A stretch of DNA of 64,000 bases from Candidatus Macondimonas diazotrophica (GTDB lineage Bacteria > Pseudomonadota > Gammaproteobacteria > UBA5335). The stretch lies in assembly GCF_004684205.1 (NCBI RefSeq), contig NZ_SRIO01000006.1, forward strand, positions 62,001-126,000. Direction: 5' to 3'. This document shows positions 1 to 64,000 of the stretch, one piece after another. Position 1 is the first letter of the stretch. Every line of letters begins with the position of its first letter. A program made the position numbers and the translations under genes. The notes under the pieces are model-generated. The model saw only the letters and a list, made by a program, of their open reading frames with translations. It ran no database searches and was not told where the DNA came from.

Positions 1-676
1 CAAGGCCGCCGGCATGAGCTACCGCGCTGCCTGGAACACCGTCGATACCCTGCGCAATCTGGCTGGAACGCCGCTGGTGACCACCCAAAGCGGCGGCCGT
101 AACGGTGGCGGCACCCAACTCACACCGGCAGGCCGGCGTCTGGTCGATACCCATCGGCTGGTTCAGGAACATCAGCGCCGTTTTCTGATTCAGCTGCAAA
201 CGCGGCTGGATCATCCCGACACGCTCACGCTGATCAGGCGGCTCGCCATGAAAACCAGCGCCCGCAACCAATTCTTCGGCACCGTGACGCGCATCCAGAC
301 CGGCGCCGTGAACGCAGAGGTCGAAATCGCGCTCAACACGCACGATCATTTGGTCGCCATGATCACCATGGAAAGCCTGGCGGAGCTCAGACTGGCGCTC
401 GGAAGCGAAGTCTGGGCACTGGTCAAGGCGCCGTCGGTGCTGATCACGGCGGATGATCCCGGGATCAAGCTTTCGGCCCGCAACCGGCTGTGTGGCACGG
501 TGTCGCGCATCACGCTCGGCAGCGTCCATGCCGATGTGGTGATCGACCTGCCGGGCGGCGCCATCATTAGCGCCATCATCACACTCGACAGCCTGGATGG
601 CCTCGCGCTCACCCCCGGCAGCAGGGCCTGCGCCGTATTCAAGGCTGGCAGCGTGATCCTGGGCGTCAACGCGTGA
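1..676 (+). CDS. modE: ModE-type molybdate-responsive regulator, 5' truncated by window edge
   Basis: The reading frame is open from base 2 and enters as KAAGMSYRAAW, the end of the LysR-like winged helix of ModE, so the gene starts before the window and the ATG at 14 is internal. Two tandem Mop (TOBE) domains follow, at about residues 82-145 and 152-218, each starting KxSARNxxxGTVxRI. Such domains bind molybdate or tungstate. ModE is a cytoplasmic dimer that represses mod operons when molybdate is bound. It lies 132 bp upstream of modA on the same strand, which fits autoregulation plus control of modABC. I found no convincing ModE palindrome between 677 and 808, so its site may be upstream of the window. 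Confidence 0.9.
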   Translation, partial: KAAGMSYRAAWNTVDTLRNLAGTPLVTTQSGGRNGGGTQLTPAGRRLVDTHRLVQEHQRRFLIQLQTRLDHPDTLTLIRRLAMKTSARNQFFGTVTRIQTGAVNAEVEIALNTHDHLVAMITMESLAELRLALGSEVWALVKAPSVLITADDPGIKLSARNRLCGTVSRITLGSVHADVVIDLPGGAIISAIITLDSLDGLALTPGSRACAVFKAGSVILGVNA

Positions 677-808
677 CGGGTCTGTCCCCATCCAAACCAT
701 CGTCAAGGAGAATCCCAGGCGGCACTCTGCTATCGCCACGGCAATGGATCGGCGCCCGTCTGCACCTCGATTTTTGACCACGACCGCCAGCCCTGAAGGA
801 GTTCCGTC

Positions 809-1591
809 ATGCGCCAGTCCGTCCTGCGTCGCGCCGCGCTCGCCACGCTGTTGCTCCTGATCATGCCCGCCGCGCAGGCGGCCGAAGTGGTGGCAGCAGT
901 GGCCGCGAATTTTGCCGCCGCCATGGCGCGAATCGAACCGGACTTCGAGCAGGCCAGCGGCCACCAGCTCACGGTCGTGCTCGGCTCGTCGGGCAAGTTT
1001 CTGCAGCAGATCCGGCAGGGCGCGCCATTCGATGTGCTGCTGTCGGCCGACGCCGAACGGCCCGCGCTGCTCGAGCAGTCCGGTCTCGGCGTGCCGGGCT
1101 CGCGCTTCACCTACGCCATCGGCCGCCTTGTACTGTGGAGCCCGCAGCCGGACGCCTTCACCGATGGCAAGGCCTATCTGAAAGCCGGCGCATTCCGGCA
1201 TCTGGTCATCGCCAATCCGGTCGTCGCGCCCTACGGCGCCGCGGCGCAGCGCACCCTCGAACAGCTCGGTCTGTGGGCCAGCCTGCAGGACCGGATCGTC
1301 CGCGCCGAAGACATCGGCCAAGGCTACGCGATGGCTGGTAGCGGTGCGGCCGAGGCGGCGTTCGTGGCCTACTCAGCCGTGCTCGCCGGCCGCAAACCGG
1401 GTAGCCAATGGCTCGTGCCGCACCATCTCTATCCGCCTCTCGACCAAGACGCTATCCTGATCACCCGGGCCCGCGACAACCCAGCTGCCCTTGCGTTGCT
1501 CGATTACCTCAAAATGCCGGCGGCACGCGAAGTGATCGCGTCGCTGGGTTACGACCTGCCGGCGCACCGACCGGAGAAATCAGCCCCATGA
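809..1591 (+). CDS. modA: Molybdate ABC transporter periplasmic binding protein
   Basis: 260 residues. A Sec signal peptide (MRQSVLRRAALATLLLLIM, then an AQA cleavage site near residue 25) leads into a ModA fold: AANFAAAM, the oxyanion-binding LGSSGKF loop, and GAPFDVLLSAD. The protein captures molybdate (or tungstate) in the periplasm and delivers it to ModB. An AAGGAG ribosome binding site precedes the ATG. The stop codon overlaps the modB start (ATGA), so the two are translationally coupled. Length is typical of the family. Confidence 0.94.
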   Translation: MRQSVLRRAALATLLLLIMPAAQAAEVVAAVAANFAAAMARIEPDFEQASGHQLTVVLGSSGKFLQQIRQGAPFDVLLSADAERPALLEQSGLGVPGSRFTYAIGRLVLWSPQPDAFTDGKAYLKAGAFRHLVIANPVVAPYGAAAQRTLEQLGLWASLQDRIVRAEDIGQGYAMAGSGAAEAAFVAYSAVLAGRKPGSQWLVPHHLYPPLDQDAILITRARDNPAALALLDYLKMPAAREVIASLGYDLPAHRPEKSAP

Positions 1592-2262
1592 GTCTCGACC
1601 TCGGCCCGGTCTGGCTCACACTGCGCCTCGCGGGCGTGACCGTCGTGCTGCTGCTCATCGTCGGCACGCCACTGGCCTGGTGGCTGGCGCACACCCGCAC
1701 CCGCCTGAAACCGCTCATCGAGGCCGTCACCGCGCTGCCGCTGGTGCTGCCGCCTACCGTGCTGGGTTTTTACCTGCTGGTGCTGTTCGCGCCGGGTGGG
1801 GCGCTGGGCGCACCCTGGCTCAGGCTCACCGGCGAAACGCTCACCTTCTCCTTCAGCGGGTTGGTCTTCGCGTCCATGCTCTACTCGCTGCCCTTCGTGG
1901 TACAGCCCCTGCAGAGCGCCTTCGAGGCGGTCGGCCGCGGGCCGTTGGAGGCCGCGGCGGTGCTGGGCGCGCGGCCGCTCGATGCGTTTTTCACCGTGGC
2001 GAGCCCGCTCGCCGCGCGCGGGTATCTCACCGCCATCGTGCTCGGCTTTGCCCACACACTGGGCGAATTCGGCGTAGTGCTGATGGTGGGCGGCAACATC
2101 CCCGGCCGCACCCGGGTGATCTCGATTGCCATCTACGAGCAGGTGGAAACGCTCAACTTCGCCGCCGCCCACCTGCTGGCGGCTGGCATGCTGGTGTTCT
2201 CGTTCGCAGTGCTGGTGCTGGTGTACGCACTGAACCGCCGCTACCCGGTGCACACGGCATGA
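1588..2262 (+). CDS. modB: Molybdate ABC transporter permease
   Basis: 224 residues with about five hydrophobic segments. The binding-protein-dependent permease signature, with the EAA-type loop EAAAVLGARPLDAFF and then GFAHTLGEFGVVLMVGG, is characteristic of ModB. It forms the membrane dimer that passes molybdate from ModA across the inner membrane. I chose the ATG at 1588, which overlaps the modA stop by 4 bp. The frame is open further upstream, but that stretch lies inside modA and has no ModB character. It overlaps modC at its end (ATGA). Confidence 0.94.
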   Translation: MSLDLGPVWLTLRLAGVTVVLLLIVGTPLAWWLAHTRTRLKPLIEAVTALPLVLPPTVLGFYLLVLFAPGGALGAPWLRLTGETLTFSFSGLVFASMLYSLPFVVQPLQSAFEAVGRGPLEAAAVLGARPLDAFFTVASPLAARGYLTAIVLGFAHTLGEFGVVLMVGGNIPGRTRVISIAIYEQVETLNFAAAHLLAAGMLVFSFAVLVLVYALNRRYPVHTA

Positions 2263-3380
2263 GGCTGGACATCGCACTGACCCTGCAACGCCCCGGCTTC
2301 ACGCTGGAACTGGATCAGACGCTGGAGCTGACCGGTATCACTGCCGTCATGGGCGCCTCAGGCAGCGGCAAGAGCACCCTGCTGCGCGCACTGGCCGGTC
2401 TGGAGACGCCACAGCGGGCGCGCATCATGCTTGGCGCCGCGCGGCTGGCCGACAGCGCAGCCGGCATGAGTCTGCCGCCACACCGACGTGGCATCGGTTA
2501 TGTGTTTCAAGACGCGCGGCTGTTCGGCCACCGCCGCGTGCTGGGTAACCTGCGCTACGCACAGGCGCGCGCCCGGCCCGCCAACGGCGGCACGCCGGCA
2601 CCGGCGCTGGACGAGGTGATCGCCGCGCTGGATCTGAATCCACTGCTGGAGCGGCGCACGCAGGGCCTCTCGGGCGGCGAGCGCCAGCGCGTCGCCATTG
2701 CCCGCGCGCTGCTCGCCAACCCGCGCCTGCTGCTGCTGGACGAACCGCTGTCGGCACTGGACCTCAAGCGCAAGGCGGAACTGCTGCCCTACATCCGCGC
2801 CCTGCCGGGGCGCTTTCACATTCCGCTGATCTACGTCTCGCACGCGGTGGAGGAAGTGGCCCAGCTCGCCGATGAGGTACTCATCCTCACCAATGGGCGC
2901 GTGGTGGCCCGCGGCGAGGTACACACTGTGCTGGAGCGCCCGGAGGCCGAGGCCGTGTCCGGCCACTTCGAGGCCGGCGCCCTGCTGCACGCCCGGGTGC
3001 AGCGCCAGCTGCCCGAGTATGCGTTGACCGAACTCGATATCGCCGGCCAGCGCCTCACCCTGCCGCAGATCGACGCTCCGTCGGGCACACCGGTCCGCGT
3101 ACGCGTTCGGGCGCGCGATGTGGCCATTGCACTCGCCCGCGTGGACGGCGTGAGTATCCGCAACCAGTTCCAGGCGCGTGTGCGCCACATCGACACCGAT
3201 CCCGCCACTGCCTATGCGGAAGTGACGCTCAACCTCTCCGGCGCCGACCCGGCGGCCGTCCACTTGCGCGCCCGCATCACCCGCGAAGCGCTGAGCACGC
3301 TCGGCCTGAAGCCGGGCCAGCCCGTGTGGGCCCTGGTGAAAAGCGTGTCCTTCGACCGGCGGGAACTCGGAGGCCGGTAA
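2259..3380 (+). CDS. modC: Molybdate ABC transporter ATPase
   Basis: 373 residues. ABC ATPase domain with Walker A GASGSGKST, signature LSGGERQRVAIARALL, Walker B LLLLDEPLSALD and the H-loop YVSHAVEEV. A C-terminal Mop/TOBE molybdate-sensing domain covers about residues 300-370 (VSIRNQFQARVRHI). It powers the ModAB importer from the cytoplasmic face. The start ATG at 2259 overlaps the modB stop. This is the last gene of modABC; a GC-rich inverted repeat spans its stop codon. Confidence 0.94.
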   Translation: MRLDIALTLQRPGFTLELDQTLELTGITAVMGASGSGKSTLLRALAGLETPQRARIMLGAARLADSAAGMSLPPHRRGIGYVFQDARLFGHRRVLGNLRYAQARARPANGGTPAPALDEVIAALDLNPLLERRTQGLSGGERQRVAIARALLANPRLLLLDEPLSALDLKRKAELLPYIRALPGRFHIPLIYVSHAVEEVAQLADEVLILTNGRVVARGEVHTVLERPEAEAVSGHFEAGALLHARVQRQLPEYALTELDIAGQRLTLPQIDAPSGTPVRVRVRARDVAIALARVDGVSIRNQFQARVRHIDTDPATAYAEVTLNLSGADPAAVHLRARITREALSTLGLKPGQPVWALVKSVSFDRRELGGR

Positions 3381-3392
3381 ACCGAACCGGCC
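3372..3392 (+). other. Inverted repeat across the modC stop codon
   Basis: GGCCGGT at 3372-3378 and ACCGGCC at 3386-3392 form a 7-bp stem with a 7-nt loop. No T-run follows, so this is not a classical terminator. It may be an mRNA 3'-end-stabilising hairpin or a Rho-dependent end for modABC. Confidence 0.35.
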
Positions 3393-3784
3393 GCACAGGC
3401 TGTCCCCGACTATCACCGCGGCCGGCCCCGCAGCCCGCGGCGTTGTGGCATCGCTGCGCGGGCGATGTCGCAAACGCGACACGACCCGGCCGCGCGCGGA
3501 ATCACACGCGATCCGCCGCCGCCCCCTTCTCGCCCTAAAATCAATTTTTATTCAAACGCTTCTGGATAATTTCCGGCATGGATCGGTTGATCGGCATGCC
3601 GTTTGCAAAGTTGACGCACGTTATCAACCGGCAGCCACTTCCACGCGGACACATTCCCTGTTGCTCAGTTCGCAGTGGGCGGCCAGACGCCTTTCCCCAA
3701 GCGCGCCATTCAGCACAACGCAGCCCATCGACGGCGACACGGATCCTTCATTCCCCCACTCGAACCCAACCCAGGAATACCCCC
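3381..3784. other. 404-bp intergenic region, leader of the next gene
   Basis: No gene is supported here. GTCGC and GCGAC repeats around 3466-3479 can form a small stem-loop. An AT-rich patch at about 3537-3575 is the most promoter-like stretch, but I could not fix clear -35/-10 boxes. Frames running through the region lack gene-like composition and only gain it after the ATG at 3785. Confidence 0.4.
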
Positions 3785-4375
3785 ATGAGCGTCTTCGCAG
3801 ATTCCGCGCTGAGCAAACTTGAAGCCGAACAGCGCCTGTTCAACCCGGTGTTCAAGGGACCAACGGGCGTCGCTGGCCGGTATGGCTTTCGCGGTGAACT
3901 GGCGCTCAAATTCGCGCCCAAATTCGCCGACGAGGCGCGCCCGCCCGAGATTCTTGCCGAACAGGTGATGCTGGTCGCGGAGTCCGGCAAGCCGACCATC
4001 CCCTTTCTATGCTGCTACCTGCTCTCGTTCGAATATCTGCGGCCGCTGGTCGAGGCGCTGGGCGATGTCATCGACGAGCATGGGAAATATGTCCTGTTCT
4101 GCAACAACATCGACCTGTCCACGCGCTACACCGTGCCGTATGGCGGCGCGACGTTCTACGTCCTGCCCATTGACGAGGCCACCGCCTACAACGAATTGCT
4201 GGATTTGCTCTACATCGAACGCAATGACCTCAAGAAGCTGGACACCGGATCGCGCCTGGACCGCATCTACGAAACAGCCCGAAACTTTATCGAGACGTTT
4301 CCGGCGATTTCCTTCGAAGAAGGACTCAAGCGAATGGGCCCGGTGCGCAACCCCAACGAAAACCGGCCAGTCTGA
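3785..4375 (+). CDS. Conserved-looking hypothetical protein
   Basis: 196 residues, family not recognised. The start is set by AGGAA about 7 nt before the ATG. The product is soluble-looking with no signal peptide or membrane segment. It begins with a mixed helical region (SALSKLEAEQRLF), has a hydrophobic core around PTIPFLCCYLLSFEYLRPLVEAL, then CNNIDLSTRYTVPYGGATFYVLPIDEATAYNELLDLLYIER, and a charged C-terminus. Balanced composition and good codon bias argue for a real gene. It stands alone, with about 400 bp upstream and 300 bp downstream. No function is proposed. Confidence 0.7.
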   Translation: MSVFADSALSKLEAEQRLFNPVFKGPTGVAGRYGFRGELALKFAPKFADEARPPEILAEQVMLVAESGKPTIPFLCCYLLSFEYLRPLVEALGDVIDEHGKYVLFCNNIDLSTRYTVPYGGATFYVLPIDEATAYNELLDLLYIERNDLKKLDTGSRLDRIYETARNFIETFPAISFEEGLKRMGPVRNPNENRPV

Positions 4376-4676
4376 TGGACGGCGATCGAGGCGGCGCACG
4401 GCGAACAAGCGTCTGGGTGGCCTGAGCCGGCCGCATGGGACCGCTCGCGAGATAAACGTGCGGATGGGGCGTTGCCGGGGATCGAGACGGATCGGCGAGT
4501 TCGCCGCAGGCACCCGCCATTCGGGCGGTCCTGACGTGGACTAGGGCTGGACGTCGCTTCCGAGTACGCCCCAGGCGTGCGGCCGGGGATGCCAGTGTGC
4601 CGGAACAACCGGCCCCGGCCACCCGACCCCGGTGCGGCGCGCGTCCGCATTCTGCGAAATGCGGTAGGCTCGGGGA
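4376..4676. other. 301-bp intergenic region
   Basis: GC-rich, with no supported gene, clear promoter or terminator. The short open stretches on both strands lack a ribosome binding site and recognisable protein character. Confidence 0.4.
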
Positions 4677-5279
4677 ATGATGACGATTTATCTTGCCCCC
4701 ACCGAGACCATCGATTTCGACGCGCCGAATGTCCGCGCCAAGGCGCGCGAGCTGGCCGCGAGCATCGCCGATGAACGAGCGCTGGTGGCGCGTTATTTCA
4801 CATTCGTGCGCGATGCGATCAAACACAGTTGGGACCATCGTCTGAATCCCGTCACCTGCCGCGCATCCGACGTGCTGCGACACGGCACCGGCTACTGCTA
4901 CGCCAAGAGCCATCTGCTCGCAGCCCTGCTGCGCGCCAGCGGCATTCCGGCGGGACTGTGCTACCAGCGCCTGGCCGTGGGCGATGCCGGTCCGCCCTAT
5001 TGTCTGCATGGCCTGAACGCCGTCTACCTGCGCGATCTCGGCTGGTATCGCCTCGATGCCCGCGGCAACAAGCCCGGCATCGCCACCCGCTTCAGTCCAC
5101 CGCACGAGGCGCTCGCCTATCCCGCAAGCGGTCCGGGCGAACAGGATTGCCCGCACATCTTCGCCGAGCCGTTGCCGGTCGTCACTGCAGCGCTCACGCA
5201 GTACGCCGATATCCATCTCATCGACGCCAATCTCCCCGATCTCGACCTGAGCGCTTTCGATGGCCCAATCAATCGATGA
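4677..5279 (+). CDS. Transglutaminase-like cysteine protein
   Basis: 200 residues. The arrangement GTGYCYAKSHLLAALLRASGIPAG, then CLHGLNAVYL, then WYRLDARGNK supplies the Cys, His and Asp of a transglutaminase-like (papain-fold) triad. Bacterial relatives are mostly uncharacterised peptidases or amidases acting on peptide substrates. There is no signal peptide, so it is probably cytoplasmic. Two ATGs are adjacent at the start and either may be used. It borders the accessory patch at 5280-6971. Confidence 0.8.
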   Translation: MMTIYLAPTETIDFDAPNVRAKARELAASIADERALVARYFTFVRDAIKHSWDHRLNPVTCRASDVLRHGTGYCYAKSHLLAALLRASGIPAGLCYQRLAVGDAGPPYCLHGLNAVYLRDLGWYRLDARGNKPGIATRFSPPHEALAYPASGPGEQDCPHIFAEPLPVVTAALTQYADIHLIDANLPDLDLSAFDGPINR

Positions 5280-5411
5280 ACACCACCGTGAACTGATGCA
5301 CTACACGACCGTTAACGGGCTTGAAGGCAACGCCGAAATCGCTCTTGCGTTTGCCGCATCAACGCAATACGGCAAATATGCGCTCTCGATGCGCCCAAAA
5401 CTGGATACGAT

Positions 5412-5548
5412 ATGGCACGAGGCCAACCGAGGAGCCCTATCGCCGCCATCGCCTCCGAAGCCCGGCTCTGGCAGATGGCCGATGCGCTTCGCGGCAACAA
5501 GGACCCCGCGAGTACACGAGCGTGACGCTCGGCCTCATCTTCGAGAAG
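5412..5548 (+). pseudogene. Relic of a type I restriction-modification methylase N-terminus (hsdM fragment)
   Basis: From 5412 the frame reads ASEARLWQMADALRGNKDPA and then stops. Shifting one base at about 5508 restores EYTSVTLGLIF. Together these match the start of HsdM proteins (pattern LWxxADxLRGNxDxAEYKxxVLGLIF). Only about 45 codons survive and a 1-base deletion breaks them. The resemblance ends after LIFEK, where the intact nuclease gene begins 7 bp later. I infer that a type I R-M locus was present and has been lost or replaced. The segment at 5280-5411 has no recognisable coding content. Confidence 0.68.
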
Positions 5549-5555
5549 CCAGCTG

Positions 5556-6971
5556 ATGGCGCGCAGTATCGAGCCGTATGACCCAGATCACGACGGCATC
5601 CTTGAGATCGAAGAAGTCCATCCCAATTTCGTCGAGGTCTACTTCGTGCCGCCGGAGCACAGGCTGGTGGAGGCCGGGCTCGACCCGAAGAAAGCGAATA
5701 GCTACCGGACCAAGCTGCTGGATATCAACGGTCAGCACAATTTCCTGACGATCTATCCGATCAGCACATTCGGAAACCGGCCGGATTTCCTGAAGCCGAA
5801 ATATGGCCGGATCGAGCGGATCACGCTCGATGACCCGAACATCATCTTTGGGTTCGACATGGCCGTACCTCCGACACCGGCGGAGGTGCGCGATGTCCTG
5901 GAGAATCTGCCCTCCACGTTCACCAAGGACTACGCCTACGGGCTTGGCCTCGCGAAACCCTACCGATTCATCATCAATGCGGTGGAAGCGCTATCGGACT
6001 GCACCGAAATAGTTATTACGGGCAAACACGCCACGGGTCCCGCCCCGGATGGCCATGGAATCTTCTACATCGCCACGCAGAACTTCGAGCAGGCGCGCCT
6101 CGAACTGAACAAGATTGATCGCCACACGGACTCTGCCCGTCGTGCCGTGAAATGGACTGCTGCCCACAACATTCTGGCGGAACGGCTCGGGGTGCCGATG
6201 CTGGACCCAAAAGCCGGTCGGCACCCCTATCGCAAGCTGTTCACCACTGTGGCAGAGGGCAAGCAGGATCTGTCCGAGGAGGATCAGAACGCTGTCATCG
6301 GCGCCCTGACCCGCCATGCCGCCGACATCGCCGATCATCAACCGGAGAAGCTGGCGAAGCTGCGCGGCGACATCGAACTAGTGACACTTGAAGCCCTGAT
6401 CATCCGATACGAAAGGATGCTTGGCGAGAACCAGGTCGAAGCATGCTGGCAGGAGTTCTTCAACGAAAACCCCTTCATCCTGAACATGGCCTTCGGCTAT
6501 CCCGTGATCAAGGTGCGGAACCAGGCATCGGTCGGTGGACGCAAGCTGTCAGGCGACGGAGAGAAGATCACTGATTTTCTGGTGAAGAACAGCCTGACCA
6601 ACAACACGGCGATCTTCGAGATCAAGACGCCGCAGACGTCGATGCTCAACAGGACACCATTTCGCGATGGCGTTTACACGCCGGCGGCCGAGCTGTCGGG
6701 TTCGATCAATCAGGCACTCGATCAGAAGTACCAGTTTCAAAAGCAGATTGCCCAGATCAAGGACAACACTCGGCTTTACGACATCGAGTCCTACGCCGTG
6801 CATTGCTGCCTGGTGATTGGCAGGACGCCCGAGGGCGATGACCAGAAGAAGTCTTTCGAGCTGTTCCGGCGCAATTCCAAGGACGTCGAGATCGTGACCT
6901 TCGACGAGCTTCTGGAAAAACTCAAACAGCTCAGTGCCTTCCTGCGCGCGGCCGAAGAACAGACGAGCTAA
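5556..6971 (+). CDS. sduA: Shedu-type anti-phage nuclease (SduA, DUF4263)
   Basis: 471 residues. The C-terminal part (about 285-455) has the DUF4263/Shedu PD-(D/E)xK layout: D340 in ITDFLVKN, E355-x-K357 in AIFEIKTP, a Gln-rich helix at about 384-398 (INQALDQKYQFQKQ), then CCLVIGRTPEG and VTFDELLEKL. Shedu is a single-gene defence system whose product acts as a DNA nuclease. The N-terminal ~280 residues are probably the sensing or assembly part, which varies between Shedu proteins. GAGAAG lies 7 nt before the ATG. Its codon bias is milder (more AAG, GAT, ATC) than in flanking genes. It sits directly on an hsdM scar, indicating horizontal turnover at the locus. Confidence 0.85.
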   Translation: MARSIEPYDPDHDGILEIEEVHPNFVEVYFVPPEHRLVEAGLDPKKANSYRTKLLDINGQHNFLTIYPISTFGNRPDFLKPKYGRIERITLDDPNIIFGFDMAVPPTPAEVRDVLENLPSTFTKDYAYGLGLAKPYRFIINAVEALSDCTEIVITGKHATGPAPDGHGIFYIATQNFEQARLELNKIDRHTDSARRAVKWTAAHNILAERLGVPMLDPKAGRHPYRKLFTTVAEGKQDLSEEDQNAVIGALTRHAADIADHQPEKLAKLRGDIELVTLEALIIRYERMLGENQVEACWQEFFNENPFILNMAFGYPVIKVRNQASVGGRKLSGDGEKITDFLVKNSLTNNTAIFEIKTPQTSMLNRTPFRDGVYTPAAELSGSINQALDQKYQFQKQIAQIKDNTRLYDIESYAVHCCLVIGRTPEGDDQKKSFELFRRNSKDVEIVTFDELLEKLKQLSAFLRAAEEQTS

Positions 6972-7100
6972 CCGAATAGAGGCTGCTGACCACACCGTGC
7001 AACCTTATCCCCTTGGGCACCATCAGCTAATGGTGGAAAAGCCCTCCCAGACTGATACGGCGCTCGAGGAAATTCACGCTCAGGGCAGCAACGGATCGAT

Positions 7101-7120
7101 ATCAGCAGGATCCTCCTGAT
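7101..7120. repeat. Near-perfect palindrome downstream of the Shedu gene
   Basis: ATCAGCAGGATCCTCCTGAT is self-complementary except for one central-flanking pair. It lies 130 bp after the nuclease stop in the 276-bp gap before prfC. With no T-run it is a weak terminator. It could mark an operator or the edge of the acquired segment. No direct repeat pair defining an attachment site was found. Confidence 0.4.
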
Positions 7121-7247
7121 CGGATCGACTGGTTGCACAACATCCAGCCGTCTAGTCACAGCGGTGTTAGACCGGCTGTTAGTTGCGCGCAAAGGGGTAT
7201 CGACGCGGATTAACAGCGCCTCCATCCACAGGATGCGCGAACCGCGC

Positions 7248-8843
7248 TCAGAACCCGACCGGGGCGTGCTCGCGCGTGGCGTCGAAGCGTACCTTGGGCC
7301 ATTTTTCCATGGCGAGCTGCAAATTGACGCGCGAGGGCGCGAGATAGACCAGCGCGCCGCCGTGGTCGATGGCGAGATTGTCCGCGGCGCGATGGCGGAA
7401 GTCCTCGAGCATGCGGGCGTCTTCGCAGATGACCCAGCGCGCCGTGGCCACCGAGACGCCGTCGAAGCGGCATTCCACGCCGTACTCGGCCTTGAGCCGG
7501 TGCGCGACTACGTCGAATTGCAGCGGGCCAACGGCGCCGAGAATGAGGTCGTTGTTGGTGAGTGGGCGGAAGAACTGCGTCGCGCCCTCTTCGCATAGCT
7601 GGGTCAGCCCCTTCTGCAATGCCTTGAGACGCAGGGGATCGCGCAGCACGGCGCGGCGGAACAGCTCGGGCGCGAAGTGCGGGATGCCGGTGAAGGTGAG
7701 GATCTCGCCTTCGGTGAAGGTATCGCCAATGGCGATGGTGCCATGGTTGTGCAGGCCCAGAATGTCGCCGGGATAGGCCTCCTCGGCCCGTTCGCGTTCG
7801 CTGGCCATGAAGGTCAGCGCATCGGCGATGCGGATATCGCGTCCGAGACGGACATGGCGCAGCTTCATGCCCTTGCTGAACCGTCCCGAGCACACGCGGA
7901 AGAAGGCGATGCGGTCGCGGTGGGCCGGGTCCATGTTGGCCTGCACCTTGAAGACAAAGCCGGTCAGCGCGGTCTCCTCAGGCTGCACACTGCGCTGCTC
8001 GGTCTCACGCGGCCGCGGCGGCGGCGCCCAGCTCACGAAATCGTCGAGCAGCTCGCGCACGCCGAAGTTGTTGACCGCGGAACCGAAGTACACCGGCGTC
8101 TGGCGCCCGGCGAGATAGGCCGCCCGGTCGAACGCGGGACTGGCGCCGCGCACCAGCTCGATTTCCTCGCGGTAGGCCGCCGCATCGGCCCCGAACCGCT
8201 CGGTGAAGGCATCGCTGTCCAGTCCCTCGATCACGTCACTCTCGTGAGCGCGGCCATCCTTCACCGGGGCGTAGAGGTAAACCCGGTCCTGCAGCAGGTG
8301 ATAGATGCCGCGCAGGCCGCGCCCCATGCCGATCGGCCAGGTCACCGGCGCGCACTGGATGCCCAGCACCTTTTCCACCTCGTCCATGAGCTCCATGGGA
8401 TCGCGGCCTTCGCGGTCGAGCTTGTTGATGAAGGTGAAAATGGGCGTATCGCGCAGCCGGCAGACTTCCATCAGCTTGATGGTGCGCTCTTCCACACCCT
8501 TGGCGCAGTCGATCACCATCAGCGCCGAGTCGACCGCGGTCAGCGTGCGGTAGGTGTCCTCGGAGAAATCCTCGTGCCCGGGGGTATCGAGCAGGTTGAC
8601 GATGCTGTCGCGGTAGGGAAACTGCATCACCGAGCTGGTCACGGAGATACCGCGCTGCTTTTCCAGCTCCATCCAGTCGGAAGTCGCATGCCGGCCGGCC
8701 TTGCGGCCCTTGACAGCGCCCGCGAACTGAATGGCGCCGCCGAACAGCAAGAGTTTTTCGGTGAGCGTGGTCTTGCCCGCGTCGGGGTGGGAAATGATGG
8801 CAAACGTGCGCCGCCGCGCCGCCTCTTGGGCGATCTGGGACAT
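7248..8843 (-). CDS. prfC: Peptide chain release factor 3
   Basis: 531 residues, matching usual RF3 length. G-domain motifs: SHPDAGKTT (G1), RGISVTSSV (G2), [11 protein letters not shown] (G3) and NKLD (G4), followed by the RF3-specific [23 protein letters not shown]3 is a translational GTPase that recycles RF1/RF2 from the ribosome after peptide release. The start at [12 protein letters not shown] is preferred over an upstream in-frame ATG because RF3 proteins begin this way. It is a stand-alone gene. Confidence 0.96.
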
Positions 8844-9047
8844 GCTGACTCCGGTCGGTCCTGAACTGCGCACAGCCGGTGGGCCGCGCAAAGGGAGGAA
8901 TTGTACCGGATGCGAGCGGCGGCCCGCAGGGGCGGAGCCGCCGGTTCCGCAGATCGACTTCAGAACAGCTGACCGGATGAATGCGCGCGGTCGAACAAGC
9001 CGAGTAACGCCGGCGCGATCGCGCAGTTCAGGCGACCAGCGGGCCCA

Positions 9048-9350
9048 TCAGTGTCCCAACATCCACGGACGTTTACCGCGATGATCGGCATGTCCACAGC
9101 CCGGCCCGTGCGCGTGGCCGGTTGCCGGCGGCGGCACACGGCGCAGACTAAGCGGTTCATGGGCGCTGCGCTCGTTGCGAGTATGCGCCTGGTAGCTTCC
9201 AGAAGAGATCTGACGCAAGGCAGGCCGCGACAGCATGCGCGCGGATGCCGCTGCGCATTGCGGGCAGTCTATGGGGGCATTGCGTTCGCTCATGGATCGC
9301 AGTTCGGTGAACGGGCCACACGTGGCGCACTGGTATTCATACAAGGGCAT
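9048..9350 (-). CDS. fmdB: FmdB-family zinc-ribbon protein
   Basis: 100 residues. The start MPLYEYQCATCG with a second CPQC pair (C8, C11, C29, C32) is the FmdB/CxxC regulatory-protein signature, a single zinc ribbon. A His/Cys/Gly-rich tail (GHAHGPGCGHADH) may add metal binding. It is 47 bp downstream of fmdA on the same strand, as in the Methylophilus formamidase cluster, where the homologue was proposed as a regulator. Its molecular role is not settled. Confidence 0.85.
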   Translation of the reverse strand: MPLYEYQCATCGPFTELRSMSERNAPIDCPQCAAASARMLSRPALRQISSGSYQAHTRNERSAHEPLSLRRVPPPATGHAHGPGCGHADHRGKRPWMLGH

Positions 9351-9397
9351 ACAGGCTCTCCAGAACGGATTGTCGACCGGGATGAATCGGTAATACT

Positions 9398-10624
9398 TCA
9401 GCCGGCCATGGCCAGATCGGCCCCGCCGCTGACCATGATCTCCGGTCCCGATGCGTTGGGCATGATGTCGAAGTCGAAAATCTCGGCTGGAATCCACAAC
9501 GTGGCACAGGCATTGGGAATGTCGACGATGCCGCTGATGTGCCCCTCAACCGGAGCGGTCCCCAAGATGGCATAGGCTTGTTCACCGGTATATCCGAACT
9601 TCTTCAGATACGCGATGGCATTGAGACAAGCCTGACGATAGGCGACGTGCGCGTCGAGATAGTATTGCTCGCCCGCCTCGTCCACAGAAATTCCTTCAAA
9701 TATCAGATAGTTGGAGTAACGCGGCTCAAGCGGACTGGGTTTGAAGATGGGGTTCTTGATGCCGTATTTTTCCATCCCACCCTTGATGACCTCGACATGC
9801 AGATCAATCCAGCCGGCCATTTCGATCGCGCCGCAGAAGGTGATTTCGCCATCGCCCTGGGAAAAATGGATGTCGCCCATCGACAGGCCAGCGTTTTTCA
9901 CATAAACGGGAAAGTACACCTTGGCCCCGCGGGAGAGGTTCTTGATGTCGCAGTTGCCGCCGTGTTCCCGTGGCGGTACCGTGCGTGCGCCCTCCTGGGC
10001 AGCGGCCTGCGCCGCACTACCCGTGAGTCTCCCCATCACCGCCGAAGCAGGGTTGGGCGGCAGGGCAAGTTCCGGAACGCGATTCGGATCGGTCGCGATC
10101 AGCGCCTGTTCCCGCGCGTTCCACATCTTCAGCAGGTCGGCAGATGGCAGGCAACCGATCAGCCCCGGATGCATGAGGCCGGCGAAACGCACCCCCGGGA
10201 TATGCCGCGACTGGGCGTAGATGCCCTCGAAGTTCCAGCAGGCTTTGCGAGCGTCCGGGTAATGATCGGTGAGAAACCCGCCGCCGTTGCTTTTGGCGAA
10301 CAGGCCGGTAAAACCCCAGTCCGACTCCGCCAAGGTGCCGATGTCGAGAATGTCGACGACGAGCAGATCACCCGGTTCTGCACCTTCCACACCGATAGGG
10401 CCACTGAGGTAATGCACCTGGGTCAGATCGACGTCGCGGATGTCGTTGGCCGAGTCGCTGTCGAGAATCTGGCCGCCAGTCCAGTCGAGGCACTGCACGC
10501 GGAAGCTGGAGCCTGGCTTGACCATCTCCACCATCGGCAAATCGGGGTGCCAGCGGTTATGAATGACGCCACCCTGTTCGGCCGCCGGCTTGGACACATC
10601 GACCTCGATCAACGTCTGCAACAT
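9398..10624 (-). CDS. fmdA: Formamidase
   Basis: 408 residues of the acetamidase/formamidase family, close to the family's normal length. Recognisable stretches are MLQTLIEVDVSKPA, HNRWHPDLPMV, GPIGVEGAEPGDLLVVDIL, GVRFAGLMHPGLIG, REHGGNCDIKNLSRG and ISGIVDIPNACATLWIP. The enzyme hydrolyses formamide (and some short amides) to formate and ammonia in the cytoplasm. AGGGGA precedes the ATG at 10624 by about 8 nt; further-upstream in-frame starts lie in the leader. A sigma-54 promoter match lies about 90 bp upstream, and the divergent neighbour is a sigma-54 activator. Confidence 0.94.
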   Translation of the reverse strand: MLQTLIEVDVSKPAAEQGGVIHNRWHPDLPMVEMVKPGSSFRVQCLDWTGGQILDSDSANDIRDVDLTQVHYLSGPIGVEGAEPGDLLVVDILDIGTLAESDWGFTGLFAKSNGGGFLTDHYPDARKACWNFEGIYAQSRHIPGVRFAGLMHPGLIGCLPSADLLKMWNAREQALIATDPNRVPELALPPNPASAVMGRLTGSAAQAAAQEGARTVPPREHGGNCDIKNLSRGAKVYFPVYVKNAGLSMGDIHFSQGDGEITFCGAIEMAGWIDLHVEVIKGGMEKYGIKNPIFKPSPLEPRYSNYLIFEGISVDEAGEQYYLDAHVAYRQACLNAIAYLKKFGYTGEQAYAILGTAPVEGHISGIVDIPNACATLWIPAEIFDFDIMPNASGPEIMVSGGADLAMAG

Positions 10625-10657
10625 ATCGTTTTCCCCTGCATGAAGGTCCCGGACACG

Positions 10658-10737
10658 CATCGCGGGCTCGCCTGGCATCCCGGAGCGGATGGCGAGCACC
10701 GACGGGAGCTCTCAGGCAAAGTCCAGGCCAATGCGAT
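10658..10737 (+). ncRNA. Glycine-riboswitch-like element (tentative)
   Basis: On the plus strand a 7-bp hairpin (GCTCGCC 10666-10672 with GGCGAGC 10691-10697, extended by ATCC/GGAT) is followed by CACCGA (10697-10702) and CTCTCAGGCAAA (10709-10720). This is the order and near-exact sequence of the conserved 3' half of glycine aptamers (CGCCGAAGG...CTCTCAGGCAAAAGGAC). ATCGC (10659-10663) and GCGAT (10733-10737) could close the element. Against it, the usual 5' GGAGAG is absent (GGGCTC instead) and the next plus-strand gene is about 245 nt away. It may be a degenerate aptamer or a chance match overlapping the sigma-54 promoter. Confidence 0.35.
10716..10730 (-). promoter_or_regulatory. Sigma-54 promoter upstream of fmdA
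   Basis: Read on the minus strand: TGGCCT-GGACT-TTGC, matching the consensus TGGCAC-N5-TTGC with the GG and GC dinucleotides at the correct spacing. Transcription would start near 10704, about 80 nt before the fmdA ATG. It is nearly identical to the element at 12775-12789 before the importer operon. Confidence 0.72.
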
Positions 10738-10820
10738 ACGCCGGTATTTCTTGTTTATTTCAAGGGATTTAGATCAAGGGCCTGCCAAACGTGCCCCCCG
10801 CCTGCCGGAAATGCGGCCAG

Positions 10821-10846
10821 ATTGTTCGACATTGTTCAAATTTGAA
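10821..10846. promoter_or_regulatory. Candidate activator-binding site between fmdA and its regulator
   Basis: ATTGTTC occurs twice exactly 10 bp apart (10821 and 10831), and the second copy runs into the 12-bp palindrome TTCAAATTTGAA (10835-10846). The site is about 100 bp upstream of the fmdA -24 element, where sigma-54 enhancer sites usually lie. The embedded GACATTGT (10828-10835) recurs upstream of the importer promoter. Confidence 0.5.
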
Positions 10847-10982
10847 AATCGGGCCGCCCCAGGCTGCCTTGCGGCCCGCACCTGATCGGTGCAGTCCTCG
10901 TACATACTGGTAGCAAATTCAATGCGTTGTAAACGGCGCGCTCCTTGCTTTTTGCTATCCACATGCGCCAACGGAGATTTCG

Positions 10983-12617
10983 ATGAGTCATCAGGCCAGC
11001 ACGCTCTATCCGACGCTCTCTTCTGTGCCCGATTCAGCACTTCGCTCGAACAGCGATCTCCAGTTGATCCTGGAAATGGCCAAGTTGCAGGAGCGCCGGC
11101 TCGACCCGGATAGCATCATCGTCGCCATGTTGCGATTGCTTGCGCAGATGCGCGGTCTGAATGGCGGCCGCGTGAGCGTCCCCGATCCCAGTGGCGTGTA
11201 TCTCGAAGTTCGTCACAGCTACGGCCTCGACGCGCACCATATGACCTCCGGTGGCTACACCGTTCCCCTCAATCAAGGCGTCACGGGATATGTCATGCGC
11301 ACCGGCACCATTGGTCTGGTCGCCGACATTCAGAGCGAACCGATCTACTTGACACGCATCACCTCCTGGGACGAACGCTACCTCGGCCCCATCGCCTTTC
11401 TGGCGGTTCCGATTTTGGCAGAGGGTCGGCCGATCGCGGTGCTGGCTGCCCAGAAGGATGGCGCCCATCGCCACCGCTTCGACGATGATCTGATGCTGAT
11501 GCGCATCGCCGCAGCGATGATCGGTCAGATCATGCGCATCGAGCGATTCGTCAGTCAGCGTACGGCTGACCTGGTCACCGAAAATCAGCAGTTGTGGCGG
11601 TCCATCCGGCAAAACGGCCTCGCTCACGGGATCATCGGCGAAAGCACGGTGTTGCTCGAAGCGCTGAAACAGGCCGGGCAAGTCGCGCGCAGCGAAGCGC
11701 CGGTGATCCTGCTCGGCGAGTCAGGCACCGGTAAGGAAAAGTTTGCGCGGCTCATTCATCAACAGAGCGATCGGCGCGAACGCCCCTTTATCTGCATCAA
11801 CTGCGCCGCCATCCCCGCTGCTTTGCTGGAATCGGAACTGTTCGGTCATGAAAAAGGCAGCTTTACCGGCGCAGATGCAACCCGCAAGGGAAAAATCGAG
11901 GCGGCCGAGGGCGGAACGCTGTTCCTGGATGAAATCGGCGATATGCCGTTGGAGTTGCAAGCCAAACTCCTGCGCGTGCTACAGGATCGGCAGGTCCAGC
12001 GCGTGGGCGCGAGTCAAGTGATCCCGGTCGATTTCCGGATTCTCACTGCAACCAACGTCAATTTGCGACAGCTGGTGAACGAGCGACGCTTCCGGCTCGA
12101 TCTCTACTATCGGCTGAGCGTGGTCCCCATCTATCTGCCGCCGCTGCGTGAGCGCAACGGTGACATCAAGATCCTCGCGCTGCATTTCCTCAACGAACTG
12201 AACCATCGCTACGAGCGCAATGTGACCTTGGAAAATGGGGTACTGCGGCGACTCGAATCCTTCGACTGGCCGGGCAACATCCGGCAACTCCAGAATGTCA
12301 TGGAACGCGCAATCGTGATGGCCGAGGGTCTGATCGTCACGGCGACACAGATCGCGCTCATTTTGCAGGACGAATCCACCGTCCAACTGCATCAGCCGGA
12401 TCAGACGTCAACGGACGTTCTGCTCTCCGCCCCGCATGGCCTTTCCGCCGATTGTGAGCCGCGACACTACCTCAAGGTTCACCACACCCAGGGCCATGCC
12501 ATCGAGAAAGCCCTGCGCGATAGTGGGGGTAACCAGAGTGCAGCCGCTCGGCGTTTGGGAATGACCACCCGGCAATTGCGCTACCGGATGAGCAAGCTTG
12601 GGATCGATGCGTTATAG
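10983..12617 (+). CDS. Sigma-54-dependent transcriptional activator (GAF-AAA-Fis)
   Basis: 544 residues. An N-terminal GAF sensor domain (about 40-190) is followed by a AAA+ domain (about 218-440) with Walker [10 protein letters not shown], the sigma-54 contact loop GSFTGA (usual form GAFTGA), Walker [12 protein letters not shown] and the arginine finger region [12 protein letters not shown]. It ends with a Fis-type helix-turn-helix ([21 protein letters not shown]). This is a NifA/NorR-like layout in which a small ligand, not phosphorylation, would control activity. It sits between fmdBA (divergent) and the importer operon, both preceded by sigma-54 promoter matches, so it probably activates amide use. 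GGAGA precedes the start. Confidence 0.9.
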
Positions 12618-12655
12618 GCAGATTGTCGTCCGCCCGGACATTGGCCGGCAAAGCG

Positions 12656-12666
12656 TGACAATGTCA
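12656..12666. promoter_or_regulatory. Candidate activator-binding palindrome upstream of the importer
   Basis: TGACAATGTCA is an 11-bp palindrome; its other strand contains GACATTGT, the motif also present at 10828-10835. It lies about 110 bp upstream of the -24 element at 12775, a normal enhancer distance. A related GACATTGG occurs at about 12637. Confidence 0.45.
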
Positions 12667-12774
12667 GTGAGCGCATCCGACCCGTGCATCGAAGTACACC
12701 GAAATCGCGCTGCGAACCTTTTAATTTCAGATGGTTGCATATTATACGGTCGTACTTCAAACAAACCATCTCCC

Positions 12775-12789
12775 TGGCCTGATCCTTGC
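12775..12789 (+). promoter_or_regulatory. Sigma-54 promoter of the amide/urea importer operon
   Basis: TGGCCT-GATCC-TTGC, a good match to TGGCAC-N5-TTGC with correct GG/GC spacing. The predicted start, near 12801, is about 35 nt before the binding-protein ATG. The adjacent upstream gene encodes a sigma-54 activator. Confidence 0.75.
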
Positions 12790-12835
12790 TCCCGAGGGTT
12801 TGTTCGATTGTGGCCACTTGCTCAGGAGATTGCCG

Positions 12836-14083
12836 ATGCGCCTTCACCTTGCCTCTCATCGCTTCATTTCATCCTGTCGATGTCTGGCGCTGATCATCGC
12901 GGGTGTGCTGGCTACCGGTGGCCTTGCAGGGGCCGCTGACCATCCGACCGCGAAAGTGAACACCACCAACCTCGCGGTCACGGATCAAGTCGTCAAGGTT
13001 GGCATCCTGCATTCGGTCACGGGAACCATGGCGATCAGCGAAACAGGATCGGTAGAAGCCGAGAAACTCGCCATCAAGCAGATCAACGATCTGGGTGGTG
13101 TCTTGGGTCGCAAGATCGAGATCATCCAGGAAGACGGTGCCAGCGACTGGCCAACCTTTGCCGAAAAATCTCGCAAGCTGCTGGTCCAGGATCGCGTAGC
13201 GACGGTATTCGGTTGCTGGACCTCGGCTTCGCGCAAGGCAGTGTTGCCGGTATTCGAAAAGGAAAACGGCCTGCTCTACTACCCCACGTTCTACGAAGGG
13301 CTCGAGCAGTCCAAGAATGTGATCTATACCGGCCAGGAGGCGACCCAGCAGATTCTCGCGGGCCTGGACTGGATCGCCAAGGAAAAGAATGCCAAGACCT
13401 TTTATCTGATCGGCTCGGACTACATCTGGCCGCGCACCTCGATGAAGATCGCCCGCAAGCACATCGAGAATGTCCTCAAGGGCAAGGTGGTGGCCGAAGA
13501 GTACTTTCCGCTCGGACATACCAACTTCGGCTCGGTCATCAACAAGACGAAGCTCAGGAAGCCCGATGTGATCTACAGCGCGGTGGTCGGCGGCAGCAAC
13601 GTGGCCTGGTACAAGCAGCTCAAGGCGGCTGGCGTGACGGCGGAAAAGCAGACCTTGCTCACCATATCCGTGACCGAGGATGAGGTCCTGGGCATCGGCG
13701 GGGAAAACATGAAGGGCTTCTATTCCGCCATGAAGTACTTTCAGAGCCTCGACAACCCCAACAACCAAAAATTTGTCAAGGCGTTCAAGGAGATGTGGGG
13801 TTCGGACAGCGTCATCGGGGACGTGACCCAGGCGGCCTATCTCGGCCCTTGGTTGTGGAAGGCGGCCGTTGAGAAGGCCGGCAGTTTCGACATCGACAAG
13901 GTCGTGGCCGCATCACCCGGCCTCGAACTCAACACTGCCCCGGAAGGCTACGTAAAGATTCATCCGAACCACCATCTGTGGAGCAAGCTGCGGGTAGGTC
14001 AATGGGACGAGAATGGCCAGGCCAAGGTGGTCTATGAATCGGAACTGATCGAGCCGAATCCTTTCCCGGCCGGCTACCAATAA
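12836..14083 (+). CDS. Urea/short-chain amide ABC transporter binding protein (UrtA/FmdD type)
   Basis: 415 residues. A signal peptide (hydrophobic LALIIAGVLATGGLAGA after MRLHLASHR) leads into a type I periplasmic binding fold: VKVGILHSVTGTMAISE, GVLGRKIEIIQEDGASDWPTF, VFGCWTSASRKAVLPVFE. This is the UrtA/FmdD/AmiC subgroup of HAAT amino-acid/amide binding proteins. The start is set by AGGAGA 6 nt upstream. It is the first gene of a five-gene importer. With formamidase next door and no urease in the window, formamide or another short amide is as likely a ligand as urea. Confidence 0.9.
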   Translation: MRLHLASHRFISSCRCLALIIAGVLATGGLAGAADHPTAKVNTTNLAVTDQVVKVGILHSVTGTMAISETGSVEAEKLAIKQINDLGGVLGRKIEIIQEDGASDWPTFAEKSRKLLVQDRVATVFGCWTSASRKAVLPVFEKENGLLYYPTFYEGLEQSKNVIYTGQEATQQILAGLDWIAKEKNAKTFYLIGSDYIWPRTSMKIARKHIENVLKGKVVAEEYFPLGHTNFGSVINKTKLRKPDVIYSAVVGGSNVAWYKQLKAAGVTAEKQTLLTISVTEDEVLGIGGENMKGFYSAMKYFQSLDNPNNQKFVKAFKEMWGSDSVIGDVTQAAYLGPWLWKAAVEKAGSFDIDKVVAASPGLELNTAPEGYVKIHPNHHLWSKLRVGQWDENGQAKVVYESELIEPNPFPAGYQ

Positions 14084-14096
14084 GCGAATCGAGCGC

Positions 14097-14121
14097 TCAC
14101 CGGAGGCCGGGCCTCCGGTGA
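14097..14121 (+). other. Intercistronic hairpin after the binding-protein gene
   Basis: TCACCGGAGGC and GCCTCCGGTGA form an 11-bp perfect stem with a very short loop between the binding-protein and permease genes. Such hairpins commonly protect the upstream mRNA segment, raising binding-protein output over the membrane subunits. No T-run follows, so read-through is expected. Confidence 0.6.
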
Positions 14122-14151
14122 CTGGATTCATCTCGTTCAGGAGCGCATCAC

Positions 14152-15075
14152 ATGGCGGGTTACACCTGGTCGGAAATCGGTTCCATCTTGGCCATGCAGG
14201 GATTCAGCGGGCTGAGCCTGTTCTGTGTCTTCCTGCTCATGGCGTTGGGGCTGGCCATCATCTTTGGGCAGATGGGCGTCATCAACATGGCGCACGGGGA
14301 GTTTCTCACCATCGGCGCGTATACCACCTACTGGCTGTCGCACTGGGCTGAGCTGCACGCACCCGCCCTGCTCGACTACATGTTCTTCACGGCGGTGATC
14401 GTCGGCTTTCTGATCGCCTTCGCCGTCGGCTATCTGGTCGAGATGGGATTGATTCGTTATCTCTACAAACGTCCCCTTGACACACTGCTGGCCACCTGGG
14501 GGCTCAGCCTGATCATGCAGCAGACATTCCGTTCCGCTTTCGGGGCACGCGAGGTCAGTCCGACACTGCCCGGATGGCTGCTGGGATCGGTGTCACTGAC
14601 GGATACCATCGAAATCCCCATCAACGGCCTGGTCGTAATGGGACTCACCATCGTGACCACGGGCGCCGTGTTCCTGTTCATGTTTCGGTCACGCTGGGGC
14701 TTGCGCGTGCGGGCTACGGTCCAGAACCGCATCATGAGCGGCTGCGTCGGCATCGATACCACACGGGTTGACCGGATGACCTTCGCCATCGGCTGTGGCA
14801 CCGCCGGGATCGCGGGTGCCGCCTTTACCACCATTGCCTCCACCGGTCCGACAAGCGGTTCACTCTATATCGTGGATACCTTCCTCGTCGTGGTGTTCGG
14901 TGGTGCTGCCAGCCTGCTGGGCACAATCGCCTCGGCGTTCACCATCGCCCAGGCGCAGTCAATCCTGGAATTCTTCTCCAGCGGCTCCATGGCCAAGGTG
15001 ATCACCCTGATGGCCGTAGTGATCATTCTCATGCTACGCCCGGAAGGCCTGTTCAATATGCGCATTCGCCGCTAA
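14152..15075 (+). CDS. Branched-chain-type ABC permease (UrtB/FmdE-like)
   Basis: 307 residues with eight or more hydrophobic segments. The LivH/UrtB signature GLAIIFGQMGVINMAHGEFLTIGAY is near the N-terminus, followed by the family segment VVVFGGAASLLGTIASAF and a C-terminal LRPEGLFNMRIRR. It is one half of the membrane channel of the HAAT-type importer. AGGAGC lies about 9 nt before the ATG. The gene follows the binding protein and precedes the second permease, the usual urtABCDE order. Confidence 0.9.
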   Translation: MAGYTWSEIGSILAMQGFSGLSLFCVFLLMALGLAIIFGQMGVINMAHGEFLTIGAYTTYWLSHWAELHAPALLDYMFFTAVIVGFLIAFAVGYLVEMGLIRYLYKRPLDTLLATWGLSLIMQQTFRSAFGAREVSPTLPGWLLGSVSLTDTIEIPINGLVVMGLTIVTTGAVFLFMFRSRWGLRVRATVQNRIMSGCVGIDTTRVDRMTFAIGCGTAGIAGAAFTTIASTGPTSGSLYIVDTFLVVVFGGAASLLGTIASAFTIAQAQSILEFFSSGSMAKVITLMAVVIILMLRPEGLFNMRIRR

Positions 15076-15102
15076 CCAGTGCCGCGAGGGAGACCGTTGC
15101 TC

Positions 15103-16245
15103 ATGAATCAAGTAGTGAACAAGCTTTTCGGCGGTCGAGGAGGCCTCGCGGGATTTGTCCTGCTGGCAATCCTCATCCTCATCATCCTGCCCACTGTGCT
15201 GGATGGATTCCGGCTCAACCTGGTGGGCAAATACCTCACCTATGCCTTTGTGGCCGTCAGTCTGGTGCTGTGCTGGGGCTACGGCGGCATCCTGAGCCTG
15301 GGCCAAGGCATCTTTTTCGGTCTGGGTGGTTATTGCATGGCGATGTTCCTGAAACTCGAGGCGTCGAGTCCTGCCAATACCGCCATCCAGAGCACGCCGG
15401 GCATTCCCGATTTCATGGACTGGAATCAACTCACTGCCCTGCCGTGGTTCTGGAAACCGTTTTACAGCCTGCCGCTCACGCTCGTTGCCATCATCGCTCT
15501 GCCAACCCTGTTTGCCTGGCTGATCAGCTTCGCTCTCTTCAAGCGCCGGGTTGGGGGCGTCTATTTTTCCATCATCACCCAGGCCATCGCTTCCATCCTG
15601 ACCATTCTGATCATTGGCCAGCAGGGCTACACCGGGGGGATCAATGGGATCACCGACCTGCGTACCCTGATGGGTTGGGACATCCGCACCGACGAGGCCA
15701 AATGGTTGCTGTACTTCGTCACCTGTGCCTTGTTGCTGGTGGTCATTCTGCTGTCACGGCTGATCCTCACCAGCAAGCTGGGGCTCCTGCTGGTGGCGCT
15801 GCGTGACCAGGAGGACCGCATGCGCTTCTCCGGCTACGATGTGGCCAACATCAAGATTTTCATCTTCTGCGTGGCAGCCGCAATTTCGGCGATCGGTGGG
15901 GCGATGTTCACCTTACAGGTCGGCTTCATGTCCCCGTCCTTCGTCGGCGTGGTGCCCTCCATCGAAATGGTGATCTACGCGGCCGTAGGCGGCCGCTACT
16001 CGCTTATTGGTGCCGTTTACGGGGCACTGCTGGTCAACGCTGCCAAGACCATGTTTTCGGAATCCTTTCCAGAGCTGTGGCTGTATCTGATGGGCGGTCT
16101 GTTCATTGCCGCTGTCCTGTTTTTCCCCCGCGGTCTGGCCGGACTCGTCGAACGCTACGGGTCCCCTGTGATGAGGTTCATCAACAAACGGCTCCCCATG
16201 CCCGCCCTGCGCCGCGATACGCCCGCCGTTCGCTCAGCAAAGTGA
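15103..16245 (+). CDS. Branched-chain-type ABC permease (UrtC/FmdF-like)
   Basis: 380 residues with about nine hydrophobic segments. LivM/UrtC features include CWGYGGILSLGQGIFFGLGGYCMAM, VYFSIITQAIASIL, GYTGGINGITDL and a long insertion typical of UrtC. The start at 15103 (MNQVVNKLFGG) follows GAGGGAG and is preferred over the in-frame ATG 24 bp upstream, which overlaps that Shine-Dalgarno. It pairs with the preceding permease to form the channel. Confidence 0.9.
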   Translation: MNQVVNKLFGGRGGLAGFVLLAILILIILPTVLDGFRLNLVGKYLTYAFVAVSLVLCWGYGGILSLGQGIFFGLGGYCMAMFLKLEASSPANTAIQSTPGIPDFMDWNQLTALPWFWKPFYSLPLTLVAIIALPTLFAWLISFALFKRRVGGVYFSIITQAIASILTILIIGQQGYTGGINGITDLRTLMGWDIRTDEAKWLLYFVTCALLLVVILLSRLILTSKLGLLLVALRDQEDRMRFSGYDVANIKIFIFCVAAAISAIGGAMFTLQVGFMSPSFVGVVPSIEMVIYAAVGGRYSLIGAVYGALLVNAAKTMFSESFPELWLYLMGGLFIAAVLFFPRGLAGLVERYGSPVMRFINKRLPMPALRRDTPAVRSAK

Positions 16246-16260
16246 GGAGTGATCCAAGCC

Positions 16261-17025
16261 ATGACGACCAGTCCAAACACCGCATCCAATACCGACTTTC
16301 TGCTGGCGATCGAAGACCTGACCGTCTCCTTCGACGGATTCAAGGCCGTCAATGAACTGAACCTCTATGTGGATCGAGAGGAGATCCGGGTCATCATTGG
16401 CCCCAACGGCGCCGGCAAGACCACGGTGCTCGATCTCATCTGCGGCAAGACTCGCGCCACCAGTGGATCGATCCGTTTCCATAATCGGGAACTGACCCGG
16501 CTCGCCGAGCACGAGATCGTCTGGGCCGGTGTCGGCCGGAAATTCCAGAATCCGACTATCTACGAGAATCTGACCGTGGCCGAGAATCTGGTCGTCTCCT
16601 ATCCCAAGGGGCGCAGCGTTTTCGGTAGCCTGGGATTCCGCCAAGATATCGCCGTGCGAACTCGGGTCGAAGAAGTGGCCGAGGCAGTATTTCTGCGGGA
16701 TCGCCTGGATGACATGGCCGGCATCCTGAGCCACGGGCAGAAACAATGGCTGGAGATTGGCATGCTGCTGATCCAGGAGCCCGAACTCATCATGCTGGAT
16801 GAACCGGTGGCGGGCATGAGCGTCCGCGAACGCCAGCAGACCGGCGAATTGCTGGCCCGCATCTGCCAGGGACGCTCCATGCTCATCATCGAACACGACA
16901 TGGATTTCGTGCGCAGTATTGCCCACAAGGTCACCGTTATGCACCAAGGCAAGATTCTAGTCGAAGGCTCGATGGACAAAGTGCACGACGATCCCCGGGT
17001 CAAGGAAGTCTATCTCGGTCATTGA
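16261..17025 (+). CDS. ABC transporter ATPase (UrtD-like)
   Basis: 254 residues. Walker A GPNGAGKTT, signature LSHGQKQWLEIG (the degenerate LSHGQ form typical of UrtD), Walker B LIMLDEPVAGM and H-loop IIEHDMDFV. It energises the importer with the next gene. The ATG at 16261 follows GAGGAG; a GTG 12 bp upstream overlaps that site and is less likely. It ends overlapping the low-content spacer before the second ATPase. Confidence 0.9.
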   Translation: MTTSPNTASNTDFLLAIEDLTVSFDGFKAVNELNLYVDREEIRVIIGPNGAGKTTVLDLICGKTRATSGSIRFHNRELTRLAEHEIVWAGVGRKFQNPTIYENLTVAENLVVSYPKGRSVFGSLGFRQDIAVRTRVEEVAEAVFLRDRLDDMAGILSHGQKQWLEIGMLLIQEPELIMLDEPVAGMSVRERQQTGELLARICQGRSMLIIEHDMDFVRSIAHKVTVMHQGKILVEGSMDKVHDDPRVKEVYLGH

Positions 17026-17060
17026 CCGGCGTGACAACGCCGTCCGACGAGGAATCAGCG

Positions 17061-17750
17061 ATGTTCGAAGTGGATCGACTGTGTGTCAGCTATGGCCAAA
17101 GCCAGGTTGTCAACGAGGTCAGCTTTCAGGCGGCACCCAACGAGACGGTGGCCCTCATGGGACGCAACGGCATGGGTAAATCGACATTGTTCAAGGCACT
17201 GATGGGCGTGCTACCGGCACGCAGTGGCGCCATTCGGCTGGAAGGTGCGGAACTGGCGGGACTGCCCAGCCATCGCCGGGTACAGCACGGAATGGCCTAT
17301 GTCCCCCAAGGCCGGATGATCTTCCCGGCGCTGACCGTGATGGAGAACATCCAGACGGGGCTTGAGAAAAGTGGCACGAATCGCGTACCCGATGAGCTGT
17401 TCGAGCTGTTTCCGGTCCTGTTCAAGATGCGTCACCGAAAAGGCGGCAATCTCTCGGGCGGACAGCAGCAGCAGCTGGCCATCGCCCGGGCACTGGCGAC
17501 CGATCCGAGCGTGCTGCTCCTGGATGAACCAACCGAAGGAATTCAGCCCTCCATCATCAAGGAGATTGCATATGCTTTGAACGAAATTCGCAAGCTGCGC
17601 CGGATCACGCTGATCGTGTCCGAACAGGTGCTGAGCTTCGCCCTCACCGTTGCCGATCGCATTCTGGTTCTGGAGCGGGGCTGCATCATCCACGAGGATC
17701 GCCGCGAGGATGCCGATATTGCCAAGATCACCGGTTATCTCTCGGTCTGA
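17061..17750 (+). CDS. ABC transporter ATPase (UrtE-like)
   Basis: 229 residues. Walker A GRNGMGKST, Q-loop YVPQGRMIFPALTV, signature LSGGQQQQLAIARAL, Walker B VLLLDEPTEGIQPSI, H-loop position replaced by SEQ (IVSEQVLSFA), all characteristic of UrtE/LivF. The start at 17061 follows GAGGA by 7 nt. It is the last gene of the importer operon and ends 5 bp from the convergent nadE stop. Confidence 0.9.
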   Translation: MFEVDRLCVSYGQSQVVNEVSFQAAPNETVALMGRNGMGKSTLFKALMGVLPARSGAIRLEGAELAGLPSHRRVQHGMAYVPQGRMIFPALTVMENIQTGLEKSGTNRVPDELFELFPVLFKMRHRKGGNLSGGQQQQLAIARALATDPSVLLLDEPTEGIQPSIIKEIAYALNEIRKLRRITLIVSEQVLSFALTVADRILVLERGCIIHEDRREDADIAKITGYLSV

Positions 17751-17755
17751 ACAGA

Positions 17756-19360
17756 TCAATAACCCGAACAGATGGGATAGCGGCGGTCTCGGCCGAAAGC
17801 ACGCTGCGTGATCTTGACGCCGGGTGGGGCCTGGCGGCGCTTGTACTCGGCGTTCTTGACCATGCGTCCGACCTGCCGCACCGTCGCCTCGTCGAACCCG
17901 CGTGCGATGATCTCCGACAGCGGAAGGTCCTGCTCCACGTACAACGCCAGTATGGCGTCGAGCACATCGTAGGCGGGCAATGAATCGCTGTCTTTCTGGT
18001 CGGGACGCAATTCGGCGGATGGCGGCCGGTCGATGACGCGCTGCGGAATCACCGGAGCCAGCAGGTTGCGATACTGACACAGCCGGTAGACCAGCGTCTT
18101 GCTGACATCCTTGAGTGGTGCAAACCCACCCACCATGTCGCCATACAGGGTGGCATAGCCCACCGCCATCTCGCTCTTGTTGCCCGTGGTCAGCACCATG
18201 CGTCCGGTCTTGTTGGAGATGGCCATGAGGAGCACGCCGCGAATGCGTGCCTGCAGATTTTCTTCGGTGACATCCTCGGGCAGATCGCGAAACACCGGTT
18301 CGAGCGTGTGTTTGAATGCCATGAACGATTCGGTGATCGGCAGCACTACCGACTGTACCCCAAGTGTCTGGGCTTGGGCTTGGGCATCGTCGATGCTCAT
18401 GGCAGAGGTGTACGCGGATGGCATGAGCACCGCCATCACCCGATTGGCCCCCAAGGCATCGACGGCGAGCGCGAGCGTGAGCGCCGAATCGATCCCACCG
18501 GAAAGGCCCAGGACCACTCCACGGAACCGTTGGCGATTGACGTAGTCCTGAATGCCCTGGACCAAAGCCTTGTACACCGAGGCCTCAAGGCCAAGCGGTT
18601 CGGCCACCGGTAGCGTAACCAGCGGCTTTCCGCAATCGTCGAAATCAACAGCGTGAAGGCCCTCGGCGAACGCGGGTGCTCGGTAGACGATGCCACCTTC
18701 GGCATTGCAGACCAGCGACTCCCCGTCGAACACCAGTTCGTCCTGCCCACCGACGAGGTTGACATAGACAATGGGTAAACCGGTTTCGGTCGCCCGCTGC
18801 GCGAGTTCGAGGCTGCGTTCCACGCCCTTGTCGACGTGAAAGGGCGAAGCATTGATATTCAGGAGCACCTGGGCGCCCGCCGCCGCGGCTTGAGCAGCCG
18901 GCTCCGGACCCCAGATGTCCTCGCAGATGGTGAGGCCCAATCGGAGCCCCCCACACTCATACACGCATGGGGCATCGCCAGCCGTGAAGTAGCGCTTTTC
19001 GTCAAAGACGCTGTAATTGGGCAGACGGTGCTTACGGTAAGTCGCCACGACCTGCCCACCTTCGATGATGCAAGCTGCGTTGTACAACCCATCGACGGCG
19101 TATTCGGGATAACCGAAGACAATTGCGACCGGCAACGCCTCCCGCTTCAGCCGAACAAGCGCTTCCTGCACCCGGATCTGCAAGCCGCGCCGCCAGAGCA
19201 AATCCTCAGGCGGATAGCCCGTGAGCGCCAACTCGGGAAACACCACCAGATCAGGCGCGAAGCGTGCATGCGCGTCGCGCACCGCCTCGATCATCCGCAT
19301 GGTGTTTCCCGCCACATCGCCCACCCAGAAATCGAGCTGGGCCATGACGATCCGGGCCAT
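17756..19360 (-). CDS. nadE: Glutamine-dependent NAD+ synthase
   Basis: 534 residues in two domains. The N-terminal nitrilase-type glutaminase has the Glu (PELALTGYPPEDLL), Lys (RKHRLPNY) and Cys (TICEDIWGP) catalytic residues. The C-terminal synthetase has the ATP-pyrophosphatase P-loop LGLSGGIDSALT and TGNKSEMAVGYATLYGD. The enzyme makes NAD+ from deamido-NAD+, ATP and glutamine-derived ammonia. AAGGAG precedes the ATG. It is just downstream of sucD and may be co-transcribed. Confidence 0.96.
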   Translation of the reverse strand: MARIVMAQLDFWVGDVAGNTMRMIEAVRDAHARFAPDLVVFPELALTGYPPEDLLWRRGLQIRVQEALVRLKREALPVAIVFGYPEYAVDGLYNAACIIEGGQVVATYRKHRLPNYSVFDEKRYFTAGDAPCVYECGGLRLGLTICEDIWGPEPAAQAAAAGAQVLLNINASPFHVDKGVERSLELAQRATETGLPIVYVNLVGGQDELVFDGESLVCNAEGGIVYRAPAFAEGLHAVDFDDCGKPLVTLPVAEPLGLEASVYKALVQGIQDYVNRQRFRGVVLGLSGGIDSALTLALAVDALGANRVMAVLMPSAYTSAMSIDDAQAQAQTLGVQSVVLPITESFMAFKHTLEPVFRDLPEDVTEENLQARIRGVLLMAISNKTGRMVLTTGNKSEMAVGYATLYGDMVGGFAPLKDVSKTLVYRLCQYRNLLAPVIPQRVIDRPPSAELRPDQKDSDSLPAYDVLDAILALYVEQDLPLSEIIARGFDEATVRQVGRMVKNAEYKRRQAPPGVKITQRAFGRDRRYPICSGY

Positions 19361-19373
19361 CCTTAAACTCCTT

Positions 19374-20249
19374 TCAGTTCACGCCGAGCAACTGGGCCAT
19401 GCGATCGCCGAGCTGGGCCGGGGAACGCACGGTGGCGACACCCGCCGCCTCCAGCGCCGCATATTTGCCTTCGGCCGTACCCTTGCCACCGGTGATGATG
19501 GCGCCGGCATGGCCCATGCGCTTGCCGGGAGGCGCCGTGACGCCGGCGATGTAGCCGACCACGGGTTTGCTGACATGCGCCTGAATAAAGGCGGCCGCAT
19601 CCTCTTCCTCACCGCCGCCGATCTCGCCGACCATGATGATGCCTTCGGTCTGCGGATCGTCCTGGAACAGACGCAGACAGTCGACGAAGTTCATGCCATG
19701 CACAGGGTCGCCGCCGATCCCGACGCAGGTGGATTGGCCCAGTCCGCGCCGGGTGGTCTGGAACACCGCCTCGTAGGTGAGTGTGCCCGAACGCGAGACG
19801 ATGCCCACTTTGCCGGGCGAGTGGATCATGCCCGGCATGATGCCGATCTTGCAGGCGCCGGGGGTGATGACACCGGGACAGTTGGGGCCGATCAGCCGGG
19901 CGCTGCTGCCGCGCATGGCGGCCTTGACCTTGACCATGTCCTGCACCGGGATGTGCTCGGTGATGCACACGATGACCTGGATGCCGGCATCGAAAGCTTC
20001 CAGGATGGCATCGGCCGCATAGGGCGCGGGCACATAGATCATGCTCGCCTCGGCGCCGGTCTGCGCCACCGCATCGTACACCGTGTCGAATACCGGCAGA
20101 TCCAGATGCGTCTGTCCGCCACGGCCGGGGGTCACGCCGCCCACCAGCTGCGTACCGTAAGCCAATGCCTGTTCGGAATGGAAGGTGCCCTGTTTGCCGG
20201 TAAAGCCCTGGCAGATCACACGGGTGTTCTTGTCGATCAGAATGCTCAT
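19374..20249 (-). CDS. sucD: Succinyl-CoA synthetase alpha subunit
   Basis: 291 residues. CoA-binding Rossmann segment [35 protein letters not shown], and the phosphohistidine region [17 protein letters not shown], with the active-site His in the GHAGA motif. With SucC it converts succinyl-CoA to succinate while making ATP/GTP in the TCA cycle. GAGGAG precedes the ATG. It starts 11 bp after the sucC stop. Confidence 0.97.
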
Positions 20250-20260
20250 CGATGCGCTCC

Positions 20261-21424
20261 TCAAGCCTTCGCTGCTGCGACGGCCTTGCGGGCCGCGTCG
20301 TCCAGATCCTCGGCCGTGATGATGGCGAGGCCACTTTCGGCCAGCATGGCCTTGCCGCGATCCACGTTGGTGCCCTCCAGGCGCACCACCACGGGCAGTT
20401 CGAGACCGACCTCCTTGACCGCGGCAATGATGCCCTCGGCGATGAGGTCGCAGCGCACGATGCCGCCGAAGATGTTGACCAGAATGGCGCGCACCTTGGG
20501 GTCCGCGGTGATCAATTTGAAGGCGGCCGTGACGCGTTCGGCGGTGGTGCCGCCACCGACGTCCAGAAAGTTGGCCGGTGTCCCACCGTAGAGCTGGATC
20601 ACGTCCATGGTCGCCATCGCCAGCCCGGCGCCATTGACCATGCAACCGATCTCGCCGTCGAGGCTGACGTAGTTGAGATGATGTGAAGCCGCCTCGTGCT
20701 CACGAGCGTCTTCCTGGCTGGCGTCTTCCCAATCGGCCAGGCGCTTCTGGCGGAACAACGCGTTGTCATCGAGGTTGATCTTGCCATCAAGTGCGACGAG
20801 CCGGCCCTCGCTGGTCACGATCAGCGGATTGATTTCCATCAGGCTGGCATCACTGGCCACATAAAGTTTGTACAGACCTTCGGCAATGGCGACAAACTGG
20901 GGAACTTCATCGCCCGACAGACCCATACCGAAGGCGAGCCGGCGCGCCTGGTAGGCCGAGAAGCCCTGCGCCGGCGGGACGGTGACGGTGATGATCTTCT
21001 CGGGCGTGGTTGCGGCAACTTCCTCGATGTCCATACCGCCGGCGGCGGAGGCCATGAAGACCACGCTTTCCGTCGCCCGATCGGTGAGCAGGCTCACATA
21101 CAGCTCGCGCGCAATGCTGCCGGCCTTTTCGACCAGCACGGTGTGAATCGGCAGGCCCTTGGCATCGGTCTGGTGAGTCACGATCTGGGTGCCCAGCATC
21201 CCCTGCGCGGCCGTTGCGGCCGCCTCCGGGGTTTCAACCAGCTTCACGCCGCCCGCCTTGCCCCGCCCACCGGCATGCACCTGCGCCTTGACGACCCAAC
21301 GACCGCCGCCAAGTCCCTGTGCGGCAGCTTGCGCTTCTTCTGGCGTCGTGGCTGGACGACCTTCCGGAACCGGAATGCCGAATTCGGCAAACAGCTGTTT
21401 GGCCTGGTATTCATGCAGATTCAT
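20261..21424 (-). CDS. sucC: Succinyl-CoA synthetase beta subunit
   Basis: 387 residues. Starts [20 protein letters not shown], the invariant SucC opening, with ATP-grasp domain [26 protein letters not shown], and C-terminal [21 protein letters not shown] and [11 protein letters not shown]. It supplies the nucleotide- and succinate-binding part of the enzyme. AAGGAGG lies upstream of the ATG. First gene of the sucCD pair, divergent from pilS. Confidence 0.97.
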
Positions 21425-21608
21425 GAGGCGGGACCCTCCTTGGGGCGGTAGCGATAGCGCAAACTGGCGGCGCTGTATTGTCCTCCACTTGACACGCACA
21501 GCCAAGGCCAATGCCACGCTGCAGCGTCACGTTTCAGGCGCGTTTCTTGCTTCTTTTGGTGCGAACTACACCAGCCGTCAAACTTCCGTCCGAGAGTGGC
21601 CGCCACCC

Positions 21609-23237
21609 ATGAGCGCCTCAGCGACCGATTCCACCCTTGCAACCGGCGCCTGGCCCCGATTGCGGCCAAATGCCCCACCCGATCGTCCGGTGCGCCGACT
21701 GCTGGTGCTGCTGAATCTGTTTCGACTGGGTTTCGCATTCCTACTGTTAGGGCTGTCGACACTCGCGGTCGATACCGGCCTGGAACGGTTGTCCGAAGCG
21801 CCGTTTCGCGTGCTGCTGCTGGGCCAAATCGCGCTCAGCAGCCTGTGGATGGTGACCCTCGCTCGGGGACGGCCCCCACTGGCGATACAAGCCTGGGCGC
21901 AGCTGGGCCTCGATCTGCCCTGGATCTGCATCCTGATCTGGGCCACCGGTGGGCTGGGCAGCGGCCTGGGGCTTGTCCTGTTGTTGTCCTGTGCCGGCGC
22001 AGGCCTTCTTCTGCCTCGGCGTCAAGCGCTGAGCTATGCGGCGCTCGCCAGTCTGCACGTGCTCGGTTTCGCCGCGATCGCTTACCTCCGCGGTGATGGC
22101 GTCATCTGGCCGCATGCAGGACTCTTGGGTGCTGCTGCCTTCGGGACGACGTGGGGCGCCAATATTCTGACGCTTCGCGCCAATGACAGTGCGCAAGTTG
22201 CCTATCGGGCTCGCCGCGAATTGATGGACCTGGCTCGCCTCAACGAGGTCATCATCGACCGTCTGCATCACGGCGTGCTGGTGGTCAGCCCGCGCGGGCG
22301 AGTGCGTCTCGCCAATGCCCAGGCCTGTGAACTGCTTGGCCCGGCACCTCGCGGCACCGAGCTGGCTGATCTGTCGCCGGAGCTGAATCGATACTGGTTG
22401 AGCTGGCGCGGACTCACCCAGATCGAGCTGCCGACCGTGCGCAATACGCATGGCGACCGAGAGTGCGCGGTCCATTTCATCCCATTGGGCGAGGAAGGCG
22501 CGATCACGCTGATCATCCTCGAGGACCTCGGTCATGCCAAGGCGCGCATGCAGGAAATGAAGCTCTCCGCCTTGGGCAGACTGACCGCCGGTATCGCACA
22601 CGAAGTCCGCAATCCGCTCTCTGCCATCAGCCATGCCGGCGCGCTGCTTGCCGAATCTGCCGACCTCCCCACGCAGGATCAGGCCCTGGTGGCCATGGTG
22701 CGTCACCATGCAGCGCGCATCAACGCCATCATCACGGACATTCTACAGCTCTCGCGACAGCGGCCTTCGATCCCGGAAACCCTGCACCTGAGCGACTGGC
22801 TGACCACGTTCGTGATGCACTATCGCACCGGCCTGGACCCGCAGGAGGCGCGAATCGACCTGCACTGCGGCGCGCCGGATACCCGCGTCCGCATGGACCC
22901 CGGACACCTGTCGCAGGTGCTCACCAATCTGCTCGACAACGCACGGCATCATGGCCGTCCGGCTGACGGACCGGTGGTGATCACGATCGAATGCGAAAGA
23001 TTCCCCGGCAACGGCCGAATTCATCTTCAAGTGACCGATAACGGTGGTGGGATCTCGCCCGAAGCGGCCGCGCGGCTGTTCGAGCCGTTCTTCACCACCA
23101 GCCGCAGCGGGACAGGACTTGGACTCTATCTATCCAGGGAATTGTGTGAATTCAATGGCGCGAGCCTTACCCATCTGGCCCAACCCGATCCAGGCAGCCG
23201 ATTCCGGATCGCCCTGCCACTGGCCGATTGCAAATAA
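21609..23237 (+). CDS. pilS: Type IV pilus two-component sensor kinase
   Basis: 542 residues. About six transmembrane segments between residues 30 and 190, a PAS-like region (RLHHGVLVVSPRGRVRLANAQA), then HisKA with the phospho-acceptor His in AGIAHEVRNPLSAISHAG, and HATPase boxes NLLDNARHH, VTDNGGGIS, FEPFFTT and GTGLGLYLS. This is the PilS/NtrB-like layout, anchored in the inner membrane. In Pseudomonas PilS senses pilin in the membrane and controls PilR. Gene pair with pilR follows directly. Confidence 0.9.
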   Translation: MSASATDSTLATGAWPRLRPNAPPDRPVRRLLVLLNLFRLGFAFLLLGLSTLAVDTGLERLSEAPFRVLLLGQIALSSLWMVTLARGRPPLAIQAWAQLGLDLPWICILIWATGGLGSGLGLVLLLSCAGAGLLLPRRQALSYAALASLHVLGFAAIAYLRGDGVIWPHAGLLGAAAFGTTWGANILTLRANDSAQVAYRARRELMDLARLNEVIIDRLHHGVLVVSPRGRVRLANAQACELLGPAPRGTELADLSPELNRYWLSWRGLTQIELPTVRNTHGDRECAVHFIPLGEEGAITLIILEDLGHAKARMQEMKLSALGRLTAGIAHEVRNPLSAISHAGALLAESADLPTQDQALVAMVRHHAARINAIITDILQLSRQRPSIPETLHLSDWLTTFVMHYRTGLDPQEARIDLHCGAPDTRVRMDPGHLSQVLTNLLDNARHHGRPADGPVVITIECERFPGNGRIHLQVTDNGGGISPEAAARLFEPFFTTSRSGTGLGLYLSRELCEFNGASLTHLAQPDPGSRFRIALPLADCK

Positions 23238-23248
23238 GGAATGACCTC

Positions 23249-24619
23249 ATGCAGGAGCAACGCCCCGCTGTACTGCTCGTCGACGATGAACCGGACATCC
23301 TGACACTGCTCGACCTGACCCTCGAGCGGATGGGGCTGAACTGCCACAAGGCCGCCAGTCTCGCCGATGCGCGTCAACAACTGGGGCGCCATCGCTACGC
23401 CCTATGCCTCACCGACATGCGGCTTTCCGATGGCAACGGAATCGATCTGGTTCGCGAAATCGCCACCATGGGGGTGCACCTGCCCGTGGCGGTAATCACG
23501 GCCCATGGGAATGTGGAATCGGCCGTCGAAGCCCTCAAGGCCGGTGCCTATGATTTCGTCTCCAAGCCCGTCGATCTCGACATGCTGCGCCGGCTCGTCG
23601 CCGCCGCCGTCAAAGCCAGCACGACACGGCCCGAGCGGCGGACTCGTCATATCCTGCTGGGCGATTCGGAGCCCATGCGCCGGCTGCGCGGCATGATTGC
23701 CAAGGTGTCCCGCAGCCAGGCGCCCATCTACATCAGCGGCGAATCGGGGACGGGCAAGGAGCTGGTCGCGCGGCTCATCCATACTCAGAGCAATCGAAAC
23801 GAGGAACCCTTTGTTCCCGTGAACTGCGGAGCCTTGCCAGCCGAGTTGATGGAAAGTGAGCTGTTCGGTCACCGGAAGGGCAGTTTCACCGGTGCCGTAA
23901 ATGACCATGCCGGCATGTTCCGGACCGCGAGCGGCGGCACCCTGTTTCTGGACGAGGTCGCCGAGTTGCCCTTACCCATGCAGGTCAAGCTGCTGCGCGC
24001 GATTCAGGAACGGGCGGTCCGTCCTGTCGGGGAAAGTCGCGAGGTACCTGTCGATGTCCGCCTGCTCTCGGCCACTCATAAACCCCTGCATGACATGCTG
24101 CAGACCGGACAGTTTCGGCAGGATCTCTATTATCGCATCAACGTCATCGAGCTGCGCGTTCCGCCGCTGCGCGAGCGGCGCGAAGACCTGCCGCAACTGA
24201 TCGAACACATCCTGCGCCAGATTGCCGGTGACATCCCGCCGCGTCTCGATGACAGCGCCAAGCGGGCCTTGGCTGCCTACCCCTTTCCCGGAAACGTGAG
24301 GGAACTCGAGAACATTCTCCAGCGGGCCTATACCTTGTGCGACGGTCGCGTGATCACCGCCGAGCACCTCCAGCTCACCGCCGCCATCCGCACCGATTCA
24401 CCCATTGGACTCACCCCCGAGGAGACCGAACCTGACGTCATCTCGTCCGTGACCGATTCTGCATCCGCCGATCTGGATGGCGCCCTGGAAAGCATCGAGC
24501 GGGAAACCATCCTCAAGGCGCTGGAAGCACATCGCTGGAACCGTACGGCCACGGCCCGCTCCCTGGGCATCACCTTCCGCGCCCTGCGCTATCGCCTTAA
24601 GAAACTCGGCCTGGACTAA
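23249..24619 (+). CDS. pilR: Type IV pilus sigma-54 response regulator
   Basis: 456 residues. Receiver domain (VLLVDDEPDI, phospho-acceptor Asp in CLTDMRLSDG, Lys in FVSKPVD), AAA+ domain with [23 protein letters not shown] loop and GGTLFLDEV, then Fis-type HTH (WNRTATARSLGITFRALRYRLKKLGL). With PilS it activates sigma-54-dependent pilA transcription; a matching promoter precedes pilA at 30613. The start follows AAGGA 11 bp after the pilS stop. Confidence 0.92.
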   Translation: MQEQRPAVLLVDDEPDILTLLDLTLERMGLNCHKAASLADARQQLGRHRYALCLTDMRLSDGNGIDLVREIATMGVHLPVAVITAHGNVESAVEALKAGAYDFVSKPVDLDMLRRLVAAAVKASTTRPERRTRHILLGDSEPMRRLRGMIAKVSRSQAPIYISGESGTGKELVARLIHTQSNRNEEPFVPVNCGALPAELMESELFGHRKGSFTGAVNDHAGMFRTASGGTLFLDEVAELPLPMQVKLLRAIQERAVRPVGESREVPVDVRLLSATHKPLHDMLQTGQFRQDLYYRINVIELRVPPLRERREDLPQLIEHILRQIAGDIPPRLDDSAKRALAAYPFPGNVRELENILQRAYTLCDGRVITAEHLQLTAAIRTDSPIGLTPEETEPDVISSVTDSASADLDGALESIERETILKALEAHRWNRTATARSLGITFRALRYRLKKLGLD

Positions 24620-24721
24620 GTTCAGGGCCGGAGCAGCGCTGTGCCCGATGCGATCATCCATGGCGCCCTGAATCGCCGGGTGCCTGCGCCGCGCACGCCT
24701 GAACACCACGAGTGACAGGCG

Positions 24722-25843
24722 TCAGGCCATGGTCGCCAGCGCCCGGCGGAACCGCGCCAGCGCCAATGCGAACAGGATCGTGCCGATGGCAGCCAGCGCA
24801 AGGAATTGCGGCCAGACCACGCCAAAGCCGGCCCCCCGATACAAAATACCCTGAGCGAGCATGACGAAATGGGTATTGGGCGCACCCAGCATCACCAGCT
24901 GAACGATCTCCGGCATGCTTTCGCGGGGCGTACTGGCGCCGGAGAGCATCTGCAGCGGCAAAAGCACCAGCATCAGCAGCAGCCCGAACTGCGGCATGGA
25001 GCGCGCAACCGTGCCGAGAAATATCCCCATGGACGTCGTCGCAAACAGGTGCACGGCAGCGCCTGCGATGAAGAGCGGGACCGAACCGTGCAACGGCACC
25101 CCCAATCCGGCCTGGACCACGAAGAGCAGCGATGCCGTGGCTGCGCCCAGCACCACCAAGCCCATCGACCAGACCTTGCTGAACATGATCTCCAGCGGCG
25201 TGACCGGCATCACCAGCAAGTGCTCCACCGTGCCGTGTTCGCGCTCGCGGATCAGCGCCGCACCGGTGAGTACGATCGAGAGCATCGTGACTTCGTTGAT
25301 GATGGACATGATGGCTGCAAACCACGACTTGTTCAGCTCGGGGTTGAATCGTGCGCGCAACGCAAGATCCACCGGAAGGTCGGGACTGTGCGGATGCCCC
25401 CGGACGAACGCCTGCACTTCGTCGTTCACGATCGTCTGGACATAGCCGCTGCCGGTAAACGCTTGACTCATGCGTGTGGCGTCCACGTTGAGCTGAATGA
25501 CCGGTGACCGCCCGGCCAGCACATCACGCTGGAATTCCGGGGGGATGTCGAGCGCGAAGGTGTCGAACCCCGCATCCATGCGTGCGTCCATCTCGGCCGC
25601 ATCGATGAGTCGCGGGAGCAGGAAATGCGGCGGATAGAAGGCGCTGACGATGCGCGTGGACAGCGGGGAACGGTCCTCATCGACGATCGCGATCGGCGCC
25701 TTGTTCAGGGTTTCGGGCATGGCCGTGGCCCGCGTATAGACCGAAAACGTGAAGACGTAGAGGATCAGAAACAGCATGATCGGGTCGCGCCACAAGCTGC
25801 GCAATTCCTTGATCCCCAGGTTCAGCACATGAGAGAGCCGCAT
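24722..25843 (-). CDS. ABC-2 type export permease (YhhJ-like)
   Basis: 373 residues. One N-terminal transmembrane helix, a large periplasmic domain (about 45-180), then about five C-terminal helices starting IMSIINEVTMLSIVLTGAALIREREHGTVEHLLVMPVTP, the ABC-2 permease core. YhhJ-type proteins pair with RbbA-like ATPase-permease fusions and an HlyD adaptor as drug or envelope-component exporters. It starts 3 nt after the preceding gene's stop with AGGAG upstream, and is the last gene of the three-gene operon. Confidence 0.88.
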   Translation of the reverse strand: MRLSHVLNLGIKELRSLWRDPIMLFLILYVFTFSVYTRATAMPETLNKAPIAIVDEDRSPLSTRIVSAFYPPHFLLPRLIDAAEMDARMDAGFDTFALDIPPEFQRDVLAGRSPVIQLNVDATRMSQAFTGSGYVQTIVNDEVQAFVRGHPHSPDLPVDLALRARFNPELNKSWFAAIMSIINEVTMLSIVLTGAALIREREHGTVEHLLVMPVTPLEIMFSKVWSMGLVVLGAATASLLFVVQAGLGVPLHGSVPLFIAGAAVHLFATTSMGIFLGTVARSMPQFGLLLMLVLLPLQMLSGASTPRESMPEIVQLVMLGAPNTHFVMLAQGILYRGAGFGVVWPQFLALAAIGTILFALALARFRRALATMA

Positions 25844-25846
25844 GAC

Positions 25847-28603
25847 TCAGCGCTCCTGCTGCTTCATGAGCAGGGCCGCCAGCCCCACCAGAATCGGCGC
25901 CGAGAGCAGCAGCGGCACGAAGGCCGCGGACAGGTCAGCGAATCCGAGCCCCTTGGAAAACGTGCCGCGGGAGATGGTCAGAAAGTGCGTGGTGGGATAA
26001 ATCTGGCCGATCACCCGGCCCATGCCTTCGAGCGAGGAAACCGGATCGATGATGCCCGAGTATTCGGCCGCCGGGAGCAAGGTCAGGACTGCCGTGGCGA
26101 ACAACGCGGCGATCTGGCTGCGCATGAACGTGGAGATCAGCAGGCCGAGCGCGGTAGCGGCCCCCACATACGCGATGGCAGCCAGGAACAGCGCTGCGAA
26201 GCTCCCGGTAAACGGCACCCGGAACAGGGTCACGGCCATGAGCGTCAACAGCAGAAAGCTGAGCATGGACAGCACGACATAGGGGGCCTGCTTGCCCAGC
26301 AGAAACTCCAGCGATGTGGTCGGTGTGACATAGAAGTTGGTGATCGACCCGAGCTCCTTCTCCCGCACGACCCCCAACGCCGCGAGCATGGCCGGTATCA
26401 GCATCAGCAGCAGCGGGATTACCGCCGGCACCATGGCCACCAGACTCTTGAGATCCGGGTTGTAGCGAAAGCGCACCTCGACACGGGCCGGCTGCCCCGG
26501 CAGGGCGCGGTAGCCCGATTGGCGGGCGCGCTGCGTCAGCCAGTGGACATGCATGCCCTGCACATAGCCCCGGATGGTTTCCGCGCGCGCCGGCATAGCC
26601 CCATCGATCCACGCCCCCACCTGTACCGGCCGACCATGCGCGATATCGCGCGCAAACCCCGGCGGCAGCTCGATCACCAGCCCCAGTTCGCCTGCCCGCA
26701 TCCGCCGGTCGAGCTCGGCATCATCCCGGATCGGCGGTCGTTCATGGAAATAGCGCGATCCGGCGAGATTGAGCGCATAGTCCCGGCTCAGCGCCGTCTG
26801 GTCGCGATCCAGCACCGCAAACGTCAGGTCTTCGACGTCCATGGTGATGCCGTAGCCCATTACCAGCATCAGGATCGCATTACCCAGCAGAGCCAGCGTG
26901 AGCCGAATCGGATCGCGCATCAGCTCGAGTGCCTCGCGCCGCGCGTAGCTCGCCATGCGCCCCGGGTCGAACCAGCCGCGCAATCCGGTCAGTCCATCCG
27001 CCTCGGCAGCCGGGCGAGTCCCCACCGCTGAAATGGCATCGCCGTGCGGGTCCGTGTGGACCTCGGCGGCATCCGCGAGCTCGGCAACGAACGCGTCCTC
27101 GAGGGTCTGCACGCCCCGCTCGCGCACCAGATCAGCCGGCGCACCCACCGCCAGCACCTTTCCGGCATGCATGAGCGAGATCCGGTCGCAACGTTCGGCT
27201 TCATTCATGAAGTGCGTGGAGATGAAGATCGTCACACCGTCGCGGCGCGACAGCTCACCCAGCGTGGCCCAGAAAGCATCGCGCGCCACCGGATCCACGC
27301 CCGAGGTGGGCTCGTCGAGGATCAGCATTTCCGGCTTGTGGATCATGGCCACAGCCAGCGAGAGACGCTGGCGCACGCCGAGCGGCAGCGCCCCGGGCAG
27401 CGCGTCCTTGACCGCCTGCAAGCCGAAGCGGTCCGCCATTTCCGCGACGCGGCCGGGAATCTCGGCCTCGGGCACCTCGAACAGCCGCGCGTGAAGGATC
27501 AGGTTCTGGACCACCGACAGCTCGGCATAGAGCGAGAACGACTGCGACATATAACCCACCCGCCGACGCGTTCCCAGATCGCGCGGATCCACCAGCTTGC
27601 CAAACAGCCATGCCTGCCCTTCGCTCGGCGGGAGCAGTCCGGTCAACATCTTCATGGTGGTGGTCTTGCCACAGCCATTCGACCCGATGAACCCGAAGAT
27701 CTCGCCCCGTCGAATGCGGAAACTCGCCCGATCCACCGCCGTGAAGTCGCCGAAGCGCATGGTGAGATCACGGGCCTCGATCGCGATCTCGCTATCCCGA
27801 CCCTGAGGCATCGGCGCAATCCGGACCGCCCGGTGGCCATGGCGTTTTTCGGGCGGCAGGAGCGTGACGAACGCATCCTCGAGTGAATCGCAACCGGTCT
27901 GTTCGCGCAGCGATTGCGGCGAACCACTGGCGAGTACCCGGCCGGCGTCCAGCGCAACCAGATGATCGAACTGCGCCGCCTCCTCCATGTAGGCCGTGGC
28001 CACGACCACGCTCATGCCCGGCCGTTCGTTGCGGATCTGCGCAATCAACTGCCAGAACTGGCGTCTGGACAGCGGATCCACCCCCGTGGTGGGCTCATCG
28101 AGAATCAGCAGATCAGGATCATGGATCAACGCGCAGCACAGCCCGAGCTTCTGCTTCATTCCCCCCGAAAGCTTGCCTGCAGGCCGATCCACAAACGGCG
28201 ACAGGCCGGTGGCTCGGGTCAGCGCCGCGATGCGCCGGTCCCGTTCGCGCCGGTCATGACCGAACAGGCGCGCAAAGAACGCGAGGTTTTCGGCGATCGA
28301 CAGCGTCGGATAGAGATTGCGTCCCAGTCCTTGAGGCATATAGGCGATCCGAGGCAGCACCCGGCGTCGCGCGGCAGCATCGCCCATATCGACACCCAGC
28401 GCTTCGACGCTGCCGGTCTGGATCTTACGGGCGCCGGCGATGAGCGCGAGCAGACTCGACTTGCCCACGCCGTCCGGACCGATCAGCCCCACCATGTCGC
28501 CGGCCGGCAGATCGAGCGTGACACCGGCCAGTGCCTCTACCGGACCATAGCGCAAGGCCACATCCACCAAGCGCGCCGCGGGTGCGCCCGGCCGGCCGCT
28601 CAT
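25847..28603 (-). CDS. Fused double ABC ATPase-permease (RbbA/YhiH-like)
   Basis: 918 residues (E. coli RbbA is about 911). First ATPase: [33 protein letters not shown]. Second ATPase: [12 protein letters not shown], signature degenerate ([11 protein letters not shown]), [27 protein letters not shown]-terminal ABC-2 permease half from about residue 555, with a periplasmic loop and [21 protein letters not shown]. The start at 28603 overlaps the HlyD gene stop (ATGA); the frame stays open upstream but only as shadow. Likely exports with the HlyD adaptor and the YhhJ-like permease; substrate unknown. Confidence 0.9.
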
Positions 28604-29664
28604 GGCTGCGGATTCGTGCGCAGCGCATCGGGCCAGGGTGTCGCCGGATCGAGGCGCACGTAGGCCATGCCGGGCAGACCCGTCTTGATCTGGCTCAGAT
28701 GCCGCTGCAGGAGTTCGGGATCGACTTGCGCCTTGATGCGAAACATCAGTTTCGCCCGTTCCTCGGCGGTCTCCACGGTCTTGGGGGTGAACTGCGCCAC
28801 ATCGGCCACGAAGGAAATGCGCGCCGGGATGACCCGATCGGGCAGGGCATCGAGCACCAGACGCGCTTCCGCGCCGAGCGCCACCCGACCAGCCTGCGCG
28901 GTGGGCAGGAAGAAGGTCATGTAGACATCGGTCAGGTCGATCAGATTGAGCACCACGCCCCCCGCCGGCAAGACCTCCCCGGGCTCGGCCACGCGATACT
29001 GCACCCGCCCGGCGCGCGGCGCGCGCAGCACACTGTCGTCGAGGTCGGCGTGGATGCGCTCGAGCGTCGCTTCGGCCGCGCGCACCGACGATCGTGCCGA
29101 CTCGATCTGCATCCCCGCCGTGCTCACCGCCGCATCGCTTGCCGCCGCCTGGGCCGAGGCCGCTGCCACGGCAGCGCGCGCACCGTCGAAACGGGCCACC
29201 GCATCGTCCAGGCTTTGCGCGGGCACCACGTGTGCCGCTTCCAGCTCGCGCATGCGTCCCAGCCACTGCAAGGCCGCGCGGCGTTCGGTTTCACGCTGAC
29301 GCACCAGCGCCGCTGCGGCCCGCCGTTCGGCCTGGCGCTGGCGCAGCTGATCCTCGGCCGTCTTCACAGCGACGTGGGCCCGCTCGAGATTTGCCTCGGC
29401 CTCACGCGCCTGGGCGCGCAGGGCGGCCTGATCCATTTCAGCGAGCACCGCGCCGGCCTCGACGAGATCGCCCTCCCGGACCGCAATCATCCCAAGCCGT
29501 CCTGGCAGCTTGGTCGCGACATCGATCTCCACCGCCTCGATCCGGCCATTGCCACCGGCCACGCCGGCCGGCAGCCCATCGGGGCGCAGCAGCGTCCACA
29601 CCAGCAGGGCAATCGCAGATGCCGCAATGACAAGGACAAGCATCCGGCTGAAGGTGCGCTTCAT
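28600..29664 (-). CDS. HlyD-family membrane fusion protein (YhiI-like)
   Basis: 354 residues. N-terminal signal anchor ([19 protein letters not shown]), lipoyl/barrel-sandwich half motifs ([35 protein letters not shown]), a long Ala/Arg/Glu-rich coiled coil (about 85-200), and the second half ([26 protein letters not shown]). It bridges the inner-membrane ABC exporter to an outer-membrane channel such as TolC. First gene of the operon. Confidence 0.88.
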
Positions 29665-29907
29665 GGGATGAACAGACTCCGTGAACGGAAACGGAAAGGA
29701 CCGGCGAGTGACATCGGGCAGACAACCGGGCTGGCGCCGACCGGCGAGCTGGCTTCGAGCCTATCAATCTTGCCCGGCAGAGGCCTGATCTGGATCAACA
29801 AATGCCCTCTCGAGCCCGAGGTTACACGTCGGAAGACAGGTACCGCGCCATCGCCGATAATGCCTCCCCGGGCCAGGTCCCGTGGTTACATGGAGTGTTC
29901 TGCAGAC

Positions 29908-30471
29908 ATGGCGTTCTCGCTGGCTGCCCTCATCGCCCGCTACGGATACATCGCGGTCGCCGTCGGCGCGGTTCTGGAAGGCGAAAGCGTGCTGCTCGCC
30001 GCCGGCGCCGCGGCGCATCATGGACTGCTGCACCTGCCCACCGTGATTGCCATCGCGGCGGTGGCCAGTACGCTCGGCGATCAAGCGTGGTTCCAGATCG
30101 GCCGGCGCTGGGGAACCCCGTTGCTGGTCCGGCTCCCGCCCCTGGCGCGCCGGGCACCTTGGTTCCAATCGCTGCTGGACCGGCATCACACCCGGTTGAT
30201 TCTGACGATCCGCTTTCTCATCGGCCTGCGCATCGCCGGTCCCGTCCTGATGGGCTGGGCACGCATCGATCCGATCCGCTTCGCCGTACTCAATGCCGTG
30301 GCCGCGCTGCTCTGGGCGGTGGTGATCACCAGCATCGGTTACGGTCTGGGCAATGCCTGGACCGCACTTTCCGCCTGCCCTAATGGCCGCTGGCTCATCG
30401 GGGCCATCCTCGCAGTCCTCGGTGCGATCCTCTGGCATCACCGCCCCGGGGGCCGCAATAGCGATTGCTGA
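29908..30471 (+). CDS. DedA-family membrane protein
   Basis: 187 residues. DedA/SNARE-associated layout: reentrant N-terminal helix (ALIARYGYIAVAVGAVLEGESVLLAAGAAAHHG), then GDQAWFQIGRRWG, FLIGLRIAGPVLMGWARIDPIRF and a C-terminal helix. DedA proteins are inner-membrane lipid flippase-like transporters. GGAG lies about 12 nt before the ATG at 29908; an in-frame ATG at 29890 is an alternative. No functional link to pilA, 246 bp downstream, is evident. Confidence 0.82.
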   Translation: MAFSLAALIARYGYIAVAVGAVLEGESVLLAAGAAAHHGLLHLPTVIAIAAVASTLGDQAWFQIGRRWGTPLLVRLPPLARRAPWFQSLLDRHHTRLILTIRFLIGLRIAGPVLMGWARIDPIRFAVLNAVAALLWAVVITSIGYGLGNAWTALSACPNGRWLIGAILAVLGAILWHHRPGGRNSDC

Positions 30472-30593
30472 CGTCCGGGCCACATCGGCCGGTACACAGA
30501 CTGACAGCCTGCGTCACATCCTGACCGTAGCCGCCGGACGCCGGACCGGTGAACCGGGATCGACCGGCAAAGAAACCCAATTTTTTAATTAAA

Positions 30594-30627
30594 AATCAAT
30601 TTATTATTTAACTGGCACGATGTCTGC
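30594..30627 (+). promoter_or_regulatory. Sigma-54 promoter of pilA with adjacent IHF-like site
   Basis: TGGCAC-GATGT-CTGC at 30613-30627 matches the sigma-54 consensus with correct GG/GC spacing, about 90 nt before the pilA ATG. Just upstream, AATCAATTTATTA (30594-30606) fits the IHF consensus WATCAANNNNTTR inside a very AT-rich block, though it is closer to the -24 box than IHF sites usually are. CTGTC-like PilR half-sites may lie near 30500 on the minus strand; I could not confirm them. Confidence 0.75.
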
Positions 30628-30717
30628 TTAGGGTCAGTCACGGATCGGATGTGCACGCGACCGGCCGAACCCAAACGAGACCACCCTGTGCAAGCACAAA
30701 AAAAGGAAGACATCTCC

Positions 30718-31146
30718 ATGAACAAGCAACAAGGTTTTACCCTCATCGAACTCATGATCGTGGTGGCCATCGTCGGCATCCTCGCCGCCATCGCCATCCC
30801 CGCCTATCAGGATTACACCATTCGCGCCCGCGTCACCGAGGGCATGAGCCTCGCCTCGGCCGCCAAGACCACCGTGGCTGAAAATGCCATGTCTGGTACT
30901 GCATTTAGTGCAGGCTGGACGGCACCCAGTGCCACGGACAATGTCACAAGCGTCGGCATCAGTTCCTCTAATGGCACGATTACGATCACATACACCGCAG
31001 CCGCTGGGAATGGCACGATGACTCTGGTGCCTACCGCTGGTTCTTCGACCGCACTCGTTGCCGGCACTGCGCCCACTGACGCCATCCAATGGGACTGCTC
31101 AGGAGGTACATTGGACGACCGTTACCGCCCCGCCAACTGCCGCTGA
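30718..31146 (+). CDS. pilA: Type IVa major pilin
   Basis: 142 residues. Short leader MNKQQG cut before Phe by prepilin peptidase, then the canonical [20 protein letters not shown] helix with Glu at +5. Near the C-terminus, two Cys (WDCSGG and ANCR) form the disulfide D-loop of type IVa pilins. The globular part is rich in Ser, Thr and Gly, typical of pilins that are glycosylated. AAGGAAGA sets the start. A sigma-54 promoter precedes it and a strong terminator follows, so it is mostly monocistronic. Confidence 0.95.
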
Positions 31147-31609
31147 GCCTGAAACTCAGAACAAAGAAGACCCAACCACCCTGCCCCCCATGCCCTGGCC
31201 TGGGGGGCTTTTTTTGGCCCGCATCCGGGTGCGCATCGCGGTCGTGACAGATCCTCGCTGGATTCCTTCCGGCTGCCCATCCCAGCGGGGGGGTGTGGTA
31301 ACGCGGCAATCAACCGCCGCGATCCCGCCTTGAATCCGTCGTGACGGGATCCCGGCTCCGCCCTCTCCTCCCCGCCATTGCGCAGAATCGCCTGACGAAG
31401 GACGCCGTCCCGCGCATCCGGGCTCCGACCAACCCCCGATGAATCGCCACGGCCCTTGCGCCCCTCGTGATGACGAACGAATACAGGAGCCTGAAGACAC
31501 CGCGTGCCGCTTGGAGTGCACCACACGACCCAACCGGCGGCTCAAGCTCATGGCCGCCGTGACGAGAACCTTAGGGACAGGCCGCCTCGGCCCACCCGGG
31601 AACCACATC
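31147..31609. other. 463-bp gap between pilA and the oligosaccharyltransferase gene
   Basis: Holds the pilA terminator at its start. The rest is GC-rich with open but unsupported frames; the next gene's frame is open from 31439 but gains membrane-protein character only after the ATG at 31610. No promoter could be defined. Confidence 0.4.
31183..31215 (+). terminator. Rho-independent terminator of pilA
   Basis: GCCCCCC (31183-31189) pairs with GGGGGGC (31202-31208) and is followed directly by seven T. It lies 37 bp after the pilA stop. Confidence 0.9.
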
Positions 31610-33730
31610 ATGACCCCGACCCACCGTCCCCCGCCGCTCTGGCCGCTGGCGCTCGCATTGGCTGCGACCTTGTTTCTGGTCCGCACCGAGGCGCAGCTCA
31701 TCTTGCTGGCCATCGCGCTGGCAGCCTTGTTCTATGCGGCTGCCCGGACCTTTGCCGCTGGCGACTCCCTTGCCCGGCCTGGCGAAGCGCGCCGTGATGA
31801 GGCACGTCCGGCTGGCCCGATGAACGCCCTCGACGGCGCAGGCCTTGCGCAGCCGGACGATCCGGCCGCCCGCACGATGCACCGCCCGGCGCAGCTCATC
31901 CTGTATTTTCCGGCCACGCGCAGCGCCCTGCTGGCCATCGCGACGCTGATCGTGCTGTTCGGCAACGTCGCCTTCAGCACACTGCCGTCCACCAGCCTCT
32001 GGTTCGCCTGGATTCTGGGGCTCTTTCCGCTCGCTTACCTGCTCGGCATCACGGCGCTGGCGCGCGGCGCACACCCTGCCGGACTACAGTGCGCGACTGG
32101 CGCGCTGCTCACGCTGCTCGCCGTCTGGGGCGTGATCGAATGGCTGCGCTTCGGCGGGCGCAGCAATGGGCCGTTCCTGGATCTCAACGCCTTCGGCGCG
32201 CTGTTCTACCTTGCCGTTCCCGGGGTCTTCCTGGCGCTGGCGCGCGCGCGCAACTGGCGCGCCCGGGTGGCACTGATCGCCGTGCTCGCGCTGATGCTGT
32301 GGGCGCTGTTCGCGACGGTCTCGCGCGGGGCGATCGGCGTATTGCTGCTGATGCTCCCCCCGCTGCTGATCGGCCTGCGCCGCGCTGCGATGCCCTGGCG
32401 CGCGCCGGCCGCGATCCTGCTCGTGCTGACCGGACTGGCCTGGGGCACCGTGCGTTACCTGCCGGATGCACCGGTCACCCGCGAGGTGGTCAATCTCGCC
32501 GGCGATCAATCGACCCAGGATCGGCTCGCCATGTGGCGCTCGACCCTGGCCATGTGGCGCGAACGGCCCGTCACGGGCCAGGGCCTGGGCAGTTACAAGC
32601 TGCACTACCTGCATCACCGCACACTCGCTGACCGCGGTTCCAACGGCAATCTGGCGCACAACGACTACTTGCAACTGCTGGCCGAAGCCGGGCCCCTCGC
32701 TCTGGCGATCCTGATCCTGGCCGGAGTGTGCACGCTCGTGCTCGCCGGGCGGCTGTGGCAGCGCATGGGTCCTGCGCACGACCGGCGCCGGCGCGGCGCG
32801 GCACTGACGGGCTGGGTCGCCGTACTGCCGGTGCTCGGCCTGTTCGTGCATGCGACGGTGAATTTCATCTTCTACGTGGCGCCGCTGGCGCTGCTGGCCG
32901 GCCTGCTGCTGGCGCGCGCCCGGCACGCCGCCGGGCCAGTGCCGCTGCGACCGGTGCGCCTTGCCGCCCATCCGCGCCTGGCCGGCGCGGCCTATGGCTT
33001 GGCGGCCAGCCTTGCCGTCGGCGCGATCACGCTGGACTGGCTGGCTTCCCAGGCTTTCGATGCCCAGAACCGCTGGCCGCTCTTCGCCGAACGCCGCACC
33101 GACCCGCTCGCGCGCTATCAGATGGCCACCGCCTTTGCCGCGCTGCGCCCCCATCACGTCGCGACGCAACAGGCGCTCACCACATCGGCCATCGACCTGG
33201 CGCTGACCGAACGCAACGGGCCCACGGGAGCGATCTGGGCAGGCCTTGCGGTCACGCATGCGCGCCACTGGCTCTCGGCCAGTCGCGGCAATCCTTATGT
33301 GTATGACGCGATGGGCCAGCTACTGTGGCATTTCCCCAGCCTCGCCCCGCACATGGCGCCGGACTTTCCGGAACGGCCGGATGACATCCTGGCACTGGCC
33401 GTCACGCGCCATCCGGCCAATCCGTCGCATCGCCTGAGACTGGCGCAGTTGCTCGCCGATCAGGGTGAGCCGACGCACGCACTCGAAACGCTGCTGGACG
33501 CGCTGCCCTGGTCGCGCATCAGCATGCCGCCCGAGCGCGTTGCGGCGTGGCAGCAGCTGCTGCGTGAAGCCATGACGCTCGCCGAGGCAACGGGAGATCG
33601 CCGGTGGGCAGCGGATCTGGCGCGGATGGTGCAGCGGTTTGATCCAGAGAATGCAACCGCCGAACGGCTGCTGACCCATTCGCCCGACGCCACCGCACCC
33701 GTTGCGGAAGCGTCGATGACCGCGCCTTAG
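31610..33730 (+). CDS. Wzy/PglL-type O-antigen ligase or pilin O-oligosaccharyltransferase
   Basis: 706 residues. About a dozen transmembrane segments in the first ~460 residues. The Wzy_C/WaaL/PglL signature NLAHNDYLQLLAEAG (His near residue 350) lies in the main periplasmic loop, preceded by GQGLGSYKLHYLHH. A soluble C-terminal part (about 500-706) looks like a PglL/TfpO tail with TPR-like helices. Such enzymes move a lipid-linked glycan onto protein Ser/Thr or onto lipid A. Position right after pilA suggests pilin as acceptor (inference). The ATG at 31610 is preferred to in-frame starts upstream. Confidence 0.82.
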   Translation: MTPTHRPPPLWPLALALAATLFLVRTEAQLILLAIALAALFYAAARTFAAGDSLARPGEARRDEARPAGPMNALDGAGLAQPDDPAARTMHRPAQLILYFPATRSALLAIATLIVLFGNVAFSTLPSTSLWFAWILGLFPLAYLLGITALARGAHPAGLQCATGALLTLLAVWGVIEWLRFGGRSNGPFLDLNAFGALFYLAVPGVFLALARARNWRARVALIAVLALMLWALFATVSRGAIGVLLLMLPPLLIGLRRAAMPWRAPAAILLVLTGLAWGTVRYLPDAPVTREVVNLAGDQSTQDRLAMWRSTLAMWRERPVTGQGLGSYKLHYLHHRTLADRGSNGNLAHNDYLQLLAEAGPLALAILILAGVCTLVLAGRLWQRMGPAHDRRRRGAALTGWVAVLPVLGLFVHATVNFIFYVAPLALLAGLLLARARHAAGPVPLRPVRLAAHPRLAGAAYGLAASLAVGAITLDWLASQAFDAQNRWPLFAERRTDPLARYQMATAFAALRPHHVATQQALTTSAIDLALTERNGPTGAIWAGLAVTHARHWLSASRGNPYVYDAMGQLLWHFPSLAPHMAPDFPERPDDILALAVTRHPANPSHRLRLAQLLADQGEPTHALETLLDALPWSRISMPPERVAAWQQLLREAMTLAEATGDRRWAADLARMVQRFDPENATAERLLTHSPDATAPVAEASMTAP

Positions 33731-33972
33731 TGAGACAGCCATGTTCTGTAAAGGAATTCGGCGACAGTATGCAATTACGAGTGGATTGGGTGCATCCTGA
33801 CAATCGGCTCGACGTGTCTCGTGCAACGCCGAAATCCGGCGCCTTGCGCGGAATCTCAAGCCCCATGCCCGGCGTGCCGATGCACTCAGCAAGGCTCGGC
33901 CGGACATTGGTGTTTGTCGAGCTATATTTAAAGTCATAGTTGATCTGGATCAGTCCGACAGGCGGAATTCTC

Positions 33973-34311
33973 ATGACGATCGGCCAACGTATTCAGCAAG
34001 CCCGGGAACGAACGGGCATTTCCCAAACCCGCCTGGCGCAGCTGCTGGGCGTCACCCGCAGCGCCTGCAGTCAGTGGGAGTCGGGGAGCGGAACCTCGCC
34101 GCGCCGGGACCGGCTGGAGCAAATTGCGCGTTTGCTCGCGGTCAATTACGAGTGGCTCGCAACCGGGCATGGGTCCATGCGCGGGCGCGCTGTCAAGGGG
34201 CGTCAAAACACGACGATCACCCCGGAAGAGCAGGAGCTGCTCGCGCTATTCAGCCACTTCTCCGCGACCGCCCGCCGCGCCCTGATCGATTTTTTGCGCG
34301 CGCTGAGTTAG
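33973..34311 (+). CDS. XRE-family helix-turn-helix regulator
   Basis: 112 residues. A Cro/C1-type HTH occupies the first ~65 residues (IGQRIQQARERTGISQTRLAQLLGVTRSACSQWESG), followed by NYEWLATGHG, common in phage-like repressors, and a short C-terminal helix (EEQELLALFSHFSATARRALIDFLRAL). It is a DNA-binding protein, target unknown. No toxin or phage gene adjoins it. The Shine-Dalgarno is weak (AGGCGGAA). Confidence 0.8.
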   Translation: MTIGQRIQQARERTGISQTRLAQLLGVTRSACSQWESGSGTSPRRDRLEQIARLLAVNYEWLATGHGSMRGRAVKGRQNTTITPEEQELLALFSHFSATARRALIDFLRALS

Positions 34312-34388
34312 TCTGCGCCTATCCAGCTGCTTGCCGGGCCACCCAAACGCGTGGTCTTTCCTCATCCCCCCGATTCCGGAGCATTCCC

Positions 34389-34874
34389 ATGCAAATCGCC
34401 GACAACACCGTCGTCGTCATCGACTATACCGTGACAACGCCTGAAGGCAATCTGATCGATTCCTCCAGCCAGAGCGGTGAACCGCTGACCTATTTGCACG
34501 GCGCTGGCAATATCGTGCCCGGTCTGGAACAGGCACTCGCCGGCCGAAGCGCCGGTGATTCGTTCAACGTGTCGGTGCCTCCGGAACAGGGCTACGGCGA
34601 GCGTCACGACGAACTGATCCAGGTTGTTCACCGCGATCAGTTCGTTGGCATCGAGCGCATGGAAATCGGCATGCAGTTTCAAACCGAAGCCGAAGGTGAA
34701 GTCCACATCGTCACCGTGACCGGCCTGGAAGGCGATCAGGTCGTGGTGGATGCCAATCATCCACTCGCCGGTGAGACCCTGGTCTTCGACATCACCGTGC
34801 GTGAAGTCCGGCCGGCTACCGAGGAAGAAGTCACCCACGGCCATGTGCATGGGTCCGGCGGCCATCACCACTGA
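34389..34874 (+). CDS. slyD: FKBP-type peptidyl-prolyl isomerase, SlyD-like
   Basis: 161 residues. FKBP core split by an insert-in-flap domain: VVVIDYTVTTPEGNLIDSS, YLHGAGNIVPGLEQALAGRSAGD, PPEQGYGER, then NHPLAGETLVFDITVREVRPAT. It ends in a His-rich metal-binding tail (HGHVHGSGGHHH), as in SlyD. Acts in the cytoplasm as a folding helper and possible nickel chaperone. GGAGCATTCCC precedes the ATG. Confidence 0.92.
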   Translation: MQIADNTVVVIDYTVTTPEGNLIDSSSQSGEPLTYLHGAGNIVPGLEQALAGRSAGDSFNVSVPPEQGYGERHDELIQVVHRDQFVGIERMEIGMQFQTEAEGEVHIVTVTGLEGDQVVVDANHPLAGETLVFDITVREVRPATEEEVTHGHVHGSGGHHH

Positions 34875-34998
34875 TCAGGCCGGCAGGCGTGTAGCCGGAT
34901 CATGGATCCCGGCCGCACGCTTCGATCCCGATGCAGGTGTCCTCGATAGGCAATGCGCCGGTGCAGTGCGTAGCTCGGAGAACCCGAGGCCTTCGTAA

Positions 34999-35475
34999 TC
35001 AGGATGCGCCGGGCGCGGGCAATGCAGCCTGCCGTTCCTTCATCTTGCGGCGCATATCCCGTACGAACCGCCAGTTCCACAGCACCCACCACCAGTTCAC
35101 CTTGAAGTCCACGTCCTGAACCTTGTACTGGCCCTTTTCGTTGACCCAGTGCGTGATCAGCCGGCCGGGTTTGAGTCTGTAGGTTGCGGTCTCTCCAGAC
35201 ACCGACACCGCGGCGCCCTGCAGTCCCAGAATCGACGGGTCCATGGGATCACCACCGCCCATGTAGGGCATCAGCTTCTGCACGAACGCAAAGGTGATCA
35301 GCTTCATCATCGTCATGAATTCATCCCGTGCGGGCCCTTCCATCAAGCGCTGCATGGGACTGCGCTCATCTGCTGGATCCGGCGGACCCGCCTCGAAGAG
35401 TTTCTGCATCATGCCGGACAGGCTGTCACGCAACAGCTCGGCCCGTTCCTGGGTCAGGGCGGTTTCGGTGTTCAT
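34999..35475 (-). CDS. Hypothetical protein with Trp-rich C-terminal segment
   Basis: 158 residues, family not recognised. An acidic N-terminal helix (LTQERAELLRDSLSGMMQKLFEAG) is followed by a Met-rich stretch, a beta-rich middle (AAVSVSGETATYRLKPGRLITHWV) and VNWWWVLWNWRFVRDMRRKMKER, whose Trp cluster could touch a membrane. GGAG lies about 11 nt before the ATG. Stands alone; function unknown. Confidence 0.65.
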   Translation of the reverse strand: MNTETALTQERAELLRDSLSGMMQKLFEAGPPDPADERSPMQRLMEGPARDEFMTMMKLITFAFVQKLMPYMGGGDPMDPSILGLQGAAVSVSGETATYRLKPGRLITHWVNEKGQYKVQDVDFKVNWWWVLWNWRFVRDMRRKMKERQAALPAPGAS

Positions 35476-35760
35476 CGCTCGACACTACTCCAACGATATC
35501 CCGTACGACACGGGTCATTCGGTACAGGTCCGGGACACGAGCCCCGGGGCGCAAACGCCGATGTTAAGCATAAGCGGCCACCCAAGGCGAGTCCGTCACG
35601 CGCATGCCCCGGCCACGCGGTCACACTTGCGCGCCATCCTCAAGCCGTTAAACTGCGCTGCTTCGCGGCGTGCCGCCGGTTCGGATCCTGCCCGAACCCG
35701 ATCGGATACGCGTATTCCCTGATTCGGCGACAAGCCGCCACCACCGCCGGCCATACAACG

Positions 35761-36579
35761 ATGATCGACGACACGACCCCTGCCCTGTTCGTCACCGACA
35801 ACCAAGGGCGCTATCACCCGACCCGCTATGCGATCGGCCCGTGGGATCCACGCCTGCTGCACGGCGGTGCCACCGGCGGTCTGGTCGCGCATGCACTGGA
35901 GGCCGCCGACCCCGCTCCCGCACTGCAGTTCGCCCGGCTGAGCATCGACCTGCTGCGCCCGGTGCCATTGGCCCCGCTGACGGCCCATGTGGCCGTCGTC
36001 CGCAGCGGTACCCGCCTGTGCGTGCTCGACATCACGTTACGGCACGAGGACCGGATCGTGGTGAAGGCGCAGGCGCTGAAGCTGATGCCCAATGACGTGA
36101 CGGTGCCGGATCACGCTCGACCGGAGCGTCCGCTTCCCGCCGATCCCGACACCCTGCCGGTCACCGATCTGATGGGCCGCGCACTTCCCGATGCCGACCA
36201 ACGGCGTCCCAGCATGCACCACTGCATCGAAGCCAAGCGAGTCCACGGATTCGCACTGCGCGGCGAGGGTACGGCCTGGCTACGCTGCGCCGTGCCGGTG
36301 GTGCACGGGACAGAACTGTCCCCGTTCGTGCGCGTCGCCGCGCTGGCAGACTTCGGCAACGGCCTCGGCCAGCTCCATGTCGATAACCAGACCGGCTGCA
36401 TCAATGCGGACATCAGCCTGCATCTGCTGCGACTGCCGGTATCCGAATGGATCTGTCTGGAAGCACGCGCCGAACTGTTCGACCATGGTCTCGGCGCGGT
36501 CCATACCGGCCTGTTCGATCCGTCCGGCTATATCGGCCGGGTCACCCAGACGCTCATCACGCGCCGCATGGGGCGGTAA
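35761..36579 (+). CDS. Acyl-CoA thioesterase-like hotdog protein
   Basis: 272 residues. Double-hotdog thioesterase-superfamily features: RYAIGPWDPRLLHGGATGGLVAHALEA in the first half, with LSIDLLRPVPLAPLTAHV, and in the second half ALADFGNGLGQLHVDNQTGCINADISLHLLRLP. It probably hydrolyses acyl-CoA thioesters; chain length cannot be read from the sequence. The first ATG with family character is at 35761; the open frame upstream lacks it. Confidence 0.78.
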   Translation: MIDDTTPALFVTDNQGRYHPTRYAIGPWDPRLLHGGATGGLVAHALEAADPAPALQFARLSIDLLRPVPLAPLTAHVAVVRSGTRLCVLDITLRHEDRIVVKAQALKLMPNDVTVPDHARPERPLPADPDTLPVTDLMGRALPDADQRRPSMHHCIEAKRVHGFALRGEGTAWLRCAVPVVHGTELSPFVRVAALADFGNGLGQLHVDNQTGCINADISLHLLRLPVSEWICLEARAELFDHGLGAVHTGLFDPSGYIGRVTQTLITRRMGR

Positions 36580-36614
36580 GAGCACTGCCCCGCAACCCAT
36601 GCATACCCGCGGCG

Positions 36615-37535
36615 TCAGCCCGGCGGAAGATCCCTGAGCTGGCCCGGATCGGTGAGCACGATCTGCGGCTTGCCGCCGTCCTGCGGCGGATACAGGCTTG
36701 CCTGTCCCGTGACGTAGACGTAGTTCTGCCGGCCCTCGCCGGTATAGCGCGTCGCCAACAGACGCAACAGGTCCTGCGCCGAGGCCGCCTGCCGATCGGG
36801 GATCCACAGATTGAAGGGTTGCGCGGGCGATCCGGCATAGATCAGCGCGCTATCGCCGACCCAACGGTTGATGCCGCCCTGCAGGTCGCAGAACACCGTG
36901 ACCGGTTCGCCCCGCTGGGCCGCGGTGACCAGATGGGCGTGATCCAGCCGCACGGAGAGCGCGCCGGTATGCGGCCCTGCCGCGCGGTAGCCCTCGATCC
37001 AGCCGTCGCGCATCTGCCACCACGGGATCAGCCGGGTGTAGTCGCGGGTCGGACCATGGCCATTGAGATCAGGATCCCAGATACCGCTGCCGACGGACTG
37101 GGCGTGCGCTTCAGCCGCCAGGAACTCGCGATGATAGAGCCGGGAACGACCGTACTTGACGAAATAGGGGCTCCAGCCCGCCGCCACGGCGGCCAGATTG
37201 TAGTTCACCGCATCGCGCCAGATGTAGGTCAGCAACCGACCGTAATTGCCTCGATGGCGCAGCATGGCCAACGAGGGCGGATCGGCAGTGTCGAATTCCA
37301 AGGTCAGCATCACCTCCGTCGTGGGCGCGCCCTCGGCATCGGCATCGAACCATTCCTTGGCCCACGCCGACGCTTGCCGCCCGCCTTCGGTCACCGGCTT
37401 GGTGCCGCCTGGCCAGCTTTCCTCGGTATCGAGACACGTCAGCCGTAGCGACTCGCTGCGCCCATCCAGCTCGACCTTGATCGTGTCGCCATCCACCACC
37501 TTGAGCAGTCTGGCGGTCATTCGGGTCCCGGGCAT
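36615..37535 (-). CDS. Staphylococcal-nuclease-like (thermonuclease) domain protein
   Basis: 306 residues. N-terminal TNase fold with LLKVVDGDTIKVELDG, RLTCLDTEES (usual RLxxIDTPE), YGRLLTYIWRDAVNYNLAAVAAGWSPYFVKYG and AEAHAQSVGSGIWD. The second half (about 165-306) resembles an OB/micrococcal-nuclease-linked domain of unknown role (HTGALSVRLDHAHLVTAA). There is no signal peptide, unusual for secreted nucleases. AAGGAG precedes the ATG. Confidence 0.75.
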   Translation of the reverse strand: MPGTRMTARLLKVVDGDTIKVELDGRSESLRLTCLDTEESWPGGTKPVTEGGRQASAWAKEWFDADAEGAPTTEVMLTLEFDTADPPSLAMLRHRGNYGRLLTYIWRDAVNYNLAAVAAGWSPYFVKYGRSRLYHREFLAAEAHAQSVGSGIWDPDLNGHGPTRDYTRLIPWWQMRDGWIEGYRAAGPHTGALSVRLDHAHLVTAAQRGEPVTVFCDLQGGINRWVGDSALIYAGSPAQPFNLWIPDRQAASAQDLLRLLATRYTGEGRQNYVYVTGQASLYPPQDGGKPQIVLTDPGQLRDLPPG

Positions 37536-37672
37536 GCGTTGCTCCTTGATGCCGTCCGTGTTACCTCAGGATGAACCGGGCCGATGGCAACATCATGACC
37601 ACGCCGCCGACGGCACGGCCATGCGCTATGATGACGCATCAATCGACGCTCTTGTCTCGGGGATGGATGCGC

Positions 37673-38329
37673 ATGGATCCGCAGTTCTGGCACGCGCGCT
37701 GGGCGCGCGGGGAAATTGGTTTTCACCTTGACCGTGTCCACCCCATGCTCGCCCGATACGGGGCGCCACTCGCCGGGCGACGTGTCCTCGTCCCGCTCTG
37801 TGGGAAGAGCCTCGACATGGTCTACCTAGCCGGCCTTGGCTGCACGGTGGTCGGCATCGAACTGAGCGCGGCGGCTATCGACGCGTTTTTCGCGGAGCAC
37901 GGACTCGAGCCAGCCGTGAGCACGCAAGGTCCGGGCCGGATCTGGCAGGCCGGGCCCTATACCCTGCTGGAAGGCGATTATTTCGAGTTCACCGCGGCCG
38001 ACCTTGGCGCACCCTGCACCGGCCTGTACGACCGCGCTGCGCTCATCGCCCTGCCTCCCGAGCGCCGCTCGGCCTACGCCGTCCACGCCGCCCATCTGCT
38101 CGCCTCCGGCGCCTGGGGCTTACTGATTACGCTGGAATACCCGCAAGAGGTCATGGCAGGCCCACCCTTTTCCGTTCCGGAGTCCGAGGTACGGACGCTC
38201 TACGGACCCTTGGCCGAGGCGCGCGTCCTCGCCGTGGAAGATGCGCTCGCCGCAGAACCGCGCTTCGCCGAGCGCGGTCTCACCCGACTCGAGCAGTGCG
38301 CCTGGGCGCTTGAATTCCCCGTGGCATGA
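37673..38329 (+). CDS. tpm: Thiopurine S-methyltransferase family protein
   Basis: 218 residues, the usual bacterial TPMT length. FWHARWARGEIGFH, GRRVLVPLCGKSLDMVYLAGLGCTVVGIELS (SAM-binding) and LLEGDYFEF, YDRAALIALPPERR, LLITLEYPQ are diagnostic. Bacterial homologues methylate thiopurines and detoxify selenite or tellurite by methylation. Start at MDPQFWHARW. The stop overlaps the next gene's start (ATGA). Confidence 0.92.
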   Translation: MDPQFWHARWARGEIGFHLDRVHPMLARYGAPLAGRRVLVPLCGKSLDMVYLAGLGCTVVGIELSAAAIDAFFAEHGLEPAVSTQGPGRIWQAGPYTLLEGDYFEFTAADLGAPCTGLYDRAALIALPPERRSAYAVHAAHLLASGAWGLLITLEYPQEVMAGPPFSVPESEVRTLYGPLAEARVLAVEDALAAEPRFAERGLTRLEQCAWALEFPVA

Positions 38330-39483
38330 ACGAACCCGTGCCCGATCTCCCCGGAAACCCGGCCAGTACCGTTCGCACCGCCACACTGAGCGACCTGGAC
38401 GCACTGCTCGAGATCGAGCAGCGTTGCTTCGTGACCGACCGGCTCAGCCGGCGCAGCTTCCGCCATCTGCTGAGCCGTGCCAAGGCGGTCACGCTGGTGC
38501 ATGAAACCGGCGCGGTCGTGGACGGCTATGTCCTGGTATTGTTCCACGCCGGTACAGCGCTTGGCCGCCTGTATTCGTTTGCAGTGCTGCCCGAACGTCA
38601 GGGGATGGGTGTGGGGGCCCGCCTGCTGAGCGCCGCCGAAGCCGTCACATTGGCGCGGGGTTACGCCGCGCTCCGTCTGGAAGTTCGAGCTGACAACCAG
38701 CCGGCGCGCGCGCTCTATCATCGGGCGGGCTATCGGGAAATGCGCCTGCTACCGGGATACTACGAAGACCATGGCGACGGGCTGCGGCTGGAAAAAACCC
38801 TCGAGACCAGGCCCGAGCCATCGCTGACCCACGTCCCATTCTATGAACAAACGCTGGAGTTCACTTGCGGACCGGCGGCACTGATGATGGCCATGAAAAC
38901 CTTGGATAAAACCATCGTGCTGGACCGCAAGCTCGAGCTGCGGCTGTGGCGCGAGGCGACCACCATTTTCATGACATCCGGTCATGGCGGCTGCGGTCCG
39001 TACGGGCTGGCGCTGGCAGCCCACCGGCGCGGATTCGAGGTGACCATGCGGGTCAAGGACCAGACCGCGCTGTTCGTCGACTCGGTCCGTTCGCCGGAAA
39101 AAAAGGCCGTGATTGCGCTCGTGCAGGAAGACCAGCTTGAGGAAATCCGCCAAAGCGACATCCGCCTGGAATACGGGCTGGTGTCCGTGGCCGATCTCGA
39201 ACAGGAGCTGCAGACCGGCGGTGTGCCCATCGTCATGATCAGCTCCTATCGCCTTTACGGCGAGAAATTCCCGCATTGGGTCGTGGTGACCGGATTCGAT
39301 GCACACTTCCTTTACATGCATGACCCCTATGTGGATTATGCGATGGGGAAAACGCCGACCGATTGCGTGAATCTTCCCATTCTGAAAGCCGAATTCACCG
39401 GCATGGCGCGCTACGGCAAGAGCGGCCAGCGCGCCGTCATCATCCTTCGCCGCCGCCCACCACGCATTGCAACCCACGCATGA
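38326..39483 (+). CDS. GNAT acetyltransferase fused to a peptidase C39-like domain
   Basis: 385 residues in two domains. Residues about 15-160 form a RimI-like GNAT with the acetyl-CoA loop RQGMGVG (91-97) and AxxLYHRAGY. Residues about 168-378 form a papain-like C39 domain with Cys181 (FTCGPAAL), His317 (FPHWVVVTGF) and Asp333 (MHDPY). Overlaps the next gene (ATGA), a RLAN-RimK ATP-grasp protein. Comparative genomics has linked RimK-like ligases, GNATs and papain-like peptidases as predicted peptide-modifying systems. Function unproven. Confidence 0.86.
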   Translation: MNEPVPDLPGNPASTVRTATLSDLDALLEIEQRCFVTDRLSRRSFRHLLSRAKAVTLVHETGAVVDGYVLVLFHAGTALGRLYSFAVLPERQGMGVGARLLSAAEAVTLARGYAALRLEVRADNQPARALYHRAGYREMRLLPGYYEDHGDGLRLEKTLETRPEPSLTHVPFYEQTLEFTCGPAALMMAMKTLDKTIVLDRKLELRLWREATTIFMTSGHGGCGPYGLALAAHRRGFEVTMRVKDQTALFVDSVRSPEKKAVIALVQEDQLEEIRQSDIRLEYGLVSVADLEQELQTGGVPIVMISSYRLYGEKFPHWVVVTGFDAHFLYMHDPYVDYAMGKTPTDCVNLPILKAEFTGMARYGKSGQRAVIILRRRPPRIATHA

Positions 39484-40964
39484 GCAAACACCTGATTCTG
39501 ATCGAACGTCCCGCAGACTGGCCTTCCGACCTGCCACCGCTGCCGCTGATGACGGCCAAGGATTTCATCGATGCCAACGACGAAACCGATCTGGCGGCCG
39601 ACCGGCAACTCCGGGTCATCAACCTGTGCCGTGGTTATCGCTACGGCAGCATGGGCTATTACTGCTCGCTCCTGGCCGAAGCGCGGGGCCAGCGGATTCT
39701 CCCGAGTGTCGGCACGGCGCTAGATCTGTCCCGCAAGACCATCTACGAGCCGTTGACCGAAGACCTCGATGAAGACCTCCAAAAATACCTGCGCGGCCAC
39801 GATGCGCGGGAGATCCGGTTGTGGATCTTCCTCGGTCGCGCATCGAATCCGGCGTTTCAGGATCTGGCCGATGATCTGTTCGAGCGCCTGCCGTGCCCGC
39901 TGTTGGCCGTCGACCTGCACCAGGACAATCGCTGGCAGATCCATCGGGTGCGCCCCATCGGATTGTCCGAACTCGATCGCGACCAGCGTCAACTGTTCGC
40001 CGAGGCGCTGCAGCATTACCTGGCGGGTGTCTGGCAGAATCCGCGGCGACGTTCACCCGGCCGCTACGACCTGGCCATCCTGCACGATCCCACCGACGCC
40101 CTGCCTCCCTCCAATCCACGCGCCCTCAAGGCGTTCATCCGTGCAGGCAAGCGCCTTGGGCTCGACGTCGAACTGATCACCCGCAAGGATTACGGCCGTC
40201 TGGCCGAATATGATGCACTGTTCATCCGCGAAACCACGGCCATCAACCATCACAGCTTTCGCTTCGCCAAGCGCGCCGAAGCCGAAGGGCTCGTGGTGAT
40301 CGACGATCCCATCTCCATCCTGCGCTGCACCAACAAGGTTTATCTCGCCGAGCTACTGCGCACGCACCGCATCCGCACGCCAGCCACTCAGATCCTGCGG
40401 CGCGAACGCACGCTTGAGCTCGAACCGCCGCTGGATTATCCCGTGGTGCTCAAGATCCCCGATGGCGCCTTCTCGGTGGGCGTCACCAAGGTGCACGATG
40501 CGGCGGAGCTCAAGGACGTCGCCGAACGCATGTTTCAGAAATCCGATCTCATCCTGGCCCAGGAATACCTGTACACCGAGTATGACTGGCGCATCGGCGT
40601 GCTCAACCGCCAACCCCTCTACGCGTGCCAGTACTTCATGAGCAAGGATCACTGGCAGATCTATCAGCACAAGGCCGGTGGCGGTGTCGTGGAAGGCGCG
40701 GCGCGTACCCTGCCGCTCGAACGCGTGCCGCCTGCGGTGATCAAGACCGCCGTCAAAGCCGCGCGGCTGATCGGTACAGGCCTCTACGGCGTCGATCTCA
40801 AGCAGACCCGGCAAGGCGTCTGCGTCATCGAAATCAATGACAATCCCAACATTGATGCCGGCGTAGAGGATCAGATCCTCAAGGAGCAGCTCTACGAGGA
40901 AATCATGGCTGAATTCCTGCGCCGGCTGGATCAGCGCACCCGGCTGCGTTACCGGGGAGGATGA
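39480..40964 (+). CDS. RimK-family ATP-grasp ligase with N-terminal RLAN domain
   Basis: 494 residues. The N-terminal ~180 residues are the RimK-like-associated N-terminal (RLAN) domain (INLCRGYRYGSMGYYCSLLAEARGQRILPSVGTALDLSRK). The C-terminal ATP-grasp domain has VVLKIPDGAFSVGV, DLILAQEYLYTEYDWRIGVL, GAARTLPLE and the metal site VIEINDNPNIDAG near residues 449-460. Such enzymes join amino acids or peptides to carboxyl groups with ATP. Overlaps the GNAT-C39 gene by 4 bp, implying a shared substrate. No substrate peptide gene was found beside the pair. Confidence 0.88.
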   Translation: MSKHLILIERPADWPSDLPPLPLMTAKDFIDANDETDLAADRQLRVINLCRGYRYGSMGYYCSLLAEARGQRILPSVGTALDLSRKTIYEPLTEDLDEDLQKYLRGHDAREIRLWIFLGRASNPAFQDLADDLFERLPCPLLAVDLHQDNRWQIHRVRPIGLSELDRDQRQLFAEALQHYLAGVWQNPRRRSPGRYDLAILHDPTDALPPSNPRALKAFIRAGKRLGLDVELITRKDYGRLAEYDALFIRETTAINHHSFRFAKRAEAEGLVVIDDPISILRCTNKVYLAELLRTHRIRTPATQILRRERTLELEPPLDYPVVLKIPDGAFSVGVTKVHDAAELKDVAERMFQKSDLILAQEYLYTEYDWRIGVLNRQPLYACQYFMSKDHWQIYQHKAGGGVVEGAARTLPLERVPPAVIKTAVKAARLIGTGLYGVDLKQTRQGVCVIEINDNPNIDAGVEDQILKEQLYEEIMAEFLRRLDQRTRLRYRGG

Positions 40965-41097
40965 GGGAATCCCCTTGCCTTGATACACTCGAAGCGACCG
41001 CAATCGATTCGGCGGCAGGCCCGACCCTGTCGCATGCGCTTGGCGCGAAGCCGGTAAACTCACCACACAAAACGATCCAATGCAAAGGAGTGCATTT

Positions 41098-42810
41098 ATG
41101 TCCCTGACCATCGAGCAGGCCAACACACAGCTCACCAGCAAGCCCGGTCTCTTCAACATCGAGGAAATCGACATCCGTGGCGTGCCGACGCGGGTCTGGA
41201 AGGCCGCCCCGCCCTCGCTGCGCACGGTGCTGGACATCAGCCGCAGCCATGGCGCCAAGGATTATCTGGTCTACGAAGACGAGCGCTGGACCTTCGCCGA
41301 GCATTACCGGGCTGTTGCAGCGCTCGCCACGCGCCTGGTCGAAGACCTGGGGATCCAGCAAGGCGACCGCGTCGCACTGGCCATGCGCAACCTGCCCGAA
41401 TGGCCGATGGTGTTCTGGGCTACCGTGTCGATCGGCGCGGTGATCGTCCCGCTCAATGCCTGGTGGACCGGGGACGAACTGGAGTTTGGCTTGGCCGATT
41501 CCGGCGCCCGCGTGTTGTTCTGCGACGCCGAGCGTCTGGAACGTATCACGCCCCATCTGGACCGCCTGCCGGCGCTGGAACGAATCATCGTCGCCCGCGG
41601 CTCCGGCGCTCTGCCCGAGGGCGTACTGGACTTCCACAGTTTCCGGGGCGATCTGCCGGAAAAGGCGGTGCTGCCGAAGGCCACCATCGCACCGGATGAC
41701 GACGCGACAATCTTCTATACCTCCGGCACCACGGGCAAACCCAAGGGCGCGCTCGGCACGCATCGCAATGTCTGCCAGAATCTCATCAGCGGCGCCTTCG
41801 TGCGCATGCGCGCCAGCGTCCTGCGCGGCGAGGACCCGACGGGCGGCATGCAGATGGTGGGGCCAAGCATGCTGCTCTCCGTACCGCTGTTCCACGTCAC
41901 CGGCTGCCACGGCTTCCTGATCGGCATGACGCTGGCCGGCGGCAAGCTGGTGATGATGTACAAGTGGGACGCCCAGCGGGCCATCGAACTGATCGAGGCC
42001 GAAAGCATCTCCACCTTCGGCGGCGTGCCGTCCATGGTCTGGCAGGTGCTGGAACATCCCGAACTGCCCAACCACGATCTGTCGTGCGTGACCAACATCG
42101 CCTACGGCGGCGCCCCGGCCGCTCCCGAACTGCTCAAGCGCATCCGCCAGACCTTCCCCAAGGTCGATCCGGGCAACGGCTACGGCATGACCGAAACCTC
42201 GGCACTGTGCACCAGCAACTCGGCCGAGGAGTATCACCGCCGACCGGACAGTGTGGGCTGCCCGGCGCCCGTCACCGAGATCAAGATCGTCGGCGCCGAC
42301 GGCAGCGAGCTGCCGCGCGGGCAGGTGGGCGAACTCTGGGTCAAGGGACCCAACGTCATCAAAGGCTACTGGAACCGACCGGAAGCCAACGCGTCGACCT
42401 TCACCAATGGCTGGCTGCATACAGGCGATCTGGCGCGCATGGACGAGGACGGCTATCTCTATATCGTCGATCGGGCCAAGGACATGCTGATCCGCGGCGG
42501 CGAGAACATCTACTGCGTCGAGGTGGAAGATGCGCTCTACAGCCATCCGGCCGTGATGGATGCGGCGGTCGTCGGCATTCCCCACCGGGTCTTGGGCGAG
42601 GAAGTCGGTGCCGTGGTTCAGATCGCACCAGGCCACTCCGTCAGCGTCGAGGAACTGCAGGCGCATGTAGGCGGCCATCTGGCCCGTTTCAAGGTGCCGG
42701 TGCGCATCGAGCTGCGCAGTGAGCCTCTGCCGCGCAACGCCAACGGCAAGATCCTCAAGAACCAGCTCAAGCAAGAACTGGGCCTGTTGCCGGAGGCCGC
42801 GCCGGCGTGA
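41098..42810 (+). CDS. Fatty-acyl/aryl-CoA ligase (AMP-forming)
   Basis: 570 residues of the class I adenylate-forming family: FYTSGTTGKPKGALGTH (P-loop), YGMTETSALC, HTGDLARMDEDGYLYIVDRAKDMLIRGGENIYC and PLPRNANGKILKNQLK with the catalytic Lys. It activates a carboxylic acid to its CoA thioester. AAGGAG sets the start at 41098. It may feed the beta-oxidation-like genes at 45854-49989, but it is 3 kb away on the other strand, so this is only a suggestion. Confidence 0.9.
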   Translation: MSLTIEQANTQLTSKPGLFNIEEIDIRGVPTRVWKAAPPSLRTVLDISRSHGAKDYLVYEDERWTFAEHYRAVAALATRLVEDLGIQQGDRVALAMRNLPEWPMVFWATVSIGAVIVPLNAWWTGDELEFGLADSGARVLFCDAERLERITPHLDRLPALERIIVARGSGALPEGVLDFHSFRGDLPEKAVLPKATIAPDDDATIFYTSGTTGKPKGALGTHRNVCQNLISGAFVRMRASVLRGEDPTGGMQMVGPSMLLSVPLFHVTGCHGFLIGMTLAGGKLVMMYKWDAQRAIELIEAESISTFGGVPSMVWQVLEHPELPNHDLSCVTNIAYGGAPAAPELLKRIRQTFPKVDPGNGYGMTETSALCTSNSAEEYHRRPDSVGCPAPVTEIKIVGADGSELPRGQVGELWVKGPNVIKGYWNRPEANASTFTNGWLHTGDLARMDEDGYLYIVDRAKDMLIRGGENIYCVEVEDALYSHPAVMDAAVVGIPHRVLGEEVGAVVQIAPGHSVSVEELQAHVGGHLARFKVPVRIELRSEPLPRNANGKILKNQLKQELGLLPEAAPA

Positions 42811-44150
42811 CGCCTTCCTCGCCACGTCGGTGGCTGGACCGGCTCGGATCGATCGATCCGGGCCGGCTCTCCCGACCCCGACGCATTCTGCTGCTGGCGG
42901 CGCGAGCTGCGCTGGCCACCGCACGGGACCTGGGTCAGGGTCAGATTGCGCTCTGGGCGATGAGCCTGGTCTATACCACTCTGTTATCCCTGGTGCCGCT
43001 CCTCGCATTGGCCTTTTCCATCCTCAAGGCCTTTGGCGCCCACAACGTCGCCGAGCCGCTCATCGCTCAACTGCTGGCGCCCCTGGGTCCGCAAAGCGCG
43101 GAGCTGACCGAACGCATCATTGGCTTTGTGGAAAACATGAAGGTCGGGGTACTGGGTTCGGTGGGTCTGGGATTCCTGCTCTACACCGTGGTCTCCCTGA
43201 TTCAGAAGATCGAACGCGCATTCAACCAGATCTGGCGGGTGAGCGAAGCGCGCTCACTGGCCCGGAGCTTCAACGACTACCTGGTCGTGGTGTTGCTGGC
43301 GCCGGTTCTCTATCTGGTCGCTACCGGGGTCTTCGCCTCCGTGATGGGCGCCGAAGTGGTGCGGGGTCTCAGCGACTGGCAGCCGCTGGGCATGGCCCTT
43401 TCGCTCATTACCCGTGTTGCACCGCTGGTCGTCTTCACCGCCATCTTCAGCTTTATCTATATTTATCTGCCCAATACCCACGTCCGCTGGCATGCGGCGC
43501 TCTGTGGTGCCTTGTTCGCCGCGCTGGCCTGGTTAGTTGGCGGACAGGCCTTTGCGTTTTTTGTCGCGGGCAGCACCAACTATGACGCCATCTATTCCGG
43601 TTTCGCCATTCTCATTCTGCTGTTGATCTGGCTGAATGTGGTCTGGACCATTCTGCTCGTCGGCGCCCAGATTGCCTTCTATGTGCAGTATCCGGCTGCT
43701 ACCCTCCCCGGGGCCGGCGAACTGGACGAATCCGACGCGGAATATCATGCGCTGGCGCTCCTGCATGCCGTGGCACGCCGTCATCACGACGGCCTGGCAC
43801 CGGCGGGCCTGGAAACGCTGGCCAGCACCATCGGCATTCCGGTGGCCTCCCTGAGAAACGCGGTCCGCTGGCTCATCGCACAGGACCTGCTGGTACGCTC
43901 CACCGATGACCCCCCTCGCCTGGTTCTCGCCCGAGCACCGGAACAGATCACGCTCGAAACCATTCTCACGCCAACGGTCACACCCGCATCCAGCCGCACC
44001 CCACCGGCCATACGGTCGCTGATCCGACAGCTGGGTGAGGCGCGCCATGCGGTGCTGGGCAAACAGACTCTTGCGGATCTCTTGCGCCATGAGGCATCGC
44101 TGGGCGATCCGGATCACGCCAGCCCGCAGGATCCGCACGCCGTCGGGTAA
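42807..44150 (+). CDS. YihY/BrkB-family membrane protein
   Basis: 447 residues, GTG start overlapping the ligase stop (GTGA). Six transmembrane segments with the YihY core: ALWAMSLVYTTLLSLVPLLALAFSILKAFG, IERAFNQIWRV, FNDYLVVVLLAPVLYLV, YIYLPNTHVRWHAAL and NYDAIYSGFAILILLLIWLNVVWTILLVGAQIAF. A cytoplasmic C-terminal wing (about 310-447) resembles the winged-helix tail of longer members. Once annotated as ribonuclease BN, wrongly; true function unknown. Confidence 0.9.
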   Translation: MTPSSPRRWLDRLGSIDPGRLSRPRRILLLAARAALATARDLGQGQIALWAMSLVYTTLLSLVPLLALAFSILKAFGAHNVAEPLIAQLLAPLGPQSAELTERIIGFVENMKVGVLGSVGLGFLLYTVVSLIQKIERAFNQIWRVSEARSLARSFNDYLVVVLLAPVLYLVATGVFASVMGAEVVRGLSDWQPLGMALSLITRVAPLVVFTAIFSFIYIYLPNTHVRWHAALCGALFAALAWLVGGQAFAFFVAGSTNYDAIYSGFAILILLLIWLNVVWTILLVGAQIAFYVQYPAATLPGAGELDESDAEYHALALLHAVARRHHDGLAPAGLETLASTIGIPVASLRNAVRWLIAQDLLVRSTDDPPRLVLARAPEQITLETILTPTVTPASSRTPPAIRSLIRQLGEARHAVLGKQTLADLLRHEASLGDPDHASPQDPHAVG

Positions 44151-44193
44151 CCTGGAGATACCCCGGGCGCCTGTTCCAAGGGTCCTGCACTGA

Positions 44194-44769
44194 CTAGCTC
44201 AGCGCGGCACAGATGCGGTGCCGGGGGCACGCCGTCAGGTGGTCGTTGACCATACCGGTAGCCTGCATGTGGGCATAGACAATAGTCGGGCCGACGAAGC
44301 GAAAGCCCCGGCGCTTGAGATCCCGGCTGATGGTTTCGGCCAGCGGCGTGACGGCGGGAACCTCGGCCATGGACGTGAAATGGTTAACGATTGATCGTCC
44401 GTCCACGAAATCCCAGATATAGCGGTCAAAGCTACCGAAGTCGGCCTGAACATCCAGAAAGGCACGTGCATTGCTCACGGCCGATTCGATTTTGAGCCGG
44501 TTGCGGATAAGGCCCGGATCCTGCAGCAAGGTCTCGATGCGCGCCGCATCGAATGCCGCCACCTGTTCGGCATCAAACCCGGCGAACGCCTGCCGGTAGT
44601 GCTCGCGCTTGCGCAGCACGGTGAGCCAGCTCAGACCCGCTTGTGCGCCCTCCAGCACCAGGAACTCGAACAGGACCGCATCGTCATGCACCGGCACGCC
44701 CCACTCGGTGTCGTGATAGCGGCGATAAAGCGGATCCTGGCCGCACCAGGGACAGGCGTCGAGGTGCAT
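44194..44769 (-). CDS. tag: 3-methyladenine DNA glycosylase I
   Basis: 191 residues. CPWCGQDPLYRRYHDTEWGVPVHDD, FEFLVLEGAQAGLSWLTVLRKRE, FVDG and FRFVGPTIVYAHMQATGMVNDHLTACPRH include the zinc ligands (Cys near the N-terminus, His and Cys at the C-terminus) and the catalytic-pocket Glu/Tyr/Trp residues of Tag. It removes 3-methyladenine from DNA, starting base excision repair. No strong Shine-Dalgarno before the ATG. Confidence 0.95.
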   Translation of the reverse strand: MHLDACPWCGQDPLYRRYHDTEWGVPVHDDAVLFEFLVLEGAQAGLSWLTVLRKREHYRQAFAGFDAEQVAAFDAARIETLLQDPGLIRNRLKIESAVSNARAFLDVQADFGSFDRYIWDFVDGRSIVNHFTSMAEVPAVTPLAETISRDLKRRGFRFVGPTIVYAHMQATGMVNDHLTACPRHRICAALS

Positions 44770-44909
44770 TGTTGAGTCACCCGTAGTTAACCAAAGCAGG
44801 CATCATGCGCCACACACGATGCCGCTTCAATCCGGGCGCGAGGTATTTCTCCATCGCCTGAATGCACCGGTCCGCAACTCCCGACCGGCAAACAGGGAGC
44901 GCACCCTCC

Positions 44910-45416
44910 TCACGGGACGATCGGCGCGGGCGGTTCGAAGCCGATCACCTCGATTTCGGGGCCGAGCGCCTGTACTGCGGCCGTGCAGTGCGCGACGTCG
45001 GCATCTTCGACATCGGCCAGAATGATAAGCGAACCAGCTTCGATGGCGGCCTTGAATTGCTCAAGCCGGGTACTCGAAAATCCGGTGCCCACCAGGCCGG
45101 TGGCCAGTCCTCCCAGACTGGCCCCGGCCAAGGTTGCCAGAGTGAGCGCCCCACCACCCACCACGAGGCCCGCCGGCGGAAAGGTCATCACGACAAGGCC
45201 TGCCAATAGCCCACCGGCGCCACCCAACGCCAGACCGCGCTTGTAGGCCGGGATGAAATCGTCGTCCTCCGGCCCAGCGTCCGGGAGCCCTTCGGTTTGC
45301 ACGCCCTCGCCCGCGACCACATAGAGGTGGCGATCGGGAACGCCTTGCTCGCGCAGCGCCTGAATCGCGGCATGGGCATGGACTTCATCGGGGGACAGAA
45401 AACAGATGCGCTTCAT
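44910..45416 (-). CDS. Hypothetical glycine-rich membrane protein
   Basis: 168 residues, family not firmly recognised. It opens with a soluble segment (MKRICFLSPDEVHAHAAIQALREQGVPDRHLYVVA), has a Gly/Ala/Leu hairpin of two membrane-type segments (about 75-125: GGAGGLLAGLVVMTFPPAGLVVGGGALTLATLAGASLGG), and ends with a soluble repeat-like part (FKAAIEAGSLIILADVEDADVAHCTAAVQAL). The two soluble parts look like halves of a small alpha/beta domain around a glycine-zipper hairpin. It follows a 35-residue membrane protein gene by 2 nt. Confidence 0.72.
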   Translation of the reverse strand: MKRICFLSPDEVHAHAAIQALREQGVPDRHLYVVAGEGVQTEGLPDAGPEDDDFIPAYKRGLALGGAGGLLAGLVVMTFPPAGLVVGGGALTLATLAGASLGGLATGLVGTGFSSTRLEQFKAAIEAGSLIILADVEDADVAHCTAAVQALGPEIEVIGFEPPAPIVP

Positions 45417-45418
45417 GG

Positions 45419-45526
45419 TTACCCTCCCGCAAGGCCGTGCGCCATCACGACCAGGATGACGAGGCACACGACCAGGGTCGCAGCGAGGATCAGTGCATTG
45501 CGCAAAGCGGCTTGCTCTTTTCGCAT
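45419..45526 (-). CDS. Small single-span membrane protein (35 residues)
   Basis: MRKEQAALRNALILAATLV and then a continuous hydrophobic helix ending in MAHGLAGG. An excellent AGGAGA lies 7 nt before the ATG, and the stop is 2 nt from the start of the glycine-rich membrane protein gene, so the pair is an operon. Positive residues at the N-terminus predict N-in topology. Function unknown; a partner or regulator of the downstream protein is likely. Confidence 0.72.
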   Translation of the reverse strand: MRKEQAALRNALILAATLVVCLVILVVMAHGLAGG

Positions 45527-45853
45527 GGCGTGTCTCCTGAGATGGCTCAAGAAAGACGCGGACCTGCGCCGCAGTTGCACGGCACCTGGGAGAAGCCGGC
45601 AGACTGCCGGCCATCGGGAGACCCGAATGAATCCATTCGATGACGACAGCTCGGCGACGCTGTCCGCATGACGTGCTTGGTTAGAGCGGGACGGGAGCGG
45701 TTTGTTCAGTGTGTCCGGCCGCGTCGGGGCGAACCGACCCGATTCGGATGAGATGAGGTGTCATGCGGAGGAGCGATTGAGGTGAAACAAAGCCCCCGGT
45801 CAGACCGGGGGCACTCCATGAACCCAAAACCGGCGCGAACGCCAGAAGACGGT
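45527..45853. other. 327-bp region between two minus-strand operons
   Basis: Contains the promoter region of the small membrane-protein pair and the terminator of the dehydrogenase operon at 45792-45812. No gene is supported. Confidence 0.45.
45792..45812 (-). terminator. Rho-independent terminator of the thiolase-like operon
   Basis: GCCCCCGGTC and GACCGGGGGC form a 10-bp stem; on the minus strand it is followed by TTTGTTT. It lies about 40 bp after the thiolase-like gene stop. Confidence 0.82.
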
Positions 45854-47011
45854 TCAGGCGTTTTCGCGATGCAGCATGTGCATGACGCAGACCGAACCCG
45901 CGCCCATCATGTGCACCAGCGCGGTGTGCGCATCGTTTACCTGGCGCTGGCCGGCTTCACCGCGCAGTTGCAGGGTGGCATCCCACACCTGGGCCAGGCC
46001 CGTAGGACCGCCCGGATGACCGCGGGCAATGAGGCCGCCGTCGGTCGAGAACGGAATGCGCCCGCCGATTTCGGTGGCGCCTTCCAGCACCAGCTTGTCG
46101 CCTTCGCCGTCACCGCAAAAGCCCATCAGCTCGTAGTACATGAGCTCTTCGATCGGAAACGCATCATGCACGTGCACCAGGCTGACGTCGTTGGGACCCA
46201 GGCCGGCTTCCTCATAGGTCGCCTGCGAGGTGGTGCGGGTCAGCTCGCTGGGGCCGACCACGGCGCCCATGAAGATGTGCCCGTCGACGTACTGTTCGGA
46301 TTGCAGCTGCGAGGCCAGCACACGCACCAACGGCCGGCCATTGGCCAGCTTCTTCGCCCATTTCTTGTTGGTGACGATGGCGCAGGCCGCCCCGCCGCCA
46401 GTGGCACAGGCCATCATGGTGGTATGCGGATGGGCCACCGGCTTGGAGGCCAGCACTTCCTCGAGCGTCACCTCATGATCGGACTGGCGCTGGGCCATGG
46501 GGTTGTGACGGGCATGGTTCCAGTTCTTGGCGGCGATGCGGGCATAGATGTCCGGGGAAGTGCCGTACTCGTGGGTGCGACGCACCGCCCACAAGGCGAA
46601 GAATGCCGCCGGCAGCACCATGCTCTCGATGCGCGGCCCTTGGGCGGCAAACATCTGCATCATCATCTGGCCCATGCGCACGATGTCGTCGAAACCGAGC
46701 GCCATGGCGATATCGGCCTGGCCCGACGCCACGCGCAGGCAAGCTTCGCGAAACGCGGTGGAACCGGTGGCCGAAGCGTTCTCCACATGCACCACAGGCA
46801 CGCCGGTCAGGCCCAAATCCTTGGCGATGGCCACGCCTTCGGTCATATCGCCCATGATGTAGCCGTTGTACAGCGCGCCGACGTCACGAAACTTGATGCC
46901 CGCATCCTTCAGCGCCGCCTTGCCGGCGACATAGGCCATTTCCTTGTTGCTCTTGCCGTGTTTGCCAAAGGGATGCATCCCTACGCCGGCCACATAGACG
47001 TCTTCCAACAT
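45854..47011 (-). CDS. Thiolase-like protein (SCP-x/Ltp2 type) lacking the usual nucleophilic Cys
   Basis: 385 residues of the SCP-x thiolase-like group: VYVAGVGMHPFGKHG, FDDIVRMGQMM, HVHDAFPIEELMYYELMGFC, GGLIARGHPGGPTG. The nucleophile motif, normally NxCxTGS, reads VENASATGS, with Ser80 in place of Cys, so ordinary thiolysis is doubtful. Ltp2-type retro-aldolases of steroid side-chain degradation are thiolase-fold proteins that work with a DUF35 partner; the DUF35 gene ends 3 nt upstream. Two acyl-CoA dehydrogenases complete the operon. A retro-aldolase role is inferred. Confidence 0.82.
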   Translation of the reverse strand: MLEDVYVAGVGMHPFGKHGKSNKEMAYVAGKAALKDAGIKFRDVGALYNGYIMGDMTEGVAIAKDLGLTGVPVVHVENASATGSTAFREACLRVASGQADIAMALGFDDIVRMGQMMMQMFAAQGPRIESMVLPAAFFALWAVRRTHEYGTSPDIYARIAAKNWNHARHNPMAQRQSDHEVTLEEVLASKPVAHPHTTMMACATGGGAACAIVTNKKWAKKLANGRPLVRVLASQLQSEQYVDGHIFMGAVVGPSELTRTTSQATYEEAGLGPNDVSLVHVHDAFPIEELMYYELMGFCGDGEGDKLVLEGATEIGGRIPFSTDGGLIARGHPGGPTGLAQVWDATLQLRGEAGQRQVNDAHTALVHMMGAGSVCVMHMLHRENA

Positions 47012-47014
47012 CCC

Positions 47015-47437
47015 TCATTCTCCCTTGCGAATCGGCTCGAAGCCGAAGGTGCACAATTCGGTATCGCCCTTTTTCTTCACCGGCAGCGCGACCAGCCCCA
47101 TGGGCATGCCGATTTCCCAGTCGCCCATCTGGCCGCTGATCACGGCCTGGATGCGCACGCCTTCGGGCAGGTCGATCTGGCCCACGCCATGGGCCTTGCC
47201 ATCGCCCATCTTGGCGGCGCCCATGAAGGGCATCAGCACCCAGGTCCAGGAATACAGAACGCCCTCGGAGGACAATTCCACATCCTCAACGGGGGTTTCA
47301 GTAATGGGACACTGCATGCGGCGCGGAAAGAAGTATTTCTTCGCCTCGGGGCTGTAGGACCCAAGCAGGCGCGGACGTTCGCCCTCGCCTTCGGGAATGA
47401 CGAGATAGCCCTCTTCAAGAGGCACTTGCTTGGCCAT
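47015..47437 (-). CDS. DUF35 OB-fold protein with degenerate zinc ribbon
   Basis: 140 residues. The DUF35 OB fold shows as GVLYSWTWVLMPF, GVGQIDLPEGVRIQAVISG and FGFEPIRK. The preceding rubredoxin-like ribbon, normally CPxC...CxxC, keeps one Cys (FFPRRMQCPITETPVED), so zinc is probably not bound there. DUF35 proteins partner thiolases and retro-aldolases, presenting acyl-CoA substrates. The start MAKQVPLEEG follows AAGGAG. Lies 3 nt before the thiolase-like gene. Confidence 0.82.
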   Translation of the reverse strand: MAKQVPLEEGYLVIPEGEGERPRLLGSYSPEAKKYFFPRRMQCPITETPVEDVELSSEGVLYSWTWVLMPFMGAAKMGDGKAHGVGQIDLPEGVRIQAVISGQMGDWEIGMPMGLVALPVKKKGDTELCTFGFEPIRKGE

Positions 47438-47470
47438 GGCCAAATCTCCTTGATGAATGAAAATCAAAAT

Positions 47471-47533
47471 GCCCGCCCCAAGACCAGGGCGGGCTGAATC
47501 GGGCAAGGCCCGGCATCCTTAGGCGATGCCGGG
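47471..47533 (-). other. Two intercistronic hairpins inside the dehydrogenase operon
   Basis: GCCCGCCC/GGGCGGGC (47471-47494, 8-bp stem) and CCCGGCATC/GATGCCGGG (47509-47533, 9-bp stem) lie between the 428-residue dehydrogenase and the DUF35 gene. No long T-run follows on the minus strand, so they are better read as mRNA-processing or attenuating structures. Confidence 0.55.
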
Positions 47534-47555
47534 ACTGTGTGTCACGCGCGCGTTT

Positions 47556-48842
47556 TCATCCCTTCTTGCTGGGACCGGTTGGTACCTCGTTGAAGGGCAC
47601 GTTCTTGTCCAGACGGATGTCGGTCGGCAAGCCGAGGATCCGCTCGCCAATGATGTTGCGCTGGACTTCATCGGTGCCGCCCGCGATGCGGATCGCCGGG
47701 ATGCCGAGGTATGCCTGCTGCCACATGGCGTCCATCAACGTTTCCTGCTTGTCGGTCAGCACTCCCGCAGCCGCCTGCAGTTCCATGATGAATGCCGCCA
47801 TTTCCTGCACCAGCAGGCCCATCGCAAGCTTCATGATCGAGCTTTCCGAGCCCGGCATGGCGCCCTGCGACAGGGCCGACAGGGTTCGGTAACCGGTCAG
47901 TTCCAGCCCTTTAAAGCGGGCCGCGAACTCGGCCATCTTCTGGCGCACGGCGTCGTGCTCGAGCGCTGGCCGTCCGTCGACCGTGAGGTCGCGCAACAGC
48001 GCGATGATGCTGCCGAGGCCATTGTCACCGCCGAACAGTCCGCCACCGCCGCCGATACTCATGCGCTCGTTCATGAGGGTGGTGATAGACACCGCCCAGC
48101 CCTGGCCCACCGCGCCGAGGCGGTTGCTGTCGGGGATGCGCACGTCGTTGAAAAACACTTCGTTGAAGTTGGCCCCGCCTGTAATCTGGCGAATGGGCCG
48201 CACCTCGATGCCCGGCGATTCCATGTCGACGATGAAATAGGTCAGGCCCTTGTGCTTGGGCAGCGTGGGATCGTGGCGGGTGACCAGGATGCCCCATTTG
48301 GAATAGTGGGCACCTGACGTCCATACTTTCTGGCCGTTGATGACCCAGTCGTCACCATCTTTGACGGCCCGGGTACGCAGACCGGCGAGGTCGGAACCAG
48401 CGCCGGGTTCGCTGAACAGCTGACACCAGACCTCTTCACCGCGCAGCATGGGTTCGAGATAGCGGTCCTTCTGCTCGTTGGTGCCGTGGGTCATGATCGT
48501 CGGACCTGCCATGCCGATGCCGATCATAAAGATATTGGCCGGAGTCTCGAACTTCGACTCCTCCTGCCCCCAGATCACGCTCTGCATGATATTGCCGCTA
48601 CGACCGCCGAACTTCTTCGGCCAGGTGATCACACCCCAACCGGCGTCGGCCTTCTTGCGCTGCCATGCCTGAGCATCGCGGACCATTTTCCATTCCGCCT
48701 CACCGCGCAGATCGCCGCCCTCAGCTTCGGCGAACATGCTCATCATATTGCCCGATTCGCTACGGGGCTTGGCGTTCTGGGATAGCCAGCGGTTGGCTTC
48801 GGCTCGGAATTCCGCTTCCTGCGGCGTATCGTTGAAATCCAT
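47556..48842 (-). CDS. Acyl-CoA dehydrogenase (FadE type, 428 residues)
   Basis: FAD-dependent acyl-CoA dehydrogenase: GWGVITWPKKFGGRSG, CQLFSEPGAGSDLAGLRTRAV, WVINGQKVWTSGAHYSKWGIL, and C-terminal RIAGGTDEVQRNIIGERILGLP. The YEGT catalytic-Glu motif of short/medium-chain enzymes is AGGT here, a form frequent in the sterol-type FadE group. GGAGGAAAGG precedes the ATG. The neighbouring second dehydrogenase suggests a hetero-oligomeric pair as in actinobacterial ChsE enzymes (inference). Confidence 0.9.
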   Translation of the reverse strand: MDFNDTPQEAEFRAEANRWLSQNAKPRSESGNMMSMFAEAEGGDLRGEAEWKMVRDAQAWQRKKADAGWGVITWPKKFGGRSGNIMQSVIWGQEESKFETPANIFMIGIGMAGPTIMTHGTNEQKDRYLEPMLRGEEVWCQLFSEPGAGSDLAGLRTRAVKDGDDWVINGQKVWTSGAHYSKWGILVTRHDPTLPKHKGLTYFIVDMESPGIEVRPIRQITGGANFNEVFFNDVRIPDSNRLGAVGQGWAVSITTLMNERMSIGGGGGLFGGDNGLGSIIALLRDLTVDGRPALEHDAVRQKMAEFAARFKGLELTGYRTLSALSQGAMPGSESSIMKLAMGLLVQEMAAFIMELQAAAGVLTDKQETLMDAMWQQAYLGIPAIRIAGGTDEVQRNIIGERILGLPTDIRLDKNVPFNEVPTGPSKKG

Positions 48843-48885
48843 GTTCCTTTCCTCCTGAAGATTCCCAATCCTAAATCCCGCCCGA

Positions 48886-49989
48886 TCAGGCGGCTGCTTC
48901 CATGCTGCGCATCAGTCGCTCACGCCAGACGATGCTGCCGCCGAGCAGGCTCTCCAAGTGCTTGGCACGCTTCATGTGAAGGTGGGGATTGGCTTCCCAG
49001 GTGAATCCGATGCCACCGTGGATCTGGACGTTTTCCTGGGCGGCGAAACCGTAGGCGTCGATGCCCATCACGCGGGCAGCGCTGGCTGCCTGCTGCAGCT
49101 TCTCTGGCGCGCTTTCCAGCGCCCAAGCCGCATAATAGGCGCTGGAGCGGGCCATCTCGACCTTCACGAACATATCGGCGATGCGGTGCTTGATCGCTTG
49201 GAACGAGCCAATCGGCCGCCCGAAAGCATAACGTTCTTTAGCGTACTGGGTCGCCATTTCGAGCGCGTTCTGCGCACCGCCCACCTGTTCGAAAGCCAGC
49301 AGAGCTGCAGCCTTGTAGAACACCTCCTCGAGCAGGGCTCCGCCCTGGCCGGCCTGTCCCAGCAGTTCTGCCTGGGCGCCGTTGAAAGTCAGCCGTGCCT
49401 GCTTGCGGGTGCGGTCCATGGTCGCGACCGACTCCCGGCTCACACCGCCAGCGGTCAGATCGACCAGATACAGGGAAACGCCCTGGTCGTCCCGCGCCGA
49501 CACGATGGCCAGATCCGCGCACAGACCGTCGGCCACCGGCGTCTTGGTGCCGGTCAGATTGCCGCCCTGGGCCTTGACCTGCACCCCGCCGGCATCGATT
49601 CGGCCTTTCTCGGCATAGGCCACGGTCGCGATGGACTCGCCCATGGCCAGCTTGGGCAGATGGTTGGCTTTCTGAGATTCCGAACCGGCCGCCTTGATCA
49701 GCTCGGCCGCGAAATAGATGGAGGACGCAAAGGGCGTGCAGGCCAGCGACTTGCCCATTTCCTCGGCCAGCACGGCCAGCTCGAGATAACCCATGCCGGC
49801 ACCACCGTACTCCTCGGGAATGGCCGTACTCAGCCAGCCGGCGTCGGCCATCTGCTTCCATAGGTTGGCGTCGTGGGTTGCATCCGAATCGAGAATCTTG
49901 TGCACGGCCGTAAAGGTTGACAGATCGGCCAACAAGCGCTTGGCCGAATCACGCATCATTTCCTGATCTTGGGAAAATTTGAAATTCAT
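48886..49989 (-). CDS. Acyl-CoA dehydrogenase (second subunit type, 367 residues)
   Basis: Shorter acyl-CoA dehydrogenase: WLSTAIPEEYGGAGMGYLELAVLAEEMG, QAIKHRIADMFVKVEMARS, and QIHGGIGFTWEANPHLHMKRAKHLESLLGG. The HGGIGFTWE tail is typical of dehydrogenases that pair with a second subunit. Central substrate segments are weaker than in its neighbour. AAGGAG precedes the ATG. First gene of the four-gene operon (dehydrogenase-dehydrogenase-DUF35-thiolase-like). Confidence 0.88.
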   Translation of the reverse strand: MNFKFSQDQEMMRDSAKRLLADLSTFTAVHKILDSDATHDANLWKQMADAGWLSTAIPEEYGGAGMGYLELAVLAEEMGKSLACTPFASSIYFAAELIKAAGSESQKANHLPKLAMGESIATVAYAEKGRIDAGGVQVKAQGGNLTGTKTPVADGLCADLAIVSARDDQGVSLYLVDLTAGGVSRESVATMDRTRKQARLTFNGAQAELLGQAGQGGALLEEVFYKAAALLAFEQVGGAQNALEMATQYAKERYAFGRPIGSFQAIKHRIADMFVKVEMARSSAYYAAWALESAPEKLQQAASAARVMGIDAYGFAAQENVQIHGGIGFTWEANPHLHMKRAKHLESLLGGSIVWRERLMRSMEAAA

Positions 49990-50265
49990 CGCTTGAACTC
50001 CTTCTCAAGCTTTGCGGGGCGATCATACTGGATCGATTGGTGCCTGCACGATTAGTGAATCGTGCCCGTCTCGAAGCCCGGCCGCTGGAATGGTCTGCAA
50101 AGCCTCGCCAGGTCGATGCAGTGGAACGCCGGGATAGCAGTCCAGACGACTTTGAACAACGCCAACTGATACCACAAACCAAGCGTTCAACACCAGCACC
50201 AGCGGTGCCGGCTGCCCCATGGGATGCAGCCTCGGCCCAGGGGGGTCGCAATGCGCGATCGCGCC

Positions 50266-51303
50266 TCAGGGCGTGACTGGCAAGGCCTCCAGACCCATCG
50301 TCTCGGGCAGATCAAACATCAGATTCATGTTCTGAATGGCTTGCCCGGCTGCACCCTTGACCAGATTATCGATCACCGCAAGAACCACCACGGTATCGCC
50401 TTCCTGGGGCCGAAAAATCGCCAGTTGACACGTATTGGCCGCCCGCACACTGGCGGTCGCCGGATGCTGGCCGAGCGGCAGAACCTGGACAAACGGCTCG
50501 TCGACGTAGCGCGCAGCGTACAGGGCGTTCAACTCCGCCTCCGAGATTCCCTCGCGCAGGAAGCCGAACAAGGTCGCGTGAATCCCCCGGTTCATGGGTG
50601 CCAGATGGGGCACGAACGTCAGGCCCACCCGTTGCCGGCTGACGCGCTCCAGATGGATTTGGATTTCAGGCAGGTGACGATGTCCGGTGGCTCCATAGGC
50701 GTGGAAATTTTCGGCCACCTCGCAATGCAAAGTCTCGATCTTGGCGCCCCGGCCGGCCCCGCTCGCCCCACTGGCCGCGCTCGCAATCAGTCGTGCGGGA
50801 TCGATGAGACCCTGCTCCAGGAGCGGCAGGAATCCAAGCTGGATGGCCGTTGGATAACAGCCGGGATTCGCAACCAGGCGTGCGCAACGTAGCGCTTTCC
50901 GGTTGACTTCGGGAAGCCCGTAAACCGCCTGCTTGAAAACCGCTTCATCCGGCGGGGTCAGACCGTACCAGCGCGCCAGCAGCGCGGTATCCGGCAGGCG
51001 GAAATCCGCTGATAGATCAATCACGCGGGTGTCGGCTGCCAGCAATGCACCGGCCATCTCCAACGCCACACCATGGGGCGTTGCGAAGAATACGACATCA
51101 CAGCGCGACAGATGATCGACATCCATTCCACTGAAGATCAGATCGATGCGCTCCCGCAAGCTGGGAAAGAGATCCGCCACGGCCGTCCCCTCCGCGCCGC
51201 GAGAGGTCATGCAATCCACGCGAACCTCAGGATGACTGGCCAACAGGCGCAACAATTCCACGCCCGTATAGCCCGTTCCGCCCACAATGCCTGCTGAAAT
51301 CAC
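50266..51303 (-). CDS. argC: N-acetyl-gamma-glutamyl-phosphate reductase
   Basis: 345 residues. [23 protein letters not shown] (NADP fold), [23 protein letters not shown], the catalytic Cys in [10 protein letters not shown], and [11 protein letters not shown]. It reduces N-acetylglutamyl phosphate in arginine synthesis. The start is a GTG at 51303 preceded by GGGGGGAAG; the frame is open further upstream but without ArgC character. argD and argF lie about 10 kb away on the other strand. Confidence 0.95.
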
Positions 51304-51418
51304 TCGTCTTCCCCCCAGTCGGTTCGGGTTGCGCACCCGCTTGCGACACCACGTCAGGCTTGCCATGATCGCCGACGGGCACCTATCCAAAGAACAGCCC
51401 CAGAAAGGAGCTTCGCGC

Positions 51419-51841
51419 ATGCTTACCGTCAAGGCCTTCCATGTGATTTTCATGGTGACCTGGTTCGCCGGCCTATTTTACCTTCCCCGGCTGTTCGTCT
51501 ATCACTGCGAGACGGGCCATGCCGCGGAACGCGCGCGATTCGAGATCATGGAGCGCCGGCTGTTCGTGATGATGACCATTGGCGCCACAGGCACGGCGCT
51601 GCTCGGGATCTGGCTGCTGATCGGCTATGCCTGGCAGGCTTACGCCAGCAGCGGCTGGCTGCATTTGAAACTGACGCTGGTGGCCTTGCTGGCAGGCTAT
51701 CACCTCTACCTGTGGCGTCTGATGCGCCAGATCGCCGAACACCCAGGACGTCGCGGGGCACGGTTCTATCGCTGGATCAATGAAGTCCCTTCGGCTTTCC
51801 TGGTCGTCATCGTCCTGCTGGCCGTCACCAAACCCTTCTGA
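51419..51841 (+). CDS. hemJ: Protoporphyrinogen IX oxidase HemJ
   Basis: 140 residues, four membrane segments. Conserved His ([25 protein letters not shown]) and the later [15 protein letters not shown], with the conserved Lys, are the HemJ hallmarks. It oxidises protoporphyrinogen in haem synthesis in the inner membrane. AAAGGAG sets the start. Divergent from argC. Confidence 0.93.
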
Positions 51842-51865
51842 TTTCTACAGAAAGAACACCGCCGC

Positions 51866-51895
51866 AAAAAAAAGCGGCGCCGTTGCCGGTGCCGC
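51866..51895 (-). terminator. Terminator downstream of tRNA-Met (and hemJ)
   Basis: GCGGCGCC and GGTGCCGC (51874-51895) form a hairpin; on the minus strand it is followed by eight T. It ends tRNA-Met transcription and may also halt hemJ read-through. Confidence 0.8.
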
Positions 51896-51908
51896 CTTTC
51901 GTCGAATG

Positions 51909-51985
51909 TGGTAGCTAGGGGCGGGCTCGAACCGCCGACCTCATCATTATGAGTGATGCGCTCTAACCGGCTGAGCTACCTAGCC
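51909..51985 (-). tRNA. tRNA-Met (CAT, elongator)
   Basis: 77 nt with encoded CCA. Acceptor GGCTAGG pairs with CCTAGCT, with a G-U at 1-72. D-arm AGCTCAGCCGGTTAGAGC, anticodon loop CTCATAA giving CAT, and T-arm GGCGGTTCGAGCCCGCC. Close to E. coli elongator Met tRNA; the paired acceptor end excludes initiator type. Confidence 0.96.
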
Positions 51986-52134
51986 ACAATCCGGAACCAT
52001 GCGCCTTGCGCAGAGGCGGAATTTTGTCGTTTCACCCCCCCGCTGTCAAGCCAGTCGGCCCGCCGCGCGCTGGCGGTGCATGACGGCGATACTGCTAGAC
52101 TGATGGCTTTCGTTACCTCCACTCGAGATGCAAG

Positions 52135-53298
52135 ATGGTTCGCGGCCTGCTTCTGGCACTGTTGGTTGCCCTGCTTTACGCCGGATGGGCGCTGGATGGC
52201 AGCGGGTATCGAGGGCCGGTGAGCGACCATTTCGACGGGCGCCACTTCCACATGGTCATCGAACGGGAGCGCCACTTATCCGACTACGTGCAATGGCTGC
52301 TGCAACGCGAGCCAGGGCGTTGGGCACCGATGTCGGATCGGGCGCCCGGCCCACCGCCCCCTCGGCGCATCACCGGCGCCACGCTACAGGTCACCCCGAT
52401 CAATCACGCCACGGTACTGATCCAGACCGCCGGCGTGAATGTCCTCACTGATCCCATCTGGTCACATCGAGCCAGTCCGGTTTCCTTCGCAGGCCCGGAC
52501 CGGCACGTTCCGGTCGGCATCCGCTTCGAAGACCTCCCCTCGATCGATGCGGTGATCATCAGCCACAATCACTACGATCACATGGACCTCCCGACCCTGA
52601 AGCGGCTCTGGTTGCGTGATCGGCCCCGGATCTTCGTCGGTCTGGGCAATCGGGGCACCCTGGAAGCGGCGGGTATCGGTGGCGTAGTGGAAACCGACTG
52701 GTGGCAGGCGCATGCGCTGACTCCCAGCGTCCAAATCCATGGGGTCCCGGCGCAGCACTGGACCTCGCGCGGGCTGTTCGATCGCAACCGGACACTCTGG
52801 TTAGGCTATGTGATCGATACACCCGCCGGGGCGATCTATTTCGCCGGCGATACTGGATTCGGTCCGCATTTCAAGCAGGTCGCGGAGCGCTTTCCCGAAC
52901 TTCGGCTCGCCGTGCTGCCCATCGGCGCGTATCTTCCGCGCTGGTTCATGAAGCCGGTCCACATGAATCCGGCCGAAGCCGTCGCCGCGTGGCGGATCCT
53001 CGGCGCGCAGCACGCGCTTGGCATCCACTACGGAACCTTCCGCCTGGCCGAGGATGGCCAGCAGCAACCGTTGATCGATCTGGCCAAGGCGCTGGCCGTA
53101 CGACCTGCTCGGCCCGTTGTGGCCGCTTGGCTGCGTGCGCCCGAATCCGATCCCATTGCGACCGCCGCTCACCCAGCCTGCTTTCGGACGCCGCCATTCG
53201 GTCAGTCCTGGCAGGTTCCCGGCCACTGCATCGCCATGATGGCCGCATCCGCCGGTGGGCCGAAAACGGCTACCAGGGTTGGCGCTGCCGCTCCCTGA
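52135..53298 (+). CDS. Metallo-beta-lactamase-fold hydrolase (NAPE-PLD-like)
   Basis: 387 residues. Signal anchor MVRGLLLALLVALLYAGWAL, then NHATVLIQTAGVNVLTDPIWSHRASP, the metal motif HNHYDHMD, FAGDTGFGPHF and LGIHYGTF, as in NAPE-phospholipase D/UlaG-like proteins. The substrate may be a phospholipid or phosphodiester. The fold should end near residue 330; the Ala/Pro-rich tail overlaps the convergent SDR gene by 29 bp, suggesting a lost stop codon. Confidence 0.84.
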   Translation: MVRGLLLALLVALLYAGWALDGSGYRGPVSDHFDGRHFHMVIERERHLSDYVQWLLQREPGRWAPMSDRAPGPPPPRRITGATLQVTPINHATVLIQTAGVNVLTDPIWSHRASPVSFAGPDRHVPVGIRFEDLPSIDAVIISHNHYDHMDLPTLKRLWLRDRPRIFVGLGNRGTLEAAGIGGVVETDWWQAHALTPSVQIHGVPAQHWTSRGLFDRNRTLWLGYVIDTPAGAIYFAGDTGFGPHFKQVAERFPELRLAVLPIGAYLPRWFMKPVHMNPAEAVAAWRILGAQHALGIHYGTFRLAEDGQQQPLIDLAKALAVRPARPVVAAWLRAPESDPIATAAHPACFRTPPFGQSWQVPGHCIAMMAASAGGPKTATRVGAAAP

Positions 53299-53995
53299 AA
53301 AAGCCACCGGACGGCCCATCGTCGGGTAGCATCGCGAGCCAGATGATATCGGCCGCACCATCCGCCGCGCTGCGCGGCGCATCCGGGCCGCCCAAGGGTG
53401 TTCGGCACCAACCTGGGCACACCGCATTGACCAGAATGTTTTGACCGGCTACGTCGGCAGCCACCACCGCCGTCAATGCGTTGAGCGCTGCCTTGGACAG
53501 CCGATAAGCGGGCCACCGCGAGCCCATCTGCGAGAGCTGCCCGAGGCTGGAGGACACATTGACGATGCGGCCGTATTCCTGTGTCTGCATATAGGGCAGC
53601 ACCAGCCGGATCAGACTCAGTGGCGCGTGAAAATGGGTCCGCATCGCCAGATCGAGCTCCGCATCGGACATTTCGACGAAGCCGTGCCCGCGCGGCGCCA
53701 CGCCGGCATTGTTGATCAGGACATCGACTCGACCGAGGGTATGAGCAAGCCATTGGCCGAAGGACTGCACGGAAGCCGGATCGGTCACATCCAGAACCGC
53801 CGGCTCCAAGTGCACATCGGCTTCCTGCTGGAGCACCCCTGCCGCCTGCGCCGCCTGCGCGTGACTACGGGCCGTAAGCACGACCCGCATCCCCGCGGCG
53901 GCGAGCAAGCGACAGATTTCAAGCCCGATTGCGCCTGCGCCGCCGGTCACGACGGCCACCCGCTGGTAGAGCAGTTCCGATTCCACCGTCATCAT
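53270..53995 (-). CDS. Short-chain dehydrogenase/reductase
   Basis: 241 residues. TGGAGAIGLEICR cofactor loop, LDVTDPAS, NNAGVAPRG, catalytic Ser (NVSSSLG) and YRLSK. The Arg after the first Val segment (VVLTARSHAQ) suggests NADP(H). Its substrate is not evident. GGGAGGTGG precedes the start. It overlaps the molybdopterin-binding-domain gene by 4 bp, so they are co-translated. Confidence 0.88.
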   Translation of the reverse strand: MMTVESELLYQRVAVVTGGAGAIGLEICRLLAAAGMRVVLTARSHAQAAQAAGVLQQEADVHLEPAVLDVTDPASVQSFGQWLAHTLGRVDVLINNAGVAPRGHGFVEMSDAELDLAMRTHFHAPLSLIRLVLPYMQTQEYGRIVNVSSSLGQLSQMGSRWPAYRLSKAALNALTAVVAADVAGQNILVNAVCPGWCRTPLGGPDAPRSAADGAADIIWLAMLPDDGPSGGFFRERQRQPW

Positions 53996-54756
53996 CCACC
54001 TCCCGTCGCCTCAAGGACGTCCCCAGTTGTGTAGTCGATCCCCGCTTGATCGAGCCATCGGATGAGTGCCGCCCATGACGCACCGACCAACTGGGGCTCT
54101 CCCCTCAGGCCCAGTTCGATCCAGGGACGTGCCGCCATGTGAGGAAGACTGGAGATCTTGACGCCCGGGTACTGCGCCAACAGTTGCTCCATGACCGGAA
54201 TCAGCGCGCTCTCCGGCACGTTTTCGATCGTCAAGGTCCGCAGAACCGGCTTGATGGAATGCCCGAGGGTCGGGTAGCGGGTTTCGAGGACCCATTCCAC
54301 CATCGGCCAAGCCATTTGCGGAAAGCCCGGTACGAAATGATGATCACCCAGCGAAAAGCCGGCAATCTGGTTGACCGGGTTGGGAATGAGTCGCGCTCGC
54401 TCGGGCAGATCCGCCATGCGAATGCGGTAGGGGTAGGCAGCCTCCCCATATCGCCTTTCGATCAGGGCAGCCGCCTCTGAATGTCGCCGCAGCGCCGTCC
54501 CCGCTGCACGGGCCGCACACTGGCGCGTGTGATCATCCGGCGTTGCGCCGATGCCGCCAAAGCAGAACACCAGGTCGGGGGTCGCCAAGGTGCGGCGCAG
54601 TTGCTCCGTCAGATACGCCGGGTCGTCGCCGATCATCAGACACCAGTCCGGCTCCCGGCCGCGGGCCTGCAACACGTCGATCAGATGCGCGAGATGCCGA
54701 TCCTTGCGCCGTCCATTGAGCAACTCATCCCCGATGACCATCAAACCGATACGCAT
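53992..54756 (-). CDS. MoaB/CinA-N-type molybdopterin-binding domain protein
   Basis: 254 residues. MRIGLMVIGDELLNGRRKDRH, CFGGIGATPDDHTRQCAA and NPVNQIAGFSLGDHHFVPGFPQMAWPM match the MogA/CinA N-terminal fold. It lacks the C-terminal CinA deamidase. Such short proteins are named competence/damage-inducible or FAD-synthetase-like; true role unclear. GGAGGAAGC precedes the start. It lies just upstream of the SDR gene. Confidence 0.85.
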   Translation of the reverse strand: MRIGLMVIGDELLNGRRKDRHLAHLIDVLQARGREPDWCLMIGDDPAYLTEQLRRTLATPDLVFCFGGIGATPDDHTRQCAARAAGTALRRHSEAAALIERRYGEAAYPYRIRMADLPERARLIPNPVNQIAGFSLGDHHFVPGFPQMAWPMVEWVLETRYPTLGHSIKPVLRTLTIENVPESALIPVMEQLLAQYPGVKISSLPHMAARPWIELGLRGEPQLVGASWAALIRWLDQAGIDYTTGDVLEATGGG

Positions 54757-54998
54757 GGGCGCGCTTCCTCCGCTTTATTCCCAGAAGACGGGGGCAACGG
54801 ATAAAAGGTTCCGAAAACCGGTTCGATGGCGTTCCCGGCACGCCCATTTGCGCGCTCCGGGATATCCCAGGCGTCTGGGAGGCTTGCTGGATGACCGATC
54901 CCGGCTCTGACAGCCGCGAATGCCGCGCGGGCGCGACCGTATGCGCCACGCTCGCATGCGATGAACGGCAACGCGGCACGGGCGAATCCGTTGCCTGC

Positions 54999-57284
54999 CT
55001 AAAACGCGTACTTCACGTTGGCAAAGAAAGTCCGCCCCGGCCATGGGTGGTAAACATAGGCCGCGTAATCGGTAAGGTTGTCGGCACCCGCACTGAAGGT
55101 CCAGTTCGCATTGGGGAAATAGGACAACTTGGCATCCAGGAAGACATACTCACTGCTGTCACCGAAACTGCGATGCGTATCAGTGTTCTCCAGATTGCCG
55201 TATTGCGCGCCGCTGTAACGCAGCCCGAGGGCGCAAGCCCAGGCGTCGGAAGGGCGATAGATGGTCAGCACAGTAGCGCGCCAATCGGGGATCCGCGGCT
55301 GCCAGTTACCCTCGGTTTCGGGATTGCGCGTGTTCTCCTTGATGCGCGAATGGGCGTAGGTGACACTGGCGCGGACATCCAATCCTATGATCAGCAGATC
55401 TGCCAGCTCCAGCACGGTTTCGATGCCGTAGAGCTGGATTTCTTCAACGTTCTGAACGCTGGTCAGATTGGGAAACACGGTCACGTCGCGTTGCGTATAG
55501 AGCGCATCCTCGCGCTTTTGGTGAAACAGCGAAGTGCGCCACAGTCCCCCCGGCAAGGCGTGCTCCACGGCGAACTCGGAAGCCAGCACCTGCTCGGGCT
55601 TCAGATCGGGGTCGTTCTGCAAGTCACTGGTGGTTCCGCTGATCTTCTGGAACAGCTCGGTGACGGTCGGAAACCGGTAGGCCTGCCCGATTGAACCGCG
55701 CAGCAGCCAATCGGCGGCAAGCTGGTAGGACAAGGACACCTTGGGCGATACCGTGGTCTTACTCCGGCTTGCATAGGGCTGGCTTGCGGTCGACGTCGCA
55801 TTGACGCCGTCGAAGGCCCGCCAATACTCGGGCCGCAGGCCGAGGACCAGCGTCCAGTCCGGATCGAGCCGCCAGGCATCCTGGAGATAGACCGCGTGGG
55901 TTTCGGTCTTGCCCTCGGAGGCGGATTGGACATCACCCCGCCCTCCGGTGAGCCAATCGTCGGTGGCGTAGGCTACCGAGGCGAGCTCGTAGCGATCGAA
56001 GTGGTATCCGAAGCTGAGTTCATGCGGACTGCCGGGCTGCCCCGCGGAACGCCAGATCCCGCGACCGTCGAGGGACTGCCAGCCGGTGCCGCTCATGTCG
56101 GTGATGCGGCCGGATGGGCGCCGGGTTCCGAGACCGGAATCAGCGCCCGCATTCGCGGTTGTGCTGCGCGATTCGTCCTCGTCATAGTCGTAGAGACTGG
56201 CCACCGCCTCCCAGTCCCAAGGGCCCTCCGTGTCGGACTTCAGGCTCAAGCCGTGCAGATAGTGCAGGCTTTCCGATTGACCGGGGCTCAGGCCGCGGAC
56301 GGTGTACAGCGTCCCGTCGATCGCAACCTTGCCGTTGTAGAACGGCTGGCCGGCGGCGTCGCGGAGATAGCTCTGGGCGCCGGTTTCCGAGTCGTTCTGC
56401 CACAAGCCGCTGCGATAGGCGGCGCGCAGTGTGGGCGTGAGGTCATAGGCGAGTTTGAACGTGAGGTTGTCCTGGACCGTATGATCGATGCCATAGGCTC
56501 CGAACACCAGACGTTGCGCGCCCGTGGGGTCCTCGTCGCGATAGGCGCCGCTCACCGCGGGCGGCGGCGCCTCCGGATCGATGGACGTGCGGCTGAGGGC
56601 GGCCGTGGCATAGGACATGGGCTGGCCCTGCGCGTCCAGCCGGTCGGCGCTGAGCCAGAACGAACCACGGCCCATGCGGTTGGCCAGCGAGGCGCTGAGA
56701 TGGTGGCTGTCGTAGCGCTCATCGGTGCCGTAGATGGCATAATCCTGCACCGATCCCTGGGCGTTGAGGTGCCCCTCGAGACGTTCCGGGTCGCGCGTGC
56801 TGATCAGCGCCACGCCCCCTGCGCTGTTGCCGGGATACAGGGCGGAGAACGGTCCGTAGATGACATCGACACGCGCGATTTCCTCGGGCGACACCATGCC
56901 CCAGCGTGGCGGATAGCTGTAACTGTTGCCGAGGAAATTGGACAGCAGCAGCCCGTCGGCATAGACAATCGAGCCCGCGCTGTCGATCGAGCCCGTCGTG
57001 CGAGTCGCAACGATGCCGTTGCGATCGCCGATGTAGCGCTCGCGCACCAGCATGCTCGGCAGATATTTCAGCGTCTCGGCCGAGGTCATGGCGTTGACCG
57101 ATTCAGCGATCAGTCCGGCATCCACGCCCGCGGTCGAAGCCGGAAGATTCTCAGGAACCGTAGGGGCACTGGCGCCCCTACCCTGCACCACCACTGCCTC
57201 CAGCATGGCGTCAGCCGGCGCCGGCTCGCCCTGCACTGCCCATGGGATCAAGACCGTGACTACGGTGAGTCGCGAAAAGACCAT
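54999..57284 (-). CDS. TonB-dependent outer-membrane receptor
   Basis: 761 residues. Signal peptide (LTVVTVLIPWAVQG), plug domain with ETLKYLPSMLVRERYIGDRNG, VYADGLLLSNFLGNSYSYPPRWGMVSPEEIARVDVIYGPFSALYPGNSAGG, then a 22-strand beta-barrel ending in the aromatic FANVKYAF. A TonB-box-like EAVVVQG follows the signal peptide. The ligand is unknown; no cobalamin riboswitch or Fur box was seen upstream. GGAAGGGG sets the start at 57284. Divergent from pxpB. Confidence 0.9.
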   Translation of the reverse strand: MVFSRLTVVTVLIPWAVQGEPAPADAMLEAVVVQGRGASAPTVPENLPASTAGVDAGLIAESVNAMTSAETLKYLPSMLVRERYIGDRNGIVATRTTGSIDSAGSIVYADGLLLSNFLGNSYSYPPRWGMVSPEEIARVDVIYGPFSALYPGNSAGGVALISTRDPERLEGHLNAQGSVQDYAIYGTDERYDSHHLSASLANRMGRGSFWLSADRLDAQGQPMSYATAALSRTSIDPEAPPPAVSGAYRDEDPTGAQRLVFGAYGIDHTVQDNLTFKLAYDLTPTLRAAYRSGLWQNDSETGAQSYLRDAAGQPFYNGKVAIDGTLYTVRGLSPGQSESLHYLHGLSLKSDTEGPWDWEAVASLYDYDEDESRSTTANAGADSGLGTRRPSGRITDMSGTGWQSLDGRGIWRSAGQPGSPHELSFGYHFDRYELASVAYATDDWLTGGRGDVQSASEGKTETHAVYLQDAWRLDPDWTLVLGLRPEYWRAFDGVNATSTASQPYASRSKTTVSPKVSLSYQLAADWLLRGSIGQAYRFPTVTELFQKISGTTSDLQNDPDLKPEQVLASEFAVEHALPGGLWRTSLFHQKREDALYTQRDVTVFPNLTSVQNVEEIQLYGIETVLELADLLIIGLDVRASVTYAHSRIKENTRNPETEGNWQPRIPDWRATVLTIYRPSDAWACALGLRYSGAQYGNLENTDTHRSFGDSSEYVFLDAKLSYFPNANWTFSAGADNLTDYAAYVYHPWPGRTFFANVKYAF

Positions 57285-57448
57285 CCGAACCCCTTCCATG
57301 GCAAACCTCTGGCCTCCAAGCCGCTGTCAAAAGCGCGTATACTGCGCCTGAAATCGGGTTCCCGATTCGCATGCGACAAAGCGTCGCACTGCTGTGAGCG
57401 GGTCATGCCTGGATATTCGAAGACTGCCTGCGGTTTCTCACCCTTCCG

Positions 57449-58138
57449 ATGATCCCGTCCATTCTTCCGCTTGGGGACTGTGCGCTCCAGATCACGCTGG
57501 GCGCGCAGATCAGCGAGGCCATCAGTGCCGAGGTACACGCGCTGGCCTGGCGCATCCAGAGCGCCGCACTTCCCGGCTTGATCGACCTGGTGCCGGCCTA
57601 TGCCTCGCTCACCATCCACTATGATCCGCTGTACTGGGACTTCGCCGCCCTCCAGCACGCCGTGCTTGCACTGTTCAGCGCCGACGATGCCAACCAGAAC
57701 CCGCGCCAGCCGACCCGTGAGATTCAAATCCCGGTCTGTTACGAAGCGGATTTCGGTATCGATCTCGCCGAGGTCTCGAGCCATGCCGGCCTGTCTGTGC
57801 AGGCGGTCATCGAGCGCCATGCGGCCCAGGTCTATCGCGTGTATTTCCTGGGATTCACCCCCGGATTTGCCTATCTGGGCGGACTCGACCCGGCGCTGGC
57901 CATGGCACGCAAGCCCACCCCGCGCGCGCGGGTACCGGCCGGATCGGTTGGGATCGCCGGCGCCCAGACAGGGGTGTATTCCCAAGCCACACCGGGTGGC
58001 TGGCAGATCGTCGGACGGACGCCGCTGACGCTTTTCGATCCGAGTCGCTCACCACCTAGTCTTCTCGCGCCAGGTGATCGCGTCCGCTTTACGGCCATCG
58101 ATGCCGACCGCTTCGCCACGCTGGCCCGGGCGCCGTGA
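57449..58138 (+). CDS. pxpB: 5-oxoprolinase subunit PxpB (KipI family)
   Basis: 229 residues. PLGDCALQITLG, VPAYASLTIHYDPLYWDF, YFLGFTPGFAYLGGLDPALAMARKPTPRARVPAGSVGIAG and TPGGWQIVGRTPL are diagnostic. With PxpA and PxpC it hydrolyses 5-oxoproline to glutamate with ATP; Bacillus KipI also inhibits a kinase. It overlaps pxpC by GTGA. pxpA (LamB/YcsF) is not in the window. Confidence 0.93.
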   Translation: MIPSILPLGDCALQITLGAQISEAISAEVHALAWRIQSAALPGLIDLVPAYASLTIHYDPLYWDFAALQHAVLALFSADDANQNPRQPTREIQIPVCYEADFGIDLAEVSSHAGLSVQAVIERHAAQVYRVYFLGFTPGFAYLGGLDPALAMARKPTPRARVPAGSVGIAGAQTGVYSQATPGGWQIVGRTPLTLFDPSRSPPSLLAPGDRVRFTAIDADRFATLARAP

Positions 58139-59121
58139 TCCACATCGACTCCCCCGGCCTGCTGACCACCGTGCAGGATCTCGGCCGCCCGGGCCATCAG
58201 CAGCTCGGGTTGTCGCCGGGCGGCGCGATGGATGTCGATGCGGCCCACATCGCCAACCTGCTGGTCGGCAACGCGCCCAGCGCGGCCGTACTCGAAATCA
58301 CCTTGACCGGACCGCGCATCACATTCGAACACGGCCACTGGATCGCCTTGACCGGCGCCGACCTGCCCGGGACCGTGGCGGGTGTCCGACTGCCCGGCTG
58401 GCGCCCGATCTGGGTTCCACCCGGCGCGCAACTGGTTTTCGGCAGCATCCGAAAGGGCTGTCGCGCCTATCTGGCATTGGCTGGTGGCATCGATGTACCG
58501 ATTGTGCTCGGCAGCCGCAGCACGGACCTTCGCGCCGGGATCGGCGGACTCCACGGGCGTCGCCTGATCAACGGTGACCGACTTCCGATCGGCGCCTGCA
58601 CGCGTCCTCCCCCGTTGCCGGACGACCGGCCCTGCTGGCCGCGCTGGTGGGCCACCCATGAAATGCCGACCGCTGACCAGCGGGTGGTGCTGCGATTCGT
58701 GCCGGGTCCCGACTGGAAAATCCTTCCCGAGGCGGCACGCCGCGCGCTGACCAGCGGCGCCTTGCAGGTCGATCATCGCTTCGATCGAATGGGTTTGCGT
58801 CTGTCCGGAATCCGGCTGAGCGTATCCGACGCTTCCAAGCGTCTCTCTGCCGGCGTGACGTTTGGCACGCTCCAGCTCCCCCCAGACGGACAGCCGATCC
58901 TGCTGGGCGCAGACCGCCAGACCACCGGCGGATATCCCGTCCTCGGCACGGTCGCGCGTGTCGATCATGCTCGCCTGGCACAACTGCGCGCCGATGACAG
59001 ACTCTATTTCAGCCCACTTCCGGTCGCCGCCGCACAGACCTTGTACCGGGCCCGAGCGCGGGATATCGCCCGGTTGGCGATTGCCATCGAACTGTCCACC
59101 GATGGGGCGGAAACCGGATGA
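58135..59121 (+). CDS. pxpC: 5-oxoprolinase subunit PxpC (KipA family)
   Basis: 328 residues, GTG start. SPGLLTTVQDLGRPGHQQLGLSPGGAMD, LVGNAPSAAVLEITLTGP and TFGTLQLPPDGQPILLGADRQTTGGYPVLGTV match PxpC/KipA. It completes the oxoprolinase with PxpB. The internal part is longer in Arg/Pro than usual, but length is normal. Confidence 0.93.
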   Translation: MIHIDSPGLLTTVQDLGRPGHQQLGLSPGGAMDVDAAHIANLLVGNAPSAAVLEITLTGPRITFEHGHWIALTGADLPGTVAGVRLPGWRPIWVPPGAQLVFGSIRKGCRAYLALAGGIDVPIVLGSRSTDLRAGIGGLHGRRLINGDRLPIGACTRPPPLPDDRPCWPRWWATHEMPTADQRVVLRFVPGPDWKILPEAARRALTSGALQVDHRFDRMGLRLSGIRLSVSDASKRLSAGVTFGTLQLPPDGQPILLGADRQTTGGYPVLGTVARVDHARLAQLRADDRLYFSPLPVAAAQTLYRARARDIARLAIAIELSTDGAETG

Positions 59122-59208
59122 TGACTCCCGAGCTCCGGGTGGAACCCCCCGTCGATGCGCCGGTCCAATCGCCACACCAGTGTCACCCCTGCACCGGGAG
59201 CTCATCTC

Positions 59209-59595
59209 ATGCGAATCATTCATACCATGCTGCGCGTCGGTAACCTGGACCGGTCGATCAACTTCTACACCGACGTCCTGGGCATGCGTCTGTTACGCCG
59301 CCAGGACTATCCCGAGGGCCGCTTCACGCTGGCCTTCGTGGGCTACGGCGAGGAGACCGATACAGCGGTCATCGAACTGACCGAGAACTGGGACACGGAT
59401 CACTATGAGCTGGGAACCGCTTTCGGACACATCGCCATTGAAACCGACGACCTCTATGCCTGCTGCGAACAGGTCCGCACGCGCGGCGGCAGCATCACCC
59501 GTGAACCGGGGCCCATGAAACACGGCCAGACTCACATTGCCTTTGTCCGCGACCCGGATGGCTATGCCCTTGAACTGATTCAGCGGAACTCGTGA
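59209..59595 (+). CDS. gloA: Lactoylglutathione lyase (glyoxalase I)
   Basis: 128 residues. Four metal ligands: His ([10 protein letters not shown]), Glu (TAVIELTEN), His (FGHIAIE) and Glu (ALELIQ). It converts the methylglyoxal-glutathione hemithioacetal to lactoylglutathione. Length and ligand pattern fit the nickel-type GloA of proteobacteria. GGGAG precedes the start. Confidence 0.95.
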
Positions 59596-59765
59596 AGCCG
59601 ACGAATCCTGCTCCGCCATCGGATTGCATCACACACAGGGCTCGCCTATCGTAGAGCCTCTCACCGAACCTGAGGGCGCAGGTGCCGCCCCAAGGGTCGC
59701 AACGGTGACCGCATCGTCGATTGGCAACCCGACTTCCTTGTCAACCCTCTATAAGGAGAGCGATC

Positions 59766-60350
59766 ATGGCTCATACGCTGCCCGAATTGCCCTATGCATT
59801 GGATGCCCTGGAACCGCATCTCTCCAAGGAAACGCTTGAATTCCACTACGGCAAGCACCACAAGACCTATGTGGACACGCTCAACACGCTGATTCCCGAC
59901 ACCGAATACGCCGAGCTCAGCCTCGAAGAAATCATCGGAAAATCGACGGGCAAGCTGTTCAACCAGGCTGCCCAGGTCTGGAATCACACGTTCTACTGGA
60001 ATTGCCTGTCGCCCAACGGCGGCGGTGAACCGACCGGGGCGCTGGCCGAGGCCATCACCAAGAGCTTCGGCTCGTTCGCTGACTTCAAGAAGGCCTTCAC
60101 TGACCAGACCATCGCCAATTTCGGCTCGGGCTGGGGTTGGCTGGTCAAGAAATCCGACGGCAGCCTCGCGATCGTGGAAACGTCCAACGCCGCCACGCCG
60201 CTGACCGACACCACCGTCGTTCCCCTCCTGACCTGCGACATCTGGGAACATGCCTATTACATCGACTACCGCAATGCCCGTCCCAAGTACATGGAAGCTT
60301 TCTGGAATCTGGTAAACTGGGAGTTTGTTGCGAAAAATCTCAGCGCCTGA
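59766..60350 (+). CDS. sodB: Superoxide dismutase, Fe type
   Basis: 194 residues. Metal ligands His ([17 protein letters not shown]), His ([14 protein letters not shown]), Asp and His ([24 protein letters not shown]). The FYWNCLSP and FGSGWGWLV features point to Fe-SOD rather than Mn. Cytoplasmic protection from superoxide. AAGGAG precedes the ATG; a terminator follows. Confidence 0.96.
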
Positions 60351-60376
60351 TCCACACATCAAGCAGGCAGAGCGGT

Positions 60377-60414
60377 CAGGGCTGTCCGGAACGGACGGCC
60401 CTGTGTTTGTTTTG
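60377..60414 (+). terminator. Rho-independent terminator of sodB
   Basis: CAGGGCTGTCCG pairs with CGGACGGCCCTG (one mismatch), followed by TGTTTGTTTT. It lies about 27 bp after the sodB stop. Confidence 0.82.
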
Positions 60415-60495
60415 CGGGCCCTGGGATTGACCGTCCCATGCCCATGACCGATCCAGAAGAAATCCAGGAAACGCGGCGCCATGAAGGAACATCTG

Positions 60496-61659
60496 ATGTC
60501 GACCTACGCCCGCCTGCCGATCGCCTTCGCGCGTGGCGAAGGGGTCTGGCTGTGGGATGAGCAGGGTCGACGCCACCTCGATGCCCTGAGCGGTATCGCG
60601 GTCTGCGGCCTGGGTCACGCTCATCCTGCCGTCGCATCGGCCTTGGCCGAGCAGGTGGCCACGTTGCTGCACACCTCCAATCTCTACCGCATCCCGTTGC
60701 AGGAAACACTGGGCGCCCGGCTGTGTGGGCTCGCCGATATGGATCGGGTCTTTTTCTGCAACTCCGGTGCCGAGGCCAATGAAGCGGCCATCAAACTGGC
60801 CCGTCGCCTAGGTCATGCGCACGGGATCGATCTGCCGCGCATCGTGGTGATGGAAGGCGCCTTTCACGGTCGCACGTTGGCCACGCTGACCGCAACGGCC
60901 AACAGCAAGGCCCAACAGGGTTTCGAGCCCTTGGTGGACGGTTTCGTCCGCGCGCCTTTCGGTGATCTGGCCGCTCTGGAGCGCCTTGCGGCGCAGGAAT
61001 CCGGGATCGTCGCGGTGTTGTTGGAGCCCATTCAGGGCGAGGGCGGCATCCGCATTGCGCCAGCCGGCTATCTGCGGGGCGTGCGCCGGCTGTGCGATCA
61101 GCAAGGCTGGCTGATGATGGTCGATGAAATCCAGTCCGGCATGGGGCGTGCGGGTGCCTGGTTCGCCCATCAGCTGGCGGACATCCAGCCGGATGTCATG
61201 ACACTGGCCAAGGGGCTGGGCAATGGCGTGCCCATTGGCGCCTGCCTGGCCCGCGGCGCGGCAGCCGGGGCGCTTCAGCCCGGCAGCCACGGCACCACCT
61301 TCGGTGGAAATCCGCTGGCCTGCCGCGCGGCCCTGGCCGTGCTCGATACGCTCGAAGCCGAGAACTGGATCGACCGTGTCGCGACAAGCGCACGGCACCT
61401 GATCGACACGCTGCGTGCGACACTCGCGGACCTGTCCATGGTACGCGAGATCCGCCATCAGGGTTTCTTGATCGGCATCGAGCTGGACCGGCCGGCATCT
61501 AGCCTACCCGCTCTGGCGCTTGAGGAAGGGATCCTCATCAATGTGACCGCCGAGCGAGTAATCCGCCTGCTACCCCCTCTGATCTGGGAGGAGGAGCATA
61601 CGCACTATCTGGTTCCGCGCCTGCGCCGCGCGCTGGACCGCCTCATCAGCCAAGGATGA
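60496..61659 (+). CDS. argD: Acetylornithine aminotransferase
   Basis: 387 residues. Class III PLP aminotransferase: MSTYARLPIAFARGEGVWLWDEQG, FCNSGAEANEAAIKLAR, FHGRTLATLT, VDEIQSGMGRAG, catalytic Lys in TLAKGLGNGVP. Makes N-acetylornithine in arginine synthesis. The start at 60496 follows AAGGA; an upstream in-frame ATG at 60481 is an alternative. argF begins 6 bp later. Confidence 0.94.
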   Translation: MSTYARLPIAFARGEGVWLWDEQGRRHLDALSGIAVCGLGHAHPAVASALAEQVATLLHTSNLYRIPLQETLGARLCGLADMDRVFFCNSGAEANEAAIKLARRLGHAHGIDLPRIVVMEGAFHGRTLATLTATANSKAQQGFEPLVDGFVRAPFGDLAALERLAAQESGIVAVLLEPIQGEGGIRIAPAGYLRGVRRLCDQQGWLMMVDEIQSGMGRAGAWFAHQLADIQPDVMTLAKGLGNGVPIGACLARGAAAGALQPGSHGTTFGGNPLACRAALAVLDTLEAENWIDRVATSARHLIDTLRATLADLSMVREIRHQGFLIGIELDRPASSLPALALEEGILINVTAERVIRLLPPLIWEEEHTHYLVPRLRRALDRLISQG

Positions 61660-61665
61660 CTTTTC

Positions 61666-62592
61666 GTGACGGTTCGCCATTTCCTCACACTGCTCGATTT
61701 CACCACCGGGGAACTCAAGGCGCTGCTCAAGCGCGCGCATACACTCAAGGCTGCGCAACACCGAGGGGAGAGCCATCTTCCCCTGCGCCACAAGACGTTG
61801 GCCATGATTTTCGAGAAGGCTTCGACCCGCACGCGGGTCTCCTTCGAGGTCGGCATGACACAACTGGGCGGCCATGCCCTGTTTTTGTCACCGCGAGACA
61901 GCCAGCTGGGGCGCGGGGAACCGATTGCCGACACCGCTCGGGTCATCTCGTCCATGGTCGATGCGGTGATGATCCGCGCCCATCGCCATGAGATGGTGGA
62001 GACGTTTGCGGCGAATTCACGGGTACCGGTGATCAACGCACTGACCGACCGGCATCACCCCTGTCAATTGTTGGCCGACCTGCAGACCTACGAGGAGCAC
62101 CGCGGTTCGATCGCTGGACGGACCGTGGCCTGGCTCGGCGATGGAAACAATGTCTGCCAATCCTACGTCCACGCTGCGAAGCAGCTGGATTTTCAGCTCC
62201 GCATTGCCTGTCCCGAACAGGATGTGCCAGATGCCGCGCTGCTGACGGAGGCGGATGGTCACATCACGGTCCTGCGGGATCCACGCCAGGCTGTCCAGAA
62301 TGCCGATCTGGTCGTCACAGACGTCTGGGCCAGTATGGGCCAGGAGGCCGAACAGGCTGAACGCAGCGCCCGCTTCATGCCCTATCAGGTGGATACCACA
62401 CTGATGGCGCTTGCACGGCCCGATGCACTGTTCATGCACTGCCTACCCGCGCATCGCGGCGAGGAAGTCACCGGCGAGGTCATCGACGGCCCGCAGAGCG
62501 TCGTTTGGGACGAGGCGGAAAACCGGCTGCATGCGCAGAAGGCACTGCTCGAGTTCCTGCTGGCGCCTGCGGCGGAATACGCATCGGATTAA
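61666..62592 (+). CDS. argF: Ornithine carbamoyltransferase
   Basis: 308 residues, GTG start. [24 protein letters not shown] (carbamoyl phosphate site STRTR), [32 protein letters not shown] and [13 protein letters not shown]. Converts ornithine and carbamoyl phosphate to citrulline. In operon with argD. Confidence 0.96.
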
Positions 62593-62615
62593 CGCCTCTC
62601 GGTCAGGAGACGCTC

Positions 62616-63416
62616 ATGGACGATCTGGTTACCATTCAGGGGTTGACGTTCCGGCGCGGCCGCCGCGTCATCTTCAACGGCATCGACCTGACCATTCCCC
62701 GTGGCAAGATCACCGCGGTCATGGGCCCCAGCGGAACGGGGAAAACCACCCTGCTGCGGCTGATCGGCGGCCAATTGCGCCCGGAGTCGGGCCGTATCCG
62801 TGTCGATGGGATCGACGTCGCCAAGCTTCGCCGCAAGGCGCTCTACCAATTGCGGCGACGCATGGGAATGCTGTTTCAGAGCGGTGCGCTGCTGACCGAT
62901 CTGTCGGTATTCGACAACGTCGCCTTCCCGCTGCGCGAACACACCGACCTGCCGGAGATGCTGGTCCGCGATGTCGTGCTAATGAAACTGGAACTGGTGG
63001 GGTTACGCGGCGCGGCGCGGTTGATGCCTGAAGAACTCTCCGGTGGGATGGCCAGACGAGTGGCACTGGCGCGCGCCATTGTGCTCGATCCGATGATGAT
63101 CTTGTACGACGAACCGTTCGTCGGTCTCGATCCGATCTCCATGGGTGTCGTGGTGCGATTGATCCGTCGCTTGAACGACGCGCTCGGATTGACGTCGGTC
63201 ATCGTAACGCATGACGTCCACGAGGTCACAGCGATCGCCGATGAATGCTACCTGCTCTCCGAAGGCAGGATCATGGGCTCCGGACCGCCACAAGCGCTGA
63301 CGGACTCCGATTCCGAGTGGGTGCGGCAATTCATGAAGGGGCTGGATGATGGCCCAGTGCCCTTCCACTATCCGGCCCCCGACTACGCGAAGGATTTACT
63401 GGGAGAGGCTGCCTGA
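62616..63416 (+). CDS. mlaF: Phospholipid ABC transporter ATPase MlaF
   Basis: 266 residues. [45 protein letters not shown] (MlaF-specific), [26 protein letters not shown] and VTHDVHE. Powers the MlaFEDB complex, which moves phospholipids between membranes to keep outer-membrane asymmetry. CAGGAGA precedes the ATG at 62616. It overlaps mlaE by 1 bp. Confidence 0.94.
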
Positions 63417-64000
63417 TGGCCCAACGCCCGATCAGTCTCACCGTTCTGTCGGATATGCTGGCCGGCCTGGGCCGGGCCACCCTGTTTCTGTTGCGGGTAC
63501 TGGCGGGCCTGCCTTCCTTGGTGCTACGCCCGGGTCTGGTCGTCCAGCAGATCTATTCGGTCGGTGTGTTATCACTCATCATCATCATGGTCTCGGGCAC
63601 CTTCGTCGGAATGGTGCTCAGTCTGCAGGGCTACAATACACTCCGAAACTTCGGTGCAGCCGAGTCGCTGGGCGTCATCGTCGCGCTGTCCCTGTTGCGG
63701 GAATTGGGACCGGTAGTTACAGCCCTGCTGTTCGCAGGCCGGGCGGGCTCGGCCGTGGCGGCAGAGATCGGCCTGATGCGCGCCACCGAACAACTCTCGG
63801 CGATGGAAATGATGGCGGTCGATCCGGTACGTCGGGTCGTGGCGCCCCGTTTTCTGGCGGGAACCGTGGCCATGCCGTTGCTGTCGGCCATCTTCACAGC
63901 GCTGGGAATATATGGTGGCTCTCTGGTTGGTGTGGATTTGCTGGGCGTCGATGCCGGAGCCTATTGGGGTCAGATCCAGAATGCCGCAACGTTCGAGGAC
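63416..64000 (+). CDS. mlaE: Phospholipid ABC transporter permease MlaE (3' truncated by window edge)
   Basis: 195 residues visible, open to the end of the window. [86 protein letters not shown], the MlaE hallmark, then further membrane helices. Starts at the ATG overlapping the mlaF stop (TGATG). MlaD, C and B genes should follow beyond the window. Confidence 0.95.

Follow-up and report, generated by a model that had tools for sequence, protein, structure and literature searches.

A conserved acetyltransferase and RLAN-RimK ligase pair with an optional cysteine peptidase: a candidate route to an N-acetylated peptide

The Pfam entry for the RLAN domain (PF14401) reportedly places its gene almost always beside that of a GNAT-papain-like protein, with GCS2 and M20-like peptidases nearby, and predicts a peptide metabolite. 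The neighbourhood of an RLAN ATP-grasp gene with a GNAT-papain-like gene was reportedly predicted by Iyer et al. in 2009. The fusion of DUF3335 to GNAT is credited to Iyer, Abhiman, Burroughs & Aravind 2009 (Mol Biosyst 5:1636) in PMC10318531, and, judged by that passage, their neighbourhood comprises the same families as the pair described here. A comparable logic of GNAT, ATP-grasp ligase and peptidase is found in the NAGGN system (AsnO, a GNAT-ATP-grasp synthetase and an M42 peptidase; TIGR03104/03103/03106), which yields an N-acetylated dipeptide. In the mammalian NAAG pathway, an N-acetyltransferase (NAT8L) likewise precedes RimK-like ligases on the way to a small N-acetyl peptide, RIMKLA/RIMKLB joining Glu to the N-acetylaspartate made by NAT8L, and an N-acyl hydrolase, aspartoacylase, belongs to the pathway as well (PMC3872778). 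RimK and RimB of Pseudomonas combine a RimK-fold ligase with an opposing peptidase (PMC11957791).

We analysed a stretch of 64,000 nucleotides of Candidatus Macondimonas diazotrophica (contig NZ_SRIO01000006.1, positions 62,001 to 126,000), referred to as the window, in which the following features, all on the + strand, are relevant.

37571-38329, + strand: thiopurine S-methyltransferase (TPMT) gene, overlapping the start of the GNAT-C39 gene
38326-39483, + strand: GNAT acetyltransferase fused to a DUF3335 papain-like cysteine peptidase domain (GNAT-C39 protein, 385 aa)
Residues ~14-160 of the GNAT-C39 protein: GNAT part, RimI/Ard1-like, with Glu119 and Tyr131
Residues 170-374 of the GNAT-C39 protein: DUF3335 part, with Cys181, His317 and Asp333
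39480-39483, + strand: ATGA start/stop overlap (4 bp, 'cATGAgc') of the GNAT-C39 and RLAN-RimK genes
39480-40964, + strand: RLAN + RimK/LysX/ArgX-type ATP-grasp ligase (494 aa), start ATG at 39480
Residues ~1-180 of the ligase: RLAN domain
Residues 196-487 of the ligase: ATP-grasp part, with the metal-site equivalents Asp439, Glu451 and Asn453

Pfam searches assigned Acetyltransf_1 (25-136, 5.7e-14) and DUF3335 'Peptidase_C39 like' (170-374, 9.2e-88) to the GNAT-C39 protein, and RLAN (PF14401; 37-176, 5.2e-45), N-terminal to a RimK ATP-grasp domain (PF08443; 285-459, 1.3e-9), to the ligase. Together with the open reading frames and the sequence itself, this bears out the genes, domains, coordinates and 4-bp overlap given by the initial annotation. 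The ATGA likely couples the translation of both genes. An ATGA-type overlap of the same length, which the initial annotation did not mention, also joins the TPMT gene to the 5' end of the GNAT-C39 gene (38326-38329), and the three genes are therefore probably co-translated here. Although it shares the operon here, TPMT adjoins the pair in this genus only, so that it is probably not part of the system.

With its RLAN-RimK domain order, its adjacent GNAT fused to DUF3335 and its intact active sites, the pair is an ordinary member of its family, one already described by comparative genomics in Iyer et al. 2009, as that work is cited in PMC10318531; the statement of the initial annotation that such associations had been predicted thus holds. 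What we add is a quantified survey, the dispensability of the peptidase, a fusion of GNAT to RLAN-RimK and links to DUF2817, DUF155 and AspA-like proteins, some of which may already be in the 2009 paper. The literature within reach names no substrate and holds no experimental work on the RLAN-RimK/GNAT pair, in agreement with the initial annotation, which had called the substrates unknown.

The active sites are conserved in all three domains, so that a loss of catalytic residues among orthologues, which the initial annotation had named as evidence against its reading, was not what the alignments returned. Cys181 and His317 are invariant in 30 of 30 fused homologues, in which Asp (24) or Glu (6) occupies position 333, and a second DUF3335 block, WREAT...GHGGC with Cys223, is nearly as constant. 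Glu119 of the GNAT domain is invariant in 36 of 36 sequences and Tyr131 nearly so; both line up with a Glu and a Tyr of this genome's RimI, presumably catalytic there. All 31 ligase sequences compared share Asp439, Glu451 and Asn453, which align with Asp248, Glu260 and Asn262 of RimK, presumably its metal-site residues. AlphaFold models of both proteins (pLDDT 87 and 92) were compared with known structures; the match lists were filled by ATP-grasp and GNAT structures, and the fold results are those of these two domains. Residues 196-487 of the ligase adopt the ArgX/LysX/RimK fold (Z ~28, rmsd 2.1-2.9 over 260-273 residues), with ArgX bound to LysW and LysX as top matches, and the GNAT domain, among its best matches, has the fold of the RimI/Ard1 N-alpha-acetyltransferases (Z ~23, rmsd ~1.4-1.9 over 142-149 residues).

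Despite these likenesses, the pair falls outside the characterised systems. Compared with NAGGN, it has a different ATP-grasp subfamily, an RLAN domain in place of the cyanophycin-synthetase-like region, a papain-like instead of an M42 peptidase and no amidotransferase, and the protein P0001 reaches 21.7 bits on TIGR03103, for which the cut-off is 569; two complete NAGGN operons are located elsewhere in this genome (L191 and L192). The NAAG pathway is eukaryotic and has neither an RLAN nor a papain-like domain, leaving a kinship by chemistry alone. RimB is an aspartic rather than a cysteine peptidase, RimK/RimB lacks a GNAT, and the ligase scores 78.6 bits against the TIGR00768 cut-off of 143.4 for the RimK family. 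The GNAT domain likewise stays below the cut-off for the RimI S18 acetyltransferases (80.0 versus 86.4 bits on TIGR01575), which is exceeded by a genuine RimI elsewhere in the genome (118.2 bits). Leader peptidases of RiPP exporters have their C39 domain fused to an ABC transporter and a precursor with a GG leader nearby; the C39-like domain here is fused to a GNAT, and no small ORF is conserved beside it.

In a sample of 398 genomes evenly spread over the phylum, RLAN occurred in 72, DUF3335 in 58 and both in 57 genomes, a co-occurrence with a Fisher p of ~1e-53 that overstates the case because the sampled genomes are related; RLAN-RimK together with GNAT was present in about 18% of them. The RLAN and DUF3335 genes are neighbours in 55 of the 57 genomes that hold both, the opposite of the separation in most genomes that the initial annotation had proposed to look for, and lie apart in G041 and G226. 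Among the adjacent pairs, 29 are arranged as in the window, five are in reversed order, 18 are divergent and three convergent, and the persistence of adjacency through four arrangements argues strongly that the two genes are functionally linked. The pair is kept in Pseudomonas, in relatives of the Xanthomonadales, in Azospirillum, in purple and giant sulfur bacteria and in others. Little weight attaches to the 4-bp overlap reported by the initial annotation: where the GNAT gene precedes the ligase gene on the same strand (36 loci), the distances vary (overlap in ten, 0-30 bp in 19, larger in seven; single values are approximate, as start codons were picked by length), and 26 adjacent pairs are arranged otherwise.

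Examining 127 RLAN loci, the window included, we found a GNAT-C39 gene nearby at 76, a stand-alone GNAT at 41, a GNAT~RLAN fusion at one and neither at nine; these counts are not independent, since the 80 loci from named genomes draw disproportionately on Pseudomonas and the Rhodanobacter/Dyella group. A GNAT thus adjoins or is fused to the ligase at 118 of 127 loci from about 50 lineage groups. A stand-alone GNAT lies beside RLAN in all 12 examined RLAN genomes without DUF3335, and at L177 a single ORF of 659 aa fuses GNAT to RLAN-RimK, next to a separate convergent GNAT-C39 gene. A tree of 83 RLAN-RimK proteins, computed by a quick method and with SH-aLRT as its sole measure of support, shows at least 11 changes of the peptidase label. 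With these changes and with the peptidase missing at 41 of the 118 GNAT + ligase loci, cleavage is an accessory step: GNAT and ligase form the core of the system, and repeated gains or losses mark the cysteine peptidase as an extra. Of the single substrate that would be ligated, acetylated and cleaved according to the initial annotation, the link between ligase and GNAT stands as strong and ancient, and cleavage turns out not to be obligatory.

Further hydrolases and ligases recur beside the system. DUF2817, a zinc-peptidase-like family that matches aspartoacylase weakly and in which an HxxE...H pattern is invariant, adjoins it in 15 sampled genomes, mainly of one family (f66) and also of a second (f67), as well as in Methylophaga, HdN1 and two other gammaproteobacterial genomes; DUF155 does so in 14 sampled genomes, and also in Sedimenticola and HdN1. 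At L100, an AstE/AspA (aspartoacylase-like) deacylase gene directly follows the RLAN gene and overlaps its end. One clade of three lineages (L141, L145, L147) has no GNAT; its operon encodes, besides RLAN-RimK, another kind of papain-like protein together with a ligase of the GCS2 family and a hydrolase of the FGase family. In G041 the system is spread over two loci, GNAT + RLAN at one and GNAT-C39 + DUF2817 + DUF155 at the other; this layout and that of L177 may be read as one module for biosynthesis and another for turnover. Taken together, the recurrent partners (DUF2817, the AstE/AspA deacylase, GCS2 with FGase) suit the chemistry of N-acyl- or gamma-glutamyl-peptides.

We propose, at somewhat less than even confidence, that the pair is a two-enzyme cytoplasmic module for a small metabolite, an N-acetylated short peptide, with an optional hydrolase. 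The GNAT domain would acetylate an amino acid or short peptide on its alpha-amine, and the RLAN-RimK ligase would then activate a carboxylate with ATP and join an amino acid to it. Many bacteria, though not all, would go on to cleave the product, for recycling or trimming, with the DUF3335 peptidase domain, a hydrolase encoded nearby (DUF2817, aspartoacylase-like) or both. We infer from the GNAT beside or fused to the ligase at nearly all loci, the L177 fusion, the variable peptidase, the partner hydrolases and the NAGGN and NAAG precedents that all activities act on one compound, that this compound is no protein but a small N-acetyl peptide, and that acetylation comes first and the peptidase works in the hydrolytic direction. 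Such a system would work like NAGGN or NAAG and be a member of neither. Several observations speak against the proposal: its nearest folds (RimI/Ard1; RimK and LysX/ArgX with LysW) act on proteins and not on free metabolites, papain-like folds may catalyse acyl transfer in place of hydrolysis, some 7% of the RLAN loci lack a detectable GNAT nearby, and the extra hydrolases are missing from the window, with no DUF2817 or DUF155 found in this genome.

Since proteins are the substrates of RimI, Ard1, RimK and ArgX/LysX alike, the main rival is a modification of one cellular or ribosomal protein, whose N-terminus would be acetylated by the GNAT domain, whose C-terminus (or Glu side chain) would receive amino acids from the ligase and whose tail would be removed by the cysteine peptidase, as RimB does against RimK. 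We regard this as rather doubtful, albeit a serious contender, given that its closest folds are those of RimI/Ard1 and RimK, that the GNAT domain comes just short of the RimI cut-off, and that Pseudomonas offers a precedent of a ligase with an opposing protease (PMC11957791). Against it, the genome has its own RimI above the cut-off, no gene for a protein target is a conserved neighbour, and the neighbouring deacylases, GCS2 and FGase come from families whose substrates are small N-acyl or gamma-glutamyl compounds. We know of no substrate shared by RimI and RimK. The same structural matches, headed by ArgX with bound LysW and by LysX, and the recurrence of N-acyl deacylases as partners would also suit a biosynthesis on a small carrier protein, onto which the ligase loads an amino acid, with an acyl group protecting the amine and a deacylase releasing the product. 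This is improbable: no small ORF recurs at the loci, and a LysW carrier was rejected, as no LysW-like protein was found in this genome by a search that does find LysW in Thermus, Deinobacterium, Haloferax and Sulfolobus.

RiPP clusters also contain ATP-grasp ligases and C39 peptidases (PMC8939145), and in such a role the C39-like domain would process a leader or disarm a peptide in the biosynthesis of, or self-resistance to, a RiPP, a peptide antibiotic or a toxin. Among 4,089 small ORFs at the 127 loci, however, none recurs in more than three other lineage groups, and the recurring ones are seemingly of low complexity or antisense to larger genes, in line with the remark of the initial annotation that no precursor peptide gene adjoins the pair. 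Since DUF3335 moreover differs from the C39 domain of ABC transporters and a single copy in many lineages looks like housekeeping, this reading is very improbable. A defence system was rejected for want of a match in PADLOC, and a phage origin because phages showed no match to GNAT-C39 and just weak ATP-grasp similarity (~25% identity, covering ~40% of the ligase); the lack of a PADLOC match and of a phage homologue of GNAT-C39 also speaks against the RiPP or toxin reading. A glutathione-like role of the ligase was also discarded, ORFs that by inspection resemble ordinary GshA and GshB lying together elsewhere in the genome. The three activities might, finally, have no common substrate, the genes being held together for regulation, e.g., in a common stress response. 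The varied arrangements and the few genomes with the genes apart (G041, G226) would agree with this, yet adjacency is kept in all four arrangements, a GNAT~ligase fusion exists and the presence and absence of the genes co-varies, which makes it unlikely.

Returning to the N-acetylated peptide, a broader and more tentative possibility is that RLAN-RimK and GNAT form a widespread pathway to a new metabolite of this kind, in its logic the bacterial counterpart of NAGGN and NAAG, in which a core of GNAT and ligase would be joined by an interchangeable turnover module (DUF3335, DUF2817, an AspA-like deacylase or DUF155). The conserved active sites and the wide spread of the pair point to an abundant or important small molecule, or to a protein modification. 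Recognising an acetyltransferase and a ligase as the core, and the peptidase as optional, shows which two genes to delete, the sign to be sought being a missing N-acetylated peptide, and the DUF2817 and DUF155 families thereby gain a candidate pathway in bacteria.

The four-gene operon combining a papain-like (C39_2) protein with RLAN-RimK, GCS2 and FGase was found at three loci (L141, L145 and L147), the ligases of which form a distinct clade in the RLAN-RimK tree with a support of 100. Neither GNAT nor C39 was detectable in the locus neighbourhood of RLAN-RimK at L158, L135, L099, L069, L085 and L131; the first three form one clade, and the genome of L158 carries a GNAT-C39 gene on a different contig (L182). 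Mis-binning is possible for the contigs of L085 and L101, assigned to Sulfuricurvum and Bacteroidetes bins. A fusion was present at one further locus; the branch leading to its ligase in the same tree is long, and the ORF adjoins a separate, convergent GNAT-C39 gene:

L177:9052-11031, minus strand, GNAT fused to RLAN-RimK in one 659-aa ORF

Upstream of the pair in the window lie:

36615-37535, minus strand, staphylococcal-nuclease-like protein of 306 aa
37571-38329, TPMT (thiopurine/selenium/tellurium-type methyltransferase) gene

The C-terminal half of the nuclease-like protein (~150 aa) has no Pfam match. The TPMT stop overlaps the GNAT-C39 start in an ATGA, and this neighbourhood recurs in a second genome of the same genus (L190). 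The window's genome additionally harbors two complete NAGGN osmoprotectant operons (L191, G000:C1:303001-313000; L192, G000:C24:1001-12000), comprising amidotransferase, GNAT-ATP-grasp synthetase and M42 peptidase, the latter encoded by two genes at L192.

DUF3335 proteins also occur outside the standard pair:

L183:9619-10320, plus strand, stand-alone DUF3335 protein of 233 aa
L184:5132-6193, minus strand, DUF3335 protein without recognisable GNAT domain
L184:14188-15396, plus strand, DUF3335 protein without recognisable GNAT domain

The first belongs to G043, the only sampled genome with DUF3335 but without RLAN. The genome of L184 carries the standard pair as well, and by inspection both L184 proteins are encoded near ORFs resembling polyamine- and oligopeptide-type transporter genes; they possibly play a role in peptide catabolism.
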